This document shows, piece by piece, positions 1-64,000 of a stretch of DNA of 64,000 nucleotides. The notes under the pieces were generated by a model, which saw only the letters and a program-made list of their open reading frames with translations, searched no databases and had not been told where the DNA came from. Numbering within the stretch: position 1 is the first letter of the stretch; the number at the start of each line of letters is the position of its first letter. The position numbers and the translations under genes were made by a program. The stretch is from Acetobacterium woodii DSM 1030 (GTDB lineage: Bacteria > Bacillota > Clostridia > Eubacteriales > Eubacteriaceae), in contig NC_016894.1 in the NCBI RefSeq assembly GCF_000247605.1, positions 3,771,732 to 3,835,731 on the forward strand, in the 5' to 3' direction.

Positions 1-2424
1 ATCTTTTGCTTTTACTTCAGCCGATTTAGCTGCTTCGGCCCGATTCCTGGCCGCCCTTTCTAATCGCGTATTTTCATTAATCTGATTTTCCAAACGTTGT
101 TCATTCTTCTTATGCTCGTTAACCTGAGCTTCATATCTTTCCTTTGTCTGGAGATCTGCCGCTTTATCAGCCTTAGCCTTAGCTTCATTGACGAGCTCAG
201 CTTCCTGTTTCAGCTGTTCTTTACATTTATTTCGAGCCTGTGCCCGTTGATTTGCTTCTATATTCGACTGCCTTGCCAACTCTCTGTTGCTTGCAGCTTG
301 TTTTTTATATAAATTTTTGCTGTTTTCATGCTTTGCCAATTCTGTCCCAGCTGTTTTTTGTTTGCTGACACTCGTTTTTAAATCGCCATGGGCTTTCCCC
401 AGTTTTTGCTTAAAAGCATCCGTTTTGCCATTGACTTTTTTACTTAAAAAATTATTCTTGAGATTATTTCCCATTTCCTCACTGGCGCCCCCCCAAGTTT
501 TCTTTAGAGTTGTTCCTAGATTGTCTCCTGATTTTAACGCGGCATTGCCAGCCTCAACGCCTTTCACCGCTGAGCCGAATCCCCACCCCCACATTTCATC
601 CTTAACTGCGATGGTTGCAACTTTAACCATTGCCCCCCAGTAGGAATCTCCACCGACAGCCACATAGTCATTCACCCCATATAAACCCTTACTAACAATA
701 AAAGCACCTTCCACGGCCACCGCGGCCGGCAATGCCACAGTGGCTGCCGCAGCAATAACAGCTGACTGCAGCACACCAACCCAAAAGCCATCGCCTCGGC
801 CGATCTCTTCGCCCGTTAATTTTGCCATATCAACAAGACTCTGCCCAAAAGTGTAATCTTCGGGTAATTCACCCTGACCAATGGTTTTTCCGGAAAGGGC
901 ATTGGCATACATTTTTGCTGCCTGCTTTAATTTAAGATCGCCTTCGCCATTATAGAATTTATGTTGCATCTTAACAATGGACTCGATGCGTTTATACATT
1001 GCCTCTTTTGCAAACTCATCATCCAACCCTTCGGCCGCCTTGTACATTTTGTCTTTGAGATTATCCAGTTTTTTTAGTTGCTCATTAAGTTCTTTTCGCG
1101 CGGTTTCTTCTTGTCGCTGTTTTTCCTGATATTCTTTCTCCAACTGAGCATTACGCTCACGCCAATCATCCAGTCCAGCTGCGGATTTTTCCGCTTCCTT
1201 GAACTGATCCATACTAAACGGCCTTTTTGAATTAAGCTCAAACGACTCACCCGTTACCGGATCGTATTTGACCCGATACTCCGTTCCGGTCACCGGATCG
1301 ACCATTATCTTTGCATCGCTGGGATCTAAACTGTTAATGTATTTTTGTAAACGGGTTTCATAATCATCACTTTCGCTGGCTGTATCCCATCCATCCTCAG
1401 TTCTCTTACCGGGAATCAGTTGAAACGGTTGAAATCCTCCGGACATTGATGAAACGATCGCACCAATTAATGAACCGATCATAATCGCAATAGCCGGCGG
1501 AAAAGATCGTATAATGACTTCCCAGGCACCTTGACCATTAATATAATCGATGAAGGTTCCACCAATTTCTTTACGTCCGCCATCGTCAGCTAACACTGTG
1601 AAAATATCCAGTTGATGCATCATGAACCAACTACCCATAAAAGCAAGAATAAAAACCATCTGTTTGGGAACCGGTTTATTCGAAAAATATAAAACCAAAC
1701 CGATGATGAAAAAGACCAGCCAAACCGCATTAAAAATAATCTGAACAGCATCTAAATTGACAATTGATCGACTTATTCCCATGATAACCATTGCTATCCC
1801 ACAGGCTCCCACAATGATACCGATCTCGTGATCACCCATTCTCAGCCCCGGTTTTTTAAGTATGAATACCTTGACATCATTTACTGCCATTTGCAATAGT
1901 TGAATCAGAACACTGTCTCTTCCGGTCACAAACGCCACGACCGATGTCATCAGGAGCGAGCCTGCCACCAGCCCGGCAACTCCGGATAACAGATTCTCCA
2001 CTAAAAGTGTACCAGCTAATGCCAAACAAAGAATGGCCTTAAAACGCGTATTGCTGTTTTGAACTCCGGCTATGATTGCTGACGGTTGACTAAAAACAGC
2101 TCCAATAGTTTGTCCGAAATTTCCTCCCTTTCGCACAAAATTAATAATCAGAGGAATGATCGCTCCCGTAATTCCCCATAAAATAATAGAACTTAACATC
2201 TTCCCGGTTACCGGTATGAAGTTCTTACTCAGCCAGGTATCCGGATTAAATCCATCATTGACATAAGCCATCAACCAGAAGTTGAGCACCCATCCCAATA
2301 ATCCCATTATCAGTGTCATCGGTAAAGTTTTAAATAATTGTCTCGGCATTTTTCTTAAGATCATTCCAATCAATTGCATGGCAGTCTGAGGCTGTTCGCA
2401 CACTTGAGTTTGTTGATCAACCAT
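1..2424 (-). CDS. Large multi-TM membrane protein with coiled-coil tail (partial, runs off left edge)
   Basis: An uninterrupted minus-strand reading frame of 808 codons starts at ATG 2424 and is still open at base 1. The start follows an AGGAGG site and lies one base after the stop of the ABC ATPase gene, so translation is probably coupled. Residues about 35-330 hold roughly seven hydrophobic segments. They are followed by an acidic linker with two DPVTG motifs (about 377 and 388), a charged coiled coil (about 425-465), a small Ala-rich hydrophobic patch (about 555-590) and a long Lys/Glu/Gln/Ala-rich coiled coil from about 680 to the edge. I do not recognise the family. Context suggests a membrane partner of the upstream importer and propeller, but that is inference. 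Confidence 0.85.
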   Translation of the reverse strand, partial: MVDQQTQVCEQPQTAMQLIGMILRKMPRQLFKTLPMTLIMGLLGWVLNFWLMAYVNDGFNPDTWLSKNFIPVTGKMLSSIILWGITGAIIPLIINFVRKGGNFGQTIGAVFSQPSAIIAGVQNSNTRFKAILCLALAGTLLVENLLSGVAGLVAGSLLMTSVVAFVTGRDSVLIQLLQMAVNDVKVFILKKPGLRMGDHEIGIIVGACGIAMVIMGISRSIVNLDAVQIIFNAVWLVFFIIGLVLYFSNKPVPKQMVFILAFMGSWFMMHQLDIFTVLADDGGRKEIGGTFIDYINGQGAWEVIIRSFPPAIAIMIGSLIGAIVSSMSGGFQPFQLIPGKRTEDGWDTASESDDYETRLQKYINSLDPSDAKIMVDPVTGTEYRVKYDPVTGESFELNSKRPFSMDQFKEAEKSAAGLDDWRERNAQLEKEYQEKQRQEETARKELNEQLKKLDNLKDKMYKAAEGLDDEFAKEAMYKRIESIVKMQHKFYNGEGDLKLKQAAKMYANALSGKTIGQGELPEDYTFGQSLVDMAKLTGEEIGRGDGFWVGVLQSAVIAAAATVALPAAVAVEGAFIVSKGLYGVNDYVAVGGDSYWGAMVKVATIAVKDEMWGWGFGSAVKGVEAGNAALKSGDNLGTTLKKTWGGASEEMGNNLKNNFLSKKVNGKTDAFKQKLGKAHGDLKTSVSKQKTAGTELAKHENSKNLYKKQAASNRELARQSNIEANQRAQARNKCKEQLKQEAELVNEAKAKADKAADLQTKERYEAQVNEHKKNEQRLENQINENTRLERAARNRAEAAKSAEVKAKD

Positions 2425-2425
2425 T

Positions 2426-3526
2426 TTAGACCCTCCTTTTACCGTTTTTATAAAATATATGCATCACTTCCGGATCAAAACAAAATGAAATCGAACTTTC
2501 AGGTCTCAAATCACGTTCCATTTGCGTTTTGATGGTCACTGTCTGGTCACCGCTTTTAACATGCAGAATAGTTTTCGAACCCAGCCATTCACAAAATTCA
2601 ACAATCCCATCAATGCCTTGTCCGTCGCCGATGTTACATATCCTGATGTGCTCTGGCCGAACTCCCACAAACACCTCTTCGGATATGTTATTCTCCTCAT
2701 CTATGCCAGGTTGTTTTCTTGATGGCAGGTTAAACGTCTTGCCGAAAATCGTTATCTCATCGCGATTATTTTTTTTATCAAACCAACCATTTTCAAAAAT
2801 ATTCATGGGGTGATTGCCCATAAAACCAGCCACAAACAAATTAGCAGGTTCTTCATAGATTTCTCTCGCCGTTCCCACCTGTTCAACACGACCCTTATTC
2901 AACACCACAATGCGATCGCCCAGTATCATGGCCTCTTCCTGATCGTGGGTCACATAAATGCAGGTAGTATTAATCCGATTTCTAAGCGCCCTAAGTTCAA
3001 TACGCATCTGATCTCTCAGGCGGACATCCAGATTGGACAGGGGTTCATCCATCAACAAAATTCGGGGTTCTCTGGCGATCGCCCGAGCAATGGCTACCCG
3101 TTGACGTTGTCCCCCGGAAAGTTCACCTGGTTTTCGATTAAGATAGCTTTCAATCCCCAGCATCACTGCTGTTTCTTGAATCTTTTCAGATAATTCGCTT
3201 TTATTTCCTTTTCCTTCACAACATCCAAAGGCAATGTTCTGATAAACCGTCATCTGTCGATATAAGGCGTAATTTTGAAAAACCATCCCAATCCCCCGAT
3301 TCCGGGGAGACACTCCTGATGCGTCTTTGCCATCAATAAACAAACTTCCGGATGACATATCGGTTAACCCAGCAATAATGCGCAGTATTGTTGTTTTTCC
3401 CGATCCTGACGGACCTACCAAAACGATAAACTCCTTGTCCTGAATCGCAATCGTTACCGCATCAATCGCTGTTTTTTTACCTTTTGGGTAACATTTAGTA
3501 ATATTTTCCAATTCAATATTACTCAT
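2426..3526 (-). CDS. ABC transporter ATP-binding protein, Fe3+/polyamine (FbpC/PotA) type
   Basis: The 366-residue protein energises the permease encoded two genes upstream. Walker A GPSGSGKT is at 38-45, the Q-loop at about 84, the signature LSGGQRQR at 136-143, Walker B ILLMDEP at 156-162 and the switch histidine in THDQEEA near 195. Residues about 240-366 form a TOBE-like C-terminal domain with VGVRPEHIRI, as in MalK/PotA/FbpC importers. The start is one base after the stop of the propeller gene, and its own stop is one base before the next ATG. The subfamily call rests on the neighbouring permease and binding protein; the substrate (ferric iron, another metal or an organic ion) cannot be settled from sequence. 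Confidence 0.93.
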   Translation of the reverse strand: MSNIELENITKCYPKGKKTAIDAVTIAIQDKEFIVLVGPSGSGKTTILRIIAGLTDMSSGSLFIDGKDASGVSPRNRGIGMVFQNYALYRQMTVYQNIAFGCCEGKGNKSELSEKIQETAVMLGIESYLNRKPGELSGGQRQRVAIARAIAREPRILLMDEPLSNLDVRLRDQMRIELRALRNRINTTCIYVTHDQEEAMILGDRIVVLNKGRVEQVGTAREIYEEPANLFVAGFMGNHPMNIFENGWFDKKNNRDEITIFGKTFNLPSRKQPGIDEENNISEEVFVGVRPEHIRICNIGDGQGIDGIVEFCEWLGSKTILHVKSGDQTVTIKTQMERDLRPESSISFCFDPEVMHIFYKNGKRRV

Positions 3527-3527
3527 T

Positions 3528-4550
3528 TTACACCGTCCCCTGATCTATTCGTGTCAACCCTTTTAAAGTCCCAATCCAGTAATTGCCATCTTTATCCTCG
3601 GTAATTGATTTCACCTCATTTTGCGACAACCCGGTTTTATCTGAAAGATTTATTACTGTTTCATTATCCATAAGTGTCAGACCATCGTATTCTGAACCAA
3701 CCCAAAGACGTCCTTGCTTGTCTTCATAAAGGAAGCGTACCTTTTCCCCGGCCAATCCACTTGCTTTTGTCAGCCTGGAACAGGGTGTCCATTTGTCATT
3801 TTCACATCTAAAGACCGTTGCTCCACCGTATTTATATAGACCGCCACCGACAACCACGGTCTTATCCTGACGATTAATAATGGTCGTAATATTGGCGTGT
3901 AATAAGGCATCCCCGGTGGTGAAATATTGCCAAATACCATCGGTTAAAACGCTGATCCCGCCTCTTGGTGCCACGTACGAGCCAAACCACATGCCATTTC
4001 TTTGATCCTGATGAATCACGTTGACATTATCTACCAGCAATCCATTTTCACTGTTATATAAGGTATTAATCACAATTCCATTGTCTATTTCACTCACCGT
4101 AATTTCCACCGCTCCACCCCAGGTGCCAAGCCAAAAATGGCCATCTTCCAAAGGATAAACGCATAAAATCCGGTTATCTGGTAGCCCCTCTGCCTCTGTA
4201 TAGATTAAGGTTTTCTCTTTTGTGATATGAACCAGTCCGTTATCAGTGCCTGCCCAAAGGCCGGTGTTATCTGTAGCTAAGGAGCGAACATAGCGGTAAT
4301 CCCCAATTTCTTTTGTTTCCAATGTCTTTGGATTCACTTTAAAGATTCCGGTAGCCCCACCGGCCCAAAGCGTATCGCCTTCATAAGCCATCGTGCAGAT
4401 ATCCTGATCGGGAAGCAAAACATGGAAGCCTTCCTTAGGTTTCTCTGCTTCCGCATTTTTAAACAATGCCGATACTGTCATCGTCAAGGTAATCCCGATG
4501 ATCAGTATCCCCAAGACTATCATCGCCATTCTAATCCATCCTTTATCCAT
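3528..4550 (-). CDS. Membrane-anchored seven-bladed beta-propeller (Reg_prop-type) protein
   Basis: After an N-terminal TM helix (about 8-28) the protein consists of seven repeats of about 40 residues with the Reg_prop look: TLWAGGATGIFKV, LWAGTDNGLVHI, FWLGTWGGAVEI, MWFGSYVAPRGGISVL, VVVGGGLYKYGGATVF, LWVGSEYDGLTLM and YWIGTLKGLTRI. That makes one complete seven-bladed propeller, probably facing outward. Such propellers are usually the sensory half of hybrid two-component kinases; here no kinase is attached and the gene sits inside an ABC importer operon. I chose ATG 4550 because GGTGG lies five bases upstream; a GTG at 4559 is possible. The gene overlaps the permease stop by eight bases. 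Confidence 0.85.
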   Translation of the reverse strand: MDKGWIRMAMIVLGILIIGITLTMTVSALFKNAEAEKPKEGFHVLLPDQDICTMAYEGDTLWAGGATGIFKVNPKTLETKEIGDYRYVRSLATDNTGLWAGTDNGLVHITKEKTLIYTEAEGLPDNRILCVYPLEDGHFWLGTWGGAVEITVSEIDNGIVINTLYNSENGLLVDNVNVIHQDQRNGMWFGSYVAPRGGISVLTDGIWQYFTTGDALLHANITTIINRQDKTVVVGGGLYKYGGATVFRCENDKWTPCSRLTKASGLAGEKVRFLYEDKQGRLWVGSEYDGLTLMDNETVINLSDKTGLSQNEVKSITEDKDGNYWIGTLKGLTRIDQGTV

Positions 4551-6102
4551 TTTTTCCACCGCCTAACAGCTTAAACAACACAATCAGCACTAACGAAATG
4601 ATAAAAACCATAAAGAGGCAAAGTACCGCCACCACATCAGAAGACCCATAATGGAGATAATTGTATATTTTAATCGTAAGGGTCTGATACCCCGGAGGCA
4701 TAATCAATAGTGTCACCCCAAATTCCCCCATTGATAAGGCAAAGACGATCAGCATCGCCGCTAACCATTTTCTTCCGCTGAGCTGTGCGATACAGATAAT
4801 CGACTTAACTAAACCAGGCCAATGAACCTGGATATTATCCAGAAGACTTCGATCCAATGAGGCCATCGCGACCGAAAAAATAATGGCCTCAATAAAGGTA
4901 TACTTTGCTACCAGGGCCACTACCGGCATCAATGAACTCCGATAGACGATACTCAATAGTGGTGTGTTCCACATTCGAATCAAGGATAACCCCAGTACCG
5001 GACCGGGAATCATAAAAGGCACTGCCGCCAGTCCGAGTACCCAATATCCCGCCTTAGAGCGATAAAAAAGCCCAGCGAAAAGCATCGCCGGTATAGAACT
5101 GACCCCCGCTGCCAATACACTTACCAGCATTCCATAAAATATTTCTGCAAAGGAATCGGAAAGAACACCCCAAATATCCGTGCATTCGGACGCTGCATAA
5201 ATAAGATTACCTAGCGGAACCAGAATAAATAACCCCGTGATCATTAGCCCGACAATAGCCAGCAAGATCATCAACTTTGACTCTCTAAACGGATTAAAGC
5301 CAACCGTCATCCCCAGAGAAAAATCACTTTTCAAAATATATCGACTAAATACTGCCAGAACTGCCAAACAAACAGCCAGCAATGGCAACCCGTTATAAAA
5401 CACCTCATAAACAGTCATTCCCGCTGAAAACTGAGAGAAAAGTTCCAATGCATAACTGTTCACGCCAAAAACTGAAGTGATGCCATAATCGTTGATGTTC
5501 ACTAGAAAAACAAAAAGCGATCCCACTACCAGGGCCGGCTGCAAGTATGGCATATAAATTTTCAAAAACGCTTTTTGTCCCGGGCCATCCAGTCTTACCA
5601 TATCCTGAATTTCAGGTGGAATACTTAATAAAGATACCAGGGTAAGTCCTGCGCTCACCGGGAGCGAAGCAAAAGCCATCGTTAAAATAACCGCAAAAAC
5701 GCCTTTAAAATTAAATACCGTGCCCATCAAACCATTAATAACTTCAGCAATGGCATCGGCAAAAAATATCCACGATTGCACCTGAATAAAGGCTGGCATC
5801 AGGATTAATGTTAGTAAAATAATTGCTATTTTATCCGCAGATCCAGGACATGCAAACCATATCCCAATCGCAACCAATAGCCCCAAGAATGCACATAAAA
5901 CGGTTGCCCCAAGCGTGATCGCCAGACTGCTCACGAACAGACTGCTATTGAAGCTAAAAAAAAGCAACTCCTTTTGCTGTAATAGCGCATTCCCGAAGCC
6001 TATTGCTAGATAAATAACTGGGGCAATTGTCCCCAGTAATAAAATAACTACAGCCACTACCCTAAGACCTTTTCTCACACCCGGGATCTGCAAGTGTTTC
6101 AC
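4543..6102 (-). CDS. ABC transporter permease, fused FbpB/ThiP type
   Basis: The 519-residue integral membrane protein has about 12 hydrophobic helices in two similar halves, as in FbpB-type permeases where two domains are fused. The first half carries an EAA-type coupling loop, DGPGQKAFLKIYMPYLQPAL, at about residues 173-192. The second half has a weaker one near LLDNIQVHWPGLVKSI. It forms the channel of the importer with the adjacent ATPase and lipoprotein. The start is three bases after the binding-protein stop, and the 3' end overlaps the propeller gene. The substrate is inferred to be Fe3+ or a similar small ion. Confidence 0.92.
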   Translation of the reverse strand: MKHLQIPGVRKGLRVVAVVILLLGTIAPVIYLAIGFGNALLQQKELLFFSFNSSLFVSSLAITLGATVLCAFLGLLVAIGIWFACPGSADKIAIILLTLILMPAFIQVQSWIFFADAIAEVINGLMGTVFNFKGVFAVILTMAFASLPVSAGLTLVSLLSIPPEIQDMVRLDGPGQKAFLKIYMPYLQPALVVGSLFVFLVNINDYGITSVFGVNSYALELFSQFSAGMTVYEVFYNGLPLLAVCLAVLAVFSRYILKSDFSLGMTVGFNPFRESKLMILLAIVGLMITGLFILVPLGNLIYAASECTDIWGVLSDSFAEIFYGMLVSVLAAGVSSIPAMLFAGLFYRSKAGYWVLGLAAVPFMIPGPVLGLSLIRMWNTPLLSIVYRSSLMPVVALVAKYTFIEAIIFSVAMASLDRSLLDNIQVHWPGLVKSIICIAQLSGRKWLAAMLIVFALSMGEFGVTLLIMPPGYQTLTIKIYNYLHYGSSDVVAVLCLFMVFIISLVLIVLFKLLGGGKNG

Positions 6103-6105
6103 CTC

Positions 6106-7143
6106 TTAACGCACAAAAATATCAGTCATATCAGCTGTTGCCTTTGCCAGCATATCATAAGCCTTATTAAAATCAACTTCCATCATTTTTATATCAGAAC
6201 TATTAATCTCAGTTACAGGGGTAACCTCTTGATGAACCGGAACCTGAATCCATCCATCATCCACCAGTAATTGTTCGGTTGAAGCCGACAGCAGATATTC
6301 CATAAGCACCGTTGCATTATCACCATTAGGTCCGTTTTTAACCCGGGCTACGGTATTTGGAATCACCATAGTACCGCTGTCATTTTCCCCCTGATCCAAA
6401 AACATGATTCCCAAATCAGGATTTGCCTTCATTTCCGATAAGGCGTCATCCGTATCCGTCAGGCCATCGGACAGTTTTTTCTGGCTGACAAAATCTTTTA
6501 CCACACTGTTTCCATCCACTACCTGAATGTCAGCATCTTTTAGGGCCTGATAATAAGCCTTCGCTTTTTCTTCACCCCAATAGGCATAAAGAACAGCGGT
6601 CTGGGTATTAGTCGTCCCAAAAACGGGATAGGCCATCCCAGTCTCCTTGACCATCGCCGAAGCTGGAATTTCAGCCATGGTCTGAGGACAATCCGCTGCC
6701 GAAACCAGTGTTTTATTATAAATCAAGACCCGGGCCCGTCCGCCAAAGGCAAACCAGCAATTTTGTGAATCCACAAAGGTCGATGGCAACCCCATTGCTT
6801 CTTTAATAACCACCGGTTCAAAAACCCCTTTTTCCTTTAAATCAATGGTCTTAAGAATTTCACCATTCCAAAAAACATCGGCTTGCGGCGCATCTATTTC
6901 CTGAACAAGACGGTTACTAAGGCCCACGGTTTTATTGGCTTCGATATCGTAAACCGCTTTAACCTGAATGCCGTATTGATCTTCAAAATTTTCAAATATT
7001 TTTTCGGAATAAACCTGATCCACCGAGGTATATACGACTACCTCACCTTTGCTTTGCCATCGCTGACTGCTACACCCCGCCAAAACTGCGATGGTCGCAA
7101 CTATCACCATTATCAAGCATGACAGTCTCATTTTTTTATTCAT
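6106..7143 (-). CDS. Extracellular solute-binding lipoprotein of Fe3+ ABC importer (FbpA/FutA type)
   Basis: A lipoprotein signal peptide ends in the lipobox VLAGCSS, followed by GEVVVYTSVDQVYSEKIFE, the typical opening of family-1 ferric-binding proteins, and a body with DVFWNGE and PVFGTTNTQTA segments. The start chosen is ATG 7143 with AAGGGG upstream; an in-frame longer version from 7227 would put 28 unrelated residues before the signal peptide. It is the first gene of the importer operon (three bases to the permease) and follows a sigma-A-like promoter at 7212-7240. It captures the substrate outside the membrane. Confidence 0.9.
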   Translation of the reverse strand: MNKKMRLSCLIMVIVATIAVLAGCSSQRWQSKGEVVVYTSVDQVYSEKIFENFEDQYGIQVKAVYDIEANKTVGLSNRLVQEIDAPQADVFWNGEILKTIDLKEKGVFEPVVIKEAMGLPSTFVDSQNCWFAFGGRARVLIYNKTLVSAADCPQTMAEIPASAMVKETGMAYPVFGTTNTQTAVLYAYWGEEKAKAYYQALKDADIQVVDGNSVVKDFVSQKKLSDGLTDTDDALSEMKANPDLGIMFLDQGENDSGTMVIPNTVARVKNGPNGDNATVLMEYLLSASTEQLLVDDGWIQVPVHQEVTPVTEINSSDIKMMEVDFNKAYDMLAKATADMTDIFVR

Positions 7144-7211
7144 TTTTAAAAACGCCCCTTCGTATTTATCCACGCCCAAAATATGTCTTTTGAATATCCA
7201 AGCTCGTCCCT

Positions 7212-7240
7212 CTATAAGTTTTAGCAAACGTTTACATCAA
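7212..7240 (-). promoter_or_regulatory. Probable sigma-A promoter of the importer operon, overlapping a cre-like site
   Basis: On the minus strand TTGATG (7235-7240) and TTATAG (7212-7217) are separated by 17 bases, about 70 bases before the lipoprotein start. The spacer contains TGTAAACGTTTGCT, which fits 12 of 14 positions of the CcpA cre consensus. Promoter strength is moderate by eye; the catabolite-control reading is inference. Confidence 0.45.
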
Positions 7241-7282
7241 GTCGAATTAATTCGTTCCGCATTGATCATAAATCTGGGATTA

Positions 7283-7726
7283 TTAATAATAATATGCACT
7301 GCCCATCATCGCTGCCATCATTGCTCCAATGATACTGCTAAAAATGATTCCGATAACAAACGCAATAACCATCATGATCAGATATGCCCGGGCAAAATTC
7401 TTTTTGTTGGGGCCGGTTTCACTGCTAAATCCCCAGATAAAAAGCATCACAATCCCCACAATGGGAATAGCCATAATCAAAAACATAATGATATATTGAC
7501 CCATACTGATCAGATCCACATCATTGCCAACCTTTCCCGGCGAGGCAGGATTAGATGACCGTTCGACTTTCTCAACCGGTGGCAGTTCCACTCGTCTGGC
7601 CGGCTGATAATTTTGTCCACTGTCTGTTGACTGCTCCTTACTCGCTGATGCCGTTTGCTTTGCTCCGCAGTGCGTACAGAAAACGGCATCATCCGGAATT
7701 TTTTCACCACAATTTCCACAAAACAT
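7283..7726 (-). CDS. Zinc-ribbon membrane protein
   Basis: The start ATG 7726 follows AAGGAGG by about eight bases; an upstream in-frame start would add 20 residues before the conserved zinc ribbon. Residues 1-25 form a double-CxxC ribbon (CGNCGEKIPDDAVFCTHCG), then a Ser/Gln/Pro-rich linker, then two hydrophobic segments (about 75-95 and 110-140) ending in YYY. Length 147. Proteins of this layout are widespread in Clostridia and mostly uncharacterised. It lies 140 bases upstream of the importer operon in the same direction and may be a separate unit. Confidence 0.8.
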   Translation of the reverse strand: MFCGNCGEKIPDDAVFCTHCGAKQTASASKEQSTDSGQNYQPARRVELPPVEKVERSSNPASPGKVGNDVDLISMGQYIIMFLIMAIPIVGIVMLFIWGFSSETGPNKKNFARAYLIMMVIAFVIGIIFSSIIGAMMAAMMGSAYYY

Positions 7727-7824
7727 CGTATTTCCTCCTTGCTTTTTATAGTGAACCCTGATTAGAATCCCAAAACGACTTAACAAAAATCACCTAAGCA
7801 ACAATCTTAAAAAATCAGAAAAAC

Positions 7825-7992
7825 TTAAATCAGCTTAGTGGCAATTTCTAACATTAGGGTTTCAATTTCTTTTTTTCCCGCATCCGTTAATGAATACCTC
7901 ACCGTTTGACCATTTTTCCTTTTTTTATAATTGTTTTTAATTTACCCATTTCTCTCCAACTGAATCACTTTTTGTATAAGGAAGGTATCCAT
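7825..7992 (-). pseudogene. Remnant of a winged-helix (PadR/MarR-like) regulator
   Basis: A minus-strand frame from ATG 7992 reads MDTFLIQKVIQLERNG, hits one in-frame TAA, then continues in the same frame with IKNNYKKRKNGQTVRYSLTD and AGKKEIETLMLEIATKLI before a TAA at 7825. The pattern (recognition helix, basic wing, RYSLTDAGKKEIE) is typical of the C-terminal half of a winged-helix domain. The N-terminal half is absent and codon 17 is a stop, so the piece is almost certainly non-functional. The rest of 7727-8040 shows nothing else. Confidence 0.5.
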
Positions 7993-8040
7993 CAATAATT
8001 ACAAGATTCCTTGCCAAGCTCCTTCCAATTTTATTATTTA

Positions 8041-8092
8041 GGTAATTGCGAAAATGCCATGAGTTTTAGGCCCAGTTTCTCCCAAAACAATA
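8041..8092 (-). repeat. MITE-like element, truncated right end (copy E)
   Basis: The sequence from GGTAATTGCGAAAATGCC to about 8092 matches the right terminal third of the 167-bp element family seen at 31888, 35518, 49976 and 50302, in inverted orientation. The rest is missing. It abuts the stop codon of the DUF3793 gene at 8096-8098. Confidence 0.65.
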
Positions 8093-8095
8093 AAA

Positions 8096-8650
8096 TTATC
8101 CTACGGTTAAACGTAAAATCGATGACCCGGTCCGAAAGCGTTGACAATAAATTCGGGTACATTTATTATAGCGGTTAAACAATTCGTTTTTTTCTTCTGC
8201 ATTACAATATACTTTCCAGCAACCACACTGTTTTTCATTTTTTCCGGCATGTCTAATAAAACCCTCTACATCTTCAAAAGGATAACTTAAAAACAGTCCG
8301 ATTTCATGCGGAAAACTAGCCGAATTGCAAACCCGCGCAGATAAATAAGTCAAGCAGGCTTGTAGATCATTCGTTTGATAACCGATTTCTTTGAGAAAAG
8401 ATTGCACTCGAGGGCAAGAAAGGTCTTTGACTAATCGTTTTTGGCGATAAACGTAAATAAGCGCCCGTCGTTCATTTTGCTTTAATATTTTTAGCATGAC
8501 CCCACGTTTATTTAACAAATCGTTCCAATAGGATACTTGCTGTCTAAGTTCGCTATCGCCACGATATGGATAACTAAATAGATTTCCTGTTTTTAGCCCT
8601 GCCAGTGTTGGAGCACAATGTCGGATAATTTCGTTTTCGAGGACATTCAT
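8096..8650 (-). CDS. DUF3793 family protein
   Basis: The 184-residue protein starts at ATG 8650 (GAGGTAACAGGT upstream). The features that place it in DUF3793 are the opening HCAPTLAGLKTGNLFSY, the central LSCPRVQSFLKEIGY, HEIGLFLSYPFEDVEGFI and the closing CGCWKVYCNAEEKNELF. DUF3793 proteins occur in anaerobic Clostridia, often near flavodoxin or ferrous-iron transport genes, but no activity is established. It follows the DUF2325 gene by 13 bases and should share its promoter and operator. The Cys-Gly-Cys and other Cys residues suggest a metal or redox role, as inference only. Confidence 0.85.
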   Translation of the reverse strand: MNVLENEIIRHCAPTLAGLKTGNLFSYPYRGDSELRQQVSYWNDLLNKRGVMLKILKQNERRALIYVYRQKRLVKDLSCPRVQSFLKEIGYQTNDLQACLTYLSARVCNSASFPHEIGLFLSYPFEDVEGFIRHAGKNEKQCGCWKVYCNAEEKNELFNRYNKCTRIYCQRFRTGSSILRLTVG

Positions 8651-8663
8651 ACCTGTTACCTCA

Positions 8664-8984
8664 TCAGGTGGTGCGCATTGCACAATGATCACAATTTTTA
8701 CATGAGGCACAATGCTCTTCGAGAATATTACGTAAAGCATTTAAACTGCTTGTATGGGAACGAGCCAGCGGTAGATTAAGCCTTTTAGCCTCGAAAGTGG
8801 CACAATTAACCATTTTATGAGAAACGGTACCGGTGAATAATACAATTAAATCGGGCGCTCCAATTTTCTTTTTCATTGCCCCCTGCATTTGAGTGAATAC
8901 CTTCGCACGACAATGATATTCTTTACATAGATCTTTATACTGATAAACCATCCGATCATTTCCGCCAATTATTACAATACTCAT
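8664..8984 (-). CDS. DUF2325 domain protein
   Basis: This small protein (106 residues) starts at ATG 8984 after AAAAGGAG. It opens with MSIVIIGGNDRM and has the Rossmann-like pattern of DUF2325: GAPDLIVLFTGTVSHKMV, then LPLARSHTSSLNALRNIL. The C-terminal CASCKNCDHC could bind a metal. An ORF start further upstream at 9038 would translate the operator palindrome and is unlikely. It is the first gene of a two-gene operon with DUF3793. DUF2325 is often found beside iron-related genes; the function is unknown. Confidence 0.82.
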   Translation of the reverse strand: MSIVIIGGNDRMVYQYKDLCKEYHCRAKVFTQMQGAMKKKIGAPDLIVLFTGTVSHKMVNCATFEAKRLNLPLARSHTSSLNALRNILEEHCASCKNCDHCAMRTT

Positions 8985-8998
8985 CGATAATCTCCTTT

Positions 8999-9034
8999 TA
9001 AATTTATTGTTAGTTAAAACTAACAATAAATTTA
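8999..9034. promoter_or_regulatory. 36-bp near-perfect palindromic operator
   Basis: Two 17-base arms around an AA centre pair without a mismatch (arms 8999-9015 and 9018-9034; core TTAGTTAAAACTAA). The palindrome covers the -10 hexamer and the early transcribed region of the DUF2325-DUF3793 operon. The TTAG...CTAA core resembles DtxR/IdeR/MntR-type metalloregulator sites, which fits an iron- or manganese-controlled operon; the identity of the regulator is inferred. Confidence 0.7.
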
Positions 9035-9057
9035 TCATAAATGATCGCTAATGTCAA
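9029..9057 (-). promoter_or_regulatory. Sigma-A promoter of DUF2325-DUF3793
   Basis: On the minus strand a perfect TTGACA (9052-9057) is followed after 17 bases by TAAATT (9029-9034). The -10 lies inside the palindrome at 8999-9034, so a bound repressor would block polymerase. Confidence 0.7.
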
Positions 9058-9330
9058 TATCATCCTTTGTTATCGCTCAATATGCACATTTCGTTGATCA
9101 TCTTTTTTTAACCTCCCGTTATTTTTTTAAATAATTTGTAATAAATTAAGTTATCGATGCTATGATTATGTAAAGTTAAACGCGGTTATAATCAAGCGGG
9201 GTTAGATTGTCATGAAGAGCATTAAGAAATAGCGTGTTAGCCACTTTCGGAGAATAACAAACAACGCAAACCAAACTGTTGCATGAATTCTGCGCTTAAC
9301 CCAAAAAATATTATAGTATGGAGGTAACCT

Positions 9331-11325
9331 ATGTCATTCAAGTATCAAAAACTTTTTGAGCCCATGCAAATTGGAAATGTCACAATCAAGAACCGTTTTG
9401 CTATGGCGCCAATGGGGCCCATTGGCTTGGGAGATTCCGATGGTGGATTCAATCAGCGCGGAATTGATTATTATGTTGAACGGGCCAAAGGCGGCACCGG
9501 ACTGATTATCACCGGGGTCTGCTTTGTCAACAACGAAGTGGAACCGCACGAAATGCCGAGCACCCCTAGCCCCACGGTTAACCCTGTCCATTTCACGCGT
9601 ACTGCCAGAGAAATGACCGAACGCATCCATGCCTACGATGGCAAGGTGTTTATTCAGTTAAGTGCGGGTTTTGGTCGTGTATCTCCACCAATCAATCCCG
9701 ATGTGCAACCGGTTTCAGCCTCGCCCATTATGAACCGATGGGCCGATATTCCGTGTCGGTCATTAACCAAAGAAGAAATTCGTCACATTGTTAAAAAATT
9801 CGGCGAAGGTGCTGCAACTGCGAAAAATGCCGGTTTTGACGGTGTTCAGATTCACGCTGTTCACGAAGGTTATCTTCTTGATCAGTTCGCCATCTCCTTT
9901 TTCAACAATCGAACCGATGAATACGGCGGTAGTCTCGAAAACCGCTTGCGTTTTGCAAGAGAAGTGGTTGATGAAATTAAAAAGACCTGTGGCCAGGATT
10001 TTGTCGTCACCCTTCGTTATAGCCCCAAATCGTTTATCAAGGACTGGCGCGTCGGCGGACTCCCCGGCGAAGTATTTGAAGAAAAAGGCCGGGATCTGCC
10101 GGAAGGTATCGAAACAGCCAAACTGCTCGTCAAATACGGTTATGATTCCCTTGATGTCGATGTCGGATGTTATGATGCCTGGTTCTGGAATCACCCCCCC
10201 ATGTACCAGAAAAAAGGTTTGTATATCCCCTATGCCAAAGCTATTAAAGAAGCTGTCAGCGTCCCTGTCATCTGTGCCGGGCGAATGGATAATCCCGATC
10301 TTGCCCTCTCCGCTCTCGATGACAGTGCCTGCGATATCATTGGACTTGGCCGCCCGCTGTTAGCCGATGCCGATTATGTCAACAAGCTGCGTTCAAACCA
10401 AACCGAACTCATTCGTCCTTGTCTTTCCTGCCATGAAGGTTGTCTTGGCCGAATGGTTCATTATGGCTGGCTGAACTGTGCGGTTAACCCCAGCTGTGCG
10501 CGCGAACGTATTACCGCATTACAACCGGCATTAAAAGCAAAAAAGGTGATGATCATCGGTGGTGGTGTGGCTGGTTGTGAAGCTGCCCGGGTCCTTCGTC
10601 TTCGTGGCCATCTGCCCGAAATCTACGAACAATCCAACCGCTTAGGTGGCAATCTGATTCCCGGTGGAATGCCAGACTTTAAAGAGGACGATCACGCCTT
10701 AGCGGCATGGTATGAAAACACTTTAAAAGACTTGCAAGTGCCTGTTTATTATAATAGCCCGATTACTCCCGAAATGGTAACCGCGGCTAACCCCGATACG
10801 GTGATTATCGCTACCGGTTCGACTCCCAAAAATATCAGCCTCGGAGACGATGCCAAAGTCTTTAATGCTGAAGATGTTTTGCTTGGCATTAAAGATCCCG
10901 GAGAACAGGTTGTTGTTTTAGGCGGCGGACTTGTCGGTTGCGAATTGGCGTTATGGCTTAAAAATAACGGTAAAGATGTTTCCCTCGTCGAGGCTGAAGA
11001 CAGTCTGCTCAAACTAAATGCGCCGCTTTGTTTTGCCAATACCGATATGCTACTATCTCTGATTAGTTACAATAAAATTAATGTCTATACCGAATCTAAA
11101 GCAGTTCGTACAACGGCACAAGGGGTTATGCTTGCGACTCCCCGTGGCGAACAAGAGCTAAAAGCTGATGCAATTGTCCTGGCCGTGGGTTATTGTCCGA
11201 AGAACAGCCTTTACAACGCCCTTAAGTTCGAAGTTGCGGATATCCATTTGCTTGGCGACGCTCGTCGGGTTTCCAATATTATGTATGCCATCTGGGATGC
11301 CTTTGAGGTTGCCTCAAACATTTAA
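9331..11325 (+). CDS. Old Yellow Enzyme-family NADH-dependent Fe-S flavoenzyme (2-enoate reductase-like)
   Basis: The 664-residue three-domain protein has the enoate reductase/2,4-dienoyl-CoA reductase plan. Residues 1-360 are an FMN TIM barrel (opening LFEPMQIGNVTIKNRFAMAP; HAVHEGYLLDQF with the active-site region; NRTDEYGGSLENR). Cysteines near 364, 367, 371 and 383 (CLSCHEGC, NCAVNP) bind one 4Fe-4S cluster. FAD and NAD(P) Rossmann motifs follow at about 409 (GGGVAGCEAA) and 530 (GGGLVGCELA). It reduces activated C=C bonds of unsaturated acids or ketones with NADH; the substrate is unknown. The start follows GGAGG by six bases. The gene stands alone; 9058-9330 upstream holds only a possible TATAAT at 9187-9192. 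Confidence 0.88.
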   Translation: MSFKYQKLFEPMQIGNVTIKNRFAMAPMGPIGLGDSDGGFNQRGIDYYVERAKGGTGLIITGVCFVNNEVEPHEMPSTPSPTVNPVHFTRTAREMTERIHAYDGKVFIQLSAGFGRVSPPINPDVQPVSASPIMNRWADIPCRSLTKEEIRHIVKKFGEGAATAKNAGFDGVQIHAVHEGYLLDQFAISFFNNRTDEYGGSLENRLRFAREVVDEIKKTCGQDFVVTLRYSPKSFIKDWRVGGLPGEVFEEKGRDLPEGIETAKLLVKYGYDSLDVDVGCYDAWFWNHPPMYQKKGLYIPYAKAIKEAVSVPVICAGRMDNPDLALSALDDSACDIIGLGRPLLADADYVNKLRSNQTELIRPCLSCHEGCLGRMVHYGWLNCAVNPSCARERITALQPALKAKKVMIIGGGVAGCEAARVLRLRGHLPEIYEQSNRLGGNLIPGGMPDFKEDDHALAAWYENTLKDLQVPVYYNSPITPEMVTAANPDTVIIATGSTPKNISLGDDAKVFNAEDVLLGIKDPGEQVVVLGGGLVGCELALWLKNNGKDVSLVEAEDSLLKLNAPLCFANTDMLLSLISYNKINVYTESKAVRTTAQGVMLATPRGEQELKADAIVLAVGYCPKNSLYNALKFEVADIHLLGDARRVSNIMYAIWDAFEVASNI

Positions 11326-11415
11326 CGCCAGTCATTACCTAATACAGCTTTGTCTTTTCAACAATGCCGATAGCTTCAATATTTAATCGCGTATTGAGTT
11401 ATCAATTACATAAAA

Positions 11416-11469
11416 AAAGGGGGCTTTTGCAAAATAGCGAATAAGCTATGATGCAAAAGCTCCTTTTTT
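11416..11469 (+). terminator. Terminator-like hairpin at left IS end
   Basis: AAAGGGGGCTTTTGCA pairs with TGCAAAAGCTCCTTTTTT around a small inner stem (TAGC/GCTA), followed by a T tract. It can end transcription from the upstream reductase gene and shield the transposase from read-through. Confidence 0.6.
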
Positions 11470-11485
11470 GTGTTTTAAAATAAAA

Positions 11486-11521
11486 ATGCGAATTCCGAAG
11501 AATCCGCATCAGTGGTATAAT
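11486..11521 (+). promoter_or_regulatory. Transposase promoter region with inverted repeat
   Basis: An inverted repeat (ATGCGAATTC 11486-11495 and GAATCCGCAT 11500-11509) precedes TATAAT at 11516-11521. The -10 ends only six bases before the transposase ATG at 11528 and no Shine-Dalgarno site is present, so a leaderless transcript is likely. No good -35 is visible. Confidence 0.45.
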
Positions 11522-11527
11522 TAAGTC

Positions 11528-13135
11528 ATGCAAAAAACTAAATTAACCTGTAAGAATTATACCGAATTAAATGGATTTTATCAACTAAAATTACCATTGG
11601 AATTCGAAATGTTAATACCGTCAGATGATTCAGTGAGACTGCACAGCCACCTGTTGGAGGGATTGGATTATACAAAGTTATATCAGGCATACTCCTCAAA
11701 AGGGAGAAAACCGGCAGTTGAACCTAAAATCATGTTTAAAATCATTACATACGCCTACATGAATAATCTCTATACGTCACATAAAATCGAAAGAGCCTGT
11801 AAACGGGATATCAACTTTATGTGGCTGTTGGGTGGGCAGAAACCGCCGGATCACGCGACCATCGCCCGATTCCGACAAAAATACCTGTCTGAATCGATGG
11901 AAGACTTGTTTTATCAGATGGTCAAACAACTGAATCGATTAGGTGAAATCCCATTGGAAAATATCTTTATCGATGGGACAAAAATTCAGGCCAATGCCAA
12001 CCGCTATACCTTTGTCTGGAAAAAGACGGTAAGCCGAAATGAAGCCAAAATGCAGGAAAAAGTGAAACAACTGATTGACGAAATGAATCAGCACTGTTTT
12101 TTCGGCTATACGGTCTCCACCGAAACGCTGGTTGATGATCTGGAAAGGATTCTTGCTGATCTCCTCAGACAGAAGGACGCCCAGGGGATCACCTTTGTTC
12201 ATGGGATCGGCAAACGAAAAACGCAACTGCAGAAATGGATTGAGAAATTGACCGACTATAAAACCAGGCAACAGAACTACCAGATCAGCCATGAACTTTT
12301 TGAAACCCGCAACAGCTATTCTAAAACCGATCCCGATGCGACCTTTATGCGGATGAAAGAAGATCATATGCGTAATGGTCAGCTCAAACCCGCCTACAAC
12401 GTACAAATCGGGGTGGAGAGTGAATACATTACCGCCGTGGGTGTTTTTCAGGATCGCAATGATCTCACAACACTAATTCCCATGCTCGAAAAACTGGAGA
12501 AAAATATCGGTTGCCGCTATACCAATGTAATTGCCGACTCCGGTTATGAAAGCGAAGAGAACTACGGCTATCTCACGGATAACAAGTATATTCCCTTTAT
12601 TAAACCTCAGACTTATGAGAAATGGAAGAAGAAAACGTTCAAAAAGGATATCAGTAAACGGGAAAACATGATTTACCATGCTGAAACCGACGAATATACC
12701 TGCCACAATAACAAACAACTCCGACCAATCGGTATCACACACCGGACATCGGTGACCGGCTATCGATCAGATGTAACCATTTACGAATGCGAAAATTGTG
12801 AAGCCTGTCCGGTTAAAGCAAAATGTACCCGTGCAAAAGGAAATCGCCGCCTGCAGGTATCCAAAAACTTCATCGAAAAAAGACAGGTTTCCTATGGGAA
12901 TATCATAACCGAAACGGGAAAACACCTTCGTATGAATCGGTCCATTCAGGTGGAAGGCGCCTTTGGCGTGTTGAAAAACGACTATGCTTTCTCCCGTTTT
13001 TTAACACGGGGCAAAAATCAGGTGAAAACTGAATTTTTCCTGCTCTGCTTTGGTTACAATATCAACAAATTTCATGCGAAAATTCAAACGCAACGATGCG
13101 GTCACCATCTCCATTCCCTTAAAACAACAGCTTGA
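11528..13135 (+). CDS. IS1182-family DDE transposase
   Basis: The 535-residue protein has an N-terminal DUF772-type helical domain (DYTKLYQAYSSKGRKPAVEP, DINFMWLLGGQKPPDHATIA) and a DDE nuclease core. The acidic residues are probably D in IFIDGTKIQANANRYTF (about 145), D in VIADSGYESEENYGYL (about 338) and E in QVEGAFGVLKNDYAFSRF (about 478). A Cys cluster (CENCEACPVKAKC) lies before the last motif, as usual in the family. The frame is intact, so the element is probably still active. No ribosome site precedes the ATG. Confidence 0.92.
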   Translation: MQKTKLTCKNYTELNGFYQLKLPLEFEMLIPSDDSVRLHSHLLEGLDYTKLYQAYSSKGRKPAVEPKIMFKIITYAYMNNLYTSHKIERACKRDINFMWLLGGQKPPDHATIARFRQKYLSESMEDLFYQMVKQLNRLGEIPLENIFIDGTKIQANANRYTFVWKKTVSRNEAKMQEKVKQLIDEMNQHCFFGYTVSTETLVDDLERILADLLRQKDAQGITFVHGIGKRKTQLQKWIEKLTDYKTRQQNYQISHELFETRNSYSKTDPDATFMRMKEDHMRNGQLKPAYNVQIGVESEYITAVGVFQDRNDLTTLIPMLEKLEKNIGCRYTNVIADSGYESEENYGYLTDNKYIPFIKPQTYEKWKKKTFKKDISKRENMIYHAETDEYTCHNNKQLRPIGITHRTSVTGYRSDVTIYECENCEACPVKAKCTRAKGNRRLQVSKNFIEKRQVSYGNIITETGKHLRMNRSIQVEGAFGVLKNDYAFSRFLTRGKNQVKTEFFLLCFGYNINKFHAKIQTQRCGHHLHSLKTTA

Positions 13136-13184
13136 ATCGCATCAATAAACCCATGGTTTATTAAAGTGCGCCAAAAAACAAAAT

Positions 13185-13227
13185 AAACCGAAACACTTCT
13201 GAAAATTGACCAGAGTCGTTTCGGTTT
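13185..13227 (+). terminator. Hairpin downstream of the transposase
   Basis: AAACCGAAAC (13185-13194) pairs exactly with GTTTCGGTTT (13218-13227), followed by TTGTTTA. It is a likely transposase terminator; the T tract is interrupted. Confidence 0.45.
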
Positions 13228-13240
13228 TGTTTATGGCATC

Positions 13241-13297
13241 AAAAAAGGGGGGCATCGCTGACTAACAAAATGTTATTTTGCGACACCCCCTTTTTTT
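13241..13297. terminator. Terminator-like hairpin at right IS end
   Basis: AAAAAAGGGG pairs with CCCCTTTTTT and the inner GCATCGC partly with GCGA. A/T tracts flank both sides, so it can act in both directions, and it is the only visible terminator for the minus-strand GGDEF-EAL gene ending at 13307. Confidence 0.55.
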
Positions 13298-13306
13298 ATG
13301 AACACG

Positions 13307-15073
13307 CTAAGCTTCTTGGTCCAGCAAAGCGACAAAATCAGAAATTGGCATCGGTTTGGCATAATAGAATCCTTGCGCCATATCACACCCAATTTTACGC
13401 AAAAATTCCACCTGCGCTTTTGTCTCGACCCCCTCGGCAACGGTTTCTATGGCTAAATCTTTGGCCATTTTAACAATACTCTTAACAATTTTTTTCCCCC
13501 GAATGGTACTGGCTATTTCATTAAAAAACTCACGATCAATTTTCACTACATCGATAAAAATATCCTTTAGCATATTAAATGATGAGTATGCCGAACCAAA
13601 ATCATCAATAGCTAATCTAAATCCAATGTTATGAAGCCTTCTGGTAACATCAAAAGCATGCTCAAGGTTCTCTGAAAAAGTGCTTTCAGTTAACTCTAAT
13701 TCGATAATTTCCGGGCTTATATCATATTTCTCAGTCATTGATTCCAGGGTTGAAACATACGCTGGATTATTCAAATGAAGTCTTGACATATTAACAGAGA
13801 TAATCAACGGTTTTCGACCTTCATCTTCCCACTCTTTCTGCTTTTTGCATATTTCTTCAAAAACATACAGATCAATTTTAGTCACAAAACCATTTTTTTC
13901 AAAAAGAGGAATAAATACATTTGGTTCGATGATACCTTTCCGGGGATGCTGCCACCGGATTAAGGCTTCGGCACCAACAATTTTTTCAGTCTTGAAATCA
14001 AATTTAGGTTGCAAAAAAATTTTAAATTCTTTATTTTTAAGAGCTTCGTGCATTTCATTTTCAATTTCATTGTCATTAACGATTCGACTGCGAATATCAT
14101 CATTGTAGAAAAAACAGGCACTTTCATATCTTCCTTTGATCATCTTCGCTGCAAGACTTGCTCGGTCACTGATCGTGTCAATGCTAATCGTTCGATCCTT
14201 TACGACATATATGCCGCTACTGACAACCATATTAAATGATGAATTATGATCAAATTTAAAAACAAGAATGTCTTTAGTTATTTTCTTCATACGGCTTTCC
14301 AGTTCGTTTTCAGACAAATAGTCAAGTAGCAGATAAAATTTATCACCAACGATACGCCCAAAAACCTCATGCTCTTTGATATGCTGAAATAACGTATTGG
14401 CAATATGTTTTAAAAGACAGTCGCCTCCCTCATAACTGAAAATATCATTGATTAATTTAAAATTGTCGATATCAAGGACTATAAAGGCATAGCTACAATT
14501 TTTTTCCTTTATCAGCTTTACTGCTTTTTCTTTAAAAGTCCGTTTGTTAGTGCTCCTGGTTAACTCATCAATATATATCGACTCATTAACTTTCTTTAAG
14601 GCGAGTTCCTCTTCTTTTCTAGCCGTTATATCGAAAACAATGCCTGATAACAGTTCAGGATTTCCCTCATTATCTCTTTGGGTAATCGATCCGCGATCAT
14701 AAAACCATTTCCAACTTTTATCTTTTGCTTGGATCCGGTATTCGATTTCATAAACGCTTGCTTTTCCCTGTAAATGTAGGGTCATTGCCTGCATTGTCTT
14801 CTCATAGTCATCTGGATGTAACTTTTCCGTAAAAAAATGGTGGGTTAATTTCTTTGGTATCTCATCCATTGTATACCCCAAAGTTGTTATCTTTAAATGA
14901 TTACAGGTTACCGTATTCGTTTTTCGATTCCAATACCAATTTCCTAAATTTCCAAACCATGCAAAATCCAACCGTGTTTCTTGTTCTTTTTCCTTGAGCA
15001 TTTGCTTATTAAGCACTTCAAGCTCAGTAATTCGTTCAATTAATTGATCAAAATCATATTTTGAATAGTCCAT
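13307..15073 (-). CDS. PAS-GGDEF-EAL protein, probable c-di-GMP phosphodiesterase
   Basis: The protein has 588 residues: short coiled coil (5-35), PAS/PAC domain (about 45-150, ending SGIVFDITARKEEE), GGDEF domain (about 165-325) and EAL domain (about 340-585). The GGDEF signature is degenerate (GRIVGDKFYLL), so cyclase activity is unlikely. The EAL domain keeps its catalytic set: EALIRW, SVNMSR, ELTES, AIDDFGSAYSS, VKID, EGVE and QGFYYAKP. It should hydrolyse c-di-GMP in response to a PAS ligand. It has no TM segment, so it is cytoplasmic. The IS1182-type element abuts its 3' end without altering the frame as far as can be seen. Confidence 0.9.
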   Translation of the reverse strand: MDYSKYDFDQLIERITELEVLNKQMLKEKEQETRLDFAWFGNLGNWYWNRKTNTVTCNHLKITTLGYTMDEIPKKLTHHFFTEKLHPDDYEKTMQAMTLHLQGKASVYEIEYRIQAKDKSWKWFYDRGSITQRDNEGNPELLSGIVFDITARKEEELALKKVNESIYIDELTRSTNKRTFKEKAVKLIKEKNCSYAFIVLDIDNFKLINDIFSYEGGDCLLKHIANTLFQHIKEHEVFGRIVGDKFYLLLDYLSENELESRMKKITKDILVFKFDHNSSFNMVVSSGIYVVKDRTISIDTISDRASLAAKMIKGRYESACFFYNDDIRSRIVNDNEIENEMHEALKNKEFKIFLQPKFDFKTEKIVGAEALIRWQHPRKGIIEPNVFIPLFEKNGFVTKIDLYVFEEICKKQKEWEDEGRKPLIISVNMSRLHLNNPAYVSTLESMTEKYDISPEIIELELTESTFSENLEHAFDVTRRLHNIGFRLAIDDFGSAYSSFNMLKDIFIDVVKIDREFFNEIASTIRGKKIVKSIVKMAKDLAIETVAEGVETKAQVEFLRKIGCDMAQGFYYAKPMPISDFVALLDQEA

Positions 15074-15127
15074 AGATTCCTTAGCCTCCTTAGAGTGACG
15101 CAGGGACGTTTCGCCAGTAAGATCTGC

Positions 15128-15463
15128 TCAATTCTCATCCCCATAAAAAAGTGCATCGTACCTTGAAATCGCATCTTCAAGACGGATAATGCTAATAATC
15201 CCCGCTTCACGGATCGTTTCTTTTCCTTGAATAAACAGTATTATCGCTGGGGCGGTAAACACGCGATAACTCGCTGAAAGCTCCGTCATCTTTTGCACAT
15301 CAATATTAACCGCCTTGATTTTGGGATATTTTTCGATCATCCTGACAATTTTAGGTTTCATATCCCGACAGACGCTACACGTCTCGCTACCAAAATAAAT
15401 CAGAATCATATCATGTTTCTTTTTTAATTCATCCATTTCTAACCCTGAGTTTACCAGTTCCAT
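15128..15463 (-). CDS. Thioredoxin-like protein
   Basis: The 111-residue cytoplasmic thioredoxin fold has the active-site motif CSVC (in ILIYFGSETCSVCRDMKP) and the cis-proline segment FTAPAIILF. The N-terminus MELVNSGLEMDELKKKHD is a short helix with no signal peptide. It is a thiol-disulfide oxidoreductase or redox partner; the CSVC motif differs from the CGPC of thioredoxin 1. GAGGGAAAAG precedes the ATG. It lies 54 bases upstream of the GGDEF-EAL gene in the same direction, possibly co-transcribed. Confidence 0.85.
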   Translation of the reverse strand: MELVNSGLEMDELKKKHDMILIYFGSETCSVCRDMKPKIVRMIEKYPKIKAVNIDVQKMTELSASYRVFTAPAIILFIQGKETIREAGIISIIRLEDAISRYDALFYGDEN

Positions 15464-15739
15464 CTTTTCCCTCCCAATCGATTTATTGCTAATTTTTCAA
15501 TTTAGAGCCTGATTTTATTTCGTTATTTCCAAAACAACTTTAGGAATTCATTATAACCCTAACCCGGACCAATCCCCAATTTTTAATTTTTATTTCATTG
15601 ATTATTCGTTTTTTTCCTGGGTAAATACCAAATAATAACACTTTTAATCTGGTTTTGATATAGTATATTGAAAACCGAACCGTTGCAAGTGTTAGAACAC
15701 TTTGGTCGGAATGAAAAAAAGAAAGGACCAGTTAGTCAA

Positions 15740-16507
15740 ATGAAAAGAAATCGATTTTTACTAGTATTGTTAGTTGTGTTGTCGTTATTGTTGATCTCCG
15801 GATGTAGCAGTAATTCCGCCAGCAAAAGCGATGACAGTCAAAACACTGCCCCTCAAACAGCGACTCTCGATGAAAGTCTCAGCGGTGCTGCGCTGCTCAG
15901 TAGTTTAAATTTCAGCTATCCCGATTCCCTTAAAATGACCACCCATACCGTTATCACCGACAGTTTTGATGCCACTTCCACAACCTATACCAAAGGTAAA
16001 AATTTTCGCATGGAAATGGATCTGCCCGATATTGGCAAACAGATTACGATCTACAACGCCGCTGATGGCATCACCTATCAATATACCGAAGGCCAAACGA
16101 CCGGAATTTCTTTCAGCGATCAGGATATGAGTGCTGATCAGGGTGATTCAAACCTGACCAATATGGAAGAAGGAATGACCAGCATTGATGACCTCGCCAA
16201 AGCTTTTCCGGATAATGTCGTCGCCCGGGTAGAAACATTAAACGGTGAAAAAGTAATCTATGTTGAAACCACCGAAAATGACGGTCAAAATGGAACTGTC
16301 GACTTGCACATGTGGTTTTCCACCAAATATGGGGTGCCCCTGAAAACTGAAGTGCTCAGTAACGGCACTGTAACCATGAGCACCGTTGTCACCGATATTT
16401 CCGCTGATACCATTGCTGACAGTCAGTTCACACCACCTGCCGACGTTGTCTTTACCGATTTTTCTTCCATGGACATGGACACACTCATGGATATCCCCAG
16501 TCCTTAA
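15740..16507 (+). CDS. Secreted lipoprotein, LolA/LppX-like fold
   Basis: From ATG 15740 (AAAGGA upstream) the protein has a Lys/Arg start, a hydrophobic core and the lipobox LLISGCSS. After a Ser/Asp-rich linker it shows TTHTVITDSFDATSTTYTKG, EMDLPDIGKQITIYNAADG and a final TQFTPPADV-like segment (SQFTPPADVVFTDF), the pattern of LolA/LppX-like half-barrel lipoproteins of Gram-positives. It probably binds a lipid or other hydrophobic ligand on the outer face of the membrane. A longer in-frame start at 15668 would bury the signal peptide. It is a single-gene unit; the 275 bases upstream show no clear promoter. Confidence 0.8.
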   Translation: MKRNRFLLVLLVVLSLLLISGCSSNSASKSDDSQNTAPQTATLDESLSGAALLSSLNFSYPDSLKMTTHTVITDSFDATSTTYTKGKNFRMEMDLPDIGKQITIYNAADGITYQYTEGQTTGISFSDQDMSADQGDSNLTNMEEGMTSIDDLAKAFPDNVVARVETLNGEKVIYVETTENDGQNGTVDLHMWFSTKYGVPLKTEVLSNGTVTMSTVVTDISADTIADSQFTPPADVVFTDFSSMDMDTLMDIPSP

Positions 16508-16635
16508 GCGAACAGAAGATAAATTAAGCCTGACATAATCAAAAACCCCAACGATCTGGAGCGACCTTATACAAATCATTATTTTCTAAGGCTCATTCAG
16601 AAACGGATCTCTTTGTTTTACTTAAAATTGATATT

Positions 16636-16680
16636 AAAACCGCGGCTCCTTAATCAACGGAATGATTGAGCCGCGGTTTT
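16636..16680. terminator. Bidirectional terminator
   Basis: Thirteen bases AAAACCGCGGCTC (16636-16648) pair exactly with GAGCCGCGGTTTT (16668-16680) between the convergent lipoprotein and MerR genes. Flanking A/T runs allow it to work on both strands. Confidence 0.9.
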
Positions 16681-16685
16681 ATTGT

Positions 16686-17447
16686 TTATGCAATACTGCA
16701 TATTATTTCCAGATTCATCCGGCCATCGTTCATATTATATTTTTCATAAGTATTTAAGATCCTAAGACTATTTTTTTCTGCATAATCAAATAAGGATTTG
16801 TATCCATTTCCCTTTTGACTCATTTGATTGCAGGTAACTTTTATACACCGTTCCTTTTCTTGAATTCTAACATTTTCGTCCTTTTCATGATCCCCAATAT
16901 AGGCAAATATTTCGCAGATATCTTTTGTATCATCCGCTAAACTCATTTTTAAGAGATGTCCACCGTGAAGCGTTTTTCCACCTGCATTTTCATAAAACGC
17001 ACTCAAAAAACTATTTAACTGCTCCATTTCGCAATTTACATCACGATAATATACATTACCCCGCTCTATAAAATCTCCTTTATCAACGACCCAATTATTT
17101 TCATCAACCCTTTCTCCGGTTGCCTGTCTTTGTTCACTGATGATTAGCTCTTTTTGCTTAGTCAATTGTTTCAATGCTACTTCTATTTCATTTAAACGTT
17201 CCTGATAGACAGTCGCTAAACTTGCATTATTCATTTTGTTTCTAATTTTTTTGATCTGTTCCAGTGAAATGCCAATGTTTTTAAGCCTGATTATTTCTCT
17301 GATCGCCTCAATCTGAGATTCTTCATAATATCTGTATTGGTTTGTTTCATCAACATATGCCGGTTTAAATAGATCAATTTCATCATAAAAGCGCAACGTT
17401 TTTCTGTTTAGATTTAACATAATCGAAAATTTTCCGATGCTATACAA
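16686..17447 (-). CDS. MerR-family regulator with GyrI-like ligand-binding domain
   Basis: The 253-residue protein has a MerR winged-helix domain at 1-70 (MYSIGKFSIMLNLNRKTLRF, then YDEIDLFKPA and the RYYEESQIEAI segment), a coiled-coil dimerisation helix (about 80-115) and a GyrI/BmrR-like C-terminal domain (about 125-253). It probably senses a small molecule. The start is TTG at 17447, with AAGGAG nine bases upstream and only one base after the stop of the creatininase-family gene, so the two are translationally coupled. It may regulate its own operon. Confidence 0.85.
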   Translation of the reverse strand: MYSIGKFSIMLNLNRKTLRFYDEIDLFKPAYVDETNQYRYYEESQIEAIREIIRLKNIGISLEQIKKIRNKMNNASLATVYQERLNEIEVALKQLTKQKELIISEQRQATGERVDENNWVVDKGDFIERGNVYYRDVNCEMEQLNSFLSAFYENAGGKTLHGGHLLKMSLADDTKDICEIFAYIGDHEKDENVRIQEKERCIKVTCNQMSQKGNGYKSLFDYAEKNSLRILNTYEKYNMNDGRMNLEIICSIA

Positions 17448-17448
17448 T

Positions 17449-18297
17449 TTACTCAGCTCCTTTCACGTGCAACGAGGCGATTCCATACAATTTATGATGT
17501 TCATATGGTTGGAAATTTTGTCTTTTTATAAAACACGAAGTACAATACCTGATTTTTTCAATGACTGAATGATTCAGCGTTTTCCCTAACGCTACGGATG
17601 CTTCCTTGGGATATCCAAGATGTCCATATCCGGCAGTCTTTTTCATCACCACTTCAGGATTGATCATCTCTTTATCGCTTACTACAATATCCGGCTGTTT
17701 TATAAAATCATGTTTAACCAAATCTTTTCGAATCTCTAACATATTTGAAGTTTCAATCCAGCCGGCGTGAAAATCATTTGGAAACGCCATCATCTTTTGT
17801 TTCATGTCCGGATCTTGATTTTCATCCGCGATTGCTACTTCCCCCGAAAATATTGCTCCCATTGGAGCAAATGCGACTATCCCATTTTCATTATTTACTT
17901 TTTCACACACCTGTTCAATCGCAATGGTATGTTTAGGGTCTGCATGCCCAGAAATAATTACAATATTTTTTATTCCCCATTCAAGGATATTGTCTACGGT
18001 TACCAGCACCAGCTCATATAATAACTGCTGTGAAAGATGAATGTTTCCCGGCAGTCCTTTCATACTTGCATGACCGTAAGTGATCACCGGCATTGTTAAA
18101 AATGTGTGCTCTCCAAATTCGACTTCCAGTTTGCTTAAACTATTGTCCATCCAGTATTGTGTTTCATAAACGTCAACACCTAAAGGCAGATGTCTGCCAT
18201 GTTCTTCAATGGGCGCAAAGCCAATAAACACAATCGTTTTTTCTTTGTTGCACTGCGCCACTTCCAACCAGTTAATTTCCATAATATTCAAACGCAT
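17449..18297 (-). CDS. Creatininase-family amidohydrolase
   Basis: The 282-residue metal-dependent hydrolase has the family motifs PIEEHGRHLPLGVDVYE (metal-binding E, H and D), ITYGHASMKGLPGNIHLS, IIISGHAD-type ISGHADPKHTIA and FHAGWIETSNM with the second metal-binding glutamate. Relatives open cyclic amides such as creatinine or act in cofactor biosynthesis; the substrate here is unknown. The start chosen is ATG 18297, six bases after AGGAGG, rather than the preceding TTG. It forms an operon with the MerR gene. Confidence 0.85.
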   Translation of the reverse strand: MRLNIMEINWLEVAQCNKEKTIVFIGFAPIEEHGRHLPLGVDVYETQYWMDNSLSKLEVEFGEHTFLTMPVITYGHASMKGLPGNIHLSQQLLYELVLVTVDNILEWGIKNIVIISGHADPKHTIAIEQVCEKVNNENGIVAFAPMGAIFSGEVAIADENQDPDMKQKMMAFPNDFHAGWIETSNMLEIRKDLVKHDFIKQPDIVVSDKEMINPEVVMKKTAGYGHLGYPKEASVALGKTLNHSVIEKIRYCTSCFIKRQNFQPYEHHKLYGIASLHVKGAE

Positions 18298-18389
18298 CAA
18301 TGACCTCCTGTGATTTGTTATAGATCAAGTCTAAACGTTCTATTCACTGGAAGGTCAAGCATAAAATGCATTTTTTAACGATTATTTTT

Positions 18390-19613
18390 TTACAGTTCAA
18401 AAACTGTTAAATCGTCAGGAACATATAAATTACCTTGATAATAATGTCGTCCTTCTTCCTGATACAATGTTTTTCGCTTTTTTAGATTTTTATCTTCGGT
18501 GTGATAAAGAATCAGGTTCACCGCCTGCAAGGCTGTTGCCGTTTCACAGGCTTCCTTAACCGTTGTATGATCTTTTTCGTAAGGTAAAAATTGCTCGCGA
18601 TCGGCATAACGGCAAAAGGCTTCATGTAAAAGCCAATCCGCCCGATCAGCATAAACATATTCGTGATCACGATATGGTTCATCCCCCAGAAAAACCAGCT
18701 TTTTACCCGATTCCAGTTTCAACAAGAAGCCGAATTGTTTGGCTTTGGTTGAACGAATATCAAAAAACGTCACCTCATACCCCATAATTTTCCGGCTTTT
18801 TCCATCCGTTACCGGATGAAATAAAATACGGTCGCCGATCATTTTAACAAATTTTTCCGGAATCGTTAATTTTACAATCGTCAGGATGGTTTGCTTTAAC
18901 TCCGCATGACAATAAATATTTAAAGTTCCCGAATAAAAACCGTTTTTCATCCGCGCTGAAATCATCCGAATTAACCAGATAATTCCCAGCATATGATCTG
19001 TATGTTCATGGCTGATGAATATTTCGTGAATCTGGTCAAGTTCAATCCCGGCTTTTTCCAATTGCGTCAAAATGCCATTTCCGCCGCCAGTGTCAACCAG
19101 AAAAACCGTTTCATTCTTTTGGATTGCAAAACAGGTATTGTAACATTTTGTTACCGCTGCATTGCCAGTCCCCAATAAAATTAATTTTTCCTTCAAAACG
19201 CCTTGTTGCTCGGTATTTTTGCTTTTTGGCACCAATTGACGCCGCTTTTTTTGCTCGACCTTTTGCTGATTTTCAAGGACTCGAGCCTGAACCATTTCGC
19301 TAATCAACAAAAGAGGCAATGCTTCATCGATTGGAAACTGCACCGACCCTTTCCCCTGTTTATAAAGCGAAAGGGCTTCTTTAAATTGTTCCATCGCTGA
19401 TGGTGTCGGATAAAATCCAATATGGTTTTTAAACGCCGCAAAATGAACCAGGTTGCCGTTTAAATAAAAGGTTGGTATTTGATAACTTATTTTTTCAGTC
19501 GCTTCAGGGGCTGCCGTTTGGATAATTTGCCGGATTTGCTGCAGTTTTTTTTGTACACCTTCTGGAAAACGTTCAATATATTCATCAATTGTATTGGGTT
19601 TTTGTTGTTTCAT
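18390..19613 (-). CDS. DUF1801-metallo-beta-lactamase (RNase Z-like) fusion protein
   Basis: The 407-residue protein has two domains. Residues about 5-125 are DUF1801 (YdhG-like: NTIDEYIERFPEGVQKKLQQ, then ISYQIPTFYLNGNLVHFAAF and HIGFYPTPSAMEQF). Residues about 145-400 are an RNase Z/arylsulfatase-like beta-lactamase fold: LILLGTGNAAVTKCYNT, DTGGGNGILTQL, ISHEHTDHMLG, VFLGDEPYRDHEY and ILYHTED. The Zn ligands HxHxDH, D and H are all present. DUF1801 resembles frataxin-like iron proteins. The fusion reads in one clean frame. It has its own promoter at 19668-19696 and GGAGG before the ATG. Activity is unknown; hydrolysis of a phosphodiester is the family default. Confidence 0.88.
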   Translation of the reverse strand: MKQQKPNTIDEYIERFPEGVQKKLQQIRQIIQTAAPEATEKISYQIPTFYLNGNLVHFAAFKNHIGFYPTPSAMEQFKEALSLYKQGKGSVQFPIDEALPLLLISEMVQARVLENQQKVEQKKRRQLVPKSKNTEQQGVLKEKLILLGTGNAAVTKCYNTCFAIQKNETVFLVDTGGGNGILTQLEKAGIELDQIHEIFISHEHTDHMLGIIWLIRMISARMKNGFYSGTLNIYCHAELKQTILTIVKLTIPEKFVKMIGDRILFHPVTDGKSRKIMGYEVTFFDIRSTKAKQFGFLLKLESGKKLVFLGDEPYRDHEYVYADRADWLLHEAFCRYADREQFLPYEKDHTTVKEACETATALQAVNLILYHTEDKNLKKRKTLYQEEGRHYYQGNLYVPDDLTVFEL

Positions 19614-19667
19614 CGTCTTTTTCCTCCTGATTCATTAAATGGCAAGACTTGCTTATCTGTATATTTT

Positions 19668-19696
19668 ATCATATTATATCAATATAAACGATTCAA
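19668..19696 (-). promoter_or_regulatory. Sigma-A promoter of the DUF1801-MBL gene
   Basis: On the minus strand TTGAAT (19691-19696), 17-base spacer, TATGAT (19668-19673), about 55 bases upstream of the ATG. Confidence 0.55.
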
Positions 19697-19881
19697 TCAG
19701 GTTAATATAATCAAGCGAAATTTTCAACTTAAACGCTGTTAATAAAATAATAACCGCCCTCAAGCAAGCATTTTACTGATGATAAAAAGTTTTTCTTTGG
19801 TAAATACCTCGCTAATTCGGGCATGAAAAGAGAGGACGCCGCCTCTTAAAATCATTATAATACTACTAAGGAGCTGAACAA

Positions 19882-20730
19882 ATGGAATGGATCGAACGAT
19901 TAAATAATGCTATAAACTATCTTGAAGAACATCTGACCGAGGAAATCGACTATGATCAAACTGCCGCAATTGCCTGTTGCTCAACTTATCATTTTCAACG
20001 AATGTTTGCCTATATGGCTAACGTGCCCCTATCCGAATATATTCGCCGCCGAAGAATGACCTTGGCAGCCGTTGATCTTCAAGGTGGCCACGAAAAAATA
20101 ATTGATGTCGCTTTGAAATACGGCTATCATTCGCCGACAGCATTTAATCGCGCGTTTAAAACGATTCACGGCTTTGCCCCTTCGCACGTTAAAGAAGACG
20201 GCATCGTGCTCCGTGCCTATCCACCAATCAACTTCAAAATTACAATTACGGGAGTGGAAGAAATGAATTACAGAATTGAAAAAAAATCAGCATTTCGAAT
20301 TATCGGTATTGACCAACCTTTACACAAAGAAATTGAAAAAAACTTTGAAATCGTTCCGTCAATGTGGCAAAAGGCCGCTAGCGATGGAACCATTCCAAAA
20401 TTAGCGGCAATGATGGACCAACAACCCATGGGTTTATTAGGTGTCAGCGTCTGCAATGACATTGAAGAATGGAAGTATTTTATAGCCGTATCCAGTACCC
20501 AGACCATTGATGCGACTTTGACCGAATACCAAATTCCGGCTTCGACCTGGGCAATCTTTTCCGGCAGTGGTACAAACCTGTCGATTCAGGAATTAGAGCG
20601 ACGAATTATCACCGAATGGCTGCCTACTTCGGGTTATGAATACGGCAATGCCCCAGATATTGAAGTTTATATAAATCCTGATCCGCAAAATGCCCAATAC
20701 GAAGTCTGGATTCCGGTTATTAAAAAATAG
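19882..20730 (+). CDS. AraC-family regulator with GyrI-like effector domain
   Basis: The 282-residue protein has an N-terminal double HTH (about 5-105: WIERLNNAINYLEEHLTEEI, ACCSTYHFQRMFAYMANVPL, FKTIHGFAPSHVK) and a GyrI/BmrR-type C-terminal domain (about 125-282, starting YRIEKKSAFRIIGI). This domain order is that of Rob/SoxS-like small-molecule sensors common in Firmicutes. It follows AAGGAG by about seven bases and ends at the terminator 20802-20849. Targets are not apparent; no gene with it forms an operon. Confidence 0.9.
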   Translation: MEWIERLNNAINYLEEHLTEEIDYDQTAAIACCSTYHFQRMFAYMANVPLSEYIRRRRMTLAAVDLQGGHEKIIDVALKYGYHSPTAFNRAFKTIHGFAPSHVKEDGIVLRAYPPINFKITITGVEEMNYRIEKKSAFRIIGIDQPLHKEIEKNFEIVPSMWQKAASDGTIPKLAAMMDQQPMGLLGVSVCNDIEEWKYFIAVSSTQTIDATLTEYQIPASTWAIFSGSGTNLSIQELERRIITEWLPTSGYEYGNAPDIEVYINPDPQNAQYEVWIPVIKK

Positions 20731-20801
20731 CGCAAAAATTTATATTATCACCCGATTAATAAAAAGAGGCTACTGTAATAGGCTGGATTTCCTTGATAAC
20801 A

Positions 20802-20849
20802 AAAGGCGGCAAACAAATCCATTTATACAAAGATTTGTTTGTCGCCTTT
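20802..20849. terminator. Bidirectional terminator
   Basis: An 18-base stem (AAAGGCGGCAAACAAATC / GATTTGTTTGTCGCCTTT, one mismatch) between the convergent AraC and aldolase genes. A/T runs are on both sides. Confidence 0.85.
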
Positions 20850-20856
20850 ACAATTT

Positions 20857-21744
20857 TTATTTGATTGATGCATCATAAATCGATTGGATCGATTTATCTA
20901 GCAGGTTGTCAAATTCTTTCTCACTTTGGTTAACATTTAATCCTTCTGTTAGCGCTCTTGAAAAACTTGCAATAAGATTATGATTCTTTGCTAATTTTTC
21001 ATTTGACTCTGCTCTGGAATATCCGCCGGACAAAGCAACAATTCTTACGACATTTGGATCCGCCATGATCTCTTCATAAAAATTATCAACTTCGGGAATG
21101 GTCAGTTTAAACATGATCTGACAGTCTGCATCCAATGTTTTCAAATGCTCAATTATTTCTTGTTTAAGCATTGCTTCCGCTTCTTTTTTATTCGGTGCAT
21201 GAATATCTACTTCCGGTTCTAAAATCGGAACAAACCCTGCTGCCACAATCGCTTTGGCAATTTCAAACTGTTGGTCAACAATTGCCTTTATCCCGATTTG
21301 ATTAGCTTCTTTTATAACTGAACGCATTTTTGTTCCAAAGATATGCCGTTCTTTAGCCCGAGTGAGTAATGCATCAAGATCTGGAATCGGTTTCATTAAT
21401 TGAACGCCATTCGCTACTTCCAATAAACCCTTATCCACTTTCAAAATTGGTACGATTCCTTTTACATCCCAAAGATAATCGCCACTATATTTTTCATCGA
21501 CTTTTAAATCCATTGTTTTTTCAAATAAAATCGCTGCCAGAATTCTTTCTTTAGTAAATGCTGGACTTTTCATAATACGTGATCGCATTTCATGAACCAA
21601 TGCAAACATTTCGGTTTCATTCGCATAAGCTTCTTTGGGAATGCCATAAATTGCCAACGCCTTTGGGGTGCTGCCACCACTTTGATCAAGGGCGGCAATA
21701 AATCCGTTATCATTTTTCATTCGTTCCAACTGCAACATATTCAT
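20857..21744 (-). CDS. fda: Class I fructose-bisphosphate aldolase
   Basis: The 295-residue protein starts [19 protein letters not shown] after GGAGGTG. It shows the class I aldolase pattern of the staphylococcal type: [25 protein letters not shown] with the phosphate/carbonyl-binding lysine region, [37 protein letters not shown] with the probable Schiff-base lysine, and [15 protein letters not shown]. It splits fructose-1,6-bisphosphate to dihydroxyacetone phosphate and glyceraldehyde-3-phosphate in glycolysis and gluconeogenesis. It is a single-gene unit with terminator 20802-20849 shared with the AraC gene. The 385 bases upstream (21745-22129) show nothing else beyond a weak GCGGGA/TCCCGC hairpin. 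Confidence 0.9.
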
Positions 21745-22129
21745 AAATACACCTCCGCTTATTATATGTTCTCATTGTATTATACACCATTTCAAAGATT
21801 TTAGCACCACTTTAAACCGATAGTTTTAAAAATTAATTTTTTGCGGGAATAATTCGATCCCGCTGGTATGGCTATATCTAGCCTTCTTAATAATATCAAC
21901 GCAATGCTTTTTAATAATTTTGTCACGTTATCTTGCTATTTTATGAATTTTAATAGAATTCTTCGCCCCATATAAACATTACAAATCCACGATTCTATTT
22001 TTATTGCCTTGATTTCATTTATACTTAATAATAAGGAGTAAAATTTGTATAGCCTGGTGCTGAAAAAATAAAAGCCATCGGAAATTTTTTCACTTTTCTC
22101 AAAATTATGATCTGGGCCATCCTTATCGT

Positions 22130-23668
22130 TCACCCGAGCGATGCCCCCACCACGCGGTTTCTGCCAGATCTCTTTGCCGCATACAAAGCATCGTCGGCCC
22201 GATTCATCAGCACCTCGAAATCAGACATTTCTTCGGTAAGTTCTGCCACACCAATACTGACCGTTATCATAATCGGCTTTTCCACAAAAGTCAGTTTCTT
22301 TTCCGCCACTGTTTTTCTAAAAATTTCAGCTTTTTCGCAAGCACTTCTGACGTCTGTATTCAGCATGATAACCGCAAATTCTTCGCCGCCGACCCGACCG
22401 ACAATATCCGTTTTGCGAAATACGACTGCTAACAGGTCCGCAAAACCACGAAGGACAACATCTCCGCCCTGATGCCCAAAAGAATCATTGACTTTCTTAA
22501 AATAATCGATATCCATCATCAACACCGATAAATTCTCATGATAACGCCGCGCCCGTAAAAAGGCTTCTTTCCCACACTCACCAAATTTTCGTCGATTATT
22601 GAGGCCCGTTAGTTCATCCGTATTAGCCGTTTTAATCAAACGCTGTTTCAATTTTTCACGCTCGGTTACATCTTCGAACTTAATTAGGTGACCAACTAGC
22701 ACCTTTTTATTATTGACTTCTCTGACTTGAACACTGACATACCGCTCTTCCCCTGCAACAATAAAACAAAAGACCTGTGCCACCGCATCTTTGATGCTTT
22801 TTAAAAGATCCGGATGATTCTTGATAAGAATCTCAAGCTGTTCCTCTTCAATTTGAGCGTTAAACCAGCTAAAAAAAGCCACGCTTGCGGCATTAAAATC
22901 TACCACACAATACATCCGATTCACCAAAATCAGACCTTCCACACTTTCCTCGAAAACCCGTTCCCGGGCCAATACTTTAATATCCAGAAAATTATAACGG
23001 GTCAATGCCAGATTGAAAAGCAAAACACACGGTGGCAAAATTAGGGCCGTGTAATCAATCCCCACACCACCAATATTCAGGACAATCAAAACCAATGAAA
23101 GATATGGAATTATTGATATTAATAGCAGCAATCTGAACAGTGTCTTTTCATCCCCAACGCTTTTTCGGTAATGTTGAAAGTAAAACCAGGTACATAACAA
23201 CAGCGCAAACATGATGTAGAGGGTTTGCACATAATACCATGGCCCTTTCGTCAACAACATGATGTCAATCCCCATAACATGCTGAATTTGAAAATTGCTG
23301 TAATAGAGATGATGCCAATTATTTGTTAAGCGAAAAACAAATGTCATCACTGGGATAGCAAATACAATCACGCTCCCAAAACCCTTTAGATATTTTCCTC
23401 TTCCGGTATAAAGCATAGCGATAATCAACCATAATGGCGAGAAAAACGGTAAACCAAAATATTGGACCTGATTCCAAAAGTACATCTCCGACACCGATCC
23501 AGAATTTATTTCCATCAGGTAGCCCAGTAAATATACCTGAAGTGTCAGACTGAGAGCCCCAAGTGCTCTGGCATAGCTGGATTTGCTTCTAACAAATGAA
23601 TTGACAAATATAAAAGAAAAAAGCATTACGCCAATAAACAGATAGATGCTGATACATTTAGTAATCAT
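22130..23668 (-). CDS. Membrane diguanylate cyclase with 7TM-type sensor and PAS domain
   Basis: The 512-residue protein has about seven N-terminal helices (1-225, similar in layout to the histidine-kinase 7TM sensor family), a PAS-like domain (about 230-345) and a GGDEF domain (about 350-508: DELTGLNNRRKFGECG, MMDIDYFKKVNDSFGHQGGD, GRVGGEEFAVIML). The GGEEF active site is intact, so it should make c-di-GMP. No RxxD inhibitory site is obvious. It lacks a clear Shine-Dalgarno site before ATG 23668. It is divergent from the chemoreceptor at 24187. Confidence 0.9.
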   Translation of the reverse strand: MITKCISIYLFIGVMLFSFIFVNSFVRSKSSYARALGALSLTLQVYLLGYLMEINSGSVSEMYFWNQVQYFGLPFFSPLWLIIAMLYTGRGKYLKGFGSVIVFAIPVMTFVFRLTNNWHHLYYSNFQIQHVMGIDIMLLTKGPWYYVQTLYIMFALLLCTWFYFQHYRKSVGDEKTLFRLLLLISIIPYLSLVLIVLNIGGVGIDYTALILPPCVLLFNLALTRYNFLDIKVLARERVFEESVEGLILVNRMYCVVDFNAASVAFFSWFNAQIEEEQLEILIKNHPDLLKSIKDAVAQVFCFIVAGEERYVSVQVREVNNKKVLVGHLIKFEDVTEREKLKQRLIKTANTDELTGLNNRRKFGECGKEAFLRARRYHENLSVLMMDIDYFKKVNDSFGHQGGDVVLRGFADLLAVVFRKTDIVGRVGGEEFAVIMLNTDVRSACEKAEIFRKTVAEKKLTFVEKPIMITVSIGVAELTEEMSDFEVLMNRADDALYAAKRSGRNRVVGASLG

Positions 23669-23991
23669 TATTATTTTGTCTGATACTTTGCAAACTCATT
23701 ATCAGACGTTCCTTTCTTATAAAATCACCCTCAGATATTCCAGTTTTTCGCCCTGATCAATGATTGCCTGAATCGTATGAATTGAGCTATCCTGCCAAAC
23801 AATCAAAGCCCTTCGTTAATCCGACTTTTTAAAACGCTGTTCAGATCGAATTAGGAATCATTTTTTGACAAACTAATTATACTATTCTCTCACTACATTT
23901 ACCATAAATTTAACAACTGATTTGGGCTGGATATCGATTTAAAACAACCTAAAACCAAAATTATTTATCTACGTTTAACCGCATAAAAATA
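23669..23991. other. Intergenic region between cyclase and chemoreceptor promoter
   Basis: No gene is supported. On the minus strand 23717-23818 is an open stretch of about 33 codons with coding-like composition (ALIVWQDSSIHTIQAIID) but no start codon, possibly the end of a lost gene. No riboswitch motif I know is recognisable. Confidence 0.3.
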
Positions 23992-24020
23992 TTGAGTTTA
24001 CTTAGTCAATCATATATAAT
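23992..24020 (+). promoter_or_regulatory. Sigma-A promoter of the chemoreceptor gene
   Basis: TTGAGT (23992-23997), 17-base spacer, TATAAT (24015-24020). It predicts a 5' leader of about 160 bases before the ATG at 24187, containing the folded element at 24051-24116. Confidence 0.65.
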
Positions 24021-24050
24021 ATTGAGCATGATTAAACTGTCTTAATTGAG

Positions 24051-24116
24051 TACCCTTGCTGTGAAGAGTAACAGCAGCTATGCCAATATGCATAGATTAG
24101 GGGTATAATTTTTTCG
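24051..24116 (+). ncRNA. Folded 5' leader: three-way junction followed by T tract
   Basis: P1 TACCCTT (24051-24057) pairs with AGGGGTA (24099-24105). P2 GCTGT/ACAGC (24058-24062/24071-24075) has an 8-base loop. P3 CTATGC/GCATAG (24078-24083/24090-24095) has a 6-base loop. The P1 3' side runs into TAATTTTTT, so the whole can act as an intrinsic terminator in the leader of the chemoreceptor mRNA. A second AAGGGGT at 24122-24128 could compete for the P1 5' strand. It matches no riboswitch class I can recall. The structure is seen; the regulatory role is inferred. Confidence 0.4.
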
Positions 24117-24186
24117 TGGAAAAGGGGTGAAGCTGGAACAGTATCAATATCAAATAAATTATACATAATTAAAAAAGGAGTAAAGC

Positions 24187-26496
24187 ATGAAGTCTGAACA
24201 AAGTTTGTTGTCAAAAATCTTGATAACCGTTGTTTTACCGGTTATTTTGATCTTTTTGGCAACCGTTATCATTTCGATGGTTATTATTGGTCAGAATTCC
24301 AATCAGTTTTTTGAAATTCGGAACACTATAATCCTCATCGATGTCGTCGGATTAGCCGCTATTATCGGCGTGATTATCCTTAACATGAAAGGAATCTCTC
24401 ACAAAATAGCTAATCTTACCAAATTTGCCAATCACATTATTGCTGGTAAAATTGATGTCCCCGCCGAACCGGAAAAATCGCGGGATCAGCTGGGCGAATT
24501 AGCTACTGCTTTGGCAAAAATCGCCGCAAGTATTCATTCGCATGCCGATATTGCCCAAAAAATAGGTAATGGGGAGCTGGCTGCCGCAATAAATGTCCCG
24601 GATCAAACAAGTCTTATCGAAAACAACCTCCTGCCAATCCAAAATTCGGTTGGTAAGGTGCTTGATTATCTAATGACTATGCCTGAACGAGTAGAAAATG
24701 AATCTTATTACGATAAAAGCCTCGAAGCCGATTTGAATGGCGATTATAAAAAAGCAATTGCCCAAGTCAACCTGGCTATGGAAATGGTCATGAGTAAAAG
24801 AGATTTCTTCCAAGCTATTCTGGATGCCATGCCATACCGCGTTTCCGTCGTTGATCCGGATTTAAAAATCACATTTCTTAATAAAACACTTGGTGATTTG
24901 ATGAAAATAACCGGAACCGCCGATTGTCGCGAAGCTATGTACGGCACTAATTGTTCTGATTGTAACCTGCAAATGTGCAAAACTGAAGATTGCGGCGTCA
25001 CCGCTTTCAAAAAAACCGGTAGAGTCGAGTATCCATTTGAGTTCAAGGACCGCTACTATCGCATGGACACCACCGCTGTCATTAATAAAAAAGGTGACAC
25101 CATTGGTTATGTTGAAGTCTCTCATGATACAACCCCAACCGAAAGCGTTGTCCATTATGTCAGAAAAGAAGTGATCCGTTTAGAAGAAAATTTAAAACGG
25201 TTAACTGTCGGAAATCTTGATTTTAATTCAGATATTCAAAAACCAAATGAATATACCAGTGAAACGCATGATCAGTTTATGACCATCGAAAATAATTTGG
25301 CAGCTGTGAAAAATTCCATTGGAAATCTCATTGACGATGCCACCCTACTCACCCGCGCTGCCATTCGCGGCGAATTAGATACCCGGGCCGATGAAACACA
25401 GTTCGGCGGAGCCTGGCAAAAACTAATTATGGGTATGAATGGTATTCTTGATAAAATTTCAAAACCAATCGATGAAGTCGTCGCTACCATGGAAAGTATG
25501 TCTGAAGGTAACTTAAACGCTGAGATCAGTGGTACTTATAAAGGTAGTTTTGACGCCTTAAAAATGTCGGTTAACAACATGGGTAGCCGCTTTAAAACGG
25601 TTGTGACTGAAATTTCAGCCGTAACCGAAGAAATTGGCAATGGCAACCTGAATATCAATGATGTACGCGTCTATCAAGGCGATTTTAATGCCATTTCGAT
25701 CGCCCTTAATACGATTATCTTAAAACTTAACTCCCTATTAGGCGATATTAATCAGGCCTCTGAACAAGTTAATGCCGGCGCTAATCAGATATCAGACAGC
25801 AGCCAATCACTGGCCCAGGGTTCGACCGAACAAGCCAGTTCGATTCAAGAATTAACTGCTTCCATCACAGAAATTGCCGATCAAACGAAAAACAACGCAG
25901 TCAACGCGAACAAAGCCCGTGAACTGGTAACAAATGTCATGGAAAATGCCGATAAAGGTAATCAACGGATGTCTGAAATGCAGGAGTCGATGGTCGATAT
26001 TAATAAATCTTCGGAAGATATTTCCAAAATCATTAAAGTCATTGATGATATTGCCTTCCAAACGAACATCCTGGCTCTCAATGCTGCGGTTGAGGCCGCC
26101 CGAGCCGGACAACACGGCAAAGGTTTTGCCGTTGTCGCCGAAGAAGTCCGAACCTTGGCTGCCCGCAGTGCCGATGCCGCAAAAGAAACGACCGGGTTAA
26201 TCGAAGGTTCCATCGATAAGGTTCAAAAAGGCACCAAAATAGCCGATGAAACTGCCGAAGCACTCGACGAAATCGTTGCTGGCATCGGTCAAGTTACCGG
26301 CCTGATTGGTAATATTGCCACCGCTTCTAATGAACAAGCAACCGAAATTACCCAGATCAACAGGGGAGTCGAACAAGTTGCCCAGGTTGTTCAGCAAAAC
26401 TCCGCAACGGCAGAACAAAGTGCTGCTGCCAGTGAAGAATTATCCGGTCAATCGATTTTATTAAAACAACTGATCGACCAGTTTCAATTGCGCTAA
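24187..26496 (+). CDS. Methyl-accepting chemotaxis protein with Cys-rich PAS and HAMP repeats
   Basis: This 769-residue receptor has two TM helices (about 10-35 and 43-62) with almost no extracellular domain between them, so it senses inside or at the membrane. HAMP-like segments lie at about 63-115 and repeatedly at 330-525. A PAS domain (about 205-315) carries Cys247, 256, 259, 264 and 269, which may bind a metal, heme or Fe-S cluster. The signalling domain (about 540-769) has the hairpin tip [20 protein letters not shown] and [15 protein letters not shown] that contact CheA/CheW. It follows AAGGAG and its own promoter; no che operon is nearby apart from the lone receiver at 43165. Confidence 0.93.
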
Positions 26497-26540
26497 ATCA
26501 AAATAATTTTGCGATTATCCCCAAAACATAACCCTATCCG

Positions 26541-26570
26541 TCTGAAACCACTATATCTGGTGGTTTCAGA
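26541..26570 (+). terminator. Hairpin downstream of the chemoreceptor
   Basis: TCTGAAACCAC (26541-26551) pairs perfectly with GTGGTTTCAGA (26560-26570). No T tract follows, so it may be an RNA-stabilising hairpin rather than an intrinsic terminator. Confidence 0.5.
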
Positions 26571-26589
26571 CCGTAACCCAAATACCTTG

Positions 26590-26730
26590 CCGTACCAACA
26601 ATTGTTAATCAGTTGTTTGCATCAGAACGGATCTGGCCTTAGCCTGTCCGATTCTGTAGTAAACAACCGATCTAATCATTTTTGGTACGGTTTTTATTTG
26701 TTTTTATTTGTTTTTATTCGTTTTTACTTG
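26590..26730 (+). terminator. Long structured hairpin with T-rich 10-bp tandem repeats
   Basis: CCGTACCA (26590-26597) pairs with TGGTACGG (26683-26690), enclosing further stems (TTGTTT/AAACAA; CAGAACGGA with TCCGATTCTG). Four tandem copies of a 10-mer (TTTTTATTTG, with small changes) follow at 26691-26730. It resembles an oversized terminator or small structured RNA between the chemoreceptor and the next operon. Confidence 0.45.
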
Positions 26731-26732
26731 TC

Positions 26733-26761
26733 TTGACGTGAATGGTATAATAAAATAAAAT
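26733..26761 (+). promoter_or_regulatory. Sigma-A promoter of the binding-protein/GTPase/ATPase operon
   Basis: TTGACG (26733-26738), 17-base spacer, TAAAAT (26756-26761), with another TATAAT at 26746-26751 inside the spacer. The start codon is 50 bases downstream. Confidence 0.6.
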
Positions 26762-26811
26762 TCAACAATTATAAACTGATGGATCAAATTAACTTTTAAA
26801 GGAGTAGCTCG

Positions 26812-27777
26812 ATGAATTATTTTGAAAACAATGTGATGGCGCTGATGCCTTGCGCAGTCAAAGTGCCAATGGAAGCTAAAATTGCTGGTTTTATTAAAGA
26901 TAAACAGCTTTCCCTAAAATATGAGATCTTATCTAATGCGGTTGTTCAGGATAATATCTTTGAAGATATTAAAACCATAACCGACCTTGAGGCCCTTCCG
27001 GATGTTATGGTTGCGCCGGGATTCAGCCGTTTTTTCTTCCCCTCCTTTGTTGAACGATTCACCAAAAAAGGAGCTTTTCAATCCTCCCTTGACTTTGCGG
27101 TATCGGATGCCTATAAAGATTCCGGGGTGATTGACCCTAATGCCTACTATGATATTATTGCTGTTAATCCACTTATTTTTTTAGTTGATCAAACCAACTA
27201 TCCCGATCTTGCACCACCTCAAACATGGGCTGATCTTTTGTCTCCGCAATATGAACAAAAGATTGCCTTTAGAGGTCATACCGCCGAAGTTTTGTGTGAA
27301 GGGGTATTATTCGAAATTTATCGTTCCCATGGTCTTGAAGGCATCAAAAAACTGGCCCGAAATATTAAATCCCGACTCCATCCCGCTCAGATGGTCGCCC
27401 TGGCTGGCAGCAAAAAAAAGGAAGCACCCTTTATCAGTGTAATCCCCTTATCCTTTGCCAATCTGGTCAAAGAAAACGATCAGATCCGAGTAATCTGGCC
27501 TGAAGATGGTGCGGTCATGAATCCGGTCGTGATGCTGACCAAAAAAGATTGTTGTGAGGATGCCAAACAAGTTTCTAGATACCTTATCAGTACCGCAGTT
27601 GGCGACTTATTCAGTGAAGTTGGCTTTTGCTCATTGCGACCCGAACTTGAAGCAAAAATGCCCCGCTCAGGAAAATACAAATGGATCAGCTGGGACTTTT
27701 TGCTTCAGACCGATGTTGAAAAACTCCATGATGAGCTAAACCAGGTAGTTAATACCTACTCATTGGAAAGGGCGTAA
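26812..27777 (+). CDS. ABC substrate-binding-like protein lacking a signal peptide
   Basis: The 321-residue protein resembles type-2 periplasmic binding proteins of the Fe3+ family: PDVMVAPGFSRFFFP, DIIAVNPLIFLVDQTNYPDL, PQTWADLLSPQYEQKIAFRG and a late KYKWISWDFL. It begins MNYFENNVMALMPCAVKVPM with no signal peptide or lipobox, although AAAGGAG places the start firmly. It should therefore be cytoplasmic. It is first in a tight operon with a GTPase (four bases) and an ABC ATPase. It may hold a metal ion, cofactor or anion inside the cell; this is inference from fold and partners. Confidence 0.75.
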   Translation: MNYFENNVMALMPCAVKVPMEAKIAGFIKDKQLSLKYEILSNAVVQDNIFEDIKTITDLEALPDVMVAPGFSRFFFPSFVERFTKKGAFQSSLDFAVSDAYKDSGVIDPNAYYDIIAVNPLIFLVDQTNYPDLAPPQTWADLLSPQYEQKIAFRGHTAEVLCEGVLFEIYRSHGLEGIKKLARNIKSRLHPAQMVALAGSKKKEAPFISVIPLSFANLVKENDQIRVIWPEDGAVMNPVVMLTKKDCCEDAKQVSRYLISTAVGDLFSEVGFCSLRPELEAKMPRSGKYKWISWDFLLQTDVEKLHDELNQVVNTYSLERA

Positions 27778-27781
27778 TCAA

Positions 27782-28471
27782 ATGCGCCTGATTACCTTTT
27801 CCGGTCCTCCCTCTTCAGGAAAAACTTCAGTTATTATCAACACCATCCGGGCCCTTAAAAATAATGGTGCCCAGGTTGCGGTCGTTAAAATGGATTGTCT
27901 TACTTCCGATGACAAGGAGCTTTATCAGAAAGAAAACATTCCGGTTGGAGTTGGCCTTTCTGGCAATCTTTGCCCGGATCACTTCTTTATTACCAATATT
28001 GATCAATGCTTTGAATGGGCGATTAAAAAAAATGTCGATTATCTGATTACCGAAAGCGCCGGCCTTTGCAATCGCTGTTCGCCACACATATCCGGCGTAA
28101 TGGCGGTCTGTGTCATCGATAATCTGATGGGTGTCAAAACCCCCAAGAAAATTGGTCCGATGCTTAAAATGGCCGATATTGTGATTATCACCAAAGGCGA
28201 CATCGTCTCGCAGGCAGAACGCGAAGTTTTTGCTTTTAAGGTCAGACAAGCCAACACAAAATGTTTAATTCTTAATGTGAACGGGATCACCGGTCAAGGC
28301 TGCACCGAATTTGCCGCGATCCTAACAGAAGCCCAGGAACATGAATTTGTCACTGGTGAAAAGCTGCGGTTTGCCATGCCCGCCGCCGTTTGCTCCTATT
28401 GTCTGGGTGAAAAAAGAATCGGCACGGAATATCAATTAGGCAACGTGAGAAAGGTAGAATTTCATGATTAA
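27782..28471 (+). CDS. HypB/UreG-like SIMIBI GTPase with CxxC motifs
   Basis: This 229-residue P-loop NTPase has G1 GPPSSGKTS at 8-16, a KMDC segment at about 37-40, ITESAGLCNRCSPH at about 87-100 in the place of the HypB/UreG ENVG or ESGG motif, and TKGD at about 139-142 as the G4-type base-recognition motif. A second Cys pair, CSYC, lies near 204-207. The paired CxxC motifs suggest a metal site at a dimer interface. Relatives deliver Ni or other metals to enzymes. The target is unknown; no hydrogenase or urease gene is in the window. The next gene overlaps it by eight bases. Confidence 0.75.
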   Translation: MRLITFSGPPSSGKTSVIINTIRALKNNGAQVAVVKMDCLTSDDKELYQKENIPVGVGLSGNLCPDHFFITNIDQCFEWAIKKNVDYLITESAGLCNRCSPHISGVMAVCVIDNLMGVKTPKKIGPMLKMADIVIITKGDIVSQAEREVFAFKVRQANTKCLILNVNGITGQGCTEFAAILTEAQEHEFVTGEKLRFAMPAAVCSYCLGEKRIGTEYQLGNVRKVEFHD

Positions 28472-29468
28472 CACCATTTCCAACAAAACGATTGACCTCA
28501 TTTTTAAAACCTATCCTTATTGCCATGATTTTTTTGAATCAATGGTTGTTGATTATCCGCCCAAAGACAAATATCATCTGACCATCAAAGAATATTTTGA
28601 CAGCCTCGATAGCTATGAACTCCAACTCAAAGGCATTGAACAGGAAAGTCTAATTGAACAGTTTATCTCCTTTTTAGAGAATATGAAAGAACGTCAAAAA
28701 AACGTCCAATGGAATATCAAGTCGCTGACTATCATCGGTGGTCAAAATAAGTTTGGCGAACCGGAAAATATCAGCCTTTATCTTAAACCCGGTGATGTGG
28801 TCTCAATTGTTGGCCCCACCGGTTCTGGAAAAAGCCGATTGCTGGGCGATATTGAATGGCTGGCCCAGGGAGATACCCCGACCAGACGCAAGATATTGGT
28901 CAATGACACCGTTCCGCCGCAGTCGTGGCGATTTTCAATTGAACACAAACTGGTTGCCCAACTTTCGCAAAACATGAATTTCGTAATGGATCTGACGGTC
29001 GCCGACTTTATCAAAATGCATGGTGAAAGCCGCATGATCAGTGATGTTGAAAATAAAATACAAGTGATTTTGGAAAAAGCCAATGAACTGGCGGGTGAAA
29101 AAATATCCCTGGACACTCCGGTAACCGCCCTCTCTGGCGGGCAATCCCGGGCTCTGATGATTGCCGATACCGCTTTTTTAAGCTCTTCGCCAATTGTCCT
29201 AATTGATGAAATCGAAAATGCCGGAATTGATCGAAAAATCGCCATCTCTTTGTTGGTCAAAAATGAAAAAATTGTTTTAATTGCGACCCACGATCCGGTG
29301 CTGGCGCTCAGTGCCGAAAGGCGCATCGTCATCAAAAATGGCGGTATTGACAAAATAATTATCACCTCGCCAAAAGAAAAAGAACAACTCCACGAACTTG
29401 AAGCATTAAATCAGAAGTTAATGTATTATCGGGAACTCTTAAGGACGGGAGCAAGCATTGAGGATTAA
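28464..29468 (+). CDS. Stand-alone ABC ATPase with N-terminal DUF1858-like helical domain
   Basis: The 334-residue protein has two parts. Residues about 1-75 (TIDLIFKTYPYCHDFFESM) resemble a DUF1858/ScdA-type helical domain. Residues about 90-310 are an ABC ATPase with Walker A GPTGSGKS, signature ALSGGQSRAL, Walker B SPIVLIDEIENAG and switch histidine ATHDPVL. The usual Walker B DEP is replaced by DEI. No permease is encoded nearby, so it is not an ordinary importer subunit; non-transport roles such as remodelling or metallocentre loading are possible. GAAAGG precedes the ATG, which overlaps the GTPase gene. Confidence 0.75.
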   Translation: MINTISNKTIDLIFKTYPYCHDFFESMVVDYPPKDKYHLTIKEYFDSLDSYELQLKGIEQESLIEQFISFLENMKERQKNVQWNIKSLTIIGGQNKFGEPENISLYLKPGDVVSIVGPTGSGKSRLLGDIEWLAQGDTPTRRKILVNDTVPPQSWRFSIEHKLVAQLSQNMNFVMDLTVADFIKMHGESRMISDVENKIQVILEKANELAGEKISLDTPVTALSGGQSRALMIADTAFLSSSPIVLIDEIENAGIDRKIAISLLVKNEKIVLIATHDPVLALSAERRIVIKNGGIDKIIITSPKEKEQLHELEALNQKLMYYRELLRTGASIED

Positions 29469-29497
29469 AGGCATCCTATGATCCCCCGCCTTTTTTT
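29467..29497 (+). terminator. Intrinsic terminator of the GTPase/ABC operon
   Basis: AAAGGC (29467-29472) pairs with GCCTTT (29488-29493), followed by seven T residues. It overlaps the stop codon. Confidence 0.55.
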
Positions 29498-29661
29498 GTT
29501 GCCCGCGGACTTTTATTTTACGACCTTGATCATGCCCCCTGCTTTATCTTTAATCCGTCCCCTAAAAGACAGGCTAAAAGATGTTTTTAAAATCGTTTCT
29601 TAGCTTGTTTTTTAAATCGCCAAAATAGCAATCTCAGAATCTGGTTCGACCTTCTTTTTGA

Positions 29662-30678
29662 TTACCATTTGTTTTTAGCATGTTCGCAAAACGCCATCAT
29701 TTTATTAACAACAATTTTTTCTCCGTCCGGTAGGATCACAAAACCATCATAATAACCAAACAACTGATGACAATACATTTGAATAAAGGCCACTTTTGTA
29801 TCGGTTATTTGATCATAAATCGGCGTCAATACAAAATCAAATTTTCCCTCTTGATCCCGAAATTTCCAGGGTTTCAGATAATCTGTTATCTCAACTTCAA
29901 CATCAAGTCGGCCTAATTTATAGGCTTTCCCCTTCCAGAAAAACATGTTTTCCGAAGCGTTTTTTAAATCACCAAATCCCCAACCAATATTGAAACCAAA
30001 GTTCCCGCCTTCAATAATCGCCGAACCGTTGCCCCAAAACCATTCCTGTGAAAAAGGCCACACCCCTCTGCCCCAATCAAGTACTGCGGTGCTGTTAGCA
30101 TCAAGTTCAACTCGTCGTTGTCCAAATTGGATGGTCCCTTCGCCACCAAAATAATTTTCTTTGCAATTTAAATAAAATTTAGTTTGGTGCTCAAAAGGGG
30201 TCGCAATCACCATCTTCTCATTGGCGACATCATTATTAAGGCGCACGTCGATATCAATATCGCCAATTTTTTTGTCCCTCGCCTTCAGCTTAAGGCAACG
30301 ATATACTTCTCCTACTTCAAAGCTCATGGTGTAATCTTTTCCCGCAACACAAATATGACTTGGTTGCTCGGGATCGTTTGGCATCACAATGCTTTTTAGC
30401 GGTAGTATTTTCATTTTTGAAAATGAGTAGCTCTCTTTTGTGACCACATTAAAAAGTTCCGCCGCAAAATTGGCAATATAAGAAATATTACCGATTGTCA
30501 TCTTAAGAACATAATCACCGATATAGATTTGATAAAAATCCCATTCTTTAAGCGCCAAGGGGTTGGCTTTAATGTTCTCTTTATTATAGTTATACATCAT
30601 CTTTGTCGCATAACCAGGATTTAGTATAACCCCTTGCTCATCCAAAAGATCCATTTTTCGTTCAATTCTATTTTCCAC
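29662..30678 (-). CDS. DUF2804 family protein
   Basis: The protein carries hallmarks of DUF2804: SAELFNVV-like AAELFNVVTKESYSFSK, YFGGEGTIQFGQRRVEL, AVLDWGRGVWPFSQEWFWGN and GFNIGWGFGDLKNASENMFF. The family has a lipocalin/AttH-like beta-rich fold and no established activity. The best start is GTG 30678 with AAAGGGAG seven bases upstream, giving 338 residues; an ATG at 30702 has no ribosome site. It is downstream of a GNAT gene by 36 bases and may share its transcript. Confidence 0.82.
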   Translation of the reverse strand: MENRIERKMDLLDEQGVILNPGYATKMMYNYNKENIKANPLALKEWDFYQIYIGDYVLKMTIGNISYIANFAAELFNVVTKESYSFSKMKILPLKSIVMPNDPEQPSHICVAGKDYTMSFEVGEVYRCLKLKARDKKIGDIDIDVRLNNDVANEKMVIATPFEHQTKFYLNCKENYFGGEGTIQFGQRRVELDANSTAVLDWGRGVWPFSQEWFWGNGSAIIEGGNFGFNIGWGFGDLKNASENMFFWKGKAYKLGRLDVEVEITDYLKPWKFRDQEGKFDFVLTPIYDQITDTKVAFIQMYCHQLFGYYDGFVILPDGEKIVVNKMMAFCEHAKNKW

Positions 30679-30714
30679 TTGCACACTCCCTTTGATCAAC
30701 ATTATCAGACTCGT

Positions 30715-31281
30715 CTATATGTCATTTTTATCTGAATGCAGCCGGGAATATACCGCTAAATCGACGATTCCTCTATTTTTCCAGTATTGTGACTGCCTCA
30801 TTACCCCTTCATAAACAAACTTGTTTTTTTGTAATACTTTATGCGAATTGGCATTTTCAGGCATCACAAATGCTTGAATCCGATTAATTTCACATGTATT
30901 GAATAGATACTCAACGATTGCTTCAACCGCCTGGGTTGCGATTCCCTTATGCCAATTGTTTTCATTAATCCGATATCCAATGGTGACCATATTAACCTTT
31001 TTATCATAGTCAAAAATCTCTGCAATCCCTACAATTTCTGCCGGCGCCTCCGTTAAACAAATTCCTAAAAAAATTGTTTTTCCTTTAGTAAAATCTCTTT
31101 CAAAATGTCCGATCATCTTTAAAACAGTCACTCTGCTTTTTTTGACATCGCCTGGAATATAGTCAAAGATATTTTTATTGCTGTAAATCTCAAATAATTT
31201 TTCGATATCTGTTTCTTCAATTTTTCGCAATATAACTTTATCAGTCATTATCTGGGGAAATTGATCATATAAATTAATCAT
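30715..31281 (-). CDS. GNAT acetyltransferase, RimJ/RimL type
   Basis: The 188-residue acetyl-CoA-dependent N-acyltransferase opens with TDKVILRKIEETDIEKLFEI and contains the acetyl-CoA loop and helix YRINENNWHKGIATQAVEAI, then IQAFVMPENANSHKVLQKNKF and YEGVMRQSQYW. These are typical of RimJ/RimL-like enzymes that acetylate ribosomal proteins or small amines. ATG 31281 is chosen because GGAG lies five bases upstream; a GTG two codons earlier lacks room. A second GNAT precedes it. Confidence 0.88.
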   Translation of the reverse strand: MINLYDQFPQIMTDKVILRKIEETDIEKLFEIYSNKNIFDYIPGDVKKSRVTVLKMIGHFERDFTKGKTIFLGICLTEAPAEIVGIAEIFDYDKKVNMVTIGYRINENNWHKGIATQAVEAIVEYLFNTCEINRIQAFVMPENANSHKVLQKNKFVYEGVMRQSQYWKNRGIVDLAVYSRLHSDKNDI

Positions 31282-31326
31282 GACCACTCCAATAACACGG
31301 GAATACTTGCCATAATCCGGTTCCTC

Positions 31327-31860
31327 CTATTTTTTGCTCATGAATTCGGCCCTGGTCATCGAATAAGCTTTGACATCTCTGATTTCACCGGTATATATCT
31401 TTTCTGCTTGTCGGATTGTCCCTTCATAAAGAAAACCACATTTTTCAATAACCCGCTGCGATCCCCGATTTGATGGATAATGCACGACCGAGATCAAGCT
31501 GAGCGCAAGGGTATCAAAACCATAGGCCAATACCGCTCTGGCGGCTGCGGTCATAATCCCCTGCCCCCAATAATCCTCGCTTAAAGCGTAACCCAGCATC
31601 CGGGCCTGATCATTTTGACGATGGGGATCGTCAATCAATCCAATTGAGCCGATAATCTTTTTGTCCTTTTCAATCCCCCAGATATTTTCTTTGTCAATAA
31701 AGATGGCCTTCATGATTTCCATTGTTTCCTCAATGCTTTCATGCGGTTTCCAGCCCGCCCGGGGGCCAACATTTTTACTTTTGGAATAGGCATAAACATC
31801 GTTGCTGTCTGACATTGTCAGCGGCCTTAAGAGCAGGTTTTTTATCTTAATATTCTTCAT
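31327..31860 (-). CDS. GNAT acetyltransferase, RimJ/RimL type
   Basis: A second GNAT of 177 residues: LLLRPLTMSDSNDVYAYSKS, then YALSEDYWGQGIMTAAARAV (acetyl-CoA site) and HYPSNRGSQRVIEKCGFLYE followed by GTIRQAEKIY. It is about as similar to the next gene as two members of a broad family, so a recent duplication is unlikely. GAGAGG precedes the ATG. The downstream gap to the next GNAT is 45 bases. Confidence 0.88.
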   Translation of the reverse strand: MKNIKIKNLLLRPLTMSDSNDVYAYSKSKNVGPRAGWKPHESIEETMEIMKAIFIDKENIWGIEKDKKIIGSIGLIDDPHRQNDQARMLGYALSEDYWGQGIMTAAARAVLAYGFDTLALSLISVVHYPSNRGSQRVIEKCGFLYEGTIRQAEKIYTGEIRDVKAYSMTRAEFMSKK

Positions 31861-31887
31861 TTTATCCTCTCACTACAAAGTATAACA

Positions 31888-32053
31888 GGTAATTGCGAAA
31901 TTAAAAAACATCAAACAACGGTTGCTTTGGGTGCAGTTTTCACAAACAATTTTGTAACGTGTAGGCGAACAGTTCATCGAACTGTCCGCCTACAGTGTAG
32001 AAATTGTTTTGTGCGAAACTGAGCACAAAGCTCATGGTACTTCCGCAATTACC
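31888..32053 (+). repeat. MITE-like palindromic element, copy A, with 14-bp target duplication
   Basis: This 166-bp imperfect palindrome starts GGTAATTGCG and ends CGCAATTACC, with core AACAGTTCATCGAACTGT. It is flanked on both sides by the exact 14-mer TACAAAGTATAACA (31874-31887 and 32054-32067), a target duplication. It carries no ORF. The remaining 32068-32221 shows no gene; a minus-strand start with IWLKGKGIDPRRWW is too short to support. Confidence 0.85.
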
Positions 32054-32221
32054 TACAAAGTATAACATCGTGTAATTGCCGGTTCCTGTCATCATGATCA
32101 ATCATGCGTTTGTTTATCCCACCATCGACGGGGATCGATACCTTTGCCTTTCAGCCAGATCATCAACTTTAATCTACCCTGGTGCAATGCAATTAACTAA
32201 AACTTTGCTGCTTTATAAAAT

Positions 32222-32788
32222 TCAGACCCTTAGTGCCCCGCGAAACCCTCTGGCTCCATAATAAGAAGGTGCACTGTTATGATACACAAAGACTTGGCCG
32301 TAGCGACGATCAGCAAAAAGCGCACCGCCAAGTTTTCTAATTTCAGGTGGTGTTTTCACCCAGCTTGAAGTTTTTGTATCAAAATCCCCCAGTTTCTGTA
32401 ACTCCCGATATTGTTTTTCCGTCAAAAGTGTAATACCCATAGCCGCCGCCATATCAATGGCACTATTTTCCGGTTTATGTTCTTTTCTTGACTCCAACCC
32501 TTCACGATCATAACAAACATTTCTGCGACCCTTCGGACTCTCTGCTGAACAATCGTAAAAAATGTATTCATTCGCCTCTTGATCATAGTCAACAATATCG
32601 GGTTCACCACCCGTTTTTTCCATCTCATTGAGTGACCCTAATTTTTCAGTATTCGCTTCCAGCTTGGCTTGTACTTCAGCCCATTTTAAAGCTTGATGGC
32701 GGCTTATATTTTTCTCAAACCGATCTTTCAAAATGCAGAGCAATTCTTCTCGCTGTTCTGATGACAAATCGCTTATTTCATTTTCCAT
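32222..32788 (-). CDS. DUF4256 family protein
   Basis: The 188-residue protein starts at ATG 32788 after AAAAGGAGG. It contains RFEKNISRHQALKWAEVQAK, TGGEPDIVDYDQEANEYIFY, DCSAESPKGRRNVCYDREGL and a C-terminal FVYHNSAPSYYGARGFRGAL, which mark DUF4256. The family is cytosolic, common in Firmicutes and Bacteroidetes, and has no known activity. It is a single gene with no operon partner. Confidence 0.88.
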   Translation of the reverse strand: MENEISDLSSEQREELLCILKDRFEKNISRHQALKWAEVQAKLEANTEKLGSLNEMEKTGGEPDIVDYDQEANEYIFYDCSAESPKGRRNVCYDREGLESRKEHKPENSAIDMAAAMGITLLTEKQYRELQKLGDFDTKTSSWVKTPPEIRKLGGALFADRRYGQVFVYHNSAPSYYGARGFRGALRV

Positions 32789-32900
32789 CACAAAACCTCC
32801 TTTTGAGATTATCACAAATTCACGTTTCAATACCACTGGAATAATTCAAAAACGCATCGTTTGTCATCTAAAAAATTCGAACCGGATCTGACAAATGTTT

Positions 32901-33572
32901 TCATTCACCAAAACGCATTGGGCAAATACTGCGGCAAGTATTACAAAAAACGGTATCAAAACCTCTGGCGGTCGTCCCATAGGTATTGTTCCGACACAAT
33001 TTCTGATTAACCGATGTTTCTTCCAATGCTTGAACCGGGCAGCTTTTCAAACACAGTTGACATCCTTCTTTACAAATCGATTCGGCATAATCATCTGATT
33101 CAAATTCAAGATTTGTCAAAATCGCTCCAATTGTTAGTCGATTTCCATATTTCTGATTAAGGAGCAAGGTGTTTTTTCCCAGTGTTCCAAGACCGGTATA
33201 TACGGCCGCATGTTTCATCGATATCAAACCACGCCCTTCCATTTTTTCGCTATCCCAATAATCATAAGGACTATCACAAGGCACTGGAACAGCATTCCCG
33301 CTATATTCATCTTCAATTATTCGCGATAGCATCATTGCCATTTGGTCGACTTTAGGCCCCGTTAAATAATTGAAATATCCATATAACAAATCCGGCTTAA
33401 CCGCAAACAAACTTTTAGGCAACGCAAAACCAATTGCGATAACTGATTTACAGTCATGGTAAAGATCTCTGGGATGAAAGCCCTCTGGTGCTTGAATAAA
33501 GCGCTTTACGTCTGCAAAACCACACACATCTGCGCCCAAATCTAAAGCTTTTTTTCTGATCGCTTCTTTCAT
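32901..33572 (-). CDS. QueG-like ferredoxin-type Fe-S protein
   Basis: The 223-residue protein starts at ATG 33572 after GGGAGGG. It resembles epoxyqueuosine reductase and related corrinoid-type proteins: GADVCGFADV, HDCKSVIAIGFALP, SMKHAAVYTGLGTLGKNTLL, then Cys-rich CKEGCQLCLKSCP and CNTCRSICP motifs for two 4Fe-4S clusters. It is shorter than QueG (about 380 residues) and lacks its C-terminal domain, so it is probably a different electron-transfer or reductase protein, not tRNA-modifying QueG. Confidence 0.8.
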   Translation of the reverse strand: MKEAIRKKALDLGADVCGFADVKRFIQAPEGFHPRDLYHDCKSVIAIGFALPKSLFAVKPDLLYGYFNYLTGPKVDQMAMMLSRIIEDEYSGNAVPVPCDSPYDYWDSEKMEGRGLISMKHAAVYTGLGTLGKNTLLLNQKYGNRLTIGAILTNLEFESDDYAESICKEGCQLCLKSCPVQALEETSVNQKLCRNNTYGTTARGFDTVFCNTCRSICPMRFGE

Positions 33573-33638
33573 TTTACCCTCCCTAACTTTTTCATCTCGT
33601 AATTTGCACTCCATTTTTTTACTGGTGCTACATTTTAA

Positions 33639-33998
33639 TTACCCCAGTTTTTTCTGTGCTGCTTCCATATTTGATACAAAATACAGATGTTTACCCTGAT
33701 TAGATTCATAAATAAAATCGTGCAGTGCTTTACTTGGATACCCTGAAAAATCGCCAATGATTGCCAGCCGAATGCCATAATTGACATATTTCTGGATGAT
33801 TTCACCAGCCAACCGAGTCTTCAAATCAAAAAAATCTTCTGTTAACGCTTCTTTCTCCACAATGATAGCATCACACCCAGCTTCATAGCGGACTGTCGCC
33901 ATTAGGTCCAGTGCCGACTGGACATCGGTCAGTATCGGCGTTTTGGTATGGACATAGGCGATATTCTTACCGTTGTTGTTTAATGGTTCTATTTACAT
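33639..33998 (-). pseudogene. DUF4180 gene with a stop at codon 2
   Basis: From ATG 33998 (GAGGGG upstream) the second codon is TAA. The same frame then continues for 117 residues with a full DUF4180 protein: NNNGKNIAYVHTKTPILTDV, QSALDLMATVRYEAGC, DAIIVEKEALTEDFFDLKTR and YFVSNMEAAQKKLG. The expected codon is probably GAA. Unless an ATA codon or the internal ATG at 33902 is used, the gene is silenced by one base. A promoter lies at 34053-34081. A base-calling error is an alternative. Confidence 0.7.
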
Positions 33999-34052
33999 CG
34001 TAGTTTTCCCCTCTTAGCACTGTTTTTGATCTAAACGTTTGTCTTTTAGATT

Positions 34053-34081
34053 ATCTTAATGTAAAATTAAGAGAAATTCAA
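34053..34081 (-). promoter_or_regulatory. Sigma-A promoter of the DUF4180 gene
   Basis: Minus strand TTGAAT (34076-34081), 17-base spacer, TAAGAT (34053-34058), about 55 bases before the original ATG. Confidence 0.5.
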
Positions 34082-34266
34082 TCAGAAAGATCCTTTCATT
34101 ATAATTAATGTAGTTTTACCTTTTTGCAAATTTATCAAGCCAACCATTCATGCATTCAATCCTTTCAACCTTCTATCCAATATAGTTATTATCAGCGTTT
34201 GCCCATCAGCTATCGCTGAAACCAAACTAATATTGCCTTAAATCTACTAATTTATTGATTAAGGTC

Positions 34267-34677
34267 TCATTCTTTGCGCCTCTCAATTTCATTTTCAATG
34301 CATTTTCTAATAATCAAGTATTTTTTTTTGGTATTTTTATATTCAGTCACTTGATCAATCGTCTGAACTTTTAATCTATATGTCATGAAATATATGCCAA
34401 TATACATAAACGCTGCTAATAGACCAACCCCTAATAAACCACCCAGACTAATCATAAACGTAGCTGCAATAATAAAGGTCATCACTCCTTTTAAAACAAT
34501 TTCTAACGGATTAACTATCTTAGGTTTCAACTCATTATGAAATTCGATTTTCATTTCAATTAAAAAAATAATTTTTTCTAAATCATAAACTTTATATTTA
34601 GAATTTCTAAAAAACTTTGAATATTTTTGGATAATTCTATCATAATCGTATGCTTCACTGTTTTTTTCTCGTACCAT
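34267..34677 (-). CDS. Small membrane protein of unknown function
   Basis: The 136-residue protein starts at ATG 34677 after GAGGAGG. The N-terminal half is soluble and basic (YDRIIQKYSKFFRNSKYKVY). Residues about 62-100 form two hydrophobic helices (VMTFIIAATFMISLGGLLG and VGLLAAFMYIGIYFMTY), followed by a charged tail. I do not recognise a family. No partner gene is adjacent in an operon. Confidence 0.7.
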   Translation of the reverse strand: MVREKNSEAYDYDRIIQKYSKFFRNSKYKVYDLEKIIFLIEMKIEFHNELKPKIVNPLEIVLKGVMTFIIAATFMISLGGLLGVGLLAAFMYIGIYFMTYRLKVQTIDQVTEYKNTKKKYLIIRKCIENEIERRKE

Positions 34678-34861
34678 TATTGCCTCCTCACATCGTTTTT
34701 TAACAACTATTCTCGTGTTCAACAACTATGCCTAAGTTTATTCAAGTCTTAAACATTTCAGCTTTCAATTAATCTTTCCCCTTAATTTATGAGGTTTTGA
34801 TAATAACATCTACTATTTTGCTATTTATTTCCAGCCACGCTATTTTTTCGAACAACCGGGA

Positions 34862-35488
34862 TTATAATCGCTCGATATTTCCACTCATAATGTCATCCAT
34901 CTTTTCGCGGAGTTGTTCCTTATCCCAATCCCACCAACAAAGCAACTGCAATTTTTTTATTGTTTCATCATCAAATCGCTTTTTAATCGGCTTTGCCGGC
35001 ACCCCGCCGACGATTGTATAAGGGGCAACATCTTTTGTGACAACTGCCCTCGTTCCAATGATTGCCCCATTTCCGATATGGACGCCCGACATAATAACCG
35101 CTTCGTAACCAATCCAGACATCATTTTCAATTACTATGTTGCCCTTTTTATCCCAAGCTGCGGTCACATCTTTTTGTGCCAGTCCATACGTTTCCCAGAA
35201 CAGTGGGAATGGATATGTTGACAAAGATTTTAGCGTGTGGTTAGCACTGGTGAAAATGAACTTTGCACCACAGGCAATGGAGCAGAACTTACCAATAATC
35301 AATTGATCCTCATTAATGGGATAATGATACAAGACATTGTTTTTTTCAAAGTCAATGGGATTATTTACAAAATCATTGTACATGGTATAATCCCCAACCT
35401 TAATATTGGGATTCGTGATCACCGCATTTAAATAGACGGTTTGGCGATCCCCCGTTCGCGGATATCGTTTTTCTTCCGAAATAGACAT
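34862..35488 (-). CDS. Xenobiotic acetyltransferase, Vat/CatB-type left-handed beta-helix
   Basis: The 208-residue hexapeptide-repeat enzyme matches the streptogramin A/chloramphenicol acetyltransferase (LbH_XAT) pattern: [30 protein letters not shown] with [10 protein letters not shown] (catalytic His), [49 protein letters not shown] and [16 protein letters not shown]. It would use acetyl-CoA to inactivate an antibiotic or modify another hydroxyl substrate. Close relatives of unknown substrate are frequent in Clostridia, so resistance is not proven. AAGGAGG precedes the ATG. Confidence 0.88.
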
Positions 35489-35517
35489 TTCAAATCCTCC
35501 TTATTACTTAGTTGACA

Positions 35518-35685
35518 GGCTAATTGCGAAAGTGCCGTGAGCTTTGGGCCCAGTTTCACACGAAACAATTTCTACACTGTACGGCGGACAGTTCAATGAT
35601 CTGTTCGCCTACACGTTACGAAATCGTTTGTGGAAACTGCACCCAAAGCAACCAGTGTTCGATGTTTTTTAATTTCGCAATTACC
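35518..35685 (-). repeat. MITE-like palindromic element, copy B
   Basis: This 168-bp copy is in the opposite orientation to A, C and D. Its flanks TTACTTAGTTGACA and TAATTTAATTGACT match at 10 of 14 positions, a decayed target duplication. Just downstream on the minus strand, 35692-35742 starts with a good ribosome site and MKRCIVIAGI but stops after 16 codons, perhaps a gene cut by the insertion. The rest of 35489-35810 holds nothing. Confidence 0.8.
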
Positions 35686-35810
35686 TAATTTAATTGACTT
35701 TTAGATGATCTATTCCGGCAATTACAATGCAACGCTTCATTATTTCACCACCTTAACGATTCTTTTTATTCTTACTCCACAGCCTTGCCTAATTAAACTA
35801 AAAACGTTTT

Positions 35811-37262
35811 TTACCTGATCCTGTTTATTATCGCAGCTAATTTTTTTATCGCTTCTGCAAATTCTTTGCAATTCAAATACGAATACGAGATTCTCAGGGC
35901 ATTGGTTGGTTTATAATCATAAATATCTCCCAGATTAAGCAACACGTTTACTTTCACAGCTTCTTCAAATAACTTTTGCATCGGTATTTTTTTATTAAAA
36001 CGCATCCAGATATAAAAACCGCCTTGCGGTATTCGATAAGTGACCTGATCGCCTAAGTATTTATCAATCATCCGAATGGCATGATCTCTGCGCTGCTGCA
36101 TTTCCTTTCTGATCTGCGCCAGATGTTTTTCGTACATTCCACTGGTGAGAAATTCTGTCAATAGCCATTGCGAAACCGAACTGGCTCCGTAATCCATTTG
36201 CATTTTGACATCCCCAAGGCGGTTAATAATCGACTCCGAAGCAATTACCCAACCAATCCGCAAACCTGGTGAAAGGGTCTTTGATACCGTCCCTAAATAG
36301 ATAATATCACCCTTCTGATCCATTTGTTTGAGTGGTTGAGGGGATCGGTCTTCAAAATACAATTCTTGGTAAGCCCCATCTTCAATAATCGGAATCCGAT
36401 TAAATGAACAATAGTCAAAAAGGGCTTGCTTGCGCTGGTCAGACATCGTGATTCCGGTCGGATTATGATTGGTTGGAATGGTGTAAAGAATTCGGGTTCG
36501 TTTGTCAGCCATGGGAATCTGGTGATGTAAAATCCCTTCTGCGTCCATTGGAATGTTTTCTAAAGCAATTCCCGCGGATTGAAAAATCTGCAGGGATTTC
36601 AGGTACGTTGGCGCTTCAGTATAAACCACCGAATCGGCCGAAAGAATACAAACGGATATCAGTTGCAATGCCTGTAAAGACCCTGATGTAATCAAAATCT
36701 GCTCCGGATTAGTCATAATCCCTATTTTTTTTACATGTTCGGCAATGGCACAGCGCAACTCATAAAGGCCTGAAGCTTCCAGATAATTTAAAGACTGAAT
36801 ATTTTCCAGAGATTTTACGGCTTTCTTCCACAGTTCGGCCGGAAACAGGGCCGGGTCCAGTTCACCAGTGCCAAGGCGAAGCATCCCGGGGGTAAATTCC
36901 AGACGATTAATAACCTGAATCATCGCCTGGTTAGACTTAAAACTGCCAATGTTCATATACCGATTCCAGATGTTATTTTCGGATAACAACACTGCCCAAG
37001 TATTGCTGATAATCCGAGTTCCGCCTTTATAATTACTTTCGATGATTCCAGATGCAGCCAGTTCATCCATTGCCATGGTAATGGTGCTCCGGTTGACCGC
37101 CAATCGGGTTGCCAGATCGCGCTGCGAGGGCAACTGGGTGCCCACTTCCCATGCGCCCGATTGAATCTGGCAACAGATAAAGTGAATAATCTGTCGGTAG
37201 AGCGGAATATCTGAGTTACGGTCAGGCAACCACGTAAAGGTGCAGGTTTGTTTTTTATTCAT
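35811..37262 (-). CDS. MocR-type regulator (GntR wHTH fused to PLP aminotransferase fold)
   Basis: The 483-residue protein starts at ATG 37262 after AAAGGAG. Residues about 15-80 are a GntR winged helix (IPLYRQIIHFICCQIQSGAW, LPSQRDLATRLAVNRSTITM). Residues about 110-480 are a class I aminotransferase fold with YLEASGLYELRCAIAEH, TIPTNHNPTGITMSDQRK, IIEDGAYQELYF and the PLP lysine in LGTVSKTLSPGLRIGW. It senses PLP or an aminated ligand. It is divergent from the LysE exporter at 37392, which it probably regulates through the site at 37329-37342. Confidence 0.92.
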   Translation of the reverse strand: MNKKQTCTFTWLPDRNSDIPLYRQIIHFICCQIQSGAWEVGTQLPSQRDLATRLAVNRSTITMAMDELAASGIIESNYKGGTRIISNTWAVLLSENNIWNRYMNIGSFKSNQAMIQVINRLEFTPGMLRLGTGELDPALFPAELWKKAVKSLENIQSLNYLEASGLYELRCAIAEHVKKIGIMTNPEQILITSGSLQALQLISVCILSADSVVYTEAPTYLKSLQIFQSAGIALENIPMDAEGILHHQIPMADKRTRILYTIPTNHNPTGITMSDQRKQALFDYCSFNRIPIIEDGAYQELYFEDRSPQPLKQMDQKGDIIYLGTVSKTLSPGLRIGWVIASESIINRLGDVKMQMDYGASSVSQWLLTEFLTSGMYEKHLAQIRKEMQQRRDHAIRMIDKYLGDQVTYRIPQGGFYIWMRFNKKIPMQKLFEEAVKVNVLLNLGDIYDYKPTNALRISYSYLNCKEFAEAIKKLAAIINRIR

Positions 37263-37328
37263 AAATCTCCTTTTGGTTGGTCTGAAAATGATATATGGCT
37301 GGTTACAATTAATCAATTTTCATTTATG

Positions 37329-37342
37329 CTATACGTGTATAG
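37329..37342. promoter_or_regulatory. Inverted repeat in the MocR/LysE divergent promoter region
   Basis: CTATAC and GTATAG flank a GT centre, between the divergent MocR and LysE genes. It is a candidate MocR operator; only the symmetry and position support it. Confidence 0.35.
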
Positions 37343-37391
37343 TCATTATATCAGAAAGAAATGTTGGCCGTAAAATGATTAAGGAGTTTTT

Positions 37392-38003
37392 ATGTATTAT
37401 TTTTTACAAGGCACTCTTATGGGGTTTGCTTATGTCGCCCCGATTGGAATGCAAAATATGTTTGTAATTAACGGCGCTTTGGCTCATAGCCGAAAACAAG
37501 CTGTTTTGGTTGGGTTAAGCGTTGCTTTTTTCGATGTTACCCTGGCACTTTCCTGTTTCTATGGTATTGGCGCCCTGATGGATCATTATGACTGGTTAAA
37601 AAAGCTGGTCTTGTTGATCGGCAGTTTGATCATCATTTATATTGGCATCTCATTGATTAAAGCTAAAACTGATGTCAACCGTCAAGAAAGTTCGGTCTTA
37701 TCGCTCCGTAAACTGGTTGTCTCCGCCTTTGTAGTGACCTGGTTCAATCCCCAGGCATTGATCGACGGAACCATGATGTTAGGCGCTTTTCGCGTCTCTC
37801 TGCCAACGGATGATGCCCACTTTTTTATTATTGGTGTCGCCTTTGCCTCTTTTATCTGGTTTAATGGCCTCGCCTTAACCTCATCATTTTTTGGCAATCT
37901 TATCAAAGGTAAGGTTTTACGTTATCTCAATCTTGCTTGTGGCAGTGTTATTATTATTTACGGTCTTTTACTGATGCTGCGACTGATTCAAATGATCGTT
38001 TAA
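37392..38003 (+). CDS. LysE/ArgO-family amino acid exporter
   Basis: The 203-residue protein has six hydrophobic helices. It opens with the LysE signature GFAYVAPIGMQNMFVINGAL and has the helix-5 region WFNPQALIDGTMMLGAF. It exports a basic amino acid or related compound by proton exchange. AAGGAG is five bases before the ATG. The gene is divergent from a MocR-type regulator, a common pairing. Confidence 0.9.
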   Translation: MYYFLQGTLMGFAYVAPIGMQNMFVINGALAHSRKQAVLVGLSVAFFDVTLALSCFYGIGALMDHYDWLKKLVLLIGSLIIIYIGISLIKAKTDVNRQESSVLSLRKLVVSAFVVTWFNPQALIDGTMMLGAFRVSLPTDDAHFFIIGVAFASFIWFNGLALTSSFFGNLIKGKVLRYLNLACGSVIIIYGLLLMLRLIQMIV

Positions 38004-38032
38004 ATTGATTATCCGCCAACTTACCACATCAC

Positions 38033-38077
38033 AAAAAAGACTGCCCCGATTCTGCCTATGCAAAATCGATGCAGTCT
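38033..38077 (-). terminator. Intrinsic terminator (minus strand)
   Basis: AGACTGC (38038-38044) pairs with GCAGTCT (38071-38077), with an inner CGATT/AATCG stem. On the minus strand it ends in TTTTTT, serving the alpha/beta hydrolase gene; it also lies 30 bases after the LysE gene. Confidence 0.7.
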
Positions 38078-38201
38078 CTAAATGCTGTTAAGCTGTTTTC
38101 TGATTGAATACTATCACGACAACGGTGTTCCGCCCAATTTTTCCCCCTTAGTTTCTTGCCAAATCTCTTTTTCGGGAATAATCGTCATCAAACATTTGTC
38201 A

Positions 38202-39149
38202 TCATCCCTTTTGATTCCTCATTGTCTCAGAAAAACCGCGTTTTAATGTCTTTATCCGCTTGCTCAAACTCTGCTTAACGATTTCACTGTCTTCTGCTAC
38301 TTCAAATCCATGAATGGTTCCCCTGGTCTGATTCAGTTCAACCAAAACACCACTTTCTTTTAAAGCCTCTGCATAATTAATCCCTTCATCTCGCAGGCAA
38401 TCAAATTCGGCAACCTCAATGTAGGCCGCCGGCAAATTGTCAAAAGAATCGGCTTCCATCGGAGAAGCATATGCTTTGTTAAAATGAACATCCTGTCCCA
38501 GATAAAGCTGCCACATTTTTTGATTCTGTTTCCCATTCCAAAGCGGCGTATCGATAAATTCTTTGACCGATTCCGTTATCTGTCGGGCATCGGTTACCGG
38601 GTAGATCAACATCTGAAAGCAGATTCGCGGTGCTTTACGATCACGCGCCATTAAACACACCGCTGCCGCCAGCGCTCCACCGGCACTGTCACCGCCGATC
38701 GCAATTTTAGCGGGATCAATGGCGATTGCTTCGGCATTTTCATAAACCCATTTAAATGCAGCATAGGCATCTTCAACTCCAACTGGAAAGGGATATTTGG
38801 GGGCCAGTCGATAATCAACAAAAACCACCTTACAGGGTGTTCTTAATACATATTCACAAATCAAATGTTTATGAAATGCGGCCGATTTTAAAACAAAAGC
38901 TCCGCCATGAAGATAAATCAGACAGGGTAAGATTCCTGCACACGCTTCGGGTTCGTAAATAATAATCTCAATTGATTCGTTCTGATAACCCGGAATCTTT
39001 TTTTTAATTTCACGCACCCCGTTATCTGGTTTCCTTTTATTAAAGCTTGTCTCTATCATGCCATTCATTAATGGCAAAAGGATTGGCGATATCGGGGTTT
39101 TGATCTTTTCATATTTTTTAAAATCACGATGGATTGGGTATTTGCTCAA
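38202..39149 (-). CDS. Alpha/beta hydrolase, hormone-sensitive-lipase-like esterase
   Basis: The 315-residue protein has the HSL/acetyl-esterase motifs LIYLHGGAFVLKSAA (oxyanion hole HGGA), VFVDYRLAPKYPFPVGVEDA, IAIGGDSAGGALAAAVCLMA (nucleophile Ser in GDSAG), EFDCLRDEGINYAE (Asp) and GTIHGFEV (His). It hydrolyses short-chain carboxyl esters in the cytoplasm. The start is probably TTG 39149, five bases after GGAGG; no in-frame ATG has a ribosome site. Confidence 0.88.
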   Translation of the reverse strand: MSKYPIHRDFKKYEKIKTPISPILLPLMNGMIETSFNKRKPDNGVREIKKKIPGYQNESIEIIIYEPEACAGILPCLIYLHGGAFVLKSAAFHKHLICEYVLRTPCKVVFVDYRLAPKYPFPVGVEDAYAAFKWVYENAEAIAIDPAKIAIGGDSAGGALAAAVCLMARDRKAPRICFQMLIYPVTDARQITESVKEFIDTPLWNGKQNQKMWQLYLGQDVHFNKAYASPMEADSFDNLPAAYIEVAEFDCLRDEGINYAEALKESGVLVELNQTRGTIHGFEVAEDSEIVKQSLSKRIKTLKRGFSETMRNQKG

Positions 39150-39197
39150 GCTGTCCTCCAACTGTTAAATTCAAGTTCTAAAATCTAATAACTCTTT

Positions 39198-39326
39198 TTA
39201 TTTTTTGATTAATGCAAGAAAACGGCAAACCATATCCTGTAAATTATTCGGAATTTTCTTATTGTTAAGCGCTTCTGCAAGCTGTTGGGTATCTTCTATT
39301 TGCCATTTACACGATTCAATGTTCAA
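39198..39326 (-). pseudogene. GNAT acetyltransferase N-terminal remnant
   Basis: A short frame overlapping the DUF3795 stop reads NIESCKWQIEDTQQLAEALN then NKKIPNNLQD, the usual opening of a GNAT protein. The continuation YGLPF lies one base out of frame and the rest is missing. It looks like the decayed 5' end of an acetyltransferase gene that once followed DUF3795. Confidence 0.35.
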
Positions 39327-39778
39327 TTAGTTTCCTCTTCATTCCAACGGTATCGCTTATTCTTTCGCAAAGTCTCAAGATCACAATGCAGACAAAGCCC
39401 GTTATGACAGCAGATCGGATTGCCACATTTGGGACATGACCACCGCTCTGCTTCGCTTTTCAGAAAAGCTGCTATCCCATTCTTCTGAATGACTTTCAGA
39501 TTTTCAATCATGCTCATATGATATTTGGTGCGATAACGTTTATCCAACCCCTTTAACCGCTTACAGGGAAAGGCTGTACATTCGTAACAAAAACGGACCC
39601 TTCCGTTTTTCAAGAGTTCACACGCATCCCCAAAATGAGTGCAATTTTCTCCTCTGGGAATACAGCCGGGACAATATTTTCGATTAAATCCCTGTTTTTT
39701 TAAATCATCTTTCATCATTTGATAGTGAACACATAAGCTGCAATTCATACCACAGGGTGCAATCAAATTTTCTTCCAT
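39323..39778 (-). CDS. DUF3795 domain protein
   Basis: The 151-residue Cys-rich protein starts at ATG 39778 after GGAGG. It has the DUF3795 pattern APCGMNCSLCVHYQ, KYCPGCIPRGENC and RVRFCYECTAFPCKRL, then an extra C-terminal ribbon CPKCGNPICCHNGLCLHCD. About 16 cysteines suggest Zn or Fe-S binding. The function is unknown. Confidence 0.82.
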   Translation of the reverse strand: MEENLIAPCGMNCSLCVHYQMMKDDLKKQGFNRKYCPGCIPRGENCTHFGDACELLKNGRVRFCYECTAFPCKRLKGLDKRYRTKYHMSMIENLKVIQKNGIAAFLKSEAERWSCPKCGNPICCHNGLCLHCDLETLRKNKRYRWNEEETN

Positions 39779-39909
39779 CACAAATACCTCCACTTATTTA
39801 CTGAACAATTCACTACAAAAATAAACGATCACAGATATAATCTGGAAGTTCCTTGCTGATTTCTATTGTTTACTTCCTTTTTAAAAAAACATCATTACGC
39901 CCGCTGCTA

Positions 39910-40779
39910 CTACTTTTTTCTTAAAATCTTCCCATATGGATGATTGGTATCCCGTTCGCCAACAACTTCTAAACGCTTGTCATCGATCATCTTTTTTATC
40001 CGCAGAGCATACCAGCCATCGCCAATACCGATCGGGTATTTACCGAGGATATTTCCAATCAGCCGCGCCATTACAAATTCGCCGTCGGGAAGATTATTGA
40101 TAATAAGCTGATCATAAAAATCTTCCGAAACAGAAATTAATTCGCCGTTTTTGATCGTCCGTAATACTGTGTTTTCTTTTTTTAAATCAATCCATCGATT
40201 ACTTTGGATCAGCTTTTCCGCAAGTGAAATTTCCCGTTCCCGATCTAAAAAATGACAAAATTGACTAGGCTTAATTTCTGCCCAGTCGGCATAAGAGGCT
40301 TTATTTATGGGGAGATCCTGCTCATATTCCGACAAACTAACGGTACTTATTTTACAGTTAATGTCTTTCAACACGTCGCATAAATAAGCATACCCGCAAG
40401 CCGAAAAAGTTGTATTACTTTTCCATACCCTTATCGGGATACCATCCTTGGCCATACTGATGAGTTTATCCAAGTCATCTCGTTGATATTTGAAAAACTC
40501 TTCGAGTTGTTCTTGTTCAAAATCAACGGAACCAAATAGTTGAACAAACGTATGCTTGCGTTCATCCCCATCAATTTCATGGGCAATATCGCCTATATCC
40601 AAGTTAAATCCAATACAAACAACATCTTTTAAGTTTCCGCCCCAGGATTTCCCTTTAAATTGTTCTTGTGATTTTTTTTCTTTGGTATTTTCAATCGATT
40701 CGCGAATTGCATCTTCTTCCTGTTTTTTCGCCATTGTGATTGAACCTTTTGCACTATCATTAAAAACAACCTCAAGCAT
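39910..40779 (-). CDS. DUF1835/DUF3658 domain protein
   Basis: The 289-residue protein starts at ATG 40779 after GGAGGAG and opens MLEVVFNDSAKGSITMAKKQ, the DUF1835 signature. It continues with DVVCIGFNLDIGDIAH, IRVWKSNTTFSACGYAYLCD and a C-terminal DUF3658-like segment (VMARLIGNILGKYPIGIGDG). A longer in-frame start at 41013 would run into the GNAT gene. Family members are stand-alone cytosolic proteins of Firmicutes with no known activity. Confidence 0.85.
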   Translation of the reverse strand: MLEVVFNDSAKGSITMAKKQEEDAIRESIENTKEKKSQEQFKGKSWGGNLKDVVCIGFNLDIGDIAHEIDGDERKHTFVQLFGSVDFEQEQLEEFFKYQRDDLDKLISMAKDGIPIRVWKSNTTFSACGYAYLCDVLKDINCKISTVSLSEYEQDLPINKASYADWAEIKPSQFCHFLDREREISLAEKLIQSNRWIDLKKENTVLRTIKNGELISVSEDFYDQLIINNLPDGEFVMARLIGNILGKYPIGIGDGWYALRIKKMIDDKRLEVVGERDTNHPYGKILRKK

Positions 40780-40985
40780 CTCTGCTCCTCCTGTTCTATT
40801 CATATCATTATCTGAATTTTTGAGTATTTTCTGGTATATTATGATACTATTTAGACACGATCTCCAAAACTGTAAATTTAATATACCCTTTAGCATCCTC
40901 AATGTCAATTCGAAGGAACTTCGATAAATGATTGAATCGTTACAAAATAATCGTCTACTTAAGTACTGATAAGTCCAATCTTCAT

Positions 40986-41750
40986 TCAAATTGGGTGATT
41001 CAACTTCTGCCATAACTTAGCAAAGCTTTTTTCTGATAGAATTTCATTGGTGACAAATTTTCCATTGTAAAAAAGAGCATAAGTGGTAAAAGGAGCTGGT
41101 GCCGACTGGGCTGCTTCTTTAGTATTGATATGATACAATTTGCATTCCAGTCCATAGTTTTTTACCGTTTCGGCAAATACCGGAACATATTTATCTGTAT
41201 GCGGACACTGATTGGTATAATAAAGTACCAATCCCGGCTCTGAAATTACTCCTTTTTTGGCATTTTCCTTGATTCGAGGGATATCGGACTCTTTTTCAAA
41301 CGGCAGATATAATAATTCAAAATAGGGTTCTGCCGTATCGGCAATCTGAAACCCCTTATGTTTCAAATACTTGGGATCAGATAAAAACGGCATTTTCTTT
41401 TGCGATGACAGTGCTACAATGCCTTTTTTGCCTTTAGCCTGGCTGTCGGCAATGCATTGTTCTAATAACAAATCACCATATCCTTGTCCTTTATACTGAC
41501 CGGACACCCATAAGCAATCAATAACCATATACCCCTCTGCTATTATTGGATACCATGCCTTTTCGGCGGGAATGTACTCAATAAATACTTTTCCCCGAAC
41601 ATCCAATTTGTTAAATACCAACCCTTCTTTTAATCGTTCTTTCATCCACGCTTTTTTTGAAGCAACACAATTTTCGCCTTTTTTATCCGAGATCGCACAG
41701 CATATATGTTCGGTGCTTAAATTTTCAAGGGTAACTTGTTTAAATTCCAT
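40986..41750 (-). CDS. GNAT acetyltransferase with C-terminal YoaP-type domain
   Basis: The 254-residue protein is a GNAT domain at about 5-150 (VIDCLWVSGQYKGQGYGDLL with the acetyl-CoA loop; KYLKHKGFQIADTAEPYFEL) followed by a YoaP-like thioredoxin-fold segment (about 165-254: LVLYYTNQCPHTDKYVPVFA, FTTYALFYNGKFVTNEILSE). This fusion is known in Bacillus and Clostridium; the substrate is not. AAAGG precedes the ATG. It is 206 bases upstream of the DUF1835 gene on the same strand. Confidence 0.85.
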   Translation of the reverse strand: MEFKQVTLENLSTEHICCAISDKKGENCVASKKAWMKERLKEGLVFNKLDVRGKVFIEYIPAEKAWYPIIAEGYMVIDCLWVSGQYKGQGYGDLLLEQCIADSQAKGKKGIVALSSQKKMPFLSDPKYLKHKGFQIADTAEPYFELLYLPFEKESDIPRIKENAKKGVISEPGLVLYYTNQCPHTDKYVPVFAETVKNYGLECKLYHINTKEAAQSAPAPFTTYALFYNGKFVTNEILSEKSFAKLWQKLNHPI

Positions 41751-41975
41751 CTTTACTTTACCTTTCTAATCAAATTTTGTAGTTTTTCCAGCGATTAATC
41801 GATCATAAATCAACTTATTTATCATTATAACATCATAGATATGACAACAGCATGTCATATCTTATCATTATTTCAATCGCACTACCTAATATGACGTGCA
41901 GTTGTCACCTTATCTGGTTTATACTAATACTGAAATGTTATAATTTCATACTTTATTGATGATTGGAGTTATTCA

Positions 41976-43088
41976 ATGGCAGAGGCATTAAAAAATATTT
42001 ATACGCCAACGTTTTTACACGACTTTGGCGATAAAGTTCGCACTGTATATAAAACGTTTCCCAAAGAACAGTTTATGACCGCTATACTGATGCAGCCATG
42101 GGATGAATTACCGCTGCGTGCCCGGATGAATCGGATTGCGACAGTATTGGGGACGTGTTTACCTGAAGATTATAACCAGGCTTTAGCTATTTTATTCGCC
42201 ATTGAAAAAGATTGCACCGGGTTCCCTTATTTGTTTTTTCCCGACTTTGTCGCAATTTACGGACTAAACTCCAAGCATTGGGATCTTTCCATAAAAGCCC
42301 TGGAGCGTTTTACCAAAGGTTCTTCCGCAGAATTTGCCATCCGTCCTTTTATTCTTCAAGACCCTGAACGCGCCATGACCGTGATGCACCAGTGGTCAAA
42401 ACATCCAAACGAACATGTCAGACGTTTATCCAGCGAGGGCTGTCGCCCCCGTCTCCCCTGGGGTATTCATTTACCCTTATTTAAAAAAGATCCCACTCCC
42501 GTGCTGGATATCCTCGACAATCTAAAAGCGGATCCATCGTTATATGTTCGAAAAAGCGTTGCCAATAATCTCAACGACATTGCCAAAGATAATCCCGGTC
42601 TGGTATTAACAACCGCCCAGCGTTGGATTGGCACAAACCCCGATACCGATTGGATTTTACGCCAAGGTTGCCGTACCCTTGTCCGTAAAGCCAACCCTAT
42701 CGCCCTGGAATTATTTGGTTACCCAAGGCCTTCCGCTGAAGCCCCGTTATTTAAAAATGCCCTACTCACGGTCGCCCCGGATCAACTTTTTATCGGCACT
42801 TCGTGCGATCTGCATTATTCCCTGGATATGACCTGGGACAGTCCTGTACATATCCGTCTGGAATACGGTATTGACTTTATTAAAGCCAATGGTAAACCTT
42901 CCCGTAAATTATTTCTGCTGTCAGACAAAACCGTCAAAGGCGATGCTCATTTATCCGGTTCCCGCCGTCATCGTTTTGCCGACCTCACAACCAGACGACA
43001 CCATCCCGGTGCCCATCAAATTGTTTTGTTGATCAATGGTCAGGAAGCCGCGCAAACAAACTTGTTATTACAGCCGCTACAATTATGA
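41976..43088 (+). CDS. alkC: AlkC-type DNA alkylation repair glycosylase
   Basis: The 370-residue protein is built of helical HEAT-like repeats (AMTVMHQWSKHPNEHVRRLS, VLDILDNLKADPSLYVRKSV, ANNLNDIAKDNPGLVLTTAQ) with the AlkC marker SEGCRPRLPWGIHLPLFKKD and a C-terminal beta-sandwich (LHYSLDMTWDSPVHIRLEYG). AlkC removes N3-alkylated purines from DNA. It is a single gene with GGAG before the ATG, and ends at terminator 43117-43153. Confidence 0.88.
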   Translation: MAEALKNIYTPTFLHDFGDKVRTVYKTFPKEQFMTAILMQPWDELPLRARMNRIATVLGTCLPEDYNQALAILFAIEKDCTGFPYLFFPDFVAIYGLNSKHWDLSIKALERFTKGSSAEFAIRPFILQDPERAMTVMHQWSKHPNEHVRRLSSEGCRPRLPWGIHLPLFKKDPTPVLDILDNLKADPSLYVRKSVANNLNDIAKDNPGLVLTTAQRWIGTNPDTDWILRQGCRTLVRKANPIALELFGYPRPSAEAPLFKNALLTVAPDQLFIGTSCDLHYSLDMTWDSPVHIRLEYGIDFIKANGKPSRKLFLLSDKTVKGDAHLSGSRRHRFADLTTRRHHPGAHQIVLLINGQEAAQTNLLLQPLQL

Positions 43089-43116
43089 TTGCAAATCAAA
43101 TCGCTAAAACTAAAAA

Positions 43117-43153
43117 AATATCCGACCCTCACTTCATGTGTTGGTCGGATATT
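43117..43153. terminator. Bidirectional terminator
   Basis: AATATCCGACC (43117-43127) pairs exactly with GGTCGGATATT (43143-43153) between the convergent alkC-like and receiver genes; an A run precedes it. Confidence 0.8.
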
Positions 43154-43164
43154 AATCTCATTGT

Positions 43165-43524
43165 TTAAACTTTAAACTTATTCAAATTTTTTATTACAGA
43201 TTCATTATTATATGGTTTAACAATAAAACCTTTTGCTCCGTCCATGATTGCTTGCTGTATATACTTTTCCTGGCCAAGTGCCGAAAGCATAATCACCGTA
43301 GGCGAATAATCCAATTTTTTGATCTCCCTCATACATTCAAGTCCATCCATTACTGGCATGGTAATATCTAACGTAATAAGATCTGGTTTAAATTCCTGAA
43401 TTTTTTCTAGGGCTACCTTGCCGTTTTCCGCTTCCGCTACTACGTCAAATCCATTGCTTTGAAGCAAACTCTTCAGTTGGATTCTGATAAACATAGCATC
43501 GTCAACAATTAATACTTTAGTCAT
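43165..43524 (-). CDS. CheY-like single-domain response regulator
   Basis: The 119-residue receiver has VLIVDDAMFIRIQLK (acidic pair), phosphoacceptor Asp in LITLDITMPVMDG, Ser in IMLSALGQ and Lys in FIVKPYN. No output domain follows, so it acts by protein contact as CheY does. ATG 43524 follows AGGAAGG; a GTG two codons earlier is less likely. No chemotaxis operon is adjacent; the chemoreceptor at 24187 is 17 kb away. Confidence 0.9.
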   Translation of the reverse strand: MTKVLIVDDAMFIRIQLKSLLQSNGFDVVAEAENGKVALEKIQEFKPDLITLDITMPVMDGLECMREIKKLDYSPTVIMLSALGQEKYIQQAIMDGAKGFIVKPYNNESVIKNLNKFKV

Positions 43525-43812
43525 GGTCACCTTCCTCTTCTAAATAGATATTCAACTAATTTTTTCGATAAAAATGAAGTTTTTGGTAAGTTTCAATATT
43601 TTAATCATTTAAAGCGATTTCAAAAAATGACCTTATCTCGGCATTAATAATTTTATAGCACTTCATTTTTTTGTCTATCCAATTTGACTCTAGCATAATA
43701 AACGTTGCTATTTTAATCAATAATCAATCGTTATTAATTATGTCTATCAATCATCATTTTTTAGCATTTTATTCAATAATAAACATAATTAATATATTTT
43801 GTTCATTATATA

Positions 43813-43841
43813 TTGCTTGCTCATCGCTTGTTTAGTATAAT
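43813..43841 (+). promoter_or_regulatory. Sigma-A promoter of the TetR gene
   Basis: TTGCTT (43813-43818), 17-base spacer, TATAAT (43836-43841), 54 bases before the probable ATG at 43896. The AT-rich 43525-43812 shows no other feature. Confidence 0.55.
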
Positions 43842-43895
43842 AGTTATCTTAGATTCTATCCCAAAATTACTTTTTTTGAAAGGAAAACTCACCTT

Positions 43896-44497
43896 ATGGG
43901 AGAAAAAACGTCGATCGCCGGATTCGAAAAACAAAACAACAGCTACAATCCAGTTTACTTAAATTAATGCTTGAAAAAAGCATTCAAAAAATAACAGTCC
44001 GTGAATTATCCGATTTTGCGGATATTAACCGCGGAACCTTTTATCTTCATTATAAAGATGTCTTTGATTTGCTGGATCAAATTGAGAATAAACTGATTAA
44101 AGATTTTTCGGAAGTCCTTAATCAGTACCCTTCGCTCCTTGTTAGAAGTAATGATCACCGACTTCTCGTTGATGTATTCGCTTTTATTGAATCAAACGAA
44201 GACATAATGCGCGTGTTATTATGTAAAAATAGTGATCCGCATTTTTTAGATCAGTTAAAAAATAATGTTAAAACACGATACTTTGATGATTGGCAACAAA
44301 TTTATTTGACACCCGCACCGATCGAAATCGAATATTTTTTTTCTTATTTTCTATCGGGATGTATTGGTTTGATTATTCACTGGTTATCAACCGGGATGAC
44401 GCAATCCCCAGAACAGATTGCCAAACTCACTAAAAGCATGATTTTAGAGGGCAATAATTTTTTAAATACGATCAATAACCCGGTAATAAATCATTGA
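43896..44497 (+). pseudogene. TetR-family regulator with one-base frameshift near the start
   Basis: The 176 residues from ATG 43967 (LEKSIQKITVRELSDFADIN, RGTFYLHYKDVFDLLDQIEN) lack the first helix of the TetR DNA-binding domain. The missing part is present upstream in the same frame (VDRRIRKTKQQLQSSLLKLM from 43910) but no start codon joins it. The natural start ATG 43896 (MGEK) is one base out of frame, across an A6 run at 43903-43908. Adding one A restores a 200-residue protein. Either the gene is mutated, the run slips, or a base is missing in the assembly. The C-terminal half is of the Firmicutes TetR_C type. Confidence 0.6.
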
Positions 44498-44618
44498 ACA
44501 AGAATAATAACCGTTTCTATCTAAACAACATTCATAAGTTTGGGCGATCAGCTGCTTTTTAACCATTCCCGTTGACGTTTTTTTGTTTGAACATACTATT
44601 TACCCGTTGTTATTTCCC

Positions 44619-46286
44619 TTAAGCAAACACCGGCCATTTTTCAGTTTCACTAAACGTATCCACCAGTTCATGGGCATCATTAATGATCTCCTGATCAAAT
44701 TCCAGATAATTCAATAAGGCAATCGCATTTTTGGTTTGAGCCGGACCGGTATACAATTGATAATCAAATAAAATGGTTTCGTCGGTAATTGTCTCCTGGA
44801 AGTGATAGTTATCATAACTATTCACTAAAATATTCGTCAGCTCAATATCGTGAGTAGCAATCAGACACAGACAATTTTTGCCGTCCAAATAACTGAGAAT
44901 CGCTGCCGATGCCGCGATCCGCTCGATCGTATTGGTGCCTTTTAATATTTCATCAATAAAACAGAGACAGGGATAATGATCAACCTGCTCAATTGTCCGT
45001 TTCAGAGCTTTAATTTCAGCCATAAAATAACTGTCTCCCGCCAAGATATCATCACTCACAGCCATCGCCGTAATCGGTAAACAGCGGGATAATGAAAAAC
45101 TGCTGGCGGTGCAGGTATAAATGGTTTGGGCAAAGATACTATTAAGTGCCAACGCCTTAACAAAGGTCGATTTTCCTGATGCATTCGAGCCGGTAATTAA
45201 ACTGTTTTGTTGGAGTTTAATATCATTCGGCACCGGCGATTTTATTAAAGGATGATATAAATCGGTAGTAACGACTTGAAATGTTTCGGTGAAGGTTGGT
45301 GTCACGGTCCCTGCCAAACTTTTACGAAACGATGCCAACGCAATACTCATATCCAACTCACCAATATTCTGATAAATACGGTAAAAAGCGGCTTTATTTT
45401 TAGACACCAACGCAATTGCTTTGTTATAGGTTCTAAAATCGTAGAGCGTGACAATTTTCAGATAATCCAGCAATAGATCAAGATCCGAACCTCCGCTCAT
45501 CATCATCCCGGCAAGTTTGCCGGCAAGTGCTTTAAAAGGAATGTTGTCTTGTTCAATCTGAGCCACCAAAACTTTCAGACTGCCGGTGCTTTCGTCAGCT
45601 GTCAAGCGGTTACAGCATCTGAGAATCGCTGATAAGTATTGAATCGTCAACAAGTTTTTGGCAATTTCCTTTTTGAAATAATAATGAACACATCCATTAA
45701 CAATCACTGAAGTGATCAAACTAACCAGGCCGATGGTGGCATTAATAAATATGATCCCAATACATAACAGCGGAATGATTGACAGGATCGTGTAGATCAT
45801 GGGATTTTTCAGAGCCTTTATTTGACTTTCAAAAATAAGTGCCGAAACATCATTATAGTTTGCTTTGCCTAATTTTGAAAGAATCATTTGAATTTCCAGC
45901 CGTTTCTTAGGATTATCCGCAAAATAAGTAATCAGCTGGTCTCTTTTCTTAAGCGGTTCTTCCTCCCAGCTTGGCTCATGAAGGGTTGCATACAACACTT
46001 CATCGCCAACCGAGGTCAGACAGGTATTCATCCGTTTAAAGACATCATCCATATCCAGATCACTCCAGGTCAATTCATCAATCGCTACCTCAATCGTTTC
46101 ATATTTAAGTTTACGATCCCAATAATCAGACACACTTCCCCAAATCGATGAATCAAAACTGGTTGGCGCTTTTCCAAATTCATTTATCAATTGTCTGCGA
46201 AAATTCAGTCGGGCTTTGCGACTGGAGAATAGATTAAAGATAATAAATGCCACGATTCCAATAACTACAAAAAATAGTACTTCCAT
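44619..46286 (-). CDS. Membrane-associated MutS-like ATPase
   Basis: The 555-residue protein has an N-terminal TM helix (about 1-18), a helical region, two further TM helices (about 170-215, LSIIPLLCIGIIFINATIGL) and a MutS-type ABC ATPase at about 350-530: Walker A ITGSNASGKSTFVKALAL, Walker B CLCFIDEILKGTNTIER and ATHDIELTNIL. The mismatch-recognition and connector domains of MutS are absent. Such membrane MutS-like proteins are common in Firmicutes and are not known to act in mismatch repair. It is a single gene with GAGGAG before the ATG. Confidence 0.85.
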   Translation of the reverse strand: MEVLFFVVIGIVAFIIFNLFSSRKARLNFRRQLINEFGKAPTSFDSSIWGSVSDYWDRKLKYETIEVAIDELTWSDLDMDDVFKRMNTCLTSVGDEVLYATLHEPSWEEEPLKKRDQLITYFADNPKKRLEIQMILSKLGKANYNDVSALIFESQIKALKNPMIYTILSIIPLLCIGIIFINATIGLVSLITSVIVNGCVHYYFKKEIAKNLLTIQYLSAILRCCNRLTADESTGSLKVLVAQIEQDNIPFKALAGKLAGMMMSGGSDLDLLLDYLKIVTLYDFRTYNKAIALVSKNKAAFYRIYQNIGELDMSIALASFRKSLAGTVTPTFTETFQVVTTDLYHPLIKSPVPNDIKLQQNSLITGSNASGKSTFVKALALNSIFAQTIYTCTASSFSLSRCLPITAMAVSDDILAGDSYFMAEIKALKRTIEQVDHYPCLCFIDEILKGTNTIERIAASAAILSYLDGKNCLCLIATHDIELTNILVNSYDNYHFQETITDETILFDYQLYTGPAQTKNAIALLNYLEFDQEIINDAHELVDTFSETEKWPVFA

Positions 46287-46460
46287 TTATATCTCCTCAA
46301 ATTATGGCCTGCTACTAAATTTTTTTGAATAATAATCAAAAAACAATGCCTTTAATATACCGTATTGCCAGATTTATGTCAACTTAACGGAATGATTGAT
46401 CCGCCTACTAGGCCTCTCAATAAAACAAAATCGATCATCTCTCCTTCACTTTTAATCGCA

Positions 46461-47336
46461 TTATCGATAGGGATGATACCAGGTGGGAACGGGATTTTGC
46501 ATATTATCAAACCAATCAAGTACATCAGATGCCTGTTTCATCATTGTGTCAACATCACTTTGCCCAAACGGAAGCGCCCAATAAATTGAAGAAAGCGTGT
46601 TACTTGCAATGTAAAAAGCAAGCAGTTTGAAAAATTCTAATGGTGGTTTACTGCCAAAATATCCATCCAGCTGACCAGTCGCAAAATAAGGACTTTTTGC
46701 CGCACACCATACAATTCGATTAAATTCTTCCCATGGATCGCCAAAATCAAACCGGTCAAAATCAATAATCACTAACTGATTCTTTTCCAACATCATATTG
46801 CCGATGTGATAGTCGCCGTGCTGAAAACATTGCGGGCGATTCTTGAGTAACGCACGGTTATTTTTTATATACTCAATAACTTTATCATCCCCTTTAAATG
46901 TCAGCGGGCATTCCTGATATTTTTTGATTTTAAAATTTGTTTTTCGATTAAACCGGCTATCCCACGCCTCCTGATTTTCAGGTGCCGGAATCGCATGAAT
47001 TTTTTTTAATATTTCTCCCGACTTTATCCCCAAAAGATATTGCTCACTTTCAGTTAACAAAGCAATCACCGCTTCAACATCCTGACCCTCTACCCAGGTA
47101 TATAAAGCGTATACACCGTCTTTACACGTTCCAAATTCAACCGGCTTACAGATGGCAACATCAAGCGCCGCTACTTCTTGAAGGATTGAAAATAATGCTT
47201 TTCTTGTTTCGAATCGTTCTATTGGTGAAATTCTAAGCAAATACTTGCTACCATCGTCTTTTTTAACTTGGTACTTTTTATCCTCCGACCATCCTTTATT
47301 AATAGGAATCATCGAGGCAAATTGAAATTCAGTCAT
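46461..47336 (-). CDS. Aminoglycoside phosphotransferase-family kinase
   Basis: The 291-residue protein has the APH fold: an N-lobe with YLLRISPIERFETRKALF, the catalytic loop QCFQHGDYHIGNMMLEKNQL (about 168-187) and the metal-binding IIDFDRFDFGDPWEEFNR. It would transfer phosphate from ATP to a hydroxyl group. Chromosomal relatives in Clostridia include macrolide, aminoglycoside and sugar kinases, so drug resistance is only a possibility. GAAGGAG precedes the ATG. Confidence 0.88.
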   Translation of the reverse strand: MTEFQFASMIPINKGWSEDKKYQVKKDDGSKYLLRISPIERFETRKALFSILQEVAALDVAICKPVEFGTCKDGVYALYTWVEGQDVEAVIALLTESEQYLLGIKSGEILKKIHAIPAPENQEAWDSRFNRKTNFKIKKYQECPLTFKGDDKVIEYIKNNRALLKNRPQCFQHGDYHIGNMMLEKNQLVIIDFDRFDFGDPWEEFNRIVWCAAKSPYFATGQLDGYFGSKPPLEFFKLLAFYIASNTLSSIYWALPFGQSDVDTMMKQASDVLDWFDNMQNPVPTWYHPYR

Positions 47337-47365
47337 TACTCAACTCCTTCGCTAAAACTAATTTA

Positions 47366-47424
47366 GGTCATTGCGAAAATGCCGTGCGCTTTGGGCCCCG
47401 TTTCGCACGAAACAATTCCTCACT
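47366..47424 (-). repeat. MITE-like element, truncated right end (copy F)
   Basis: GGTCATTGCGAAAATGCCGT and the following 40 bases match the right end of the element family in inverted orientation. The copy ends inside the last codons of the CDP-alcohol phosphatidyltransferase gene, whose TGA stop (47420-47422) lies in repeat sequence. Confidence 0.65.
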
Positions 47425-47953
47425 TTGAAAAAATACTGGCTCTGTTAAGGTCTAATCTTTTTGATGTAAGTATGATAAGAAGCTCTTCGAGCGATGCCAA
47501 AAACGCTAAAACTCCTGTTAAAATGAGCATCTTATTCCCCATAAAAGGATAAACTAACGGACAAAAGAAGAAAAGCAAACCCGTTAATTTATTAGCACTT
47601 GTATGAATACTTGCGATCTTTTTAAATTTTATTTTTGCCATTACCGCATTTCCGATTCGCAGGATGAAAATGATGACAATTCCCACAAACATTAGCACGG
47701 TCACTTGATTTTGCTTTATCACCGTTATGATGATCATAACACTCAAAAACAAGTCGGCAATACTGTCCAGCCTTGCCCCAAGCAAGGTTTCAGTACCGGT
47801 TTTTCGCGCGATATAACCATCTAAAACATCGGTTAAACCACATATCAGATATCCCCCTATAAAAAGCCCGCTGCGAAAATCAATCAACAATAAACCAAGC
47901 GATAAAAAAATTCTAACTGAAGTTATTATGTTGGGAATGGACACTTTTTTCAT
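47420..47953 (-). CDS. CDP-alcohol phosphatidyltransferase family protein
   Basis: The 177-residue membrane protein has about five hydrophobic helices and the complete family motif, DVLDGYIARKTGTETLLGAR followed by LDSIAD (D-x2-D-G-x2-A-R-x8-G-x3-D-x3-D). It joins a CDP-activated lipid with an alcohol acceptor in phospholipid synthesis; it opens IPNIITSVRIFLSLGLLLID, as PgsA-like proteins do. The extreme C-terminus and stop codon coincide with MITE copy F, so the original end may have been replaced. AAAGG precedes the ATG. Confidence 0.88.
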   Translation of the reverse strand: MKKVSIPNIITSVRIFLSLGLLLIDFRSGLFIGGYLICGLTDVLDGYIARKTGTETLLGARLDSIADLFLSVMIIITVIKQNQVTVLMFVGIVIIFILRIGNAVMAKIKFKKIASIHTSANKLTGLLFFFCPLVYPFMGNKMLILTGVLAFLASLEELLIILTSKRLDLNRASIFSK

Positions 47954-48055
47954 CCGTTATATCCTTTGCACCACTTGTTACGTATTTGTTTAATGACTTG
48001 CTGCCCCCAGCATATCATTACCACTATCAATCGTTTCATTTGTGCTCTTTCGATT

Positions 48056-48730
48056 TCATAAAAGATCAATTAACTCATTAAAATTCTGAATGATCAAGTC
48101 AGGTTTTATCGGATTGCTCCATTTTCGGTTATCTCGATTAATCCAGCAGCTTGTGATTCCGGCCTTGTGAGCACCTAAAATATCTGCCGAACTATCCCCA
48201 ATATGGATGATTTCCTTTGGGTCTGCATCCAGTTGGCTTAAGACGGTTCGAAAGAATTTACCGCTTTTATCGCCTTTATAACTTTTTAGGTCATCTGAAA
48301 TGAAGGCCTTATCATATCTTATTTTGCAAATTAAAGCATCTACCATCAAATGGTTAGAATCGCTGGAAAGGATAATTTGATATTTGGGGCGGAGTTTGGC
48401 AATGCAGTCCAAAACTTCATGATAAAAGGGCGCCTGGGAATGCTGATACATCAAATGATATGCCACATCTTGCGGTGAAATCTTAAAATCCATTTTATCC
48501 ATGGCCTTTTGAGCACATTCCTGATACACTTCATCCATTGTCTTAAACGATTCCGCTTGCACGGCCTGCTCATAAACATTGGGTAAGGTACTTAGAACCG
48601 CTTTTGCACCTTGCCTTGCTTTTTCATCGGTGTAGTCATCTTTTAAAATACCGCGCCAAATTTCGGGGATCCGTTCGTTGACATCTACCAGTGTCTGAAA
48701 AATATCAAAACTAATTATTTTATAATTCAT
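48056..48730 (-). CDS. HAD-superfamily hydrolase
   Basis: The 224-residue haloacid-dehalogenase-type protein has motif I ISFDIFQTLVDV, motif II LSSDSNHLMV, motif III lysine in YKGDKSGKFF and motif IV IHIGDSSADILGAHKAGI. A helical cap lies at about 15-100. In motif I the second acidic residue of DxD is Phe, as in dehalogenase-like members, so the reaction (phosphatase or dehalogenase) is uncertain. GAGGAG precedes the ATG. Confidence 0.85.
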   Translation of the reverse strand: MNYKIISFDIFQTLVDVNERIPEIWRGILKDDYTDEKARQGAKAVLSTLPNVYEQAVQAESFKTMDEVYQECAQKAMDKMDFKISPQDVAYHLMYQHSQAPFYHEVLDCIAKLRPKYQIILSSDSNHLMVDALICKIRYDKAFISDDLKSYKGDKSGKFFRTVLSQLDADPKEIIHIGDSSADILGAHKAGITSCWINRDNRKWSNPIKPDLIIQNFNELIDLL

Positions 48731-48909
48731 AAAGACTCCTCTTTGCTCACTGCATAAAAAACTACTCCATGATCATTATATGGATCATGTTTAATACTTG
48801 CTGCTTTTGAAAAAACAATCGGTCTTATTATCTTTTCGCCATTCTCTTGATTAAAATAGTGATTCCAAAACCGACTGAAATTTATTCTCCAATTTACTGG
48901 CTGCTAATT

Positions 48910-49758
48910 TTACAAGAATAACGCTCCTTCGGCTATTATCTTGACATCGCCAACCACGTTTATTTCACCCGTCGATTGATCAGCCCAAACTTTTATCTGA
49001 CTGGGTCTTCCCACAAAACGGCCTTGGTTTAAAATGATGTCTTCTGTTGTTTTGCAGATATTCCATTTATATAGATAAGCCGCAACTGCTCCGGCGGCAC
49101 TGCCAGTTGCCACATCTTCTACCGCTCCCAAATTGTCCCATGTACGGCCCTCCCGGTTGTCAACATCAAACACATAAACAAACTTTGCATCGATCTTGCT
49201 CAACATCATCTCAAAATGATCAACGCTTATTTTTGCCTGTTCCAGCCCCGACGCAAGAGGCACAATTAAATAAGACAATCCGGTTGTCACAACCTCCATG
49301 GGGAGTTCGTGATATAGATTATCAGAGGTAAGATTTAACGCATGCAATAAATTATCTTTCCCTTCATTTTCAACACGACCTAAAAATTCAGGAACACCCT
49401 GATTCATTGTGGCTTGAAAATAATCACTGATTTTAATCGACTGAGCTTGTAATGTTTTAGCGTTTAACTCAAATTCAACGGCGATGTTATTTTCATCGGA
49501 GTATCGTTTTTTATGAATCGTTGCTACCGCCCCCAAGATCGGATGTCCGGCAAAATCCAATTCTTCCTCAACTGTAAATATTCTTGCACGAAAGTGTTTT
49601 TCGCCTATCACCCTCAGAAAAATAGTTTCAAATTGCTTAAATTCCTGCGCGATGTTTTGCATATATTGTGCTTCCAGATCTTCTTCATGAAAGATAACCG
49701 TCAGTCCATTTCCAGATAAAACCTGGGAACTGAATACGTCAACATGATAATAGTCCAT
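48910..49758 (-). CDS. PhzF-family isomerase/epimerase-like protein
   Basis: The 282-residue protein opens YYHVDVFSSQVLSGNGLTVI and has the family landmarks FEDLEAQYMQ-like acidic stretch, RIFTVEEELDFAGHPILGAV (catalytic Glu and GHP) and VEDVATGSAAGAVAAYLYKW near the C-terminus. PhzF enzymes isomerise trans-2,3-dihydro-3-hydroxyanthranilate; most relatives outside phenazine clusters have unknown substrates, and no phenazine genes are here. AAAGGGG precedes the ATG and a good promoter lies at 49844-49872. Confidence 0.9.
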   Translation of the reverse strand: MDYYHVDVFSSQVLSGNGLTVIFHEEDLEAQYMQNIAQEFKQFETIFLRVIGEKHFRARIFTVEEELDFAGHPILGAVATIHKKRYSDENNIAVEFELNAKTLQAQSIKISDYFQATMNQGVPEFLGRVENEGKDNLLHALNLTSDNLYHELPMEVVTTGLSYLIVPLASGLEQAKISVDHFEMMLSKIDAKFVYVFDVDNREGRTWDNLGAVEDVATGSAAGAVAAYLYKWNICKTTEDIILNQGRFVGRPSQIKVWADQSTGEINVVGDVKIIAEGALFL

Positions 49759-49843
49759 TGATATACCCCTTTCAAATTTTTATACTCGCCATTGGTTTTG
49801 CCTGTTACAATCTATTTACTCCCCAAAACAACTAACAATCAAC

Positions 49844-49872
49844 ATTATACTATAACACTTAGGGCATGCCAA
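49844..49872 (-). promoter_or_regulatory. Sigma-A promoter of the PhzF gene
   Basis: Minus strand TTGGCA (49867-49872), 17-base spacer, TATAAT (49844-49849), about 85 bases before the ATG. Confidence 0.6.
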
Positions 49873-49975
49873 ATGAACATTAAAACTGATTTAAATAAAA
49901 ACAACAATATCCCTTTATCTAAACCAATATATCCGTTAATTGCTAATCGTATCGCCTCCGACTTATTAAAAAATA

Positions 49976-50142
49976 GGTAATTGCGAAATTAAACAACATC
50001 GAACAAGGGTTGCTTTGGGTGCAGTTTCCACAAACGATTTCGTAACGTGTAGGCGAACAGTTCATCGAACTGTCCGCCGTACAGTGTAGAAATTGTTTCG
50101 TGCGAAACTGGGCCCGAAGCTCACGGCATTTTCGCAATTACC
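49976..50142 (+). repeat. MITE-like palindromic element, copy C
   Basis: A 167-bp copy with ends GGTAATTGCG/CGCAATTACC. The flanks (ATTAAAAAATA and ATTAAAAAAATG) suggest a target duplication altered by one base. It is nearly identical to copy D, 159 bases away in the same orientation. Confidence 0.85.
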
Positions 50143-50143
50143 T

Positions 50144-50258
50144 AATTAAAAAAATGCCAACGACCGTCTTCGCGTTTAATTAATCCTTCTTCTTTGCTTG
50201 AACCAAAAACACCTCCGTTTTAACCAGCACCAAAAATAGAGGCTTCAAGATTTTTCAT
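50144..50258 (-). pseudogene. Short ORF remnant between MITE copies C and D
   Basis: From ATG 50258 (GAGGCAGTGAG upstream) the minus strand reads MKNLEASIFGAG, a TAA, then in frame NGGVFGSSKEEGLIKREDGR before running into copy C. It looks like a small gene with one stop codon and a 3' end cut by the element. No family is recognised. Confidence 0.3.
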
Positions 50259-50301
50259 CTCACTGCCTCTGGATTTTCCTTTTTATATTGCTACTTATTT
50301 A

Positions 50302-50468
50302 GGTAATTGCGAAATAAAAAAACATCGAACAGTGGTTGCTTTAGGTTCAGTTTCCACAAACAATTTCGTAACGTGTAGGCGAACAGTTCATCGAACTGTC
50401 CGCCGTACAGTGTAGAAATTGTTTCGTGCGAAACTGGGCCCGAAGCTCACGGCATTTTCGCAATTACC
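50302..50468 (+). repeat. MITE-like palindromic element, copy D
   Basis: A 167-bp copy flanked by TATTGCTACTTATTTA (50286-50301) and TATTGCTACTTATTAA (50469-50484), matching at 15 of 16 positions with the first 14 identical: a clear target duplication. Confidence 0.85.
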
Positions 50469-50524
50469 TATTGCTACTTATTAATTAAGTATTTCCCATA
50501 ACAAAATTTAAACCGGCATCTAAT

Positions 50525-51295
50525 TTAAACACGGATATCTATTGACTTAGAGCCTTTAGAAGTAGCACGCTCTGTACTAGCTATCTCTTCGCTGCCAGCA
50601 TTAACCGCTACCATGCTATTTTTTTCCTTTTCGGTATCTTCATCAGTTGTTGTTTTTGTAGTCTGGTTGTTTTCTGTTTCGTCGGCCTTGTCAGCTTCCG
50701 GCTTTTTATCATTGGCATCCGCAAGCGCTTCTATCTGAGAAGACGTTGCTTTTTTTATATTTTTTTGGGTGTCCGCCAGCTCTGCTTCTTGAGATTTTGT
50801 CGAAGCCCCTCTACTTTTATTCAGCTTGATTTCACTTTCCAGAACGCCTACGCGCCCATTCATGTTCGTCACAACACGTTCTTGCACCTGCGCCTGCTTC
50901 ATCACAGCATCTCCCGATATCACCGCCATCATACCCGCCTGAGATAATCCTGTACCCTTTACGTTTTGGGGAGAACTATTTATTTTTGCTTGGCTACTCT
51001 GATGGTCATCCGTTGATGAAGCCGTTGATTGTAGCTTCTCTTTTCGAAGATCAATCTGATGTTGTCTTAATTGCTGATTCAAATCACTAATTTGCTGATT
51101 AATTTCCTGCCGCTTTTTCATCTTATCTTCCGCACTTAACTGGTCATTTTCAGCAAGCTCCTGTAATTGTTTCTGCGCATTTTCAATCTGTTTCTGAATA
51201 TTTTTTGTTTGCGCATCCGTTCCCACGGATACTCCTGCCGCTCCTCCTGAAAAATTAGTTGAACCACTCCCTAGTGCACTTCCTATCTGCATCAT
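50525..51295 (-). CDS. FlxA-like coiled-coil protein
   Basis: The 256-residue hydrophilic protein starts at ATG 51295 after GGAGG. Residues about 30-95 are a Gln/Lys-rich coiled coil of the FlxA type (TKNIQKQIENAQKQLQELAE, KKRQEINQQISDLNQQLRQ). A GLSQAGMMAVISGDAVMKQA segment (about 118-137), a second helical stretch and an acidic Thr/Asn/Glu-rich low-complexity tail follow. There is no signal peptide or TM helix. FlxA-like proteins often occur near motility or regulatory genes in Clostridia; the function is unknown. It lies downstream of the AgrC/AgrA-like pair. Confidence 0.75.
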   Translation of the reverse strand: MMQIGSALGSGSTNFSGGAAGVSVGTDAQTKNIQKQIENAQKQLQELAENDQLSAEDKMKKRQEINQQISDLNQQLRQHQIDLRKEKLQSTASSTDDHQSSQAKINSSPQNVKGTGLSQAGMMAVISGDAVMKQAQVQERVVTNMNGRVGVLESEIKLNKSRGASTKSQEAELADTQKNIKKATSSQIEALADANDKKPEADKADETENNQTTKTTTDEDTEKEKNSMVAVNAGSEEIASTERATSKGSKSIDIRV

Positions 51296-51472
51296 TATTG
51301 CCTCCCTATCATTTGATAATCTTGACGATTTTCTATCTCTGTTTTCGGTTTCAAGAAAGAGGAGTTTAGCCAGACGTTGTGAATCATCTTATTTTTGTTG
51401 TAAAGTCATTTTTCAGCACTCACCTACCCATAAATTCAGCTATTCTGACAACATTTATCATCCCTATGATCA

Positions 51473-52879
51473 TTATTCGATCATGATCATAATCGTTAAC
51501 TGAAATCGATCTTCGGTTAATTCTATTTCAATATCACCGTAATATTTTTTTGCCACCTCGCGCAAATTTATCAGACCCATTCCGTGAAAATTGCCATCAT
51601 CTTTTGATGTCAAGGGAAGACCGCTGGTTTCATCCATTTCGATTGAACCACCATAACTATTCTCCACCATCAGCAAATATGTATTTTTCTTTCTGAAAGA
51701 TTCAATCGTGACAAAACCGTTCGCACCTTTTTGACTTGCTTCAATCGCATTTTCAAGCGCGTTATTCAGGATAATACTTAAATCAAATGCATCAATATTG
51801 GTATCACTCGGAAATGCAAATTTCGACTGAAATTTAATATTTTTTTTAATCGCTTCGTTATATTTTCCATTTATAATAACATCGGTTATCGGATTCCCGG
51901 TTTTAAAATGATGATCCAATATTTCCACGGCCTTATTCATGGAACTTAAATATTTAGTTGCTTCGGCATAGTTTTTTTGTTCAATAAGACTTTCCACTGT
52001 TGTCACATGGTTTTTAACATCGTGTTTCACGCCTTTAATTTGCTGATAAAGCTGTTCGATTTCGCTAATATGTGATTGAATATCTTTTATCTGACGTTGC
52101 AATTGATACCGTTTTTGCTCTTCTTCTTTTTTTTGCTCTAAATTTTGAAACAGAACGATCACGACAACAATCGTCATTATCGAAATAAAGTCACTTAAAA
52201 ACCTGAACCCATAAAAATAAGGAGCAGAGCTATAAATATCTATCCCCAACATCTGTTCATAAACATTATTATAATTTCGCATAATGACATAACTAAGCAG
52301 TCCTGATATTGCTGGAACTAATAAAAAAATGGTTTCTTTGACACGATATCTTGCCTTTTTATAAACAAATGTTTTAATAATGATTAATACCGGAATTCCA
52401 ACAAAAATACAATTTACAACAAGATCGAATAATGTTAACCCGACATATAAAATGAAATTGTATTGCCATAGTTCTGCAAAAGAACTACCGCCCATGTTTT
52501 CCATCATATTTTGAGCAACATCAGAAATAGGAATATAGATACAGCTGCCCATCGATAAGCCCAACCAACGCACGGCAAAAAAAGTAACAACTACAAATAA
52601 CTTAATTTGAGTGTTTCCTTTAAATACACAAAGCATCGTTACAAATGAAACGACCATTCCAATAAAATAGACAACCGTATTTTCAATTTCATAGGGAATA
52701 AAATACATCAGCATAACACTAACAAAATATACGATCCCAACGATCCCTGACTGACTACTTTTTTGTTTTAAAAAGGCCTGGGTCATCTTATCCAGAAAAA
52801 AGGCTGTCATCGCCTGAATCCCGATCGTATATAAGATTGAAACAATTCGATAATATCCTTCGATCGTTGCAGCATCCAT
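51473..52879 (-). CDS. GHKL sensor histidine kinase, AgrC-like
   Basis: The 468-residue protein has about seven TM helices (1-240), a coiled coil (about 245-285) and a GHKL kinase domain: H-box VKHDVKNHVTTVESL (phosphoacceptor His about 288), N-box ILNNALENAIEAS and G-box GMGLINLREVAKKYYGDI. This layout is that of AgrC/ComD-type peptide-sensing kinases. Its ATG directly follows the response-regulator TAA without a gap. It should phosphorylate that regulator; no AgrD/AgrB-type peptide genes are visible. Confidence 0.9.
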   Translation of the reverse strand: MDAATIEGYYRIVSILYTIGIQAMTAFFLDKMTQAFLKQKSSQSGIVGIVYFVSVMLMYFIPYEIENTVVYFIGMVVSFVTMLCVFKGNTQIKLFVVVTFFAVRWLGLSMGSCIYIPISDVAQNMMENMGGSSFAELWQYNFILYVGLTLFDLVVNCIFVGIPVLIIIKTFVYKKARYRVKETIFLLVPAISGLLSYVIMRNYNNVYEQMLGIDIYSSAPYFYGFRFLSDFISIMTIVVVIVLFQNLEQKKEEEQKRYQLQRQIKDIQSHISEIEQLYQQIKGVKHDVKNHVTTVESLIEQKNYAEATKYLSSMNKAVEILDHHFKTGNPITDVIINGKYNEAIKKNIKFQSKFAFPSDTNIDAFDLSIILNNALENAIEASQKGANGFVTIESFRKKNTYLLMVENSYGGSIEMDETSGLPLTSKDDGNFHGMGLINLREVAKKYYGDIEIELTEDRFQLTIMIMIE

Positions 52880-53596
52880 TTACATGATCTTCCTTTTCGA
52901 ATATTTCAAATATTGTTTTACAAATTCTCCGTATTTTTGTTTTGCCATCATAATATTTTCGCCATTTTCCAACGTGACAGAAGTTGCATTATACTTTAGG
53001 ATATATTTCATGTTAACTAAAAACGACCGATGTATTCGTGCGAAATCATCGCCCAAACTTTGCGCTAAATCAGCAAGTTTCGCATAAAATTCTAAAGTGC
53101 TATCGACTTTATGTAAAATCACTTTACGATTATCCGACTCGATGTAAATAATTTCTTTTCTATAAATCTTATTTGTTGTCGCTCCGATTTTGACAGTTAT
53201 ACTTTTTTCTTCTGGCATCAACTGTTCTATTTTGCTTTTTTCATTCCATTTTGCAACGGCACATTTTAATACCTCAAAAAATTTAACCTTATCAATCGGC
53301 TTAACTAAATAATGAAAGGCGCCAACATCAAATGCTTGAAAAATATATTCTTCCAACGCTGTAATAAAAATAATCATTGCTTGAGAGCCGTTTTTTCGAA
53401 GCTGTCTGGCAATATCCATCCCATTTATCCCATCTAGGTGGATATCAAGAAAAATTAAATCAAATGCCTGTGTATCCGCCAGCAATGCTTCCCCTGATGC
53501 ATATAACGTAACGAAACAATTGGGCAAAAATATTTTTACATACCGCGCTATCATGTTTCTTATTTCATTTTCATCATCGCAAATAGCAATTTGCAT
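52880..53596 (-). CDS. LytTR-family response regulator, AgrA-like
   Basis: The 238-residue protein has a receiver domain (1-120; acidic DDEN, phosphoacceptor Asp in LIFLDIHLDGING, Lys in YLVKPIDKVKF) and a LytTR DNA-binding domain (about 140-235; KEIIYIESDNRKVILHK, DFARIHRSFLVNMKYILKYN). It is co-transcribed with the GHKL kinase downstream (stop and start abut). LytTR regulators bind direct repeats in promoters of virulence, bacteriocin or autolysis genes; no such site was identified by eye. GAGGAAG precedes the ATG. Confidence 0.92.
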   Translation of the reverse strand: MQIAICDDENEIRNMIARYVKIFLPNCFVTLYASGEALLADTQAFDLIFLDIHLDGINGMDIARQLRKNGSQAMIIFITALEEYIFQAFDVGAFHYLVKPIDKVKFFEVLKCAVAKWNEKSKIEQLMPEEKSITVKIGATTNKIYRKEIIYIESDNRKVILHKVDSTLEFYAKLADLAQSLGDDFARIHRSFLVNMKYILKYNATSVTLENGENIMMAKQKYGEFVKQYLKYSKRKIM

Positions 53597-53843
53597 TAAA
53601 GCTCACTTCCTCACATCTTGAGCGGATTATTACCGAAACTGCAACGAATAAAAAGCCATTTTCCAGTAACCATCAGCTAAATTGGGTAATAAAATCTTAG
53701 CTGATCCAAATGACTACAAGTTATCTTAAATTTTACCATACCTCAATATCTCGAGAATAGCTAAAATTCTACTTTCCCTTTTAATCTTTCATTCTGAATT
53801 ATTTTCATCATAAATTTACTACTAATCTGCGAATAAGCATTGA

Positions 53844-54410
53844 TTACAAAGGATACAGCGATGGTGTCAGGACAAACAAAATATGATTAGCCTGTTCTCC
53901 TTTATTCAAAAATCGATGTTTAACATTCGGCGGAATCCGAACAACATCACCTTCCTCTAAAAAATACTCAATCCCTTCTAATTCAACATAGGCCTCACCT
54001 TTCATGACCACCGCAATTTCTTCCTTATCCCTATGTGAATAGTGACTTTCGGTGGTATTGGCATGCGCATTCAAATCCATCATCAAAAGTTCAATATGCG
54101 CTTTCATAAAATCCGGGGTTAACACATCATAAACAACATGGTCATTATTTTCGCGATAAACTTGCTGGCGATCTTTCTTTTTAGAAATTAAAGATTCCGT
54201 CTCAATTTGATTGATAAAAAGTGTGTATAGCGGTACATTTAAGGCCTTCGCAATAAGTTCCAATACACTCAATGACGGATTTGCTTTTCCTCGCTCAATT
54301 TGACTTATAAGGGACGTACTTATTCCCGAAAAATCGGCAAACTGACGAATTGTCATGCCTTTTTTCTGTCGGTAGTTTAAAACTGTTTGGCCCAAACGAT
54401 TATAATTCAT
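53844..54410 (-). CDS. XRE-family regulator with C-terminal cupin domain
   Basis: The 188-residue protein starts at ATG 54410 after GGGAGA. Residues about 5-65 are an XRE helix-turn-helix (TVLNYRQKKGMTIRQFADFS, TSLISQIERGKANPSLSVLE) and about 105-188 a cupin barrel (HYSHRDKEEIAVVMKGEAYV, VVRIPPNVKHRFLNKGEQAN). Such regulators sense small ligands and often sit divergently from a transporter. Here the divergent partner is a broken EamA gene. Confidence 0.9.
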   Translation of the reverse strand: MNYNRLGQTVLNYRQKKGMTIRQFADFSGISTSLISQIERGKANPSLSVLELIAKALNVPLYTLFINQIETESLISKKKDRQQVYRENNDHVVYDVLTPDFMKAHIELLMMDLNAHANTTESHYSHRDKEEIAVVMKGEAYVELEGIEYFLEEGDVVRIPPNVKHRFLNKGEQANHILFVLTPSLYPL

Positions 54411-54579
54411 CGTAATCTCCCATCCATAATAATAAGCTTTTTCTATCATTTGTATTAACATAATGAACCGATCAAATAGAGCTGTAATTAGCGATGAAAA
54501 TAGCCTATAATATTCTTATATATTATATTGTATCATGTATTTTATATTTAACAAGAACAAGGAGGTATCTTATTAACTG

Positions 54580-54812
54580 ATGCAGTCACGAACGATTCAA
54601 TATCTTTTTTTAATGTTAGGCGTTTTTGCTTTATCCACTTCTGCTATCTTTGTAAAATTAGCGGCTGCCCCTTCCTCTATTGCGGCTTTTTACTGACTTT
54701 TTTTGTCGTATTGATACTCTTGCCATTTTTATTATTCAAAAAAGAAAATCGGCAGGCGCTACGCGCGTTATCTAAAAAGCAATGGGGATTAGCTCTATGT
54801 TTTTATTTCGCC
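54580..54812 (+). pseudogene. EamA/DMT-family transporter, truncated and frameshifted
   Basis: From ATG 54580 (AAGGAGG upstream) the frame reads MQSRTIQYLFLMLGVFALST then SAIFVKLAAAPSSIAAFY and hits TGA, where CGA (Arg) is expected. The continuation is one base out of frame: VVLILLPFLLFKKENRQALR, then ALSKKQWGLALCFYF, after which homology ends. A normal EamA protein has about 290 residues and ten TM helices; about 78 remain. It was probably the transporter controlled by the divergent XRE-cupin gene. Nothing else is seen up to copy G. Confidence 0.75.
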
Positions 54813-54938
54813 AAAATAAGACTCGCGCAATCAACACGATAACTTAAGATGCTGTATATGCTGATCTCATTTAACAATTAACTTGATTTTGTTTTACAAA
54901 ATGATTAATATTCCTATTACAACCTATCATCTTTAATA

Positions 54939-54994
54939 AGTAATTGCGAAATGAAAAAACATCAACCAAAGCTCATGGCACTTTTGCAATTACC
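54939..54994 (+). repeat. MITE-like element with internal deletion (copy G)
   Basis: Both ends of the family are present (AGTAATTGCGAAATG and TTTTGCAATTACC) but about 110 central bases are missing. The copy lies between the broken EamA gene and a cupin gene. Confidence 0.65.
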
Positions 54995-55025
54995 GAATCA
55001 TATTTAAAAATTGGAGGTATTTAAA

Positions 55026-55385
55026 ATGGACAAAATAAATATTGAAGAAAAACTTAGCTTGTTTAACGACTATTGGAATCCGAAAATCATCGGTGAAATC
55101 AATGAGTCTTATGTGAAATTAGCCAAACTTAAAGGCGATTTTGTATGGCATACCCATGAAAATGAGGATGAAATGTTTTATGTCTTGAAAGGCACATTAA
55201 CCATGAAGTTCCGGGAAAAAAGTGTGCAACTCAATGAAGGTGAATGCCTTGTGATCCCTAGCGGCATCGAGCATATGCCGGTTGCTGAAGAAGAAGTTCA
55301 TGTCATGCTTATCGAATCGAAGACTACTTTAAATACCGGTAACGTTACAAGCGAAAGAACGGTCAAAAATCTAAAGCAAATCTAA
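55026..55385 (+). CDS. Small cupin-domain protein
   Basis: The 119-residue single cupin barrel has the metal-binding motif WHTHENEDEMFYVLKG (His, His, Glu) and the second motif IPSGIEHMP. ATG 55026 follows GGAGG by eight bases. Small cupins of this type act as isomerases, dioxygenases or ligand binders; the activity cannot be inferred. It ends at a strong terminator. Confidence 0.88.
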   Translation: MDKINIEEKLSLFNDYWNPKIIGEINESYVKLAKLKGDFVWHTHENEDEMFYVLKGTLTMKFREKSVQLNEGECLVIPSGIEHMPVAEEEVHVMLIESKTTLNTGNVTSERTVKNLKQI

Positions 55386-55426
55386 AAAAAGGTTATGTTT
55401 TTCAACCTGAAGAACATAACCTTTTT
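55386..55426. terminator. Bidirectional terminator
   Basis: Fourteen bases AAAAAGGTTATGTT (55386-55399) pair exactly with AACATAACCTTTTT (55413-55426), T-rich on both strands, between the convergent cupin and ferredoxin genes. Confidence 0.9.
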
Positions 55427-55488
55427 ATTTTTTTCATTGTAGACATTTGACCGAAACAAAAAATCCATTAATCGGTAAATGTGGTATT

Positions 55489-56280
55489 TTATTTAATGTT
55501 TTTTTTGATCAGCTCTTTTGCTTTAACGACACGATACTGTTTGAACTTTTTGCCGGGAATAATTACTGCATTAGCTGGACAAAAACTTAGGCATCGCATA
55601 CATAACTCACAAGACTTGTGCCATTCGGGATAATCTTTCATCTTGATATTGTTCACCGGACACAGCTTTGCACATAAACCACATTTAATGCATTTTTCCT
55701 GATCCACCGTAATTTTTCGCCCTTCAGCCAGATTTACCCGTTCCATTATAAAATGGTTACAGCAAAGATGATAAAATCCTTTTGAAAGAAATGGGATGCG
55801 TTTCCATGATGTATTTCCTTTAATGAGATTTTCTGCATACGCTCTAGCTTTTTCAAGACCACTATTTATTTTTTTACCGTTTACTTCCTCATTTATCTGT
55901 TTGGGAAGCCAATTATTCGGCATCACAATCTCACAAGCACCAATGCAATCATAGCCCTTCTCTGTTAGAACCTTTTTTAATGGCCCCACAATAGCACCAG
56001 AAAAAGCCATCATGGTATCAACCATAAAAACAGGTGTTTTATCAGCCCTTGGTAATGCCTTAAAAAAATCACAGACAAAAGGTAATGTCGATTGAAAAGC
56101 AACCGGAAAAGCAATCCCAAAAGGAATTGTAGTATCTATTTTTTGGGGGTCCGTCTCTTCAATTTTATGTAAAGTAACCGATATTCCTTTCGCGGAAAAA
56201 ATCTCTATCATTTCTTTTACTACCAACAAGGTGTTTCCAGTTCCTGAATAGTAATAAAAATTGATCTGTGTTCCAAACAT
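55489..56280 (-). CDS. EFR1-family protein: flavodoxin domain plus 2x[4Fe-4S] ferredoxin
   Basis: The 263-residue protein starts at ATG 56280 after GGGAGG. Residues about 5-160 are a flavodoxin-like domain (FYYYSGTGNTLLVVKEMIEI with the FMN phosphate loop). Residues about 195-245 hold two 4Fe-4S motifs, CIKCGLCAKLCP and CELCMRCLSFCP. EFR1-type proteins are electron carriers of anaerobes. The gene lies 38 bases after the TetR gene, in one operon under the operator 56927-56950. Confidence 0.88.
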   Translation of the reverse strand: MFGTQINFYYYSGTGNTLLVVKEMIEIFSAKGISVTLHKIEETDPQKIDTTIPFGIAFPVAFQSTLPFVCDFFKALPRADKTPVFMVDTMMAFSGAIVGPLKKVLTEKGYDCIGACEIVMPNNWLPKQINEEVNGKKINSGLEKARAYAENLIKGNTSWKRIPFLSKGFYHLCCNHFIMERVNLAEGRKITVDQEKCIKCGLCAKLCPVNNIKMKDYPEWHKSCELCMRCLSFCPANAVIIPGKKFKQYRVVKAKELIKKNIK

Positions 56281-56318
56281 AATTAATTTCCTCCCATAAA
56301 TACGATCTCTGTCATCTA

Positions 56319-56903
56319 TTAATTTTTTATCATGGTCCAAATATTTTGGGCAATTTTCTTTCCATTCATAATTAATGATGCTTCGGTACCGGTAACGGCA
56401 CAAGCAAACATAAGTCCTTCCACAAGTACGGCAATCTGAAGTGCCAAAAAATGCGGGTCAATGTCTTTTTTTACTTCTCCGTTTTGTTGTGCTTCTCTAA
56501 ATTTTTCTTCAATCAATGGGATACCGCCATAAATATAATCAGCCACCTTTGTCTTAAATTCCGGGAATTTTTTAATCGAATCAATTAAAACAAGATAGGT
56601 ATCGCTATTGACATTATCATAATATTTGCTATAGGAAAAATAACCTGAATAATCAAAGGAGTTTTGTATCAATTCCTTTATATTGTCAGAAGAAGAAATT
56701 TTTTTATCAGTCCATATTTTAATTTCTTCAATTATTACCTGGATCGCTTGGATAAAAACATCATCCTTATTTTTAAAATGATGATAAAAAGCACCTTTCG
56801 TAATATTGCAGGCACTTGTTATATCATTGATACTTGTATTATCATAACCATTCTCTATAAACATTATTACCGCCTGATGCAATAACTGTTCTTTCGTTTT
56901 CAT
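56319..56903 (-). CDS. TetR-family regulator of the EFR1 operon
   Basis: The 194-residue protein has a TetR DNA-binding domain at 5-50 (LLHQAVIMFIENGYDNTSIN, ITSACNITKGAFYHHFKNKD) and a helical ligand domain. It is transcribed from the promoter 56957-56985 through its own probable operator 56927-56950, followed by the EFR1 ferredoxin gene, so autorepression and control of the electron carrier are likely. Confidence 0.9.
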   Translation of the reverse strand: MKTKEQLLHQAVIMFIENGYDNTSINDITSACNITKGAFYHHFKNKDDVFIQAIQVIIEEIKIWTDKKISSSDNIKELIQNSFDYSGYFSYSKYYDNVNSDTYLVLIDSIKKFPEFKTKVADYIYGGIPLIEEKFREAQQNGEVKKDIDPHFLALQIAVLVEGLMFACAVTGTEASLIMNGKKIAQNIWTMIKN

Positions 56904-56926
56904 CGTGTTGTTCTCCTCATCTCAAA

Positions 56927-56950
56927 AACATACTAAACGGTCGGTATGTT
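56927..56950. promoter_or_regulatory. TetR-type operator
   Basis: A 24-bp imperfect palindrome, AACATAC...GTATGTT with inner TCGGTAT, lies between the -10 box and the TetR start codon. The symmetric ACATAC/GTATGT half-sites are typical of TetR-family operators. Confidence 0.65.
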
Positions 56951-56956
56951 AAATTA

Positions 56957-56985
56957 AGTATACTGTTCTTATCATAGATTGTCAA
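56957..56985 (-). promoter_or_regulatory. Sigma-A promoter of the TetR-EFR1 operon
   Basis: Minus strand TTGACA (56980-56985), 17-base spacer, TATACT (56957-56962), immediately upstream of the operator. Confidence 0.8.
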
Positions 56986-57117
56986 GTTCGAACCTAAAAA
57001 AGGTCCCTGCACAAAGTACATTTCTGAGACCTATTTATTTCTGTCTATTTAATTGTACCTTAATTTTATAAAAAAACCGATGGGTCCCGATTTTTATCTT
57101 AATCCTTCTCTGTTTAC

Positions 57118-57702
57118 TTAATTTGCTATGTATCTACCCGCATATTCAACTTTTGCTTTTTTCGTGTATTTCATAATAAATTCCGATTTTGCTTCTGTAT
57201 AGCCATCTCTATTGTGCTCGTATTCTTTCCCCAAACGCAATTTAAGGATTCCATATTGAGCCGCAATATCCGGATGATCTAATAGATAATCTCTAAAATA
57301 TAACTCATCCCAGTCACCTAAATGCCTAACATGAAGATGGTACACCTTTTCTGCAAACCCCTCTAACAAATATCCTTTATTTAATGCCAGTCGCAAATCC
57401 GGCTGAAATTCACTTGACATCAGGTTCCAGCTATTTTTATTGAGGGTTTTAATTAGCTCTGTAAGCTCGCACGTGCTATCCACTTCTAACAAGATATCGA
57501 TGGTGGGTTTTGCAATCAGTCCTTCCACCGCACTACTACCAATATGGTTGATCCGTTTTATGTCCTGATTGTTGATCGAACTTAATAGCTGTCTTTTTTC
57601 AATTTCATACCACTCTTTATATTTGGGATTATGTTCTTTTAAAATAATCGGGAACAATGCCCATAATTCTTTCAATGACAATTCTGATAATTCTTTTTTC
57701 AT
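57118..57702 (-). CDS. GrpB-family (UPF0157) nucleotidyltransferase-like protein
   Basis: The 194-residue protein contains NHIGSSAVEGLIAKPTIDIL and a late HLHVRHLGDWDELYFRDYLL, then HPDIAAQYGILKLRLGKEYE, the hallmarks of the GrpB/UPF0157 family with a nucleotidyltransferase fold (GS...DxD-like). The biological role is unknown. GGGGGAGG precedes the ATG. It is a single gene. Confidence 0.88.
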   Translation of the reverse strand: MKKELSELSLKELWALFPIILKEHNPKYKEWYEIEKRQLLSSINNQDIKRINHIGSSAVEGLIAKPTIDILLEVDSTCELTELIKTLNKNSWNLMSSEFQPDLRLALNKGYLLEGFAEKVYHLHVRHLGDWDELYFRDYLLDHPDIAAQYGILKLRLGKEYEHNRDGYTEAKSEFIMKYTKKAKVEYAGRYIAN

Positions 57703-57903
57703 AATCCTCCCCCATCAATCAGATTGTAAAAGAGCGCTACTCCACGTGATAATCTATAAAAAAATACATCTTCACATTTCCCAATTACCTAACGGCATTC
57801 AATTCTATTGTGTCCCTTATTTTTTGTTTGCTATAATGCTTTATCAGCACGTTTCAACACATTAATTCGATTAACACCTTGCTCATAAATAGCAACACCA
57901 AAG

Positions 57904-58884
57904 CTACTCGCAATCGCTTTCATCTTTTATTCCTTGTTTTAATATTTCGACTATTTTTTTAAGTGCTTCATTATATGCACTGGGATTATCAATATCGGTC
58001 AAATGACCCGCATTTTCAATCCAAAAAAGCGCTTTGATTGGTGCCTGGATCTGTTTAAAATATTCTGCTGCAAGTGTACTTGGGACTTGCCAGTCCTCTC
58101 TGCCACACAAATAAAATATCGGAATTTCATAAACTTGATCGTCATAAATGTCATATTCGATCAAATAATCCATCAGATGTTTATTTAATGCCGAGAAATT
58201 CAACATCGGAATAATATCAGAAAATCGAAAAACAGGACTTTTCAAAATTATTTTCACCTGTTTTCCGATGCTTCCGGTTATTCCGACCATCCCGTATTTT
58301 TTTTGCAATCTCCTGAATCTAAGCACTTCTTTTGTGAAATTGATTGTAGTTAAATAAAACGGATAACCGTCAAATGAAGCATAAGTGTTAATGTCTTTTT
58401 CAATATTAGCAGTTTTTATAAATTCGTCTAATCTTTCGTAAGCCAACCGTTCGCCTCTAAACATGCTTATGACTTGACCCATGCCAATATAACCACAAAC
58501 ATCGTGAGGATGCATCTTTACATAGGTTGTTCCTAAAACACTCCCCCAAGAATGCCCAAGTAATATTATTTTTTCGGTATGATATTTGCCTTTTATATAA
58601 CAAATTGTTTCGCTAAGGTCAGCAAGCAAACTCGCCATTGTGACCTCACTGGATAACGATTTATTTTTCAGATTTGTTTTTCCGGCCCCTCTTTGATCAT
58701 AATATACAAAACTGCAAAAATTTTCGGCTGGTCTCACCGCATATTGAAACAACGACTCTGACTGCCCTGGACCGCCATGCAAAAATAGAATGACCCATTC
58801 TGAATTACAAGGATAATGTAAAAAATACTGTTTTATCCCATTGATATTCACATATTCTTCAATATAAGTTATCTGCTTTTTCAT
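57904..58884 (-). CDS. Alpha/beta hydrolase, proline iminopeptidase-like
   Basis: The 326-residue protein has the oxyanion motif LFLHGGPGQSESLFQYAV, YYDQRGAGKTN, nucleophile elbow ILLGHSWGSVLGTTY (Ser), an Asp in FYLCGREDWQVPSTLA and His in WIENAGHLTDIDNP. The HGGPG and DQRGxG motifs are typical of prolyl iminopeptidases (peptidase S33), although other hydrolases share them. It is cytoplasmic, and AAGAGG precedes the ATG. It is 19 bases downstream of the next gene's end and possibly in one transcript only by read-through. Confidence 0.87.
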   Translation of the reverse strand: MKKQITYIEEYVNINGIKQYFLHYPCNSEWVILFLHGGPGQSESLFQYAVRPAENFCSFVYYDQRGAGKTNLKNKSLSSEVTMASLLADLSETICYIKGKYHTEKIILLGHSWGSVLGTTYVKMHPHDVCGYIGMGQVISMFRGERLAYERLDEFIKTANIEKDINTYASFDGYPFYLTTINFTKEVLRFRRLQKKYGMVGITGSIGKQVKIILKSPVFRFSDIIPMLNFSALNKHLMDYLIEYDIYDDQVYEIPIFYLCGREDWQVPSTLAAEYFKQIQAPIKALFWIENAGHLTDIDNPSAYNEALKKIVEILKQGIKDESDCE

Positions 58885-58919
58885 CGTTGCCTCTTAATTT
58901 CAAACGCTTAGTTAATTCT

Positions 58920-59450
58920 CTATCTCAAATTTTCGGCTAAATCACGTACTTTTTGAAGCTCGGGCGAATCATGCATACTGCCTTTTTCTACCATCCCCGG
59001 AATTTTGATGATGCCCTTATTTTCCCATTTTAAATATGCGCTAATCGCATTTAACTGGGCTTCAGCCGCATCGTAGACCTTATCTGAACCTGAATTTAAC
59101 AACATTGCAATCGAATGAATGTGAAATCCTTTTTTAGCAAAAGCATACATCCGATCAATAAAGCATTTTATCTGTGCGGAAACATCAAACCAGTAGATCG
59201 GTGAAGCCAATACCAGCAGATCCGTCTGTTCGAGATCTTTTAAGATGTCGTTCATATCATCTTTTTGCACACAAAGACCATCATGTGTAAAACAATATTG
59301 ACAACCCTGACAAGGTTTAACCGTCAGTTCACTTAACTTTCTTAACATCACCTGATGGCCGGCTTTTTTTGCCGCTTTGGCAAATACATCTGCCATAATT
59401 TCAGTATTTCCGCCTTTTCGCGGGCTACCCGTAACAACTAAAATATTCAT
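58920..59450 (-). CDS. Iron-sulfur flavoprotein (NADPH-dependent FMN reductase family)
   Basis: The 176-residue flavodoxin-fold protein opens MNILVVTGSPRKGGNTEIMA (FMN phosphate loop). Its compact cysteine motif CQGCQYCFTHDGLC at 47-60 has the spacing of the 4Fe-4S site in archaeal and clostridial iron-sulfur flavoproteins. ASPIYWFDVSAQIKCFIDRM is the second FMN contact. It probably transfers electrons or reduces O2, peroxide or quinones. It lies just downstream of the nitroreductase gene (37 bases) and may belong to that MarR-controlled operon. Confidence 0.88.
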   Translation of the reverse strand: MNILVVTGSPRKGGNTEIMADVFAKAAKKAGHQVMLRKLSELTVKPCQGCQYCFTHDGLCVQKDDMNDILKDLEQTDLLVLASPIYWFDVSAQIKCFIDRMYAFAKKGFHIHSIAMLLNSGSDKVYDAAEAQLNAISAYLKWENKGIIKIPGMVEKGSMHDSPELQKVRDLAENLR

Positions 59451-59487
59451 TTTTATTCACCAATTACCTTTCTAAACCTTTTATCTG

Positions 59488-60327
59488 TTAACCCCTAATC
59501 CACGAAAACAGATAATTTACCGGATTTGTCGCTTGAATACCAGGATCTTTCAATTTTTCAAAGCTTCCCGGCAAAGCGCTTTCCATCGCCGCTAAATGAA
59601 AATGACAGGCCCCAATGCCAACGTCGGTCCGCTGAATGTCAATCCCCAATTTGCTGTCTTTTGTCGGCTGAACCTCATAGAAATGATAGGCATTCTGATC
59701 CTGAACTATTCGCCACGGTTGTTTATTCACCGCCGATGGTGCCAGACGCAGCATCTCCAAGGGGAACGCATAATCTCCAGCCGCCGCCGGGGTAAGCGGA
59801 TGCGTAAAATCATGGTCATAAAAAATCTCGCTCCATTCGCAACGACGATTGGATTTTGCGGCCCACTGCACTACCGATTCCAGCATCCGCTTCTTACCGG
59901 CAGGATAACCGAGCGGGGAAATAACCGGAAAAAGATCACCGGCTTTCAACTTCATCGCTGTCGAAAATCCGCTGCGGTCAAAGGTTCCCCCTAACCAGCA
60001 AGTTCCCAACCCCAGCGAAGTGCAATATAAAACCAGCTGTTCAAAAGAGTAACCCAGGGCCTCAAGCACTAGTTCTCCCGGGGCTACCGATGCTCCAACA
60101 TAATTAGAAGCGCCTTTGATAACACCATAGGTTCCCAGCTTTTCACCGCTAACCAAGGCCGTCTTTTCCAGCAGATGAAAGTTAACATCTATGGCAAAGG
60201 GATTAGCTAAAGCAGCGATATACGTGCTGATTTTATCCTGATCCGCTGCCGTCAGCGGACGATTTTGATAGGTTCGTACACTATGACGGGCTTTCACCGT
60301 TTCTTCGATCAAAAAATCTATTTTCAT
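59488..60327 (-). CDS. Nitroreductase-family flavoprotein
   Basis: The 279-residue protein opens with ETVKARHSVRTYQNRPLTAA (FMN-binding Arg/Ser) and contains LGLGTCWLGGTFDRSGFSTA and LRLAPSAVNKQPWRIVQDQN, characteristic of the nitroreductase fold, with a C-terminal extension common in clostridial members. It would use NAD(P)H to reduce nitro compounds, quinones or flavins. It follows the monooxygenase-like gene by 19 bases in the MarR operon. AAGGGG precedes the ATG. Confidence 0.88.
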   Translation of the reverse strand: MKIDFLIEETVKARHSVRTYQNRPLTAADQDKISTYIAALANPFAIDVNFHLLEKTALVSGEKLGTYGVIKGASNYVGASVAPGELVLEALGYSFEQLVLYCTSLGLGTCWLGGTFDRSGFSTAMKLKAGDLFPVISPLGYPAGKKRMLESVVQWAAKSNRRCEWSEIFYDHDFTHPLTPAAAGDYAFPLEMLRLAPSAVNKQPWRIVQDQNAYHFYEVQPTKDSKLGIDIQRTDVGIGACHFHLAAMESALPGSFEKLKDPGIQATNPVNYLFSWIRG

Positions 60328-60346
60328 TTGTATCCCCTTACTTCTT

Positions 60347-60637
60347 TCAGGCTAGTGTTTTGTAAAGATTAATTTCACCCGGTTTTTCCAGATAACCCGC
60401 AAATGTCGCCATCGCGTCTTTAAAATGTTGCGACAACAAATGGTTATTGAGGGCTTCCTGATCATCCCATTCTTCCAGCATTGTCAACAGTTGCGGATTT
60501 TTGACATCTTGCAGCAATTCATAGCGGACGCAACCAGCATCATATTTTCTTGTCTCTGCCACAAGATTTTTAGCGATCGCAATAAATTCATCAATTTTAT
60601 CGGCTTTAATATTATTTTGAGCAGCTACTTTAATCAT
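60347..60637 (-). CDS. Antibiotic biosynthesis monooxygenase (ABM)-domain protein
   Basis: The 96-residue protein starts at ATG 60637 after AGGAAGG. It is one ABM ferredoxin-like barrel (VAAQNNIKADKIDEFIAIAK, GCVRYELLQDVKNP, LLTMLEEWDDQEALNNHLLS, QHFKDAMATFAG). Relatives such as YgiN are quinol or small-aromatic monooxygenases without cofactor. It lies between a MarR and a nitroreductase gene, which suggests a quinone or aromatic stress operon. Confidence 0.88.
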   Translation of the reverse strand: MIKVAAQNNIKADKIDEFIAIAKNLVAETRKYDAGCVRYELLQDVKNPQLLTMLEEWDDQEALNNHLLSQHFKDAMATFAGYLEKPGEINLYKTLA

Positions 60638-60701
60638 CGTAAATTTTTCCTTCCTAATTGCCATTTTAGATAATGGCCTCTATTTGTTGTGGTTTTGTTG
60701 A

Positions 60702-61157
60702 TTACTCCGTTTTATTTCCCAGTTTATCCAAAAGTTTACCACTCAATTCAAGAAAACAAAGCGTTTCTGCTTCGGTTAAGATGTTTCGATACTGGTTATG
60801 AAGCAGCCGCCAGGACGCTACAATTTGCTCCTGTTGTGCCAATCCTTCCGCAGTTGTCCGCAGATAGATATTTTTCCCTTCCGGTTGTTTTTCGACATAT
60901 TTTTTACGCTCCAGTTTATCAATCAGGCGAGTGATCGTTGATGGTGTTAAGTTAAGCATTTCTCCAACTTCCTTTTGCTGTATTCCACCTTTTAAATTGA
61001 CGTTATAAAGCAACACCGCATGACTTGGGGATAACCCGGTTTTACTAAACGCTTCGTCGGCTAATTTCCCCAACGCTCGGGCTAACTTTGTTGTCGAAAA
61101 AAATAAGCAGTCATCAAGTTTGCAGTCCTGAAGATCAACGTCTCGTTCATTGTTCAA
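60702..61157 (-). CDS. MarR-family regulator
   Basis: The 151-residue winged-helix protein has KEVGEMLNLTPSTITRLIDK (recognition helix) and the wing LERKKYVEKQPEGKNIYLRT. Cys12 and Cys17 near the N-terminus could sense oxidants. The start is TTG 61157 with AAAGGAGG seven bases upstream; the nearby ATG at 61150 is out of frame. It heads the operon with the ABM protein, nitroreductase and probably the flavoprotein, and probably represses it through 61171-61186. Confidence 0.9.
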   Translation of the reverse strand: MNNERDVDLQDCKLDDCLFFSTTKLARALGKLADEAFSKTGLSPSHAVLLYNVNLKGGIQQKEVGEMLNLTPSTITRLIDKLERKKYVEKQPEGKNIYLRTTAEGLAQQEQIVASWRLLHNQYRNILTEAETLCFLELSGKLLDKLGNKTE

Positions 61158-61170
61158 AATATCGCCTCCT

Positions 61171-61186
61171 TTGTTTGTACATACAA
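61171..61186. promoter_or_regulatory. MarR-type operator
   Basis: TTGTTTGTACATACAA is a 16-bp palindrome with one mismatched pair, just downstream of the -10 box and overlapping the ribosome-site region of the MarR gene. Confidence 0.65.
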
Positions 61187-61189
61187 TTT

Positions 61190-61218
61190 ATACTATCATG
61201 TGTCCTCTTTTTTGTCAA
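61190..61218 (-). promoter_or_regulatory. Sigma-A promoter of the MarR operon
   Basis: Minus strand TTGACA (61213-61218), 17-base spacer, TAGTAT (61190-61195). Confidence 0.65.
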
Positions 61219-61428
61219 TTCTAGTCTCAATAACTTATTTGTTATGATTTGCTGTCTGATCTAATTTATAAGTATCTTCTAATGAAATAGCCCGTCATAA
61301 AAAATATTAGTTGCTCTTTAAGATGCCACCCCTATGCTTATTAACGCTTGCCAAAAGCGGTAGAAATAAACAATGATTAATGGTATAATCTCTAAAAACA
61401 TAAATTTGATAAGAAGGTAGCTGTTAAA

Positions 61429-61743
61429 ATGATCGTTGTCCAGATTTTCATGGTAATCATCGGTAGTTTGTTTATTTATATTGGCTGGAGAATATGGAAG
61501 AAAGAACAAATAACACTCATTCATCGTTACCATTATGAAAAAGTTTCAGCAGAAAATAAGAAGCCCTATACAGAAAAGATGGGAAAAGCTATGATCCTAA
61601 TGGGCATCGGAATAGCTTTAACCGGAATTGCTGATTTTATATTTCACACTTCCTATTGTTGGTGTATTTTTGCGATTTGTTTCATTGGCGGACTTGTGAT
61701 AATGATCGTTTCGCAAATTAAATATAATCACGGCATATTTTAA
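61429..61743 (+). CDS. DUF3784-like small membrane protein
   Basis: The 104-residue protein has three hydrophobic helices (about 1-19, 55-72, 76-95) and a central segment HRYHYEKVSAENKKPYTEKM, typical of DUF3784 proteins of Firmicutes. AGAAGG precedes the ATG. The function is unknown. The opposite-strand reading frame 61318-61533 is judged a shadow. Confidence 0.8.
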   Translation: MIVVQIFMVIIGSLFIYIGWRIWKKEQITLIHRYHYEKVSAENKKPYTEKMGKAMILMGIGIALTGIADFIFHTSYCWCIFAICFIGGLVIMIVSQIKYNHGIF

Positions 61744-61875
61744 AATATATTTCCCTTTATCAAGCAAACACTATCTAAACTGGCCCGTTTCCCCCTTATA
61801 AATCAACCCCGCTCAAAATATCGGCTAAAGCTGTCCGACACCAATATAAAATAACCAAAGCGAAGGAACCAATCA

Positions 61876-62283
61876 ATGAATAAATGTGCCTACTGTCATA
61901 ATGAAATTCACGAACCGCATCCTGTAGTAGCTGGAAAAAATCAGGATTCGCTGGTTTGTTGCAGCGAATCCTGTGTCGAAAAAGTATTGGCGTTTTACAA
62001 TTTTTTTGACCGCACAAAAATATTCTTTTTCATCGGTCTCACCTTATTTATGATTTTATTGTTTGGTTCTGTTTTTCTTCTGAGCTTAAAAAATATGTGG
62101 CTGGGCAGCCTCTTAATGGGGTCGTCCTTTGGATTGCTGGGACTTCTTGTCATCCTTTTCCCCTTTGCCACCCCTCAGACATTTGATTTGCTTGGCATCC
62201 AAAAAACAATATCGGTTACGAGGCTGCTTGGTCTTTTTGTCTTGGCACTCGGTCCGTTACTTACTTATTGGCTGCGGCTATAG
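61876..62283 (+). CDS. Membrane protein with N-terminal Cys-rich zinc finger
   Basis: The 135-residue protein has a possible zinc finger at 1-35 (CAYCHNEIHEPHP, VCCSESCVEKVL) followed by three or four TM helices (about 48-70, 76-95, 112-133). The treble-clef/TRASH-like Cys pattern next to membrane helices suggests metal binding at the cytoplasmic face. The ATG follows AAGCGAAGGA by about nine bases. I do not recognise a named family. Confidence 0.72.
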   Translation: MNKCAYCHNEIHEPHPVVAGKNQDSLVCCSESCVEKVLAFYNFFDRTKIFFFIGLTLFMILLFGSVFLLSLKNMWLGSLLMGSSFGLLGLLVILFPFATPQTFDLLGIQKTISVTRLLGLFVLALGPLLTYWLRL

Positions 62284-62378
62284 ATGCTTCAGTCAAACCC
62301 TAGCTTTTGATAACCATTGCTTTCATCATCGACATCCTGATGAAAATTAAAAATTATCCTCAATCCCGCGGACAATTT

Positions 62379-63206
62379 TTAATTATTTGCCATCGAAGCT
62401 GCTAATTCTGACAAGTTAATAACTGCCGGACAAAATTCCGGGTTCTGCTCACGCAGGGTTTTGGTGTACTCACTATCCAACTCACCCAATTTCTGAAAAT
62501 AACAATTGATTCGATGATTTAAAAATAAGTTATTCATCTGAAAACTAATCGGCACCGAAAAATCAACGTGTTCATAAAATAACCCCTCTTCGGTAAATGG
62601 CGGTGGATATTCCGCTGCCGGCAACGTTGGAATAAAATCATGGACATTAAAAATTCGGAAGCTGTTTTTAATATATTTATTATAAGCACTGACAAAGTCC
62701 GGATCACCCGGTCGACCTGCGGCGTAGGTGTAAACAACCAGTTCTTTATTGAGAACATTAACGGCAATATCTAACGCTGCCATGATCGCCAGATCTCCGC
62801 CCAGACTATGCCCGGTCAGATAAAGTTTTTTATCTTTCGGAAGTTTCTCAACGCTCTCTATCAACCCGTCGCGCAGCGACTGATAAATTCGGGTGATTCC
62901 GCGATGACTGGTTCCGGCATTTTCCACATAAGGAAACGGAATCTGAAAAAGATCGAGATCCGAATCCAGATTCGGAACCGAATCCGTTCCGCGAAAAGCC
63001 AACACAATCCGATCTTCCGACTCCGCAAAAAAGCCAAACTTTTCTACTGTTTTTTCAGTCACCCCTGTTGTCCCTTCAAATGTATGACAAAGTTCAAACC
63101 CACTGGGTAGCTCTAATTTATTTTGATCAAAAAATGGATACGTCTGATAACAAAATCCTGCCAGTAAAATAGCATCCTGTTGATTATACGCTTCACTTGA
63201 CTTCAT
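62379..63206 (-). CDS. Class 3 (fungal-type) lipase-like hydrolase
   Basis: The 275-residue protein has the lipase class 3 motifs RIVLAFRGTDSVPNLDSDLD, nucleophile elbow LYLTGHSLGGDLAIMAAL, YTYAAGRPGDPDF and Asp/His in FRIFNVHDFIPTLPAAEYPP. It has no signal peptide, so it would act in the cytoplasm on a lipid or ester. AAGGAG precedes the ATG. It is a single gene upstream of rsgA's end. Confidence 0.88.
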   Translation of the reverse strand: MKSSEAYNQQDAILLAGFCYQTYPFFDQNKLELPSGFELCHTFEGTTGVTEKTVEKFGFFAESEDRIVLAFRGTDSVPNLDSDLDLFQIPFPYVENAGTSHRGITRIYQSLRDGLIESVEKLPKDKKLYLTGHSLGGDLAIMAALDIAVNVLNKELVVYTYAAGRPGDPDFVSAYNKYIKNSFRIFNVHDFIPTLPAAEYPPPFTEEGLFYEHVDFSVPISFQMNNLFLNHRINCYFQKLGELDSEYTKTLREQNPEFCPAVINLSELAASMANN

Positions 63207-63227
63207 CTTTTTTCTCCTTAACTTTTA

Positions 63228-63355
63228 GTAATCATGGCTTTGCGATCAGTTCTCACCACCAATTTTATAACGTGTCGGCGAACGGTCTGACAGACAATGT
63301 AAAAATCATTTCGTGCAAAACTGATCTCAAAACTCACAGTCGTTTCGTCATTACT
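63228..63355 (+). repeat. MITE-like element, degenerate (copy H)
   Basis: From about 63228 to 63355 the sequence matches the family with many changes (ACGTGTCGGCGAACGGTC for ACGTGTAGGCGAACAGTT; TTTCGTGCAAAACTGA). The left end is missing and the right end reads CGTCATTACT. It is an old copy. Confidence 0.55.
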
Positions 63356-63364
63356 TATTTAGGA

Positions 63365-64000
63365 TCATTTATGGTGCTTCTTATTTTTGGCCTCGCTCAG
63401 GGCCTGTTTCATTTCTCCTTTACTGCCAAACATTTTTTTTATTTTTGCTGCTTCCAACTGTCGATAATTAAGGCCTTCGTAGTCCATTTCAGTTTGAAGT
63501 TTACGATAGTTATCAAACCGCTTTTGAGGCAAACTTCCGGTTTCAATGGCGGCTTTCACGGCACAACCCGGTTCGCTGGTGTGGGTGCAATCCCGGAACC
63601 GGCACCTTTCGGCCAGTTCTTCAATATCCTCAAAAGACTTCGACAGATTGGCGTGATCCAGATGAAGTTCCCGCATGCCAGGCGTATCGATCACAACACC
63701 GCCAGTGGGCAACAACAAAAGCTGCCGATGGGTCGTGGTATGTCGGCCCCGATCATCATTCCGAAGATCATTGGTCTGAAGTCGGTCTTCACCAAGAAGC
63801 CGGTTGATGATGGTGGATTTTCCCACCCCTGATGAACCCAGAAAAACAATTGTTTTTCCCGGCGACAAATAAGCGGCAATCTCGTCATAACCACGGTTAT
63901 CTTGACTGGAACAAATCACGACATCAGTCCCCACCCGAACCGCAGAAATTTGATTGAGTCGTTCGGCCAGATTATCACATAAATCGGCCTTAGTCAGGAC
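63365..64000 (-). CDS. rsgA: Ribosome small-subunit-dependent GTPase RsgA, C-terminal part (runs off right edge)
   Basis: The frame is open to base 64000, giving 211 residues of the C-terminal part. It shows G4 VLTKADL at the edge (RsgA is circularly permuted, so G4 comes first), G1 FLGSSGVGKSTIINRLLG, T in GRHTTTHRQL (G2), DTPGM (G3) and the zinc-binding CRFRDCTHTSEPGCAVKAAI with His and three Cys. It matures the 30S subunit. The N-terminal OB-fold lies beyond the window. A GTG at 63934 is inside the domain and not a real start. Confidence 0.92.
   Translation of the reverse strand, partial: VLTKADLCDNLAERLNQISAVRVGTDVVICSSQDNRGYDEIAAYLSPGKTIVFLGSSGVGKSTIINRLLGEDRLQTNDLRNDDRGRHTTTHRQLLLLPTGGVVIDTPGMRELHLDHANLSKSFEDIEELAERCRFRDCTHTSEPGCAVKAAIETGSLPQKRFDNYRKLQTEMDYEGLNYRQLEAAKIKKMFGSKGEMKQALSEAKNKKHHK

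Follow-up and report, generated by a model that had tools for sequence, protein, structure and literature searches.

Several described systems share parts with the locus reported here. GTPases of the UreG/HypB type (PF02492) deliver nickel, carry a CPH motif and work with UreE/F/H or HypA as partners. Ferric-binding substrate-binding proteins (FbpA/FutA/AfuA, PF13343) have paired tyrosine iron ligands as their hallmark, and the metal-chelate importers of the FecCD/BtuFCD type include HI1472, which we take to be MolA. How a metal such as Mo, W or Fe passes from its importer to the right enzyme in anaerobes is, to our knowledge, poorly known. Within the genus, a HypB-type GTPase occurs outside a hydrogenase context in the isr operon of Acetobacterium wieringae; the available part of the source gives an oxidoreductase, two HypA, HypB and a ferredoxin for this operon, a gene set in which a substrate-binding protein (SBP) and an ABC ATPase are absent (PMC10134865). 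The listings from our literature search showed no paper naming the combination of genes described below, and the available excerpts of PMC11980592, PMC2408646 and PMC10134865 do not describe it.

We analysed a 64,000-nt stretch (the window) of the Acetobacterium woodii DSM 1030 genome, taken from one single contig of 4,044,777 bases. On the forward strand at 26812..29468, three intact open reading frames encode in order a 321-aa binding protein (26812..27777), a 229-aa GTPase (27782..28471) and a 334-aa soluble ABC ATPase (28464..29468). The open reading frames and the fold classes of their products bore out the initial annotation of a three-gene operon with a 4-base gap followed by an 8-base overlap. 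Three overlapping sigma-70-like matches (9-10/12) at 26723..26761 (+) are candidate promoters, in a region with a total of 10 such sites versus 7.2 expected, and a terminator-like hairpin of 6 pairs with a 15-base loop, followed by a T run, lies at 29467..29498 (+; z -1.67). A transposase-like ORF was noted by eye elsewhere in the window (11528-13135, +).

The GTPase has a UreG/HypB-type fold and belongs to the G3E family by its PF02492 match (48.4 bits, cut-off 20.7), but it scores far under the HypB/UreG equivalog cut-offs (49.3 of 121.2 bits for TIGR00073 and 35.7 of 204.2 bits for TIGR00101). It has CPDH in place of CPH, it carries two CxxC pairs, and an SBP and an ABC ATPase accompany it. 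Residues C64-P65-D66-H67, C96, C99, C110, C204 and C207 were invariant in 47/47 sequences, and they include both of the CxxC pairs noticed at the outset (C96/C99 and C204/C207).

The SBP has the SBP_bac_6 fold of ferric-binding proteins, with 8-16% identity to them among the rows listed. In contrast to those proteins, and to the exported SBP of a canonical ABC importer, it has no signal peptide, in agreement with the initial annotation; only 2 of 66 family members reached the hydropathy threshold for an export signal, compared with 41 of 46 proteins from three exported families. It also differs from ferric-binding SBPs in having an invariant Cys and an invariant His (C14 and H190, 43/43 sequences). 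These residues directly follow strands 8-12 and 185-189 and, going by the usual position of the SBP pocket, would lie within it. The invariant Cys and His residues of SBP and GTPase together would suit a metal. Relatives of the SBP are often fused to a DUF1858 domain of the Hcp-associated kind (TIGR03980/PF08984; Hcp, hybrid cluster protein), a further difference from ferric-binding SBPs; the domain was present on 28 of 49 scanned SBPs, and the family scan found none on the window SBP. A DUF1858-like N-terminus had been proposed for the ABC protein. The Pfam scan gave no DUF1858 hit there, but profile alignment matched this region (about residues 1-85) with the DUF1858 domain of sister SBPs (hhalign 94%, E 1.4e-7), which makes it a candidate DUF1858-like domain.

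A scan of named genomes gave at least 588 pattern matches, at least 557 of which encode a relative. The best 80 of these at least 557 loci were kept; they include near-duplicates (several Chlorobiaceae, Pelosinus and Halanaerobium) and come from Chlorobi, Desulfuromonadales, Halanaerobium, Pelosinus, other Clostridia, Bacteroidales, Fusobacterium, Spirochaetes, Deferribacteres, Gemmatimonads and two Methanomicrobiales. Measured from the GTPase, an ABC gene was found within 3 kb in 78 of the 80 loci, and in 75 a cytosolic SBP of one or the other type lay no more than 3.5 kb away; in one of the misses (L074) the contig stops beside the GTPase. The neighbourhood comparison suggested in the initial annotation thus found the triad kept. 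The order SBP-GTPase-ABC held for 49 of 74 GTPases in ORF-based clusters. Median identity to the window proteins was 63% for the GTPase (46 comparisons), 54% for the ABC ATPase (41) and 27% for the SBP (42), largely over the same loci. The binding part also varies in kind: in place of the SBP there can be another type of cytosolic SBP, or DUF364. The conserved GTPase and ABC ATPase and the variable SBP point to an engine that stays the same and a binding part that can be exchanged. A sister GTPase family was found in 22 further genomes of 299 (best matches E 1e-54 to 1e-75). Six of its loci were read (L112-L117): three of them combine a short ABC ATPase, the GTPase and a PF04060 Fe-S protein, and L115 has a weak SBP-like gene after the GTPase and ABC genes. 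An acetogen-specific function was rejected because the distribution runs from Chlorobi to methanogens, and the acetogen-metalloenzyme link once considered possible for this operon is accordingly not supported.

Smaller features of the neighbourhoods were also recorded. A small 81-aa HypA-like zinc-ribbon protein adjoins the triad in L055 (11713-11958) and in six more named loci, with a weak Pfam HypA match (E 0.063). Plasmid matches came from three records, two of them UreG and one a Fusobacterium record without annotation at that place. Neighbour labels are the Pfam/NCBIfam assignments of cluster representatives, not of every member, and the FecE/ModC cluster, which mixes ABC ATPases, was left out of the evidence. 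A family scan of mixed neighbours, covering 103 of 135 listed genes (those dropped were mostly short), gave five methyltransferases, four chromate transporters and two DUF364 proteins, counts for which no enrichment is claimed.

In four congeners the triad forms the last three genes of an eight-gene operon, FecCD-FecE-BtuF-247-aa protein-LRR protein-SBP-GTPase-ABC. This arrangement was present in 4/4 congeners with an orthologue of the window triad (L126-L129; L031 was left out of the count because it is the same organism as L129), and their triad proteins are 82-93% identical to those of the window. FecCD, ABC_tran and LRR were labelled by family match, Peripla_BP_2 refers to the BtuF representative, and the 247-aa product was called a surface protein by eye. 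In one congener, two tandem c-di-GMP-I riboswitches lie just downstream of the triad operon (L126:8835-9162, -). The window genome has the five upstream importer genes at C1:544983-550124, 0.55 Mb into the contig and without a triad; they are 83-94% identical to the congener operon genes (BtuF, 86%). DNA similarity between window and congeners (a collinear block of ~81% identity on the + strand) spans 26782..29464 only, and its stop at the triad borders marks the split from the importer genes. Among 19 genomes of the genus, five had a window-type triad, and the importer occurred in exactly these five (Fisher 8.6e-5); 16 of 19 BtuF-family hits in the genus lay within 3.5 kb of a family GTPase. 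The second copy in the window genome (L006) sits behind FecCD-FecE-BtuF; the third (L007) lacks the FecCD-FecE-BtuF genes, which in five congener loci stand ahead of it.

The operon BtuF matches 4pag (3.6e-43) and HI1472 (1.3e-7), and the partner importer is of the same kind as the known FecCD/BtuFCD-type systems. Both in the congener operons and in the window genome, the FecCD permease has its own ATPase and its own SBP. Since nothing is missing from this importer, the triad is probably no component of its transport machinery; it comes on top as an additional set, lacking an export signal, that the known systems do not have. With an ATPase of its own, the importer has no need of a second ABC protein to move its cargo. 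The absence of a permease was rightly noted for the locus, but FecCD is joined to the triad in four congeners and encoded elsewhere in this genome, so the permease-less appearance is a matter of how the genes are arranged in this strain. The link to importers is looser outside the genus. Within 8 kb, the best 80 of the at least 557 loci had BtuF-like genes in 24 cases, FecCD in 15, ModA in 14 and ModB in 13; 37 loci had at least one of these labelled importer genes and 43 had none, some contigs being short. The importer types in operon linkage with the triad were FecCD, ModB, and BPD_transp_1 with an NMT1-like SBP.

The explanation that we favour, at somewhat under an even chance, is a cytosolic relay in which the SBP, GTPase and ABC ATPase may together pick up metal from an importer and pass it to metalloenzymes. 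What was observed is the linkage, the conservation and the operon split; from them we infer a cargo and a direction of transfer, along with a complex and a role for the ABC protein. The importer (FecCD permease, FecE ATPase and BtuF-like lipoprotein) would bring in a metal, a metal oxyanion or a metal chelate, which the cytosolic SBP would bind through the pocket with its invariant Cys and His. The UreG/HypB-like GTPase would then take the metal on its Cys/His motifs and hand it on under control of GTP hydrolysis, and the soluble ABC ATPase might serve as a clamp powered by ATP, either opening the SBP-GTPase complex or docking it to a client. GTPase and ABC ATPase would be the constant engine, with the binding part (SBP, second SBP type, DUF364 or, in the sister family, an Fe-S protein) swapped according to cargo and client. 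The intracellular metal delivery proposed in the initial annotation is thus retained on the strength of the conserved module, the importer linkage and the Cys/His residues, without the acetogen link. Against the relay stand the 43 of 80 loci without a labelled importer and the DUF1858 domain on many SBPs, which it does not explain.

It is possible, though we would sooner doubt it, that this represents an undescribed class of energy-driven metal relay within the cell, an 'inner importer' made of a cytosolic SBP, a metallo-GTPase and a soluble ABC protein. Such a class, if real, would use one conserved engine with exchangeable cargo subunits for Mo/W, iron or cobalt enzymes and would serve anaerobes of both domains. 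A conserved two-NTPase module with a cytosolic SBP, whose range extends from Clostridia and Chlorobi to methanogens, would put names to genes for metal transfer. The case also calls for caution in annotation, as family models label the SBP and the ABC ATPase as 'ABC transporter' parts when the SBP has no export signal.

The module could instead mature or repair Hcp, providing it with iron or a cluster under Crp/Fnr-type control in nitrosative stress, with Mo/W secondary; we think this unlikely. At least 7 of 22 genomes had Hcp no more than 5 kb from a triad GTPase, versus 0.13 expected, by a Poisson estimate that ignores kinship, and the seven genomes represent three families. Among loci that were read, Hcp adjoins the triad in L120 (G188) and follows a Crp gene in L131 (G224); in G238 and G262, Hcp is near the triad by position. 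Within 8 kb, Hcp was found in 6 and Crp in 13 of the best 80 of the at least 557 loci. In congener L144, an Hcp gene (13321-15039) comes after FecCD-FecE-BtuF-GTPase-ABC-DUF364-methyltransferase-NTPase_1. Hcp was present in 21/22 triad genomes versus 192/277 others (p 0.0045), but of the 213 genomes with Hcp, 192 lack a triad-type GTPase. The frequent DUF1858 domain would fit an Hcp module, yet the window SBP is without it and falls outside the 36-row clade of Hcp/Crp-linked SBPs (quick tree, long-branch warnings). This clade also has four Mo-linked rows and one Fec-linked row, and the Crp-linked SBP of L071 falls outside it. In the window genome, the Hcp gene (C1:2090999) is distant from each of the three triad GTPases.

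A module for Mo/W in all lineages, supplying molybdate, tungstate or thiomolybdate for the synthesis of pterin cofactor or FeMo-co, is likewise improbable in our estimate. The ModB genes in 13 of the best 80 loci speak for it, as does the Mo/W riboswitch RF01055, which in G239 and G327 stands at the head of operons with the second SBP type and the GTPase; another in G239 precedes FecE-BtuF-FecCD-SBP-GTPase-ABC. The 138 riboswitch matches in 36 triad genomes (G028 left out) gave seven riboswitch-GTPase pairs within 6.5 kb, in five genomes, versus 0.93 pairs expected; four of these genomes belong to one family, and the riboswitch of G030 lies in front of the next operon. AnfO lies between ModC and the GTPase in L087, and moaA was found in 20/22 triad genomes versus 194/277 others (p 0.025). 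However, the riboswitch-headed operons are in one family (f28), and Cys and His are not known as the usual site for an oxyanion. moaA was not found at E 1e-40 in triad genomes G072 and G275, which means that not every triad can have the Mo/W cofactor as its cargo. A nitrogenase-specific function was rejected: nifB was not significantly enriched (6/22 versus 44/277, p 0.14; over the curated cut-off, 4/22 versus 18/277, p 0.066).

For the relay itself, the cargo of the window's subtype is most likely Mo/W, with Fe next; given a relay, we place Mo/W in the window's copy at about one in two. In a quick tree with long-branch warnings, the window SBP clusters (97) with the SBP of the FecE-BtuF-FecCD-SBP-GTPase-ABC operon in G239 that a riboswitch precedes, and with that of G346, and the G346 stretch has no riboswitch. 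Further observations speak against the relay or against Mo/W as its cargo. No RF01055 was found in the window or in the importer operons of the genus, the L127 and L129 contigs having no riboswitch listed. Hcp neighbours another set of triads. The BtuF-like protein of a Mo/W-riboswitch operon (L118:12584-13639) is most like siderophore-binding proteins, a resemblance that also hints at uptake of a Mo/W chelate.

Less probable again is a sensor or gate, in which the cytosolic SBP would read how much cargo the cytosol contains and the GTPase and ABC protein would shut or open the importer. Operon linkage with three kinds of importer and an SBP as the variable part agree with this, but the invariant metal-type residues of the GTPase resemble those of delivery GTPases, and the 43 of the best 80 loci without a labelled importer count against it as well. 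The operon split in this genome might suggest decayed remnants of an ordinary ABC importer that lost its permease, which is highly improbable given three intact frames with such identity to congeners, an importer with its own ATPase and exported-type SBP, and 64 of 66 family SBPs under the signal-peptide threshold.

A cobamide function of the third own-genome copy was also considered and is not supported, because in L007, L142 and L143 it is the divergent bza-like operon to which the cobalamin riboswitch belongs, and because the same GTPase operon occurs in three congener stretches (L144-L146) where the 19-20 kb read contain no bza-like gene. At C1:1220766-1231025 (L140:766-11025), the window genome has another methyltransferase-BtuF-FecCD-FecE set, with NifX-like, DUF134, MinD-like and FmdE-like genes identified by eye as its neighbours.
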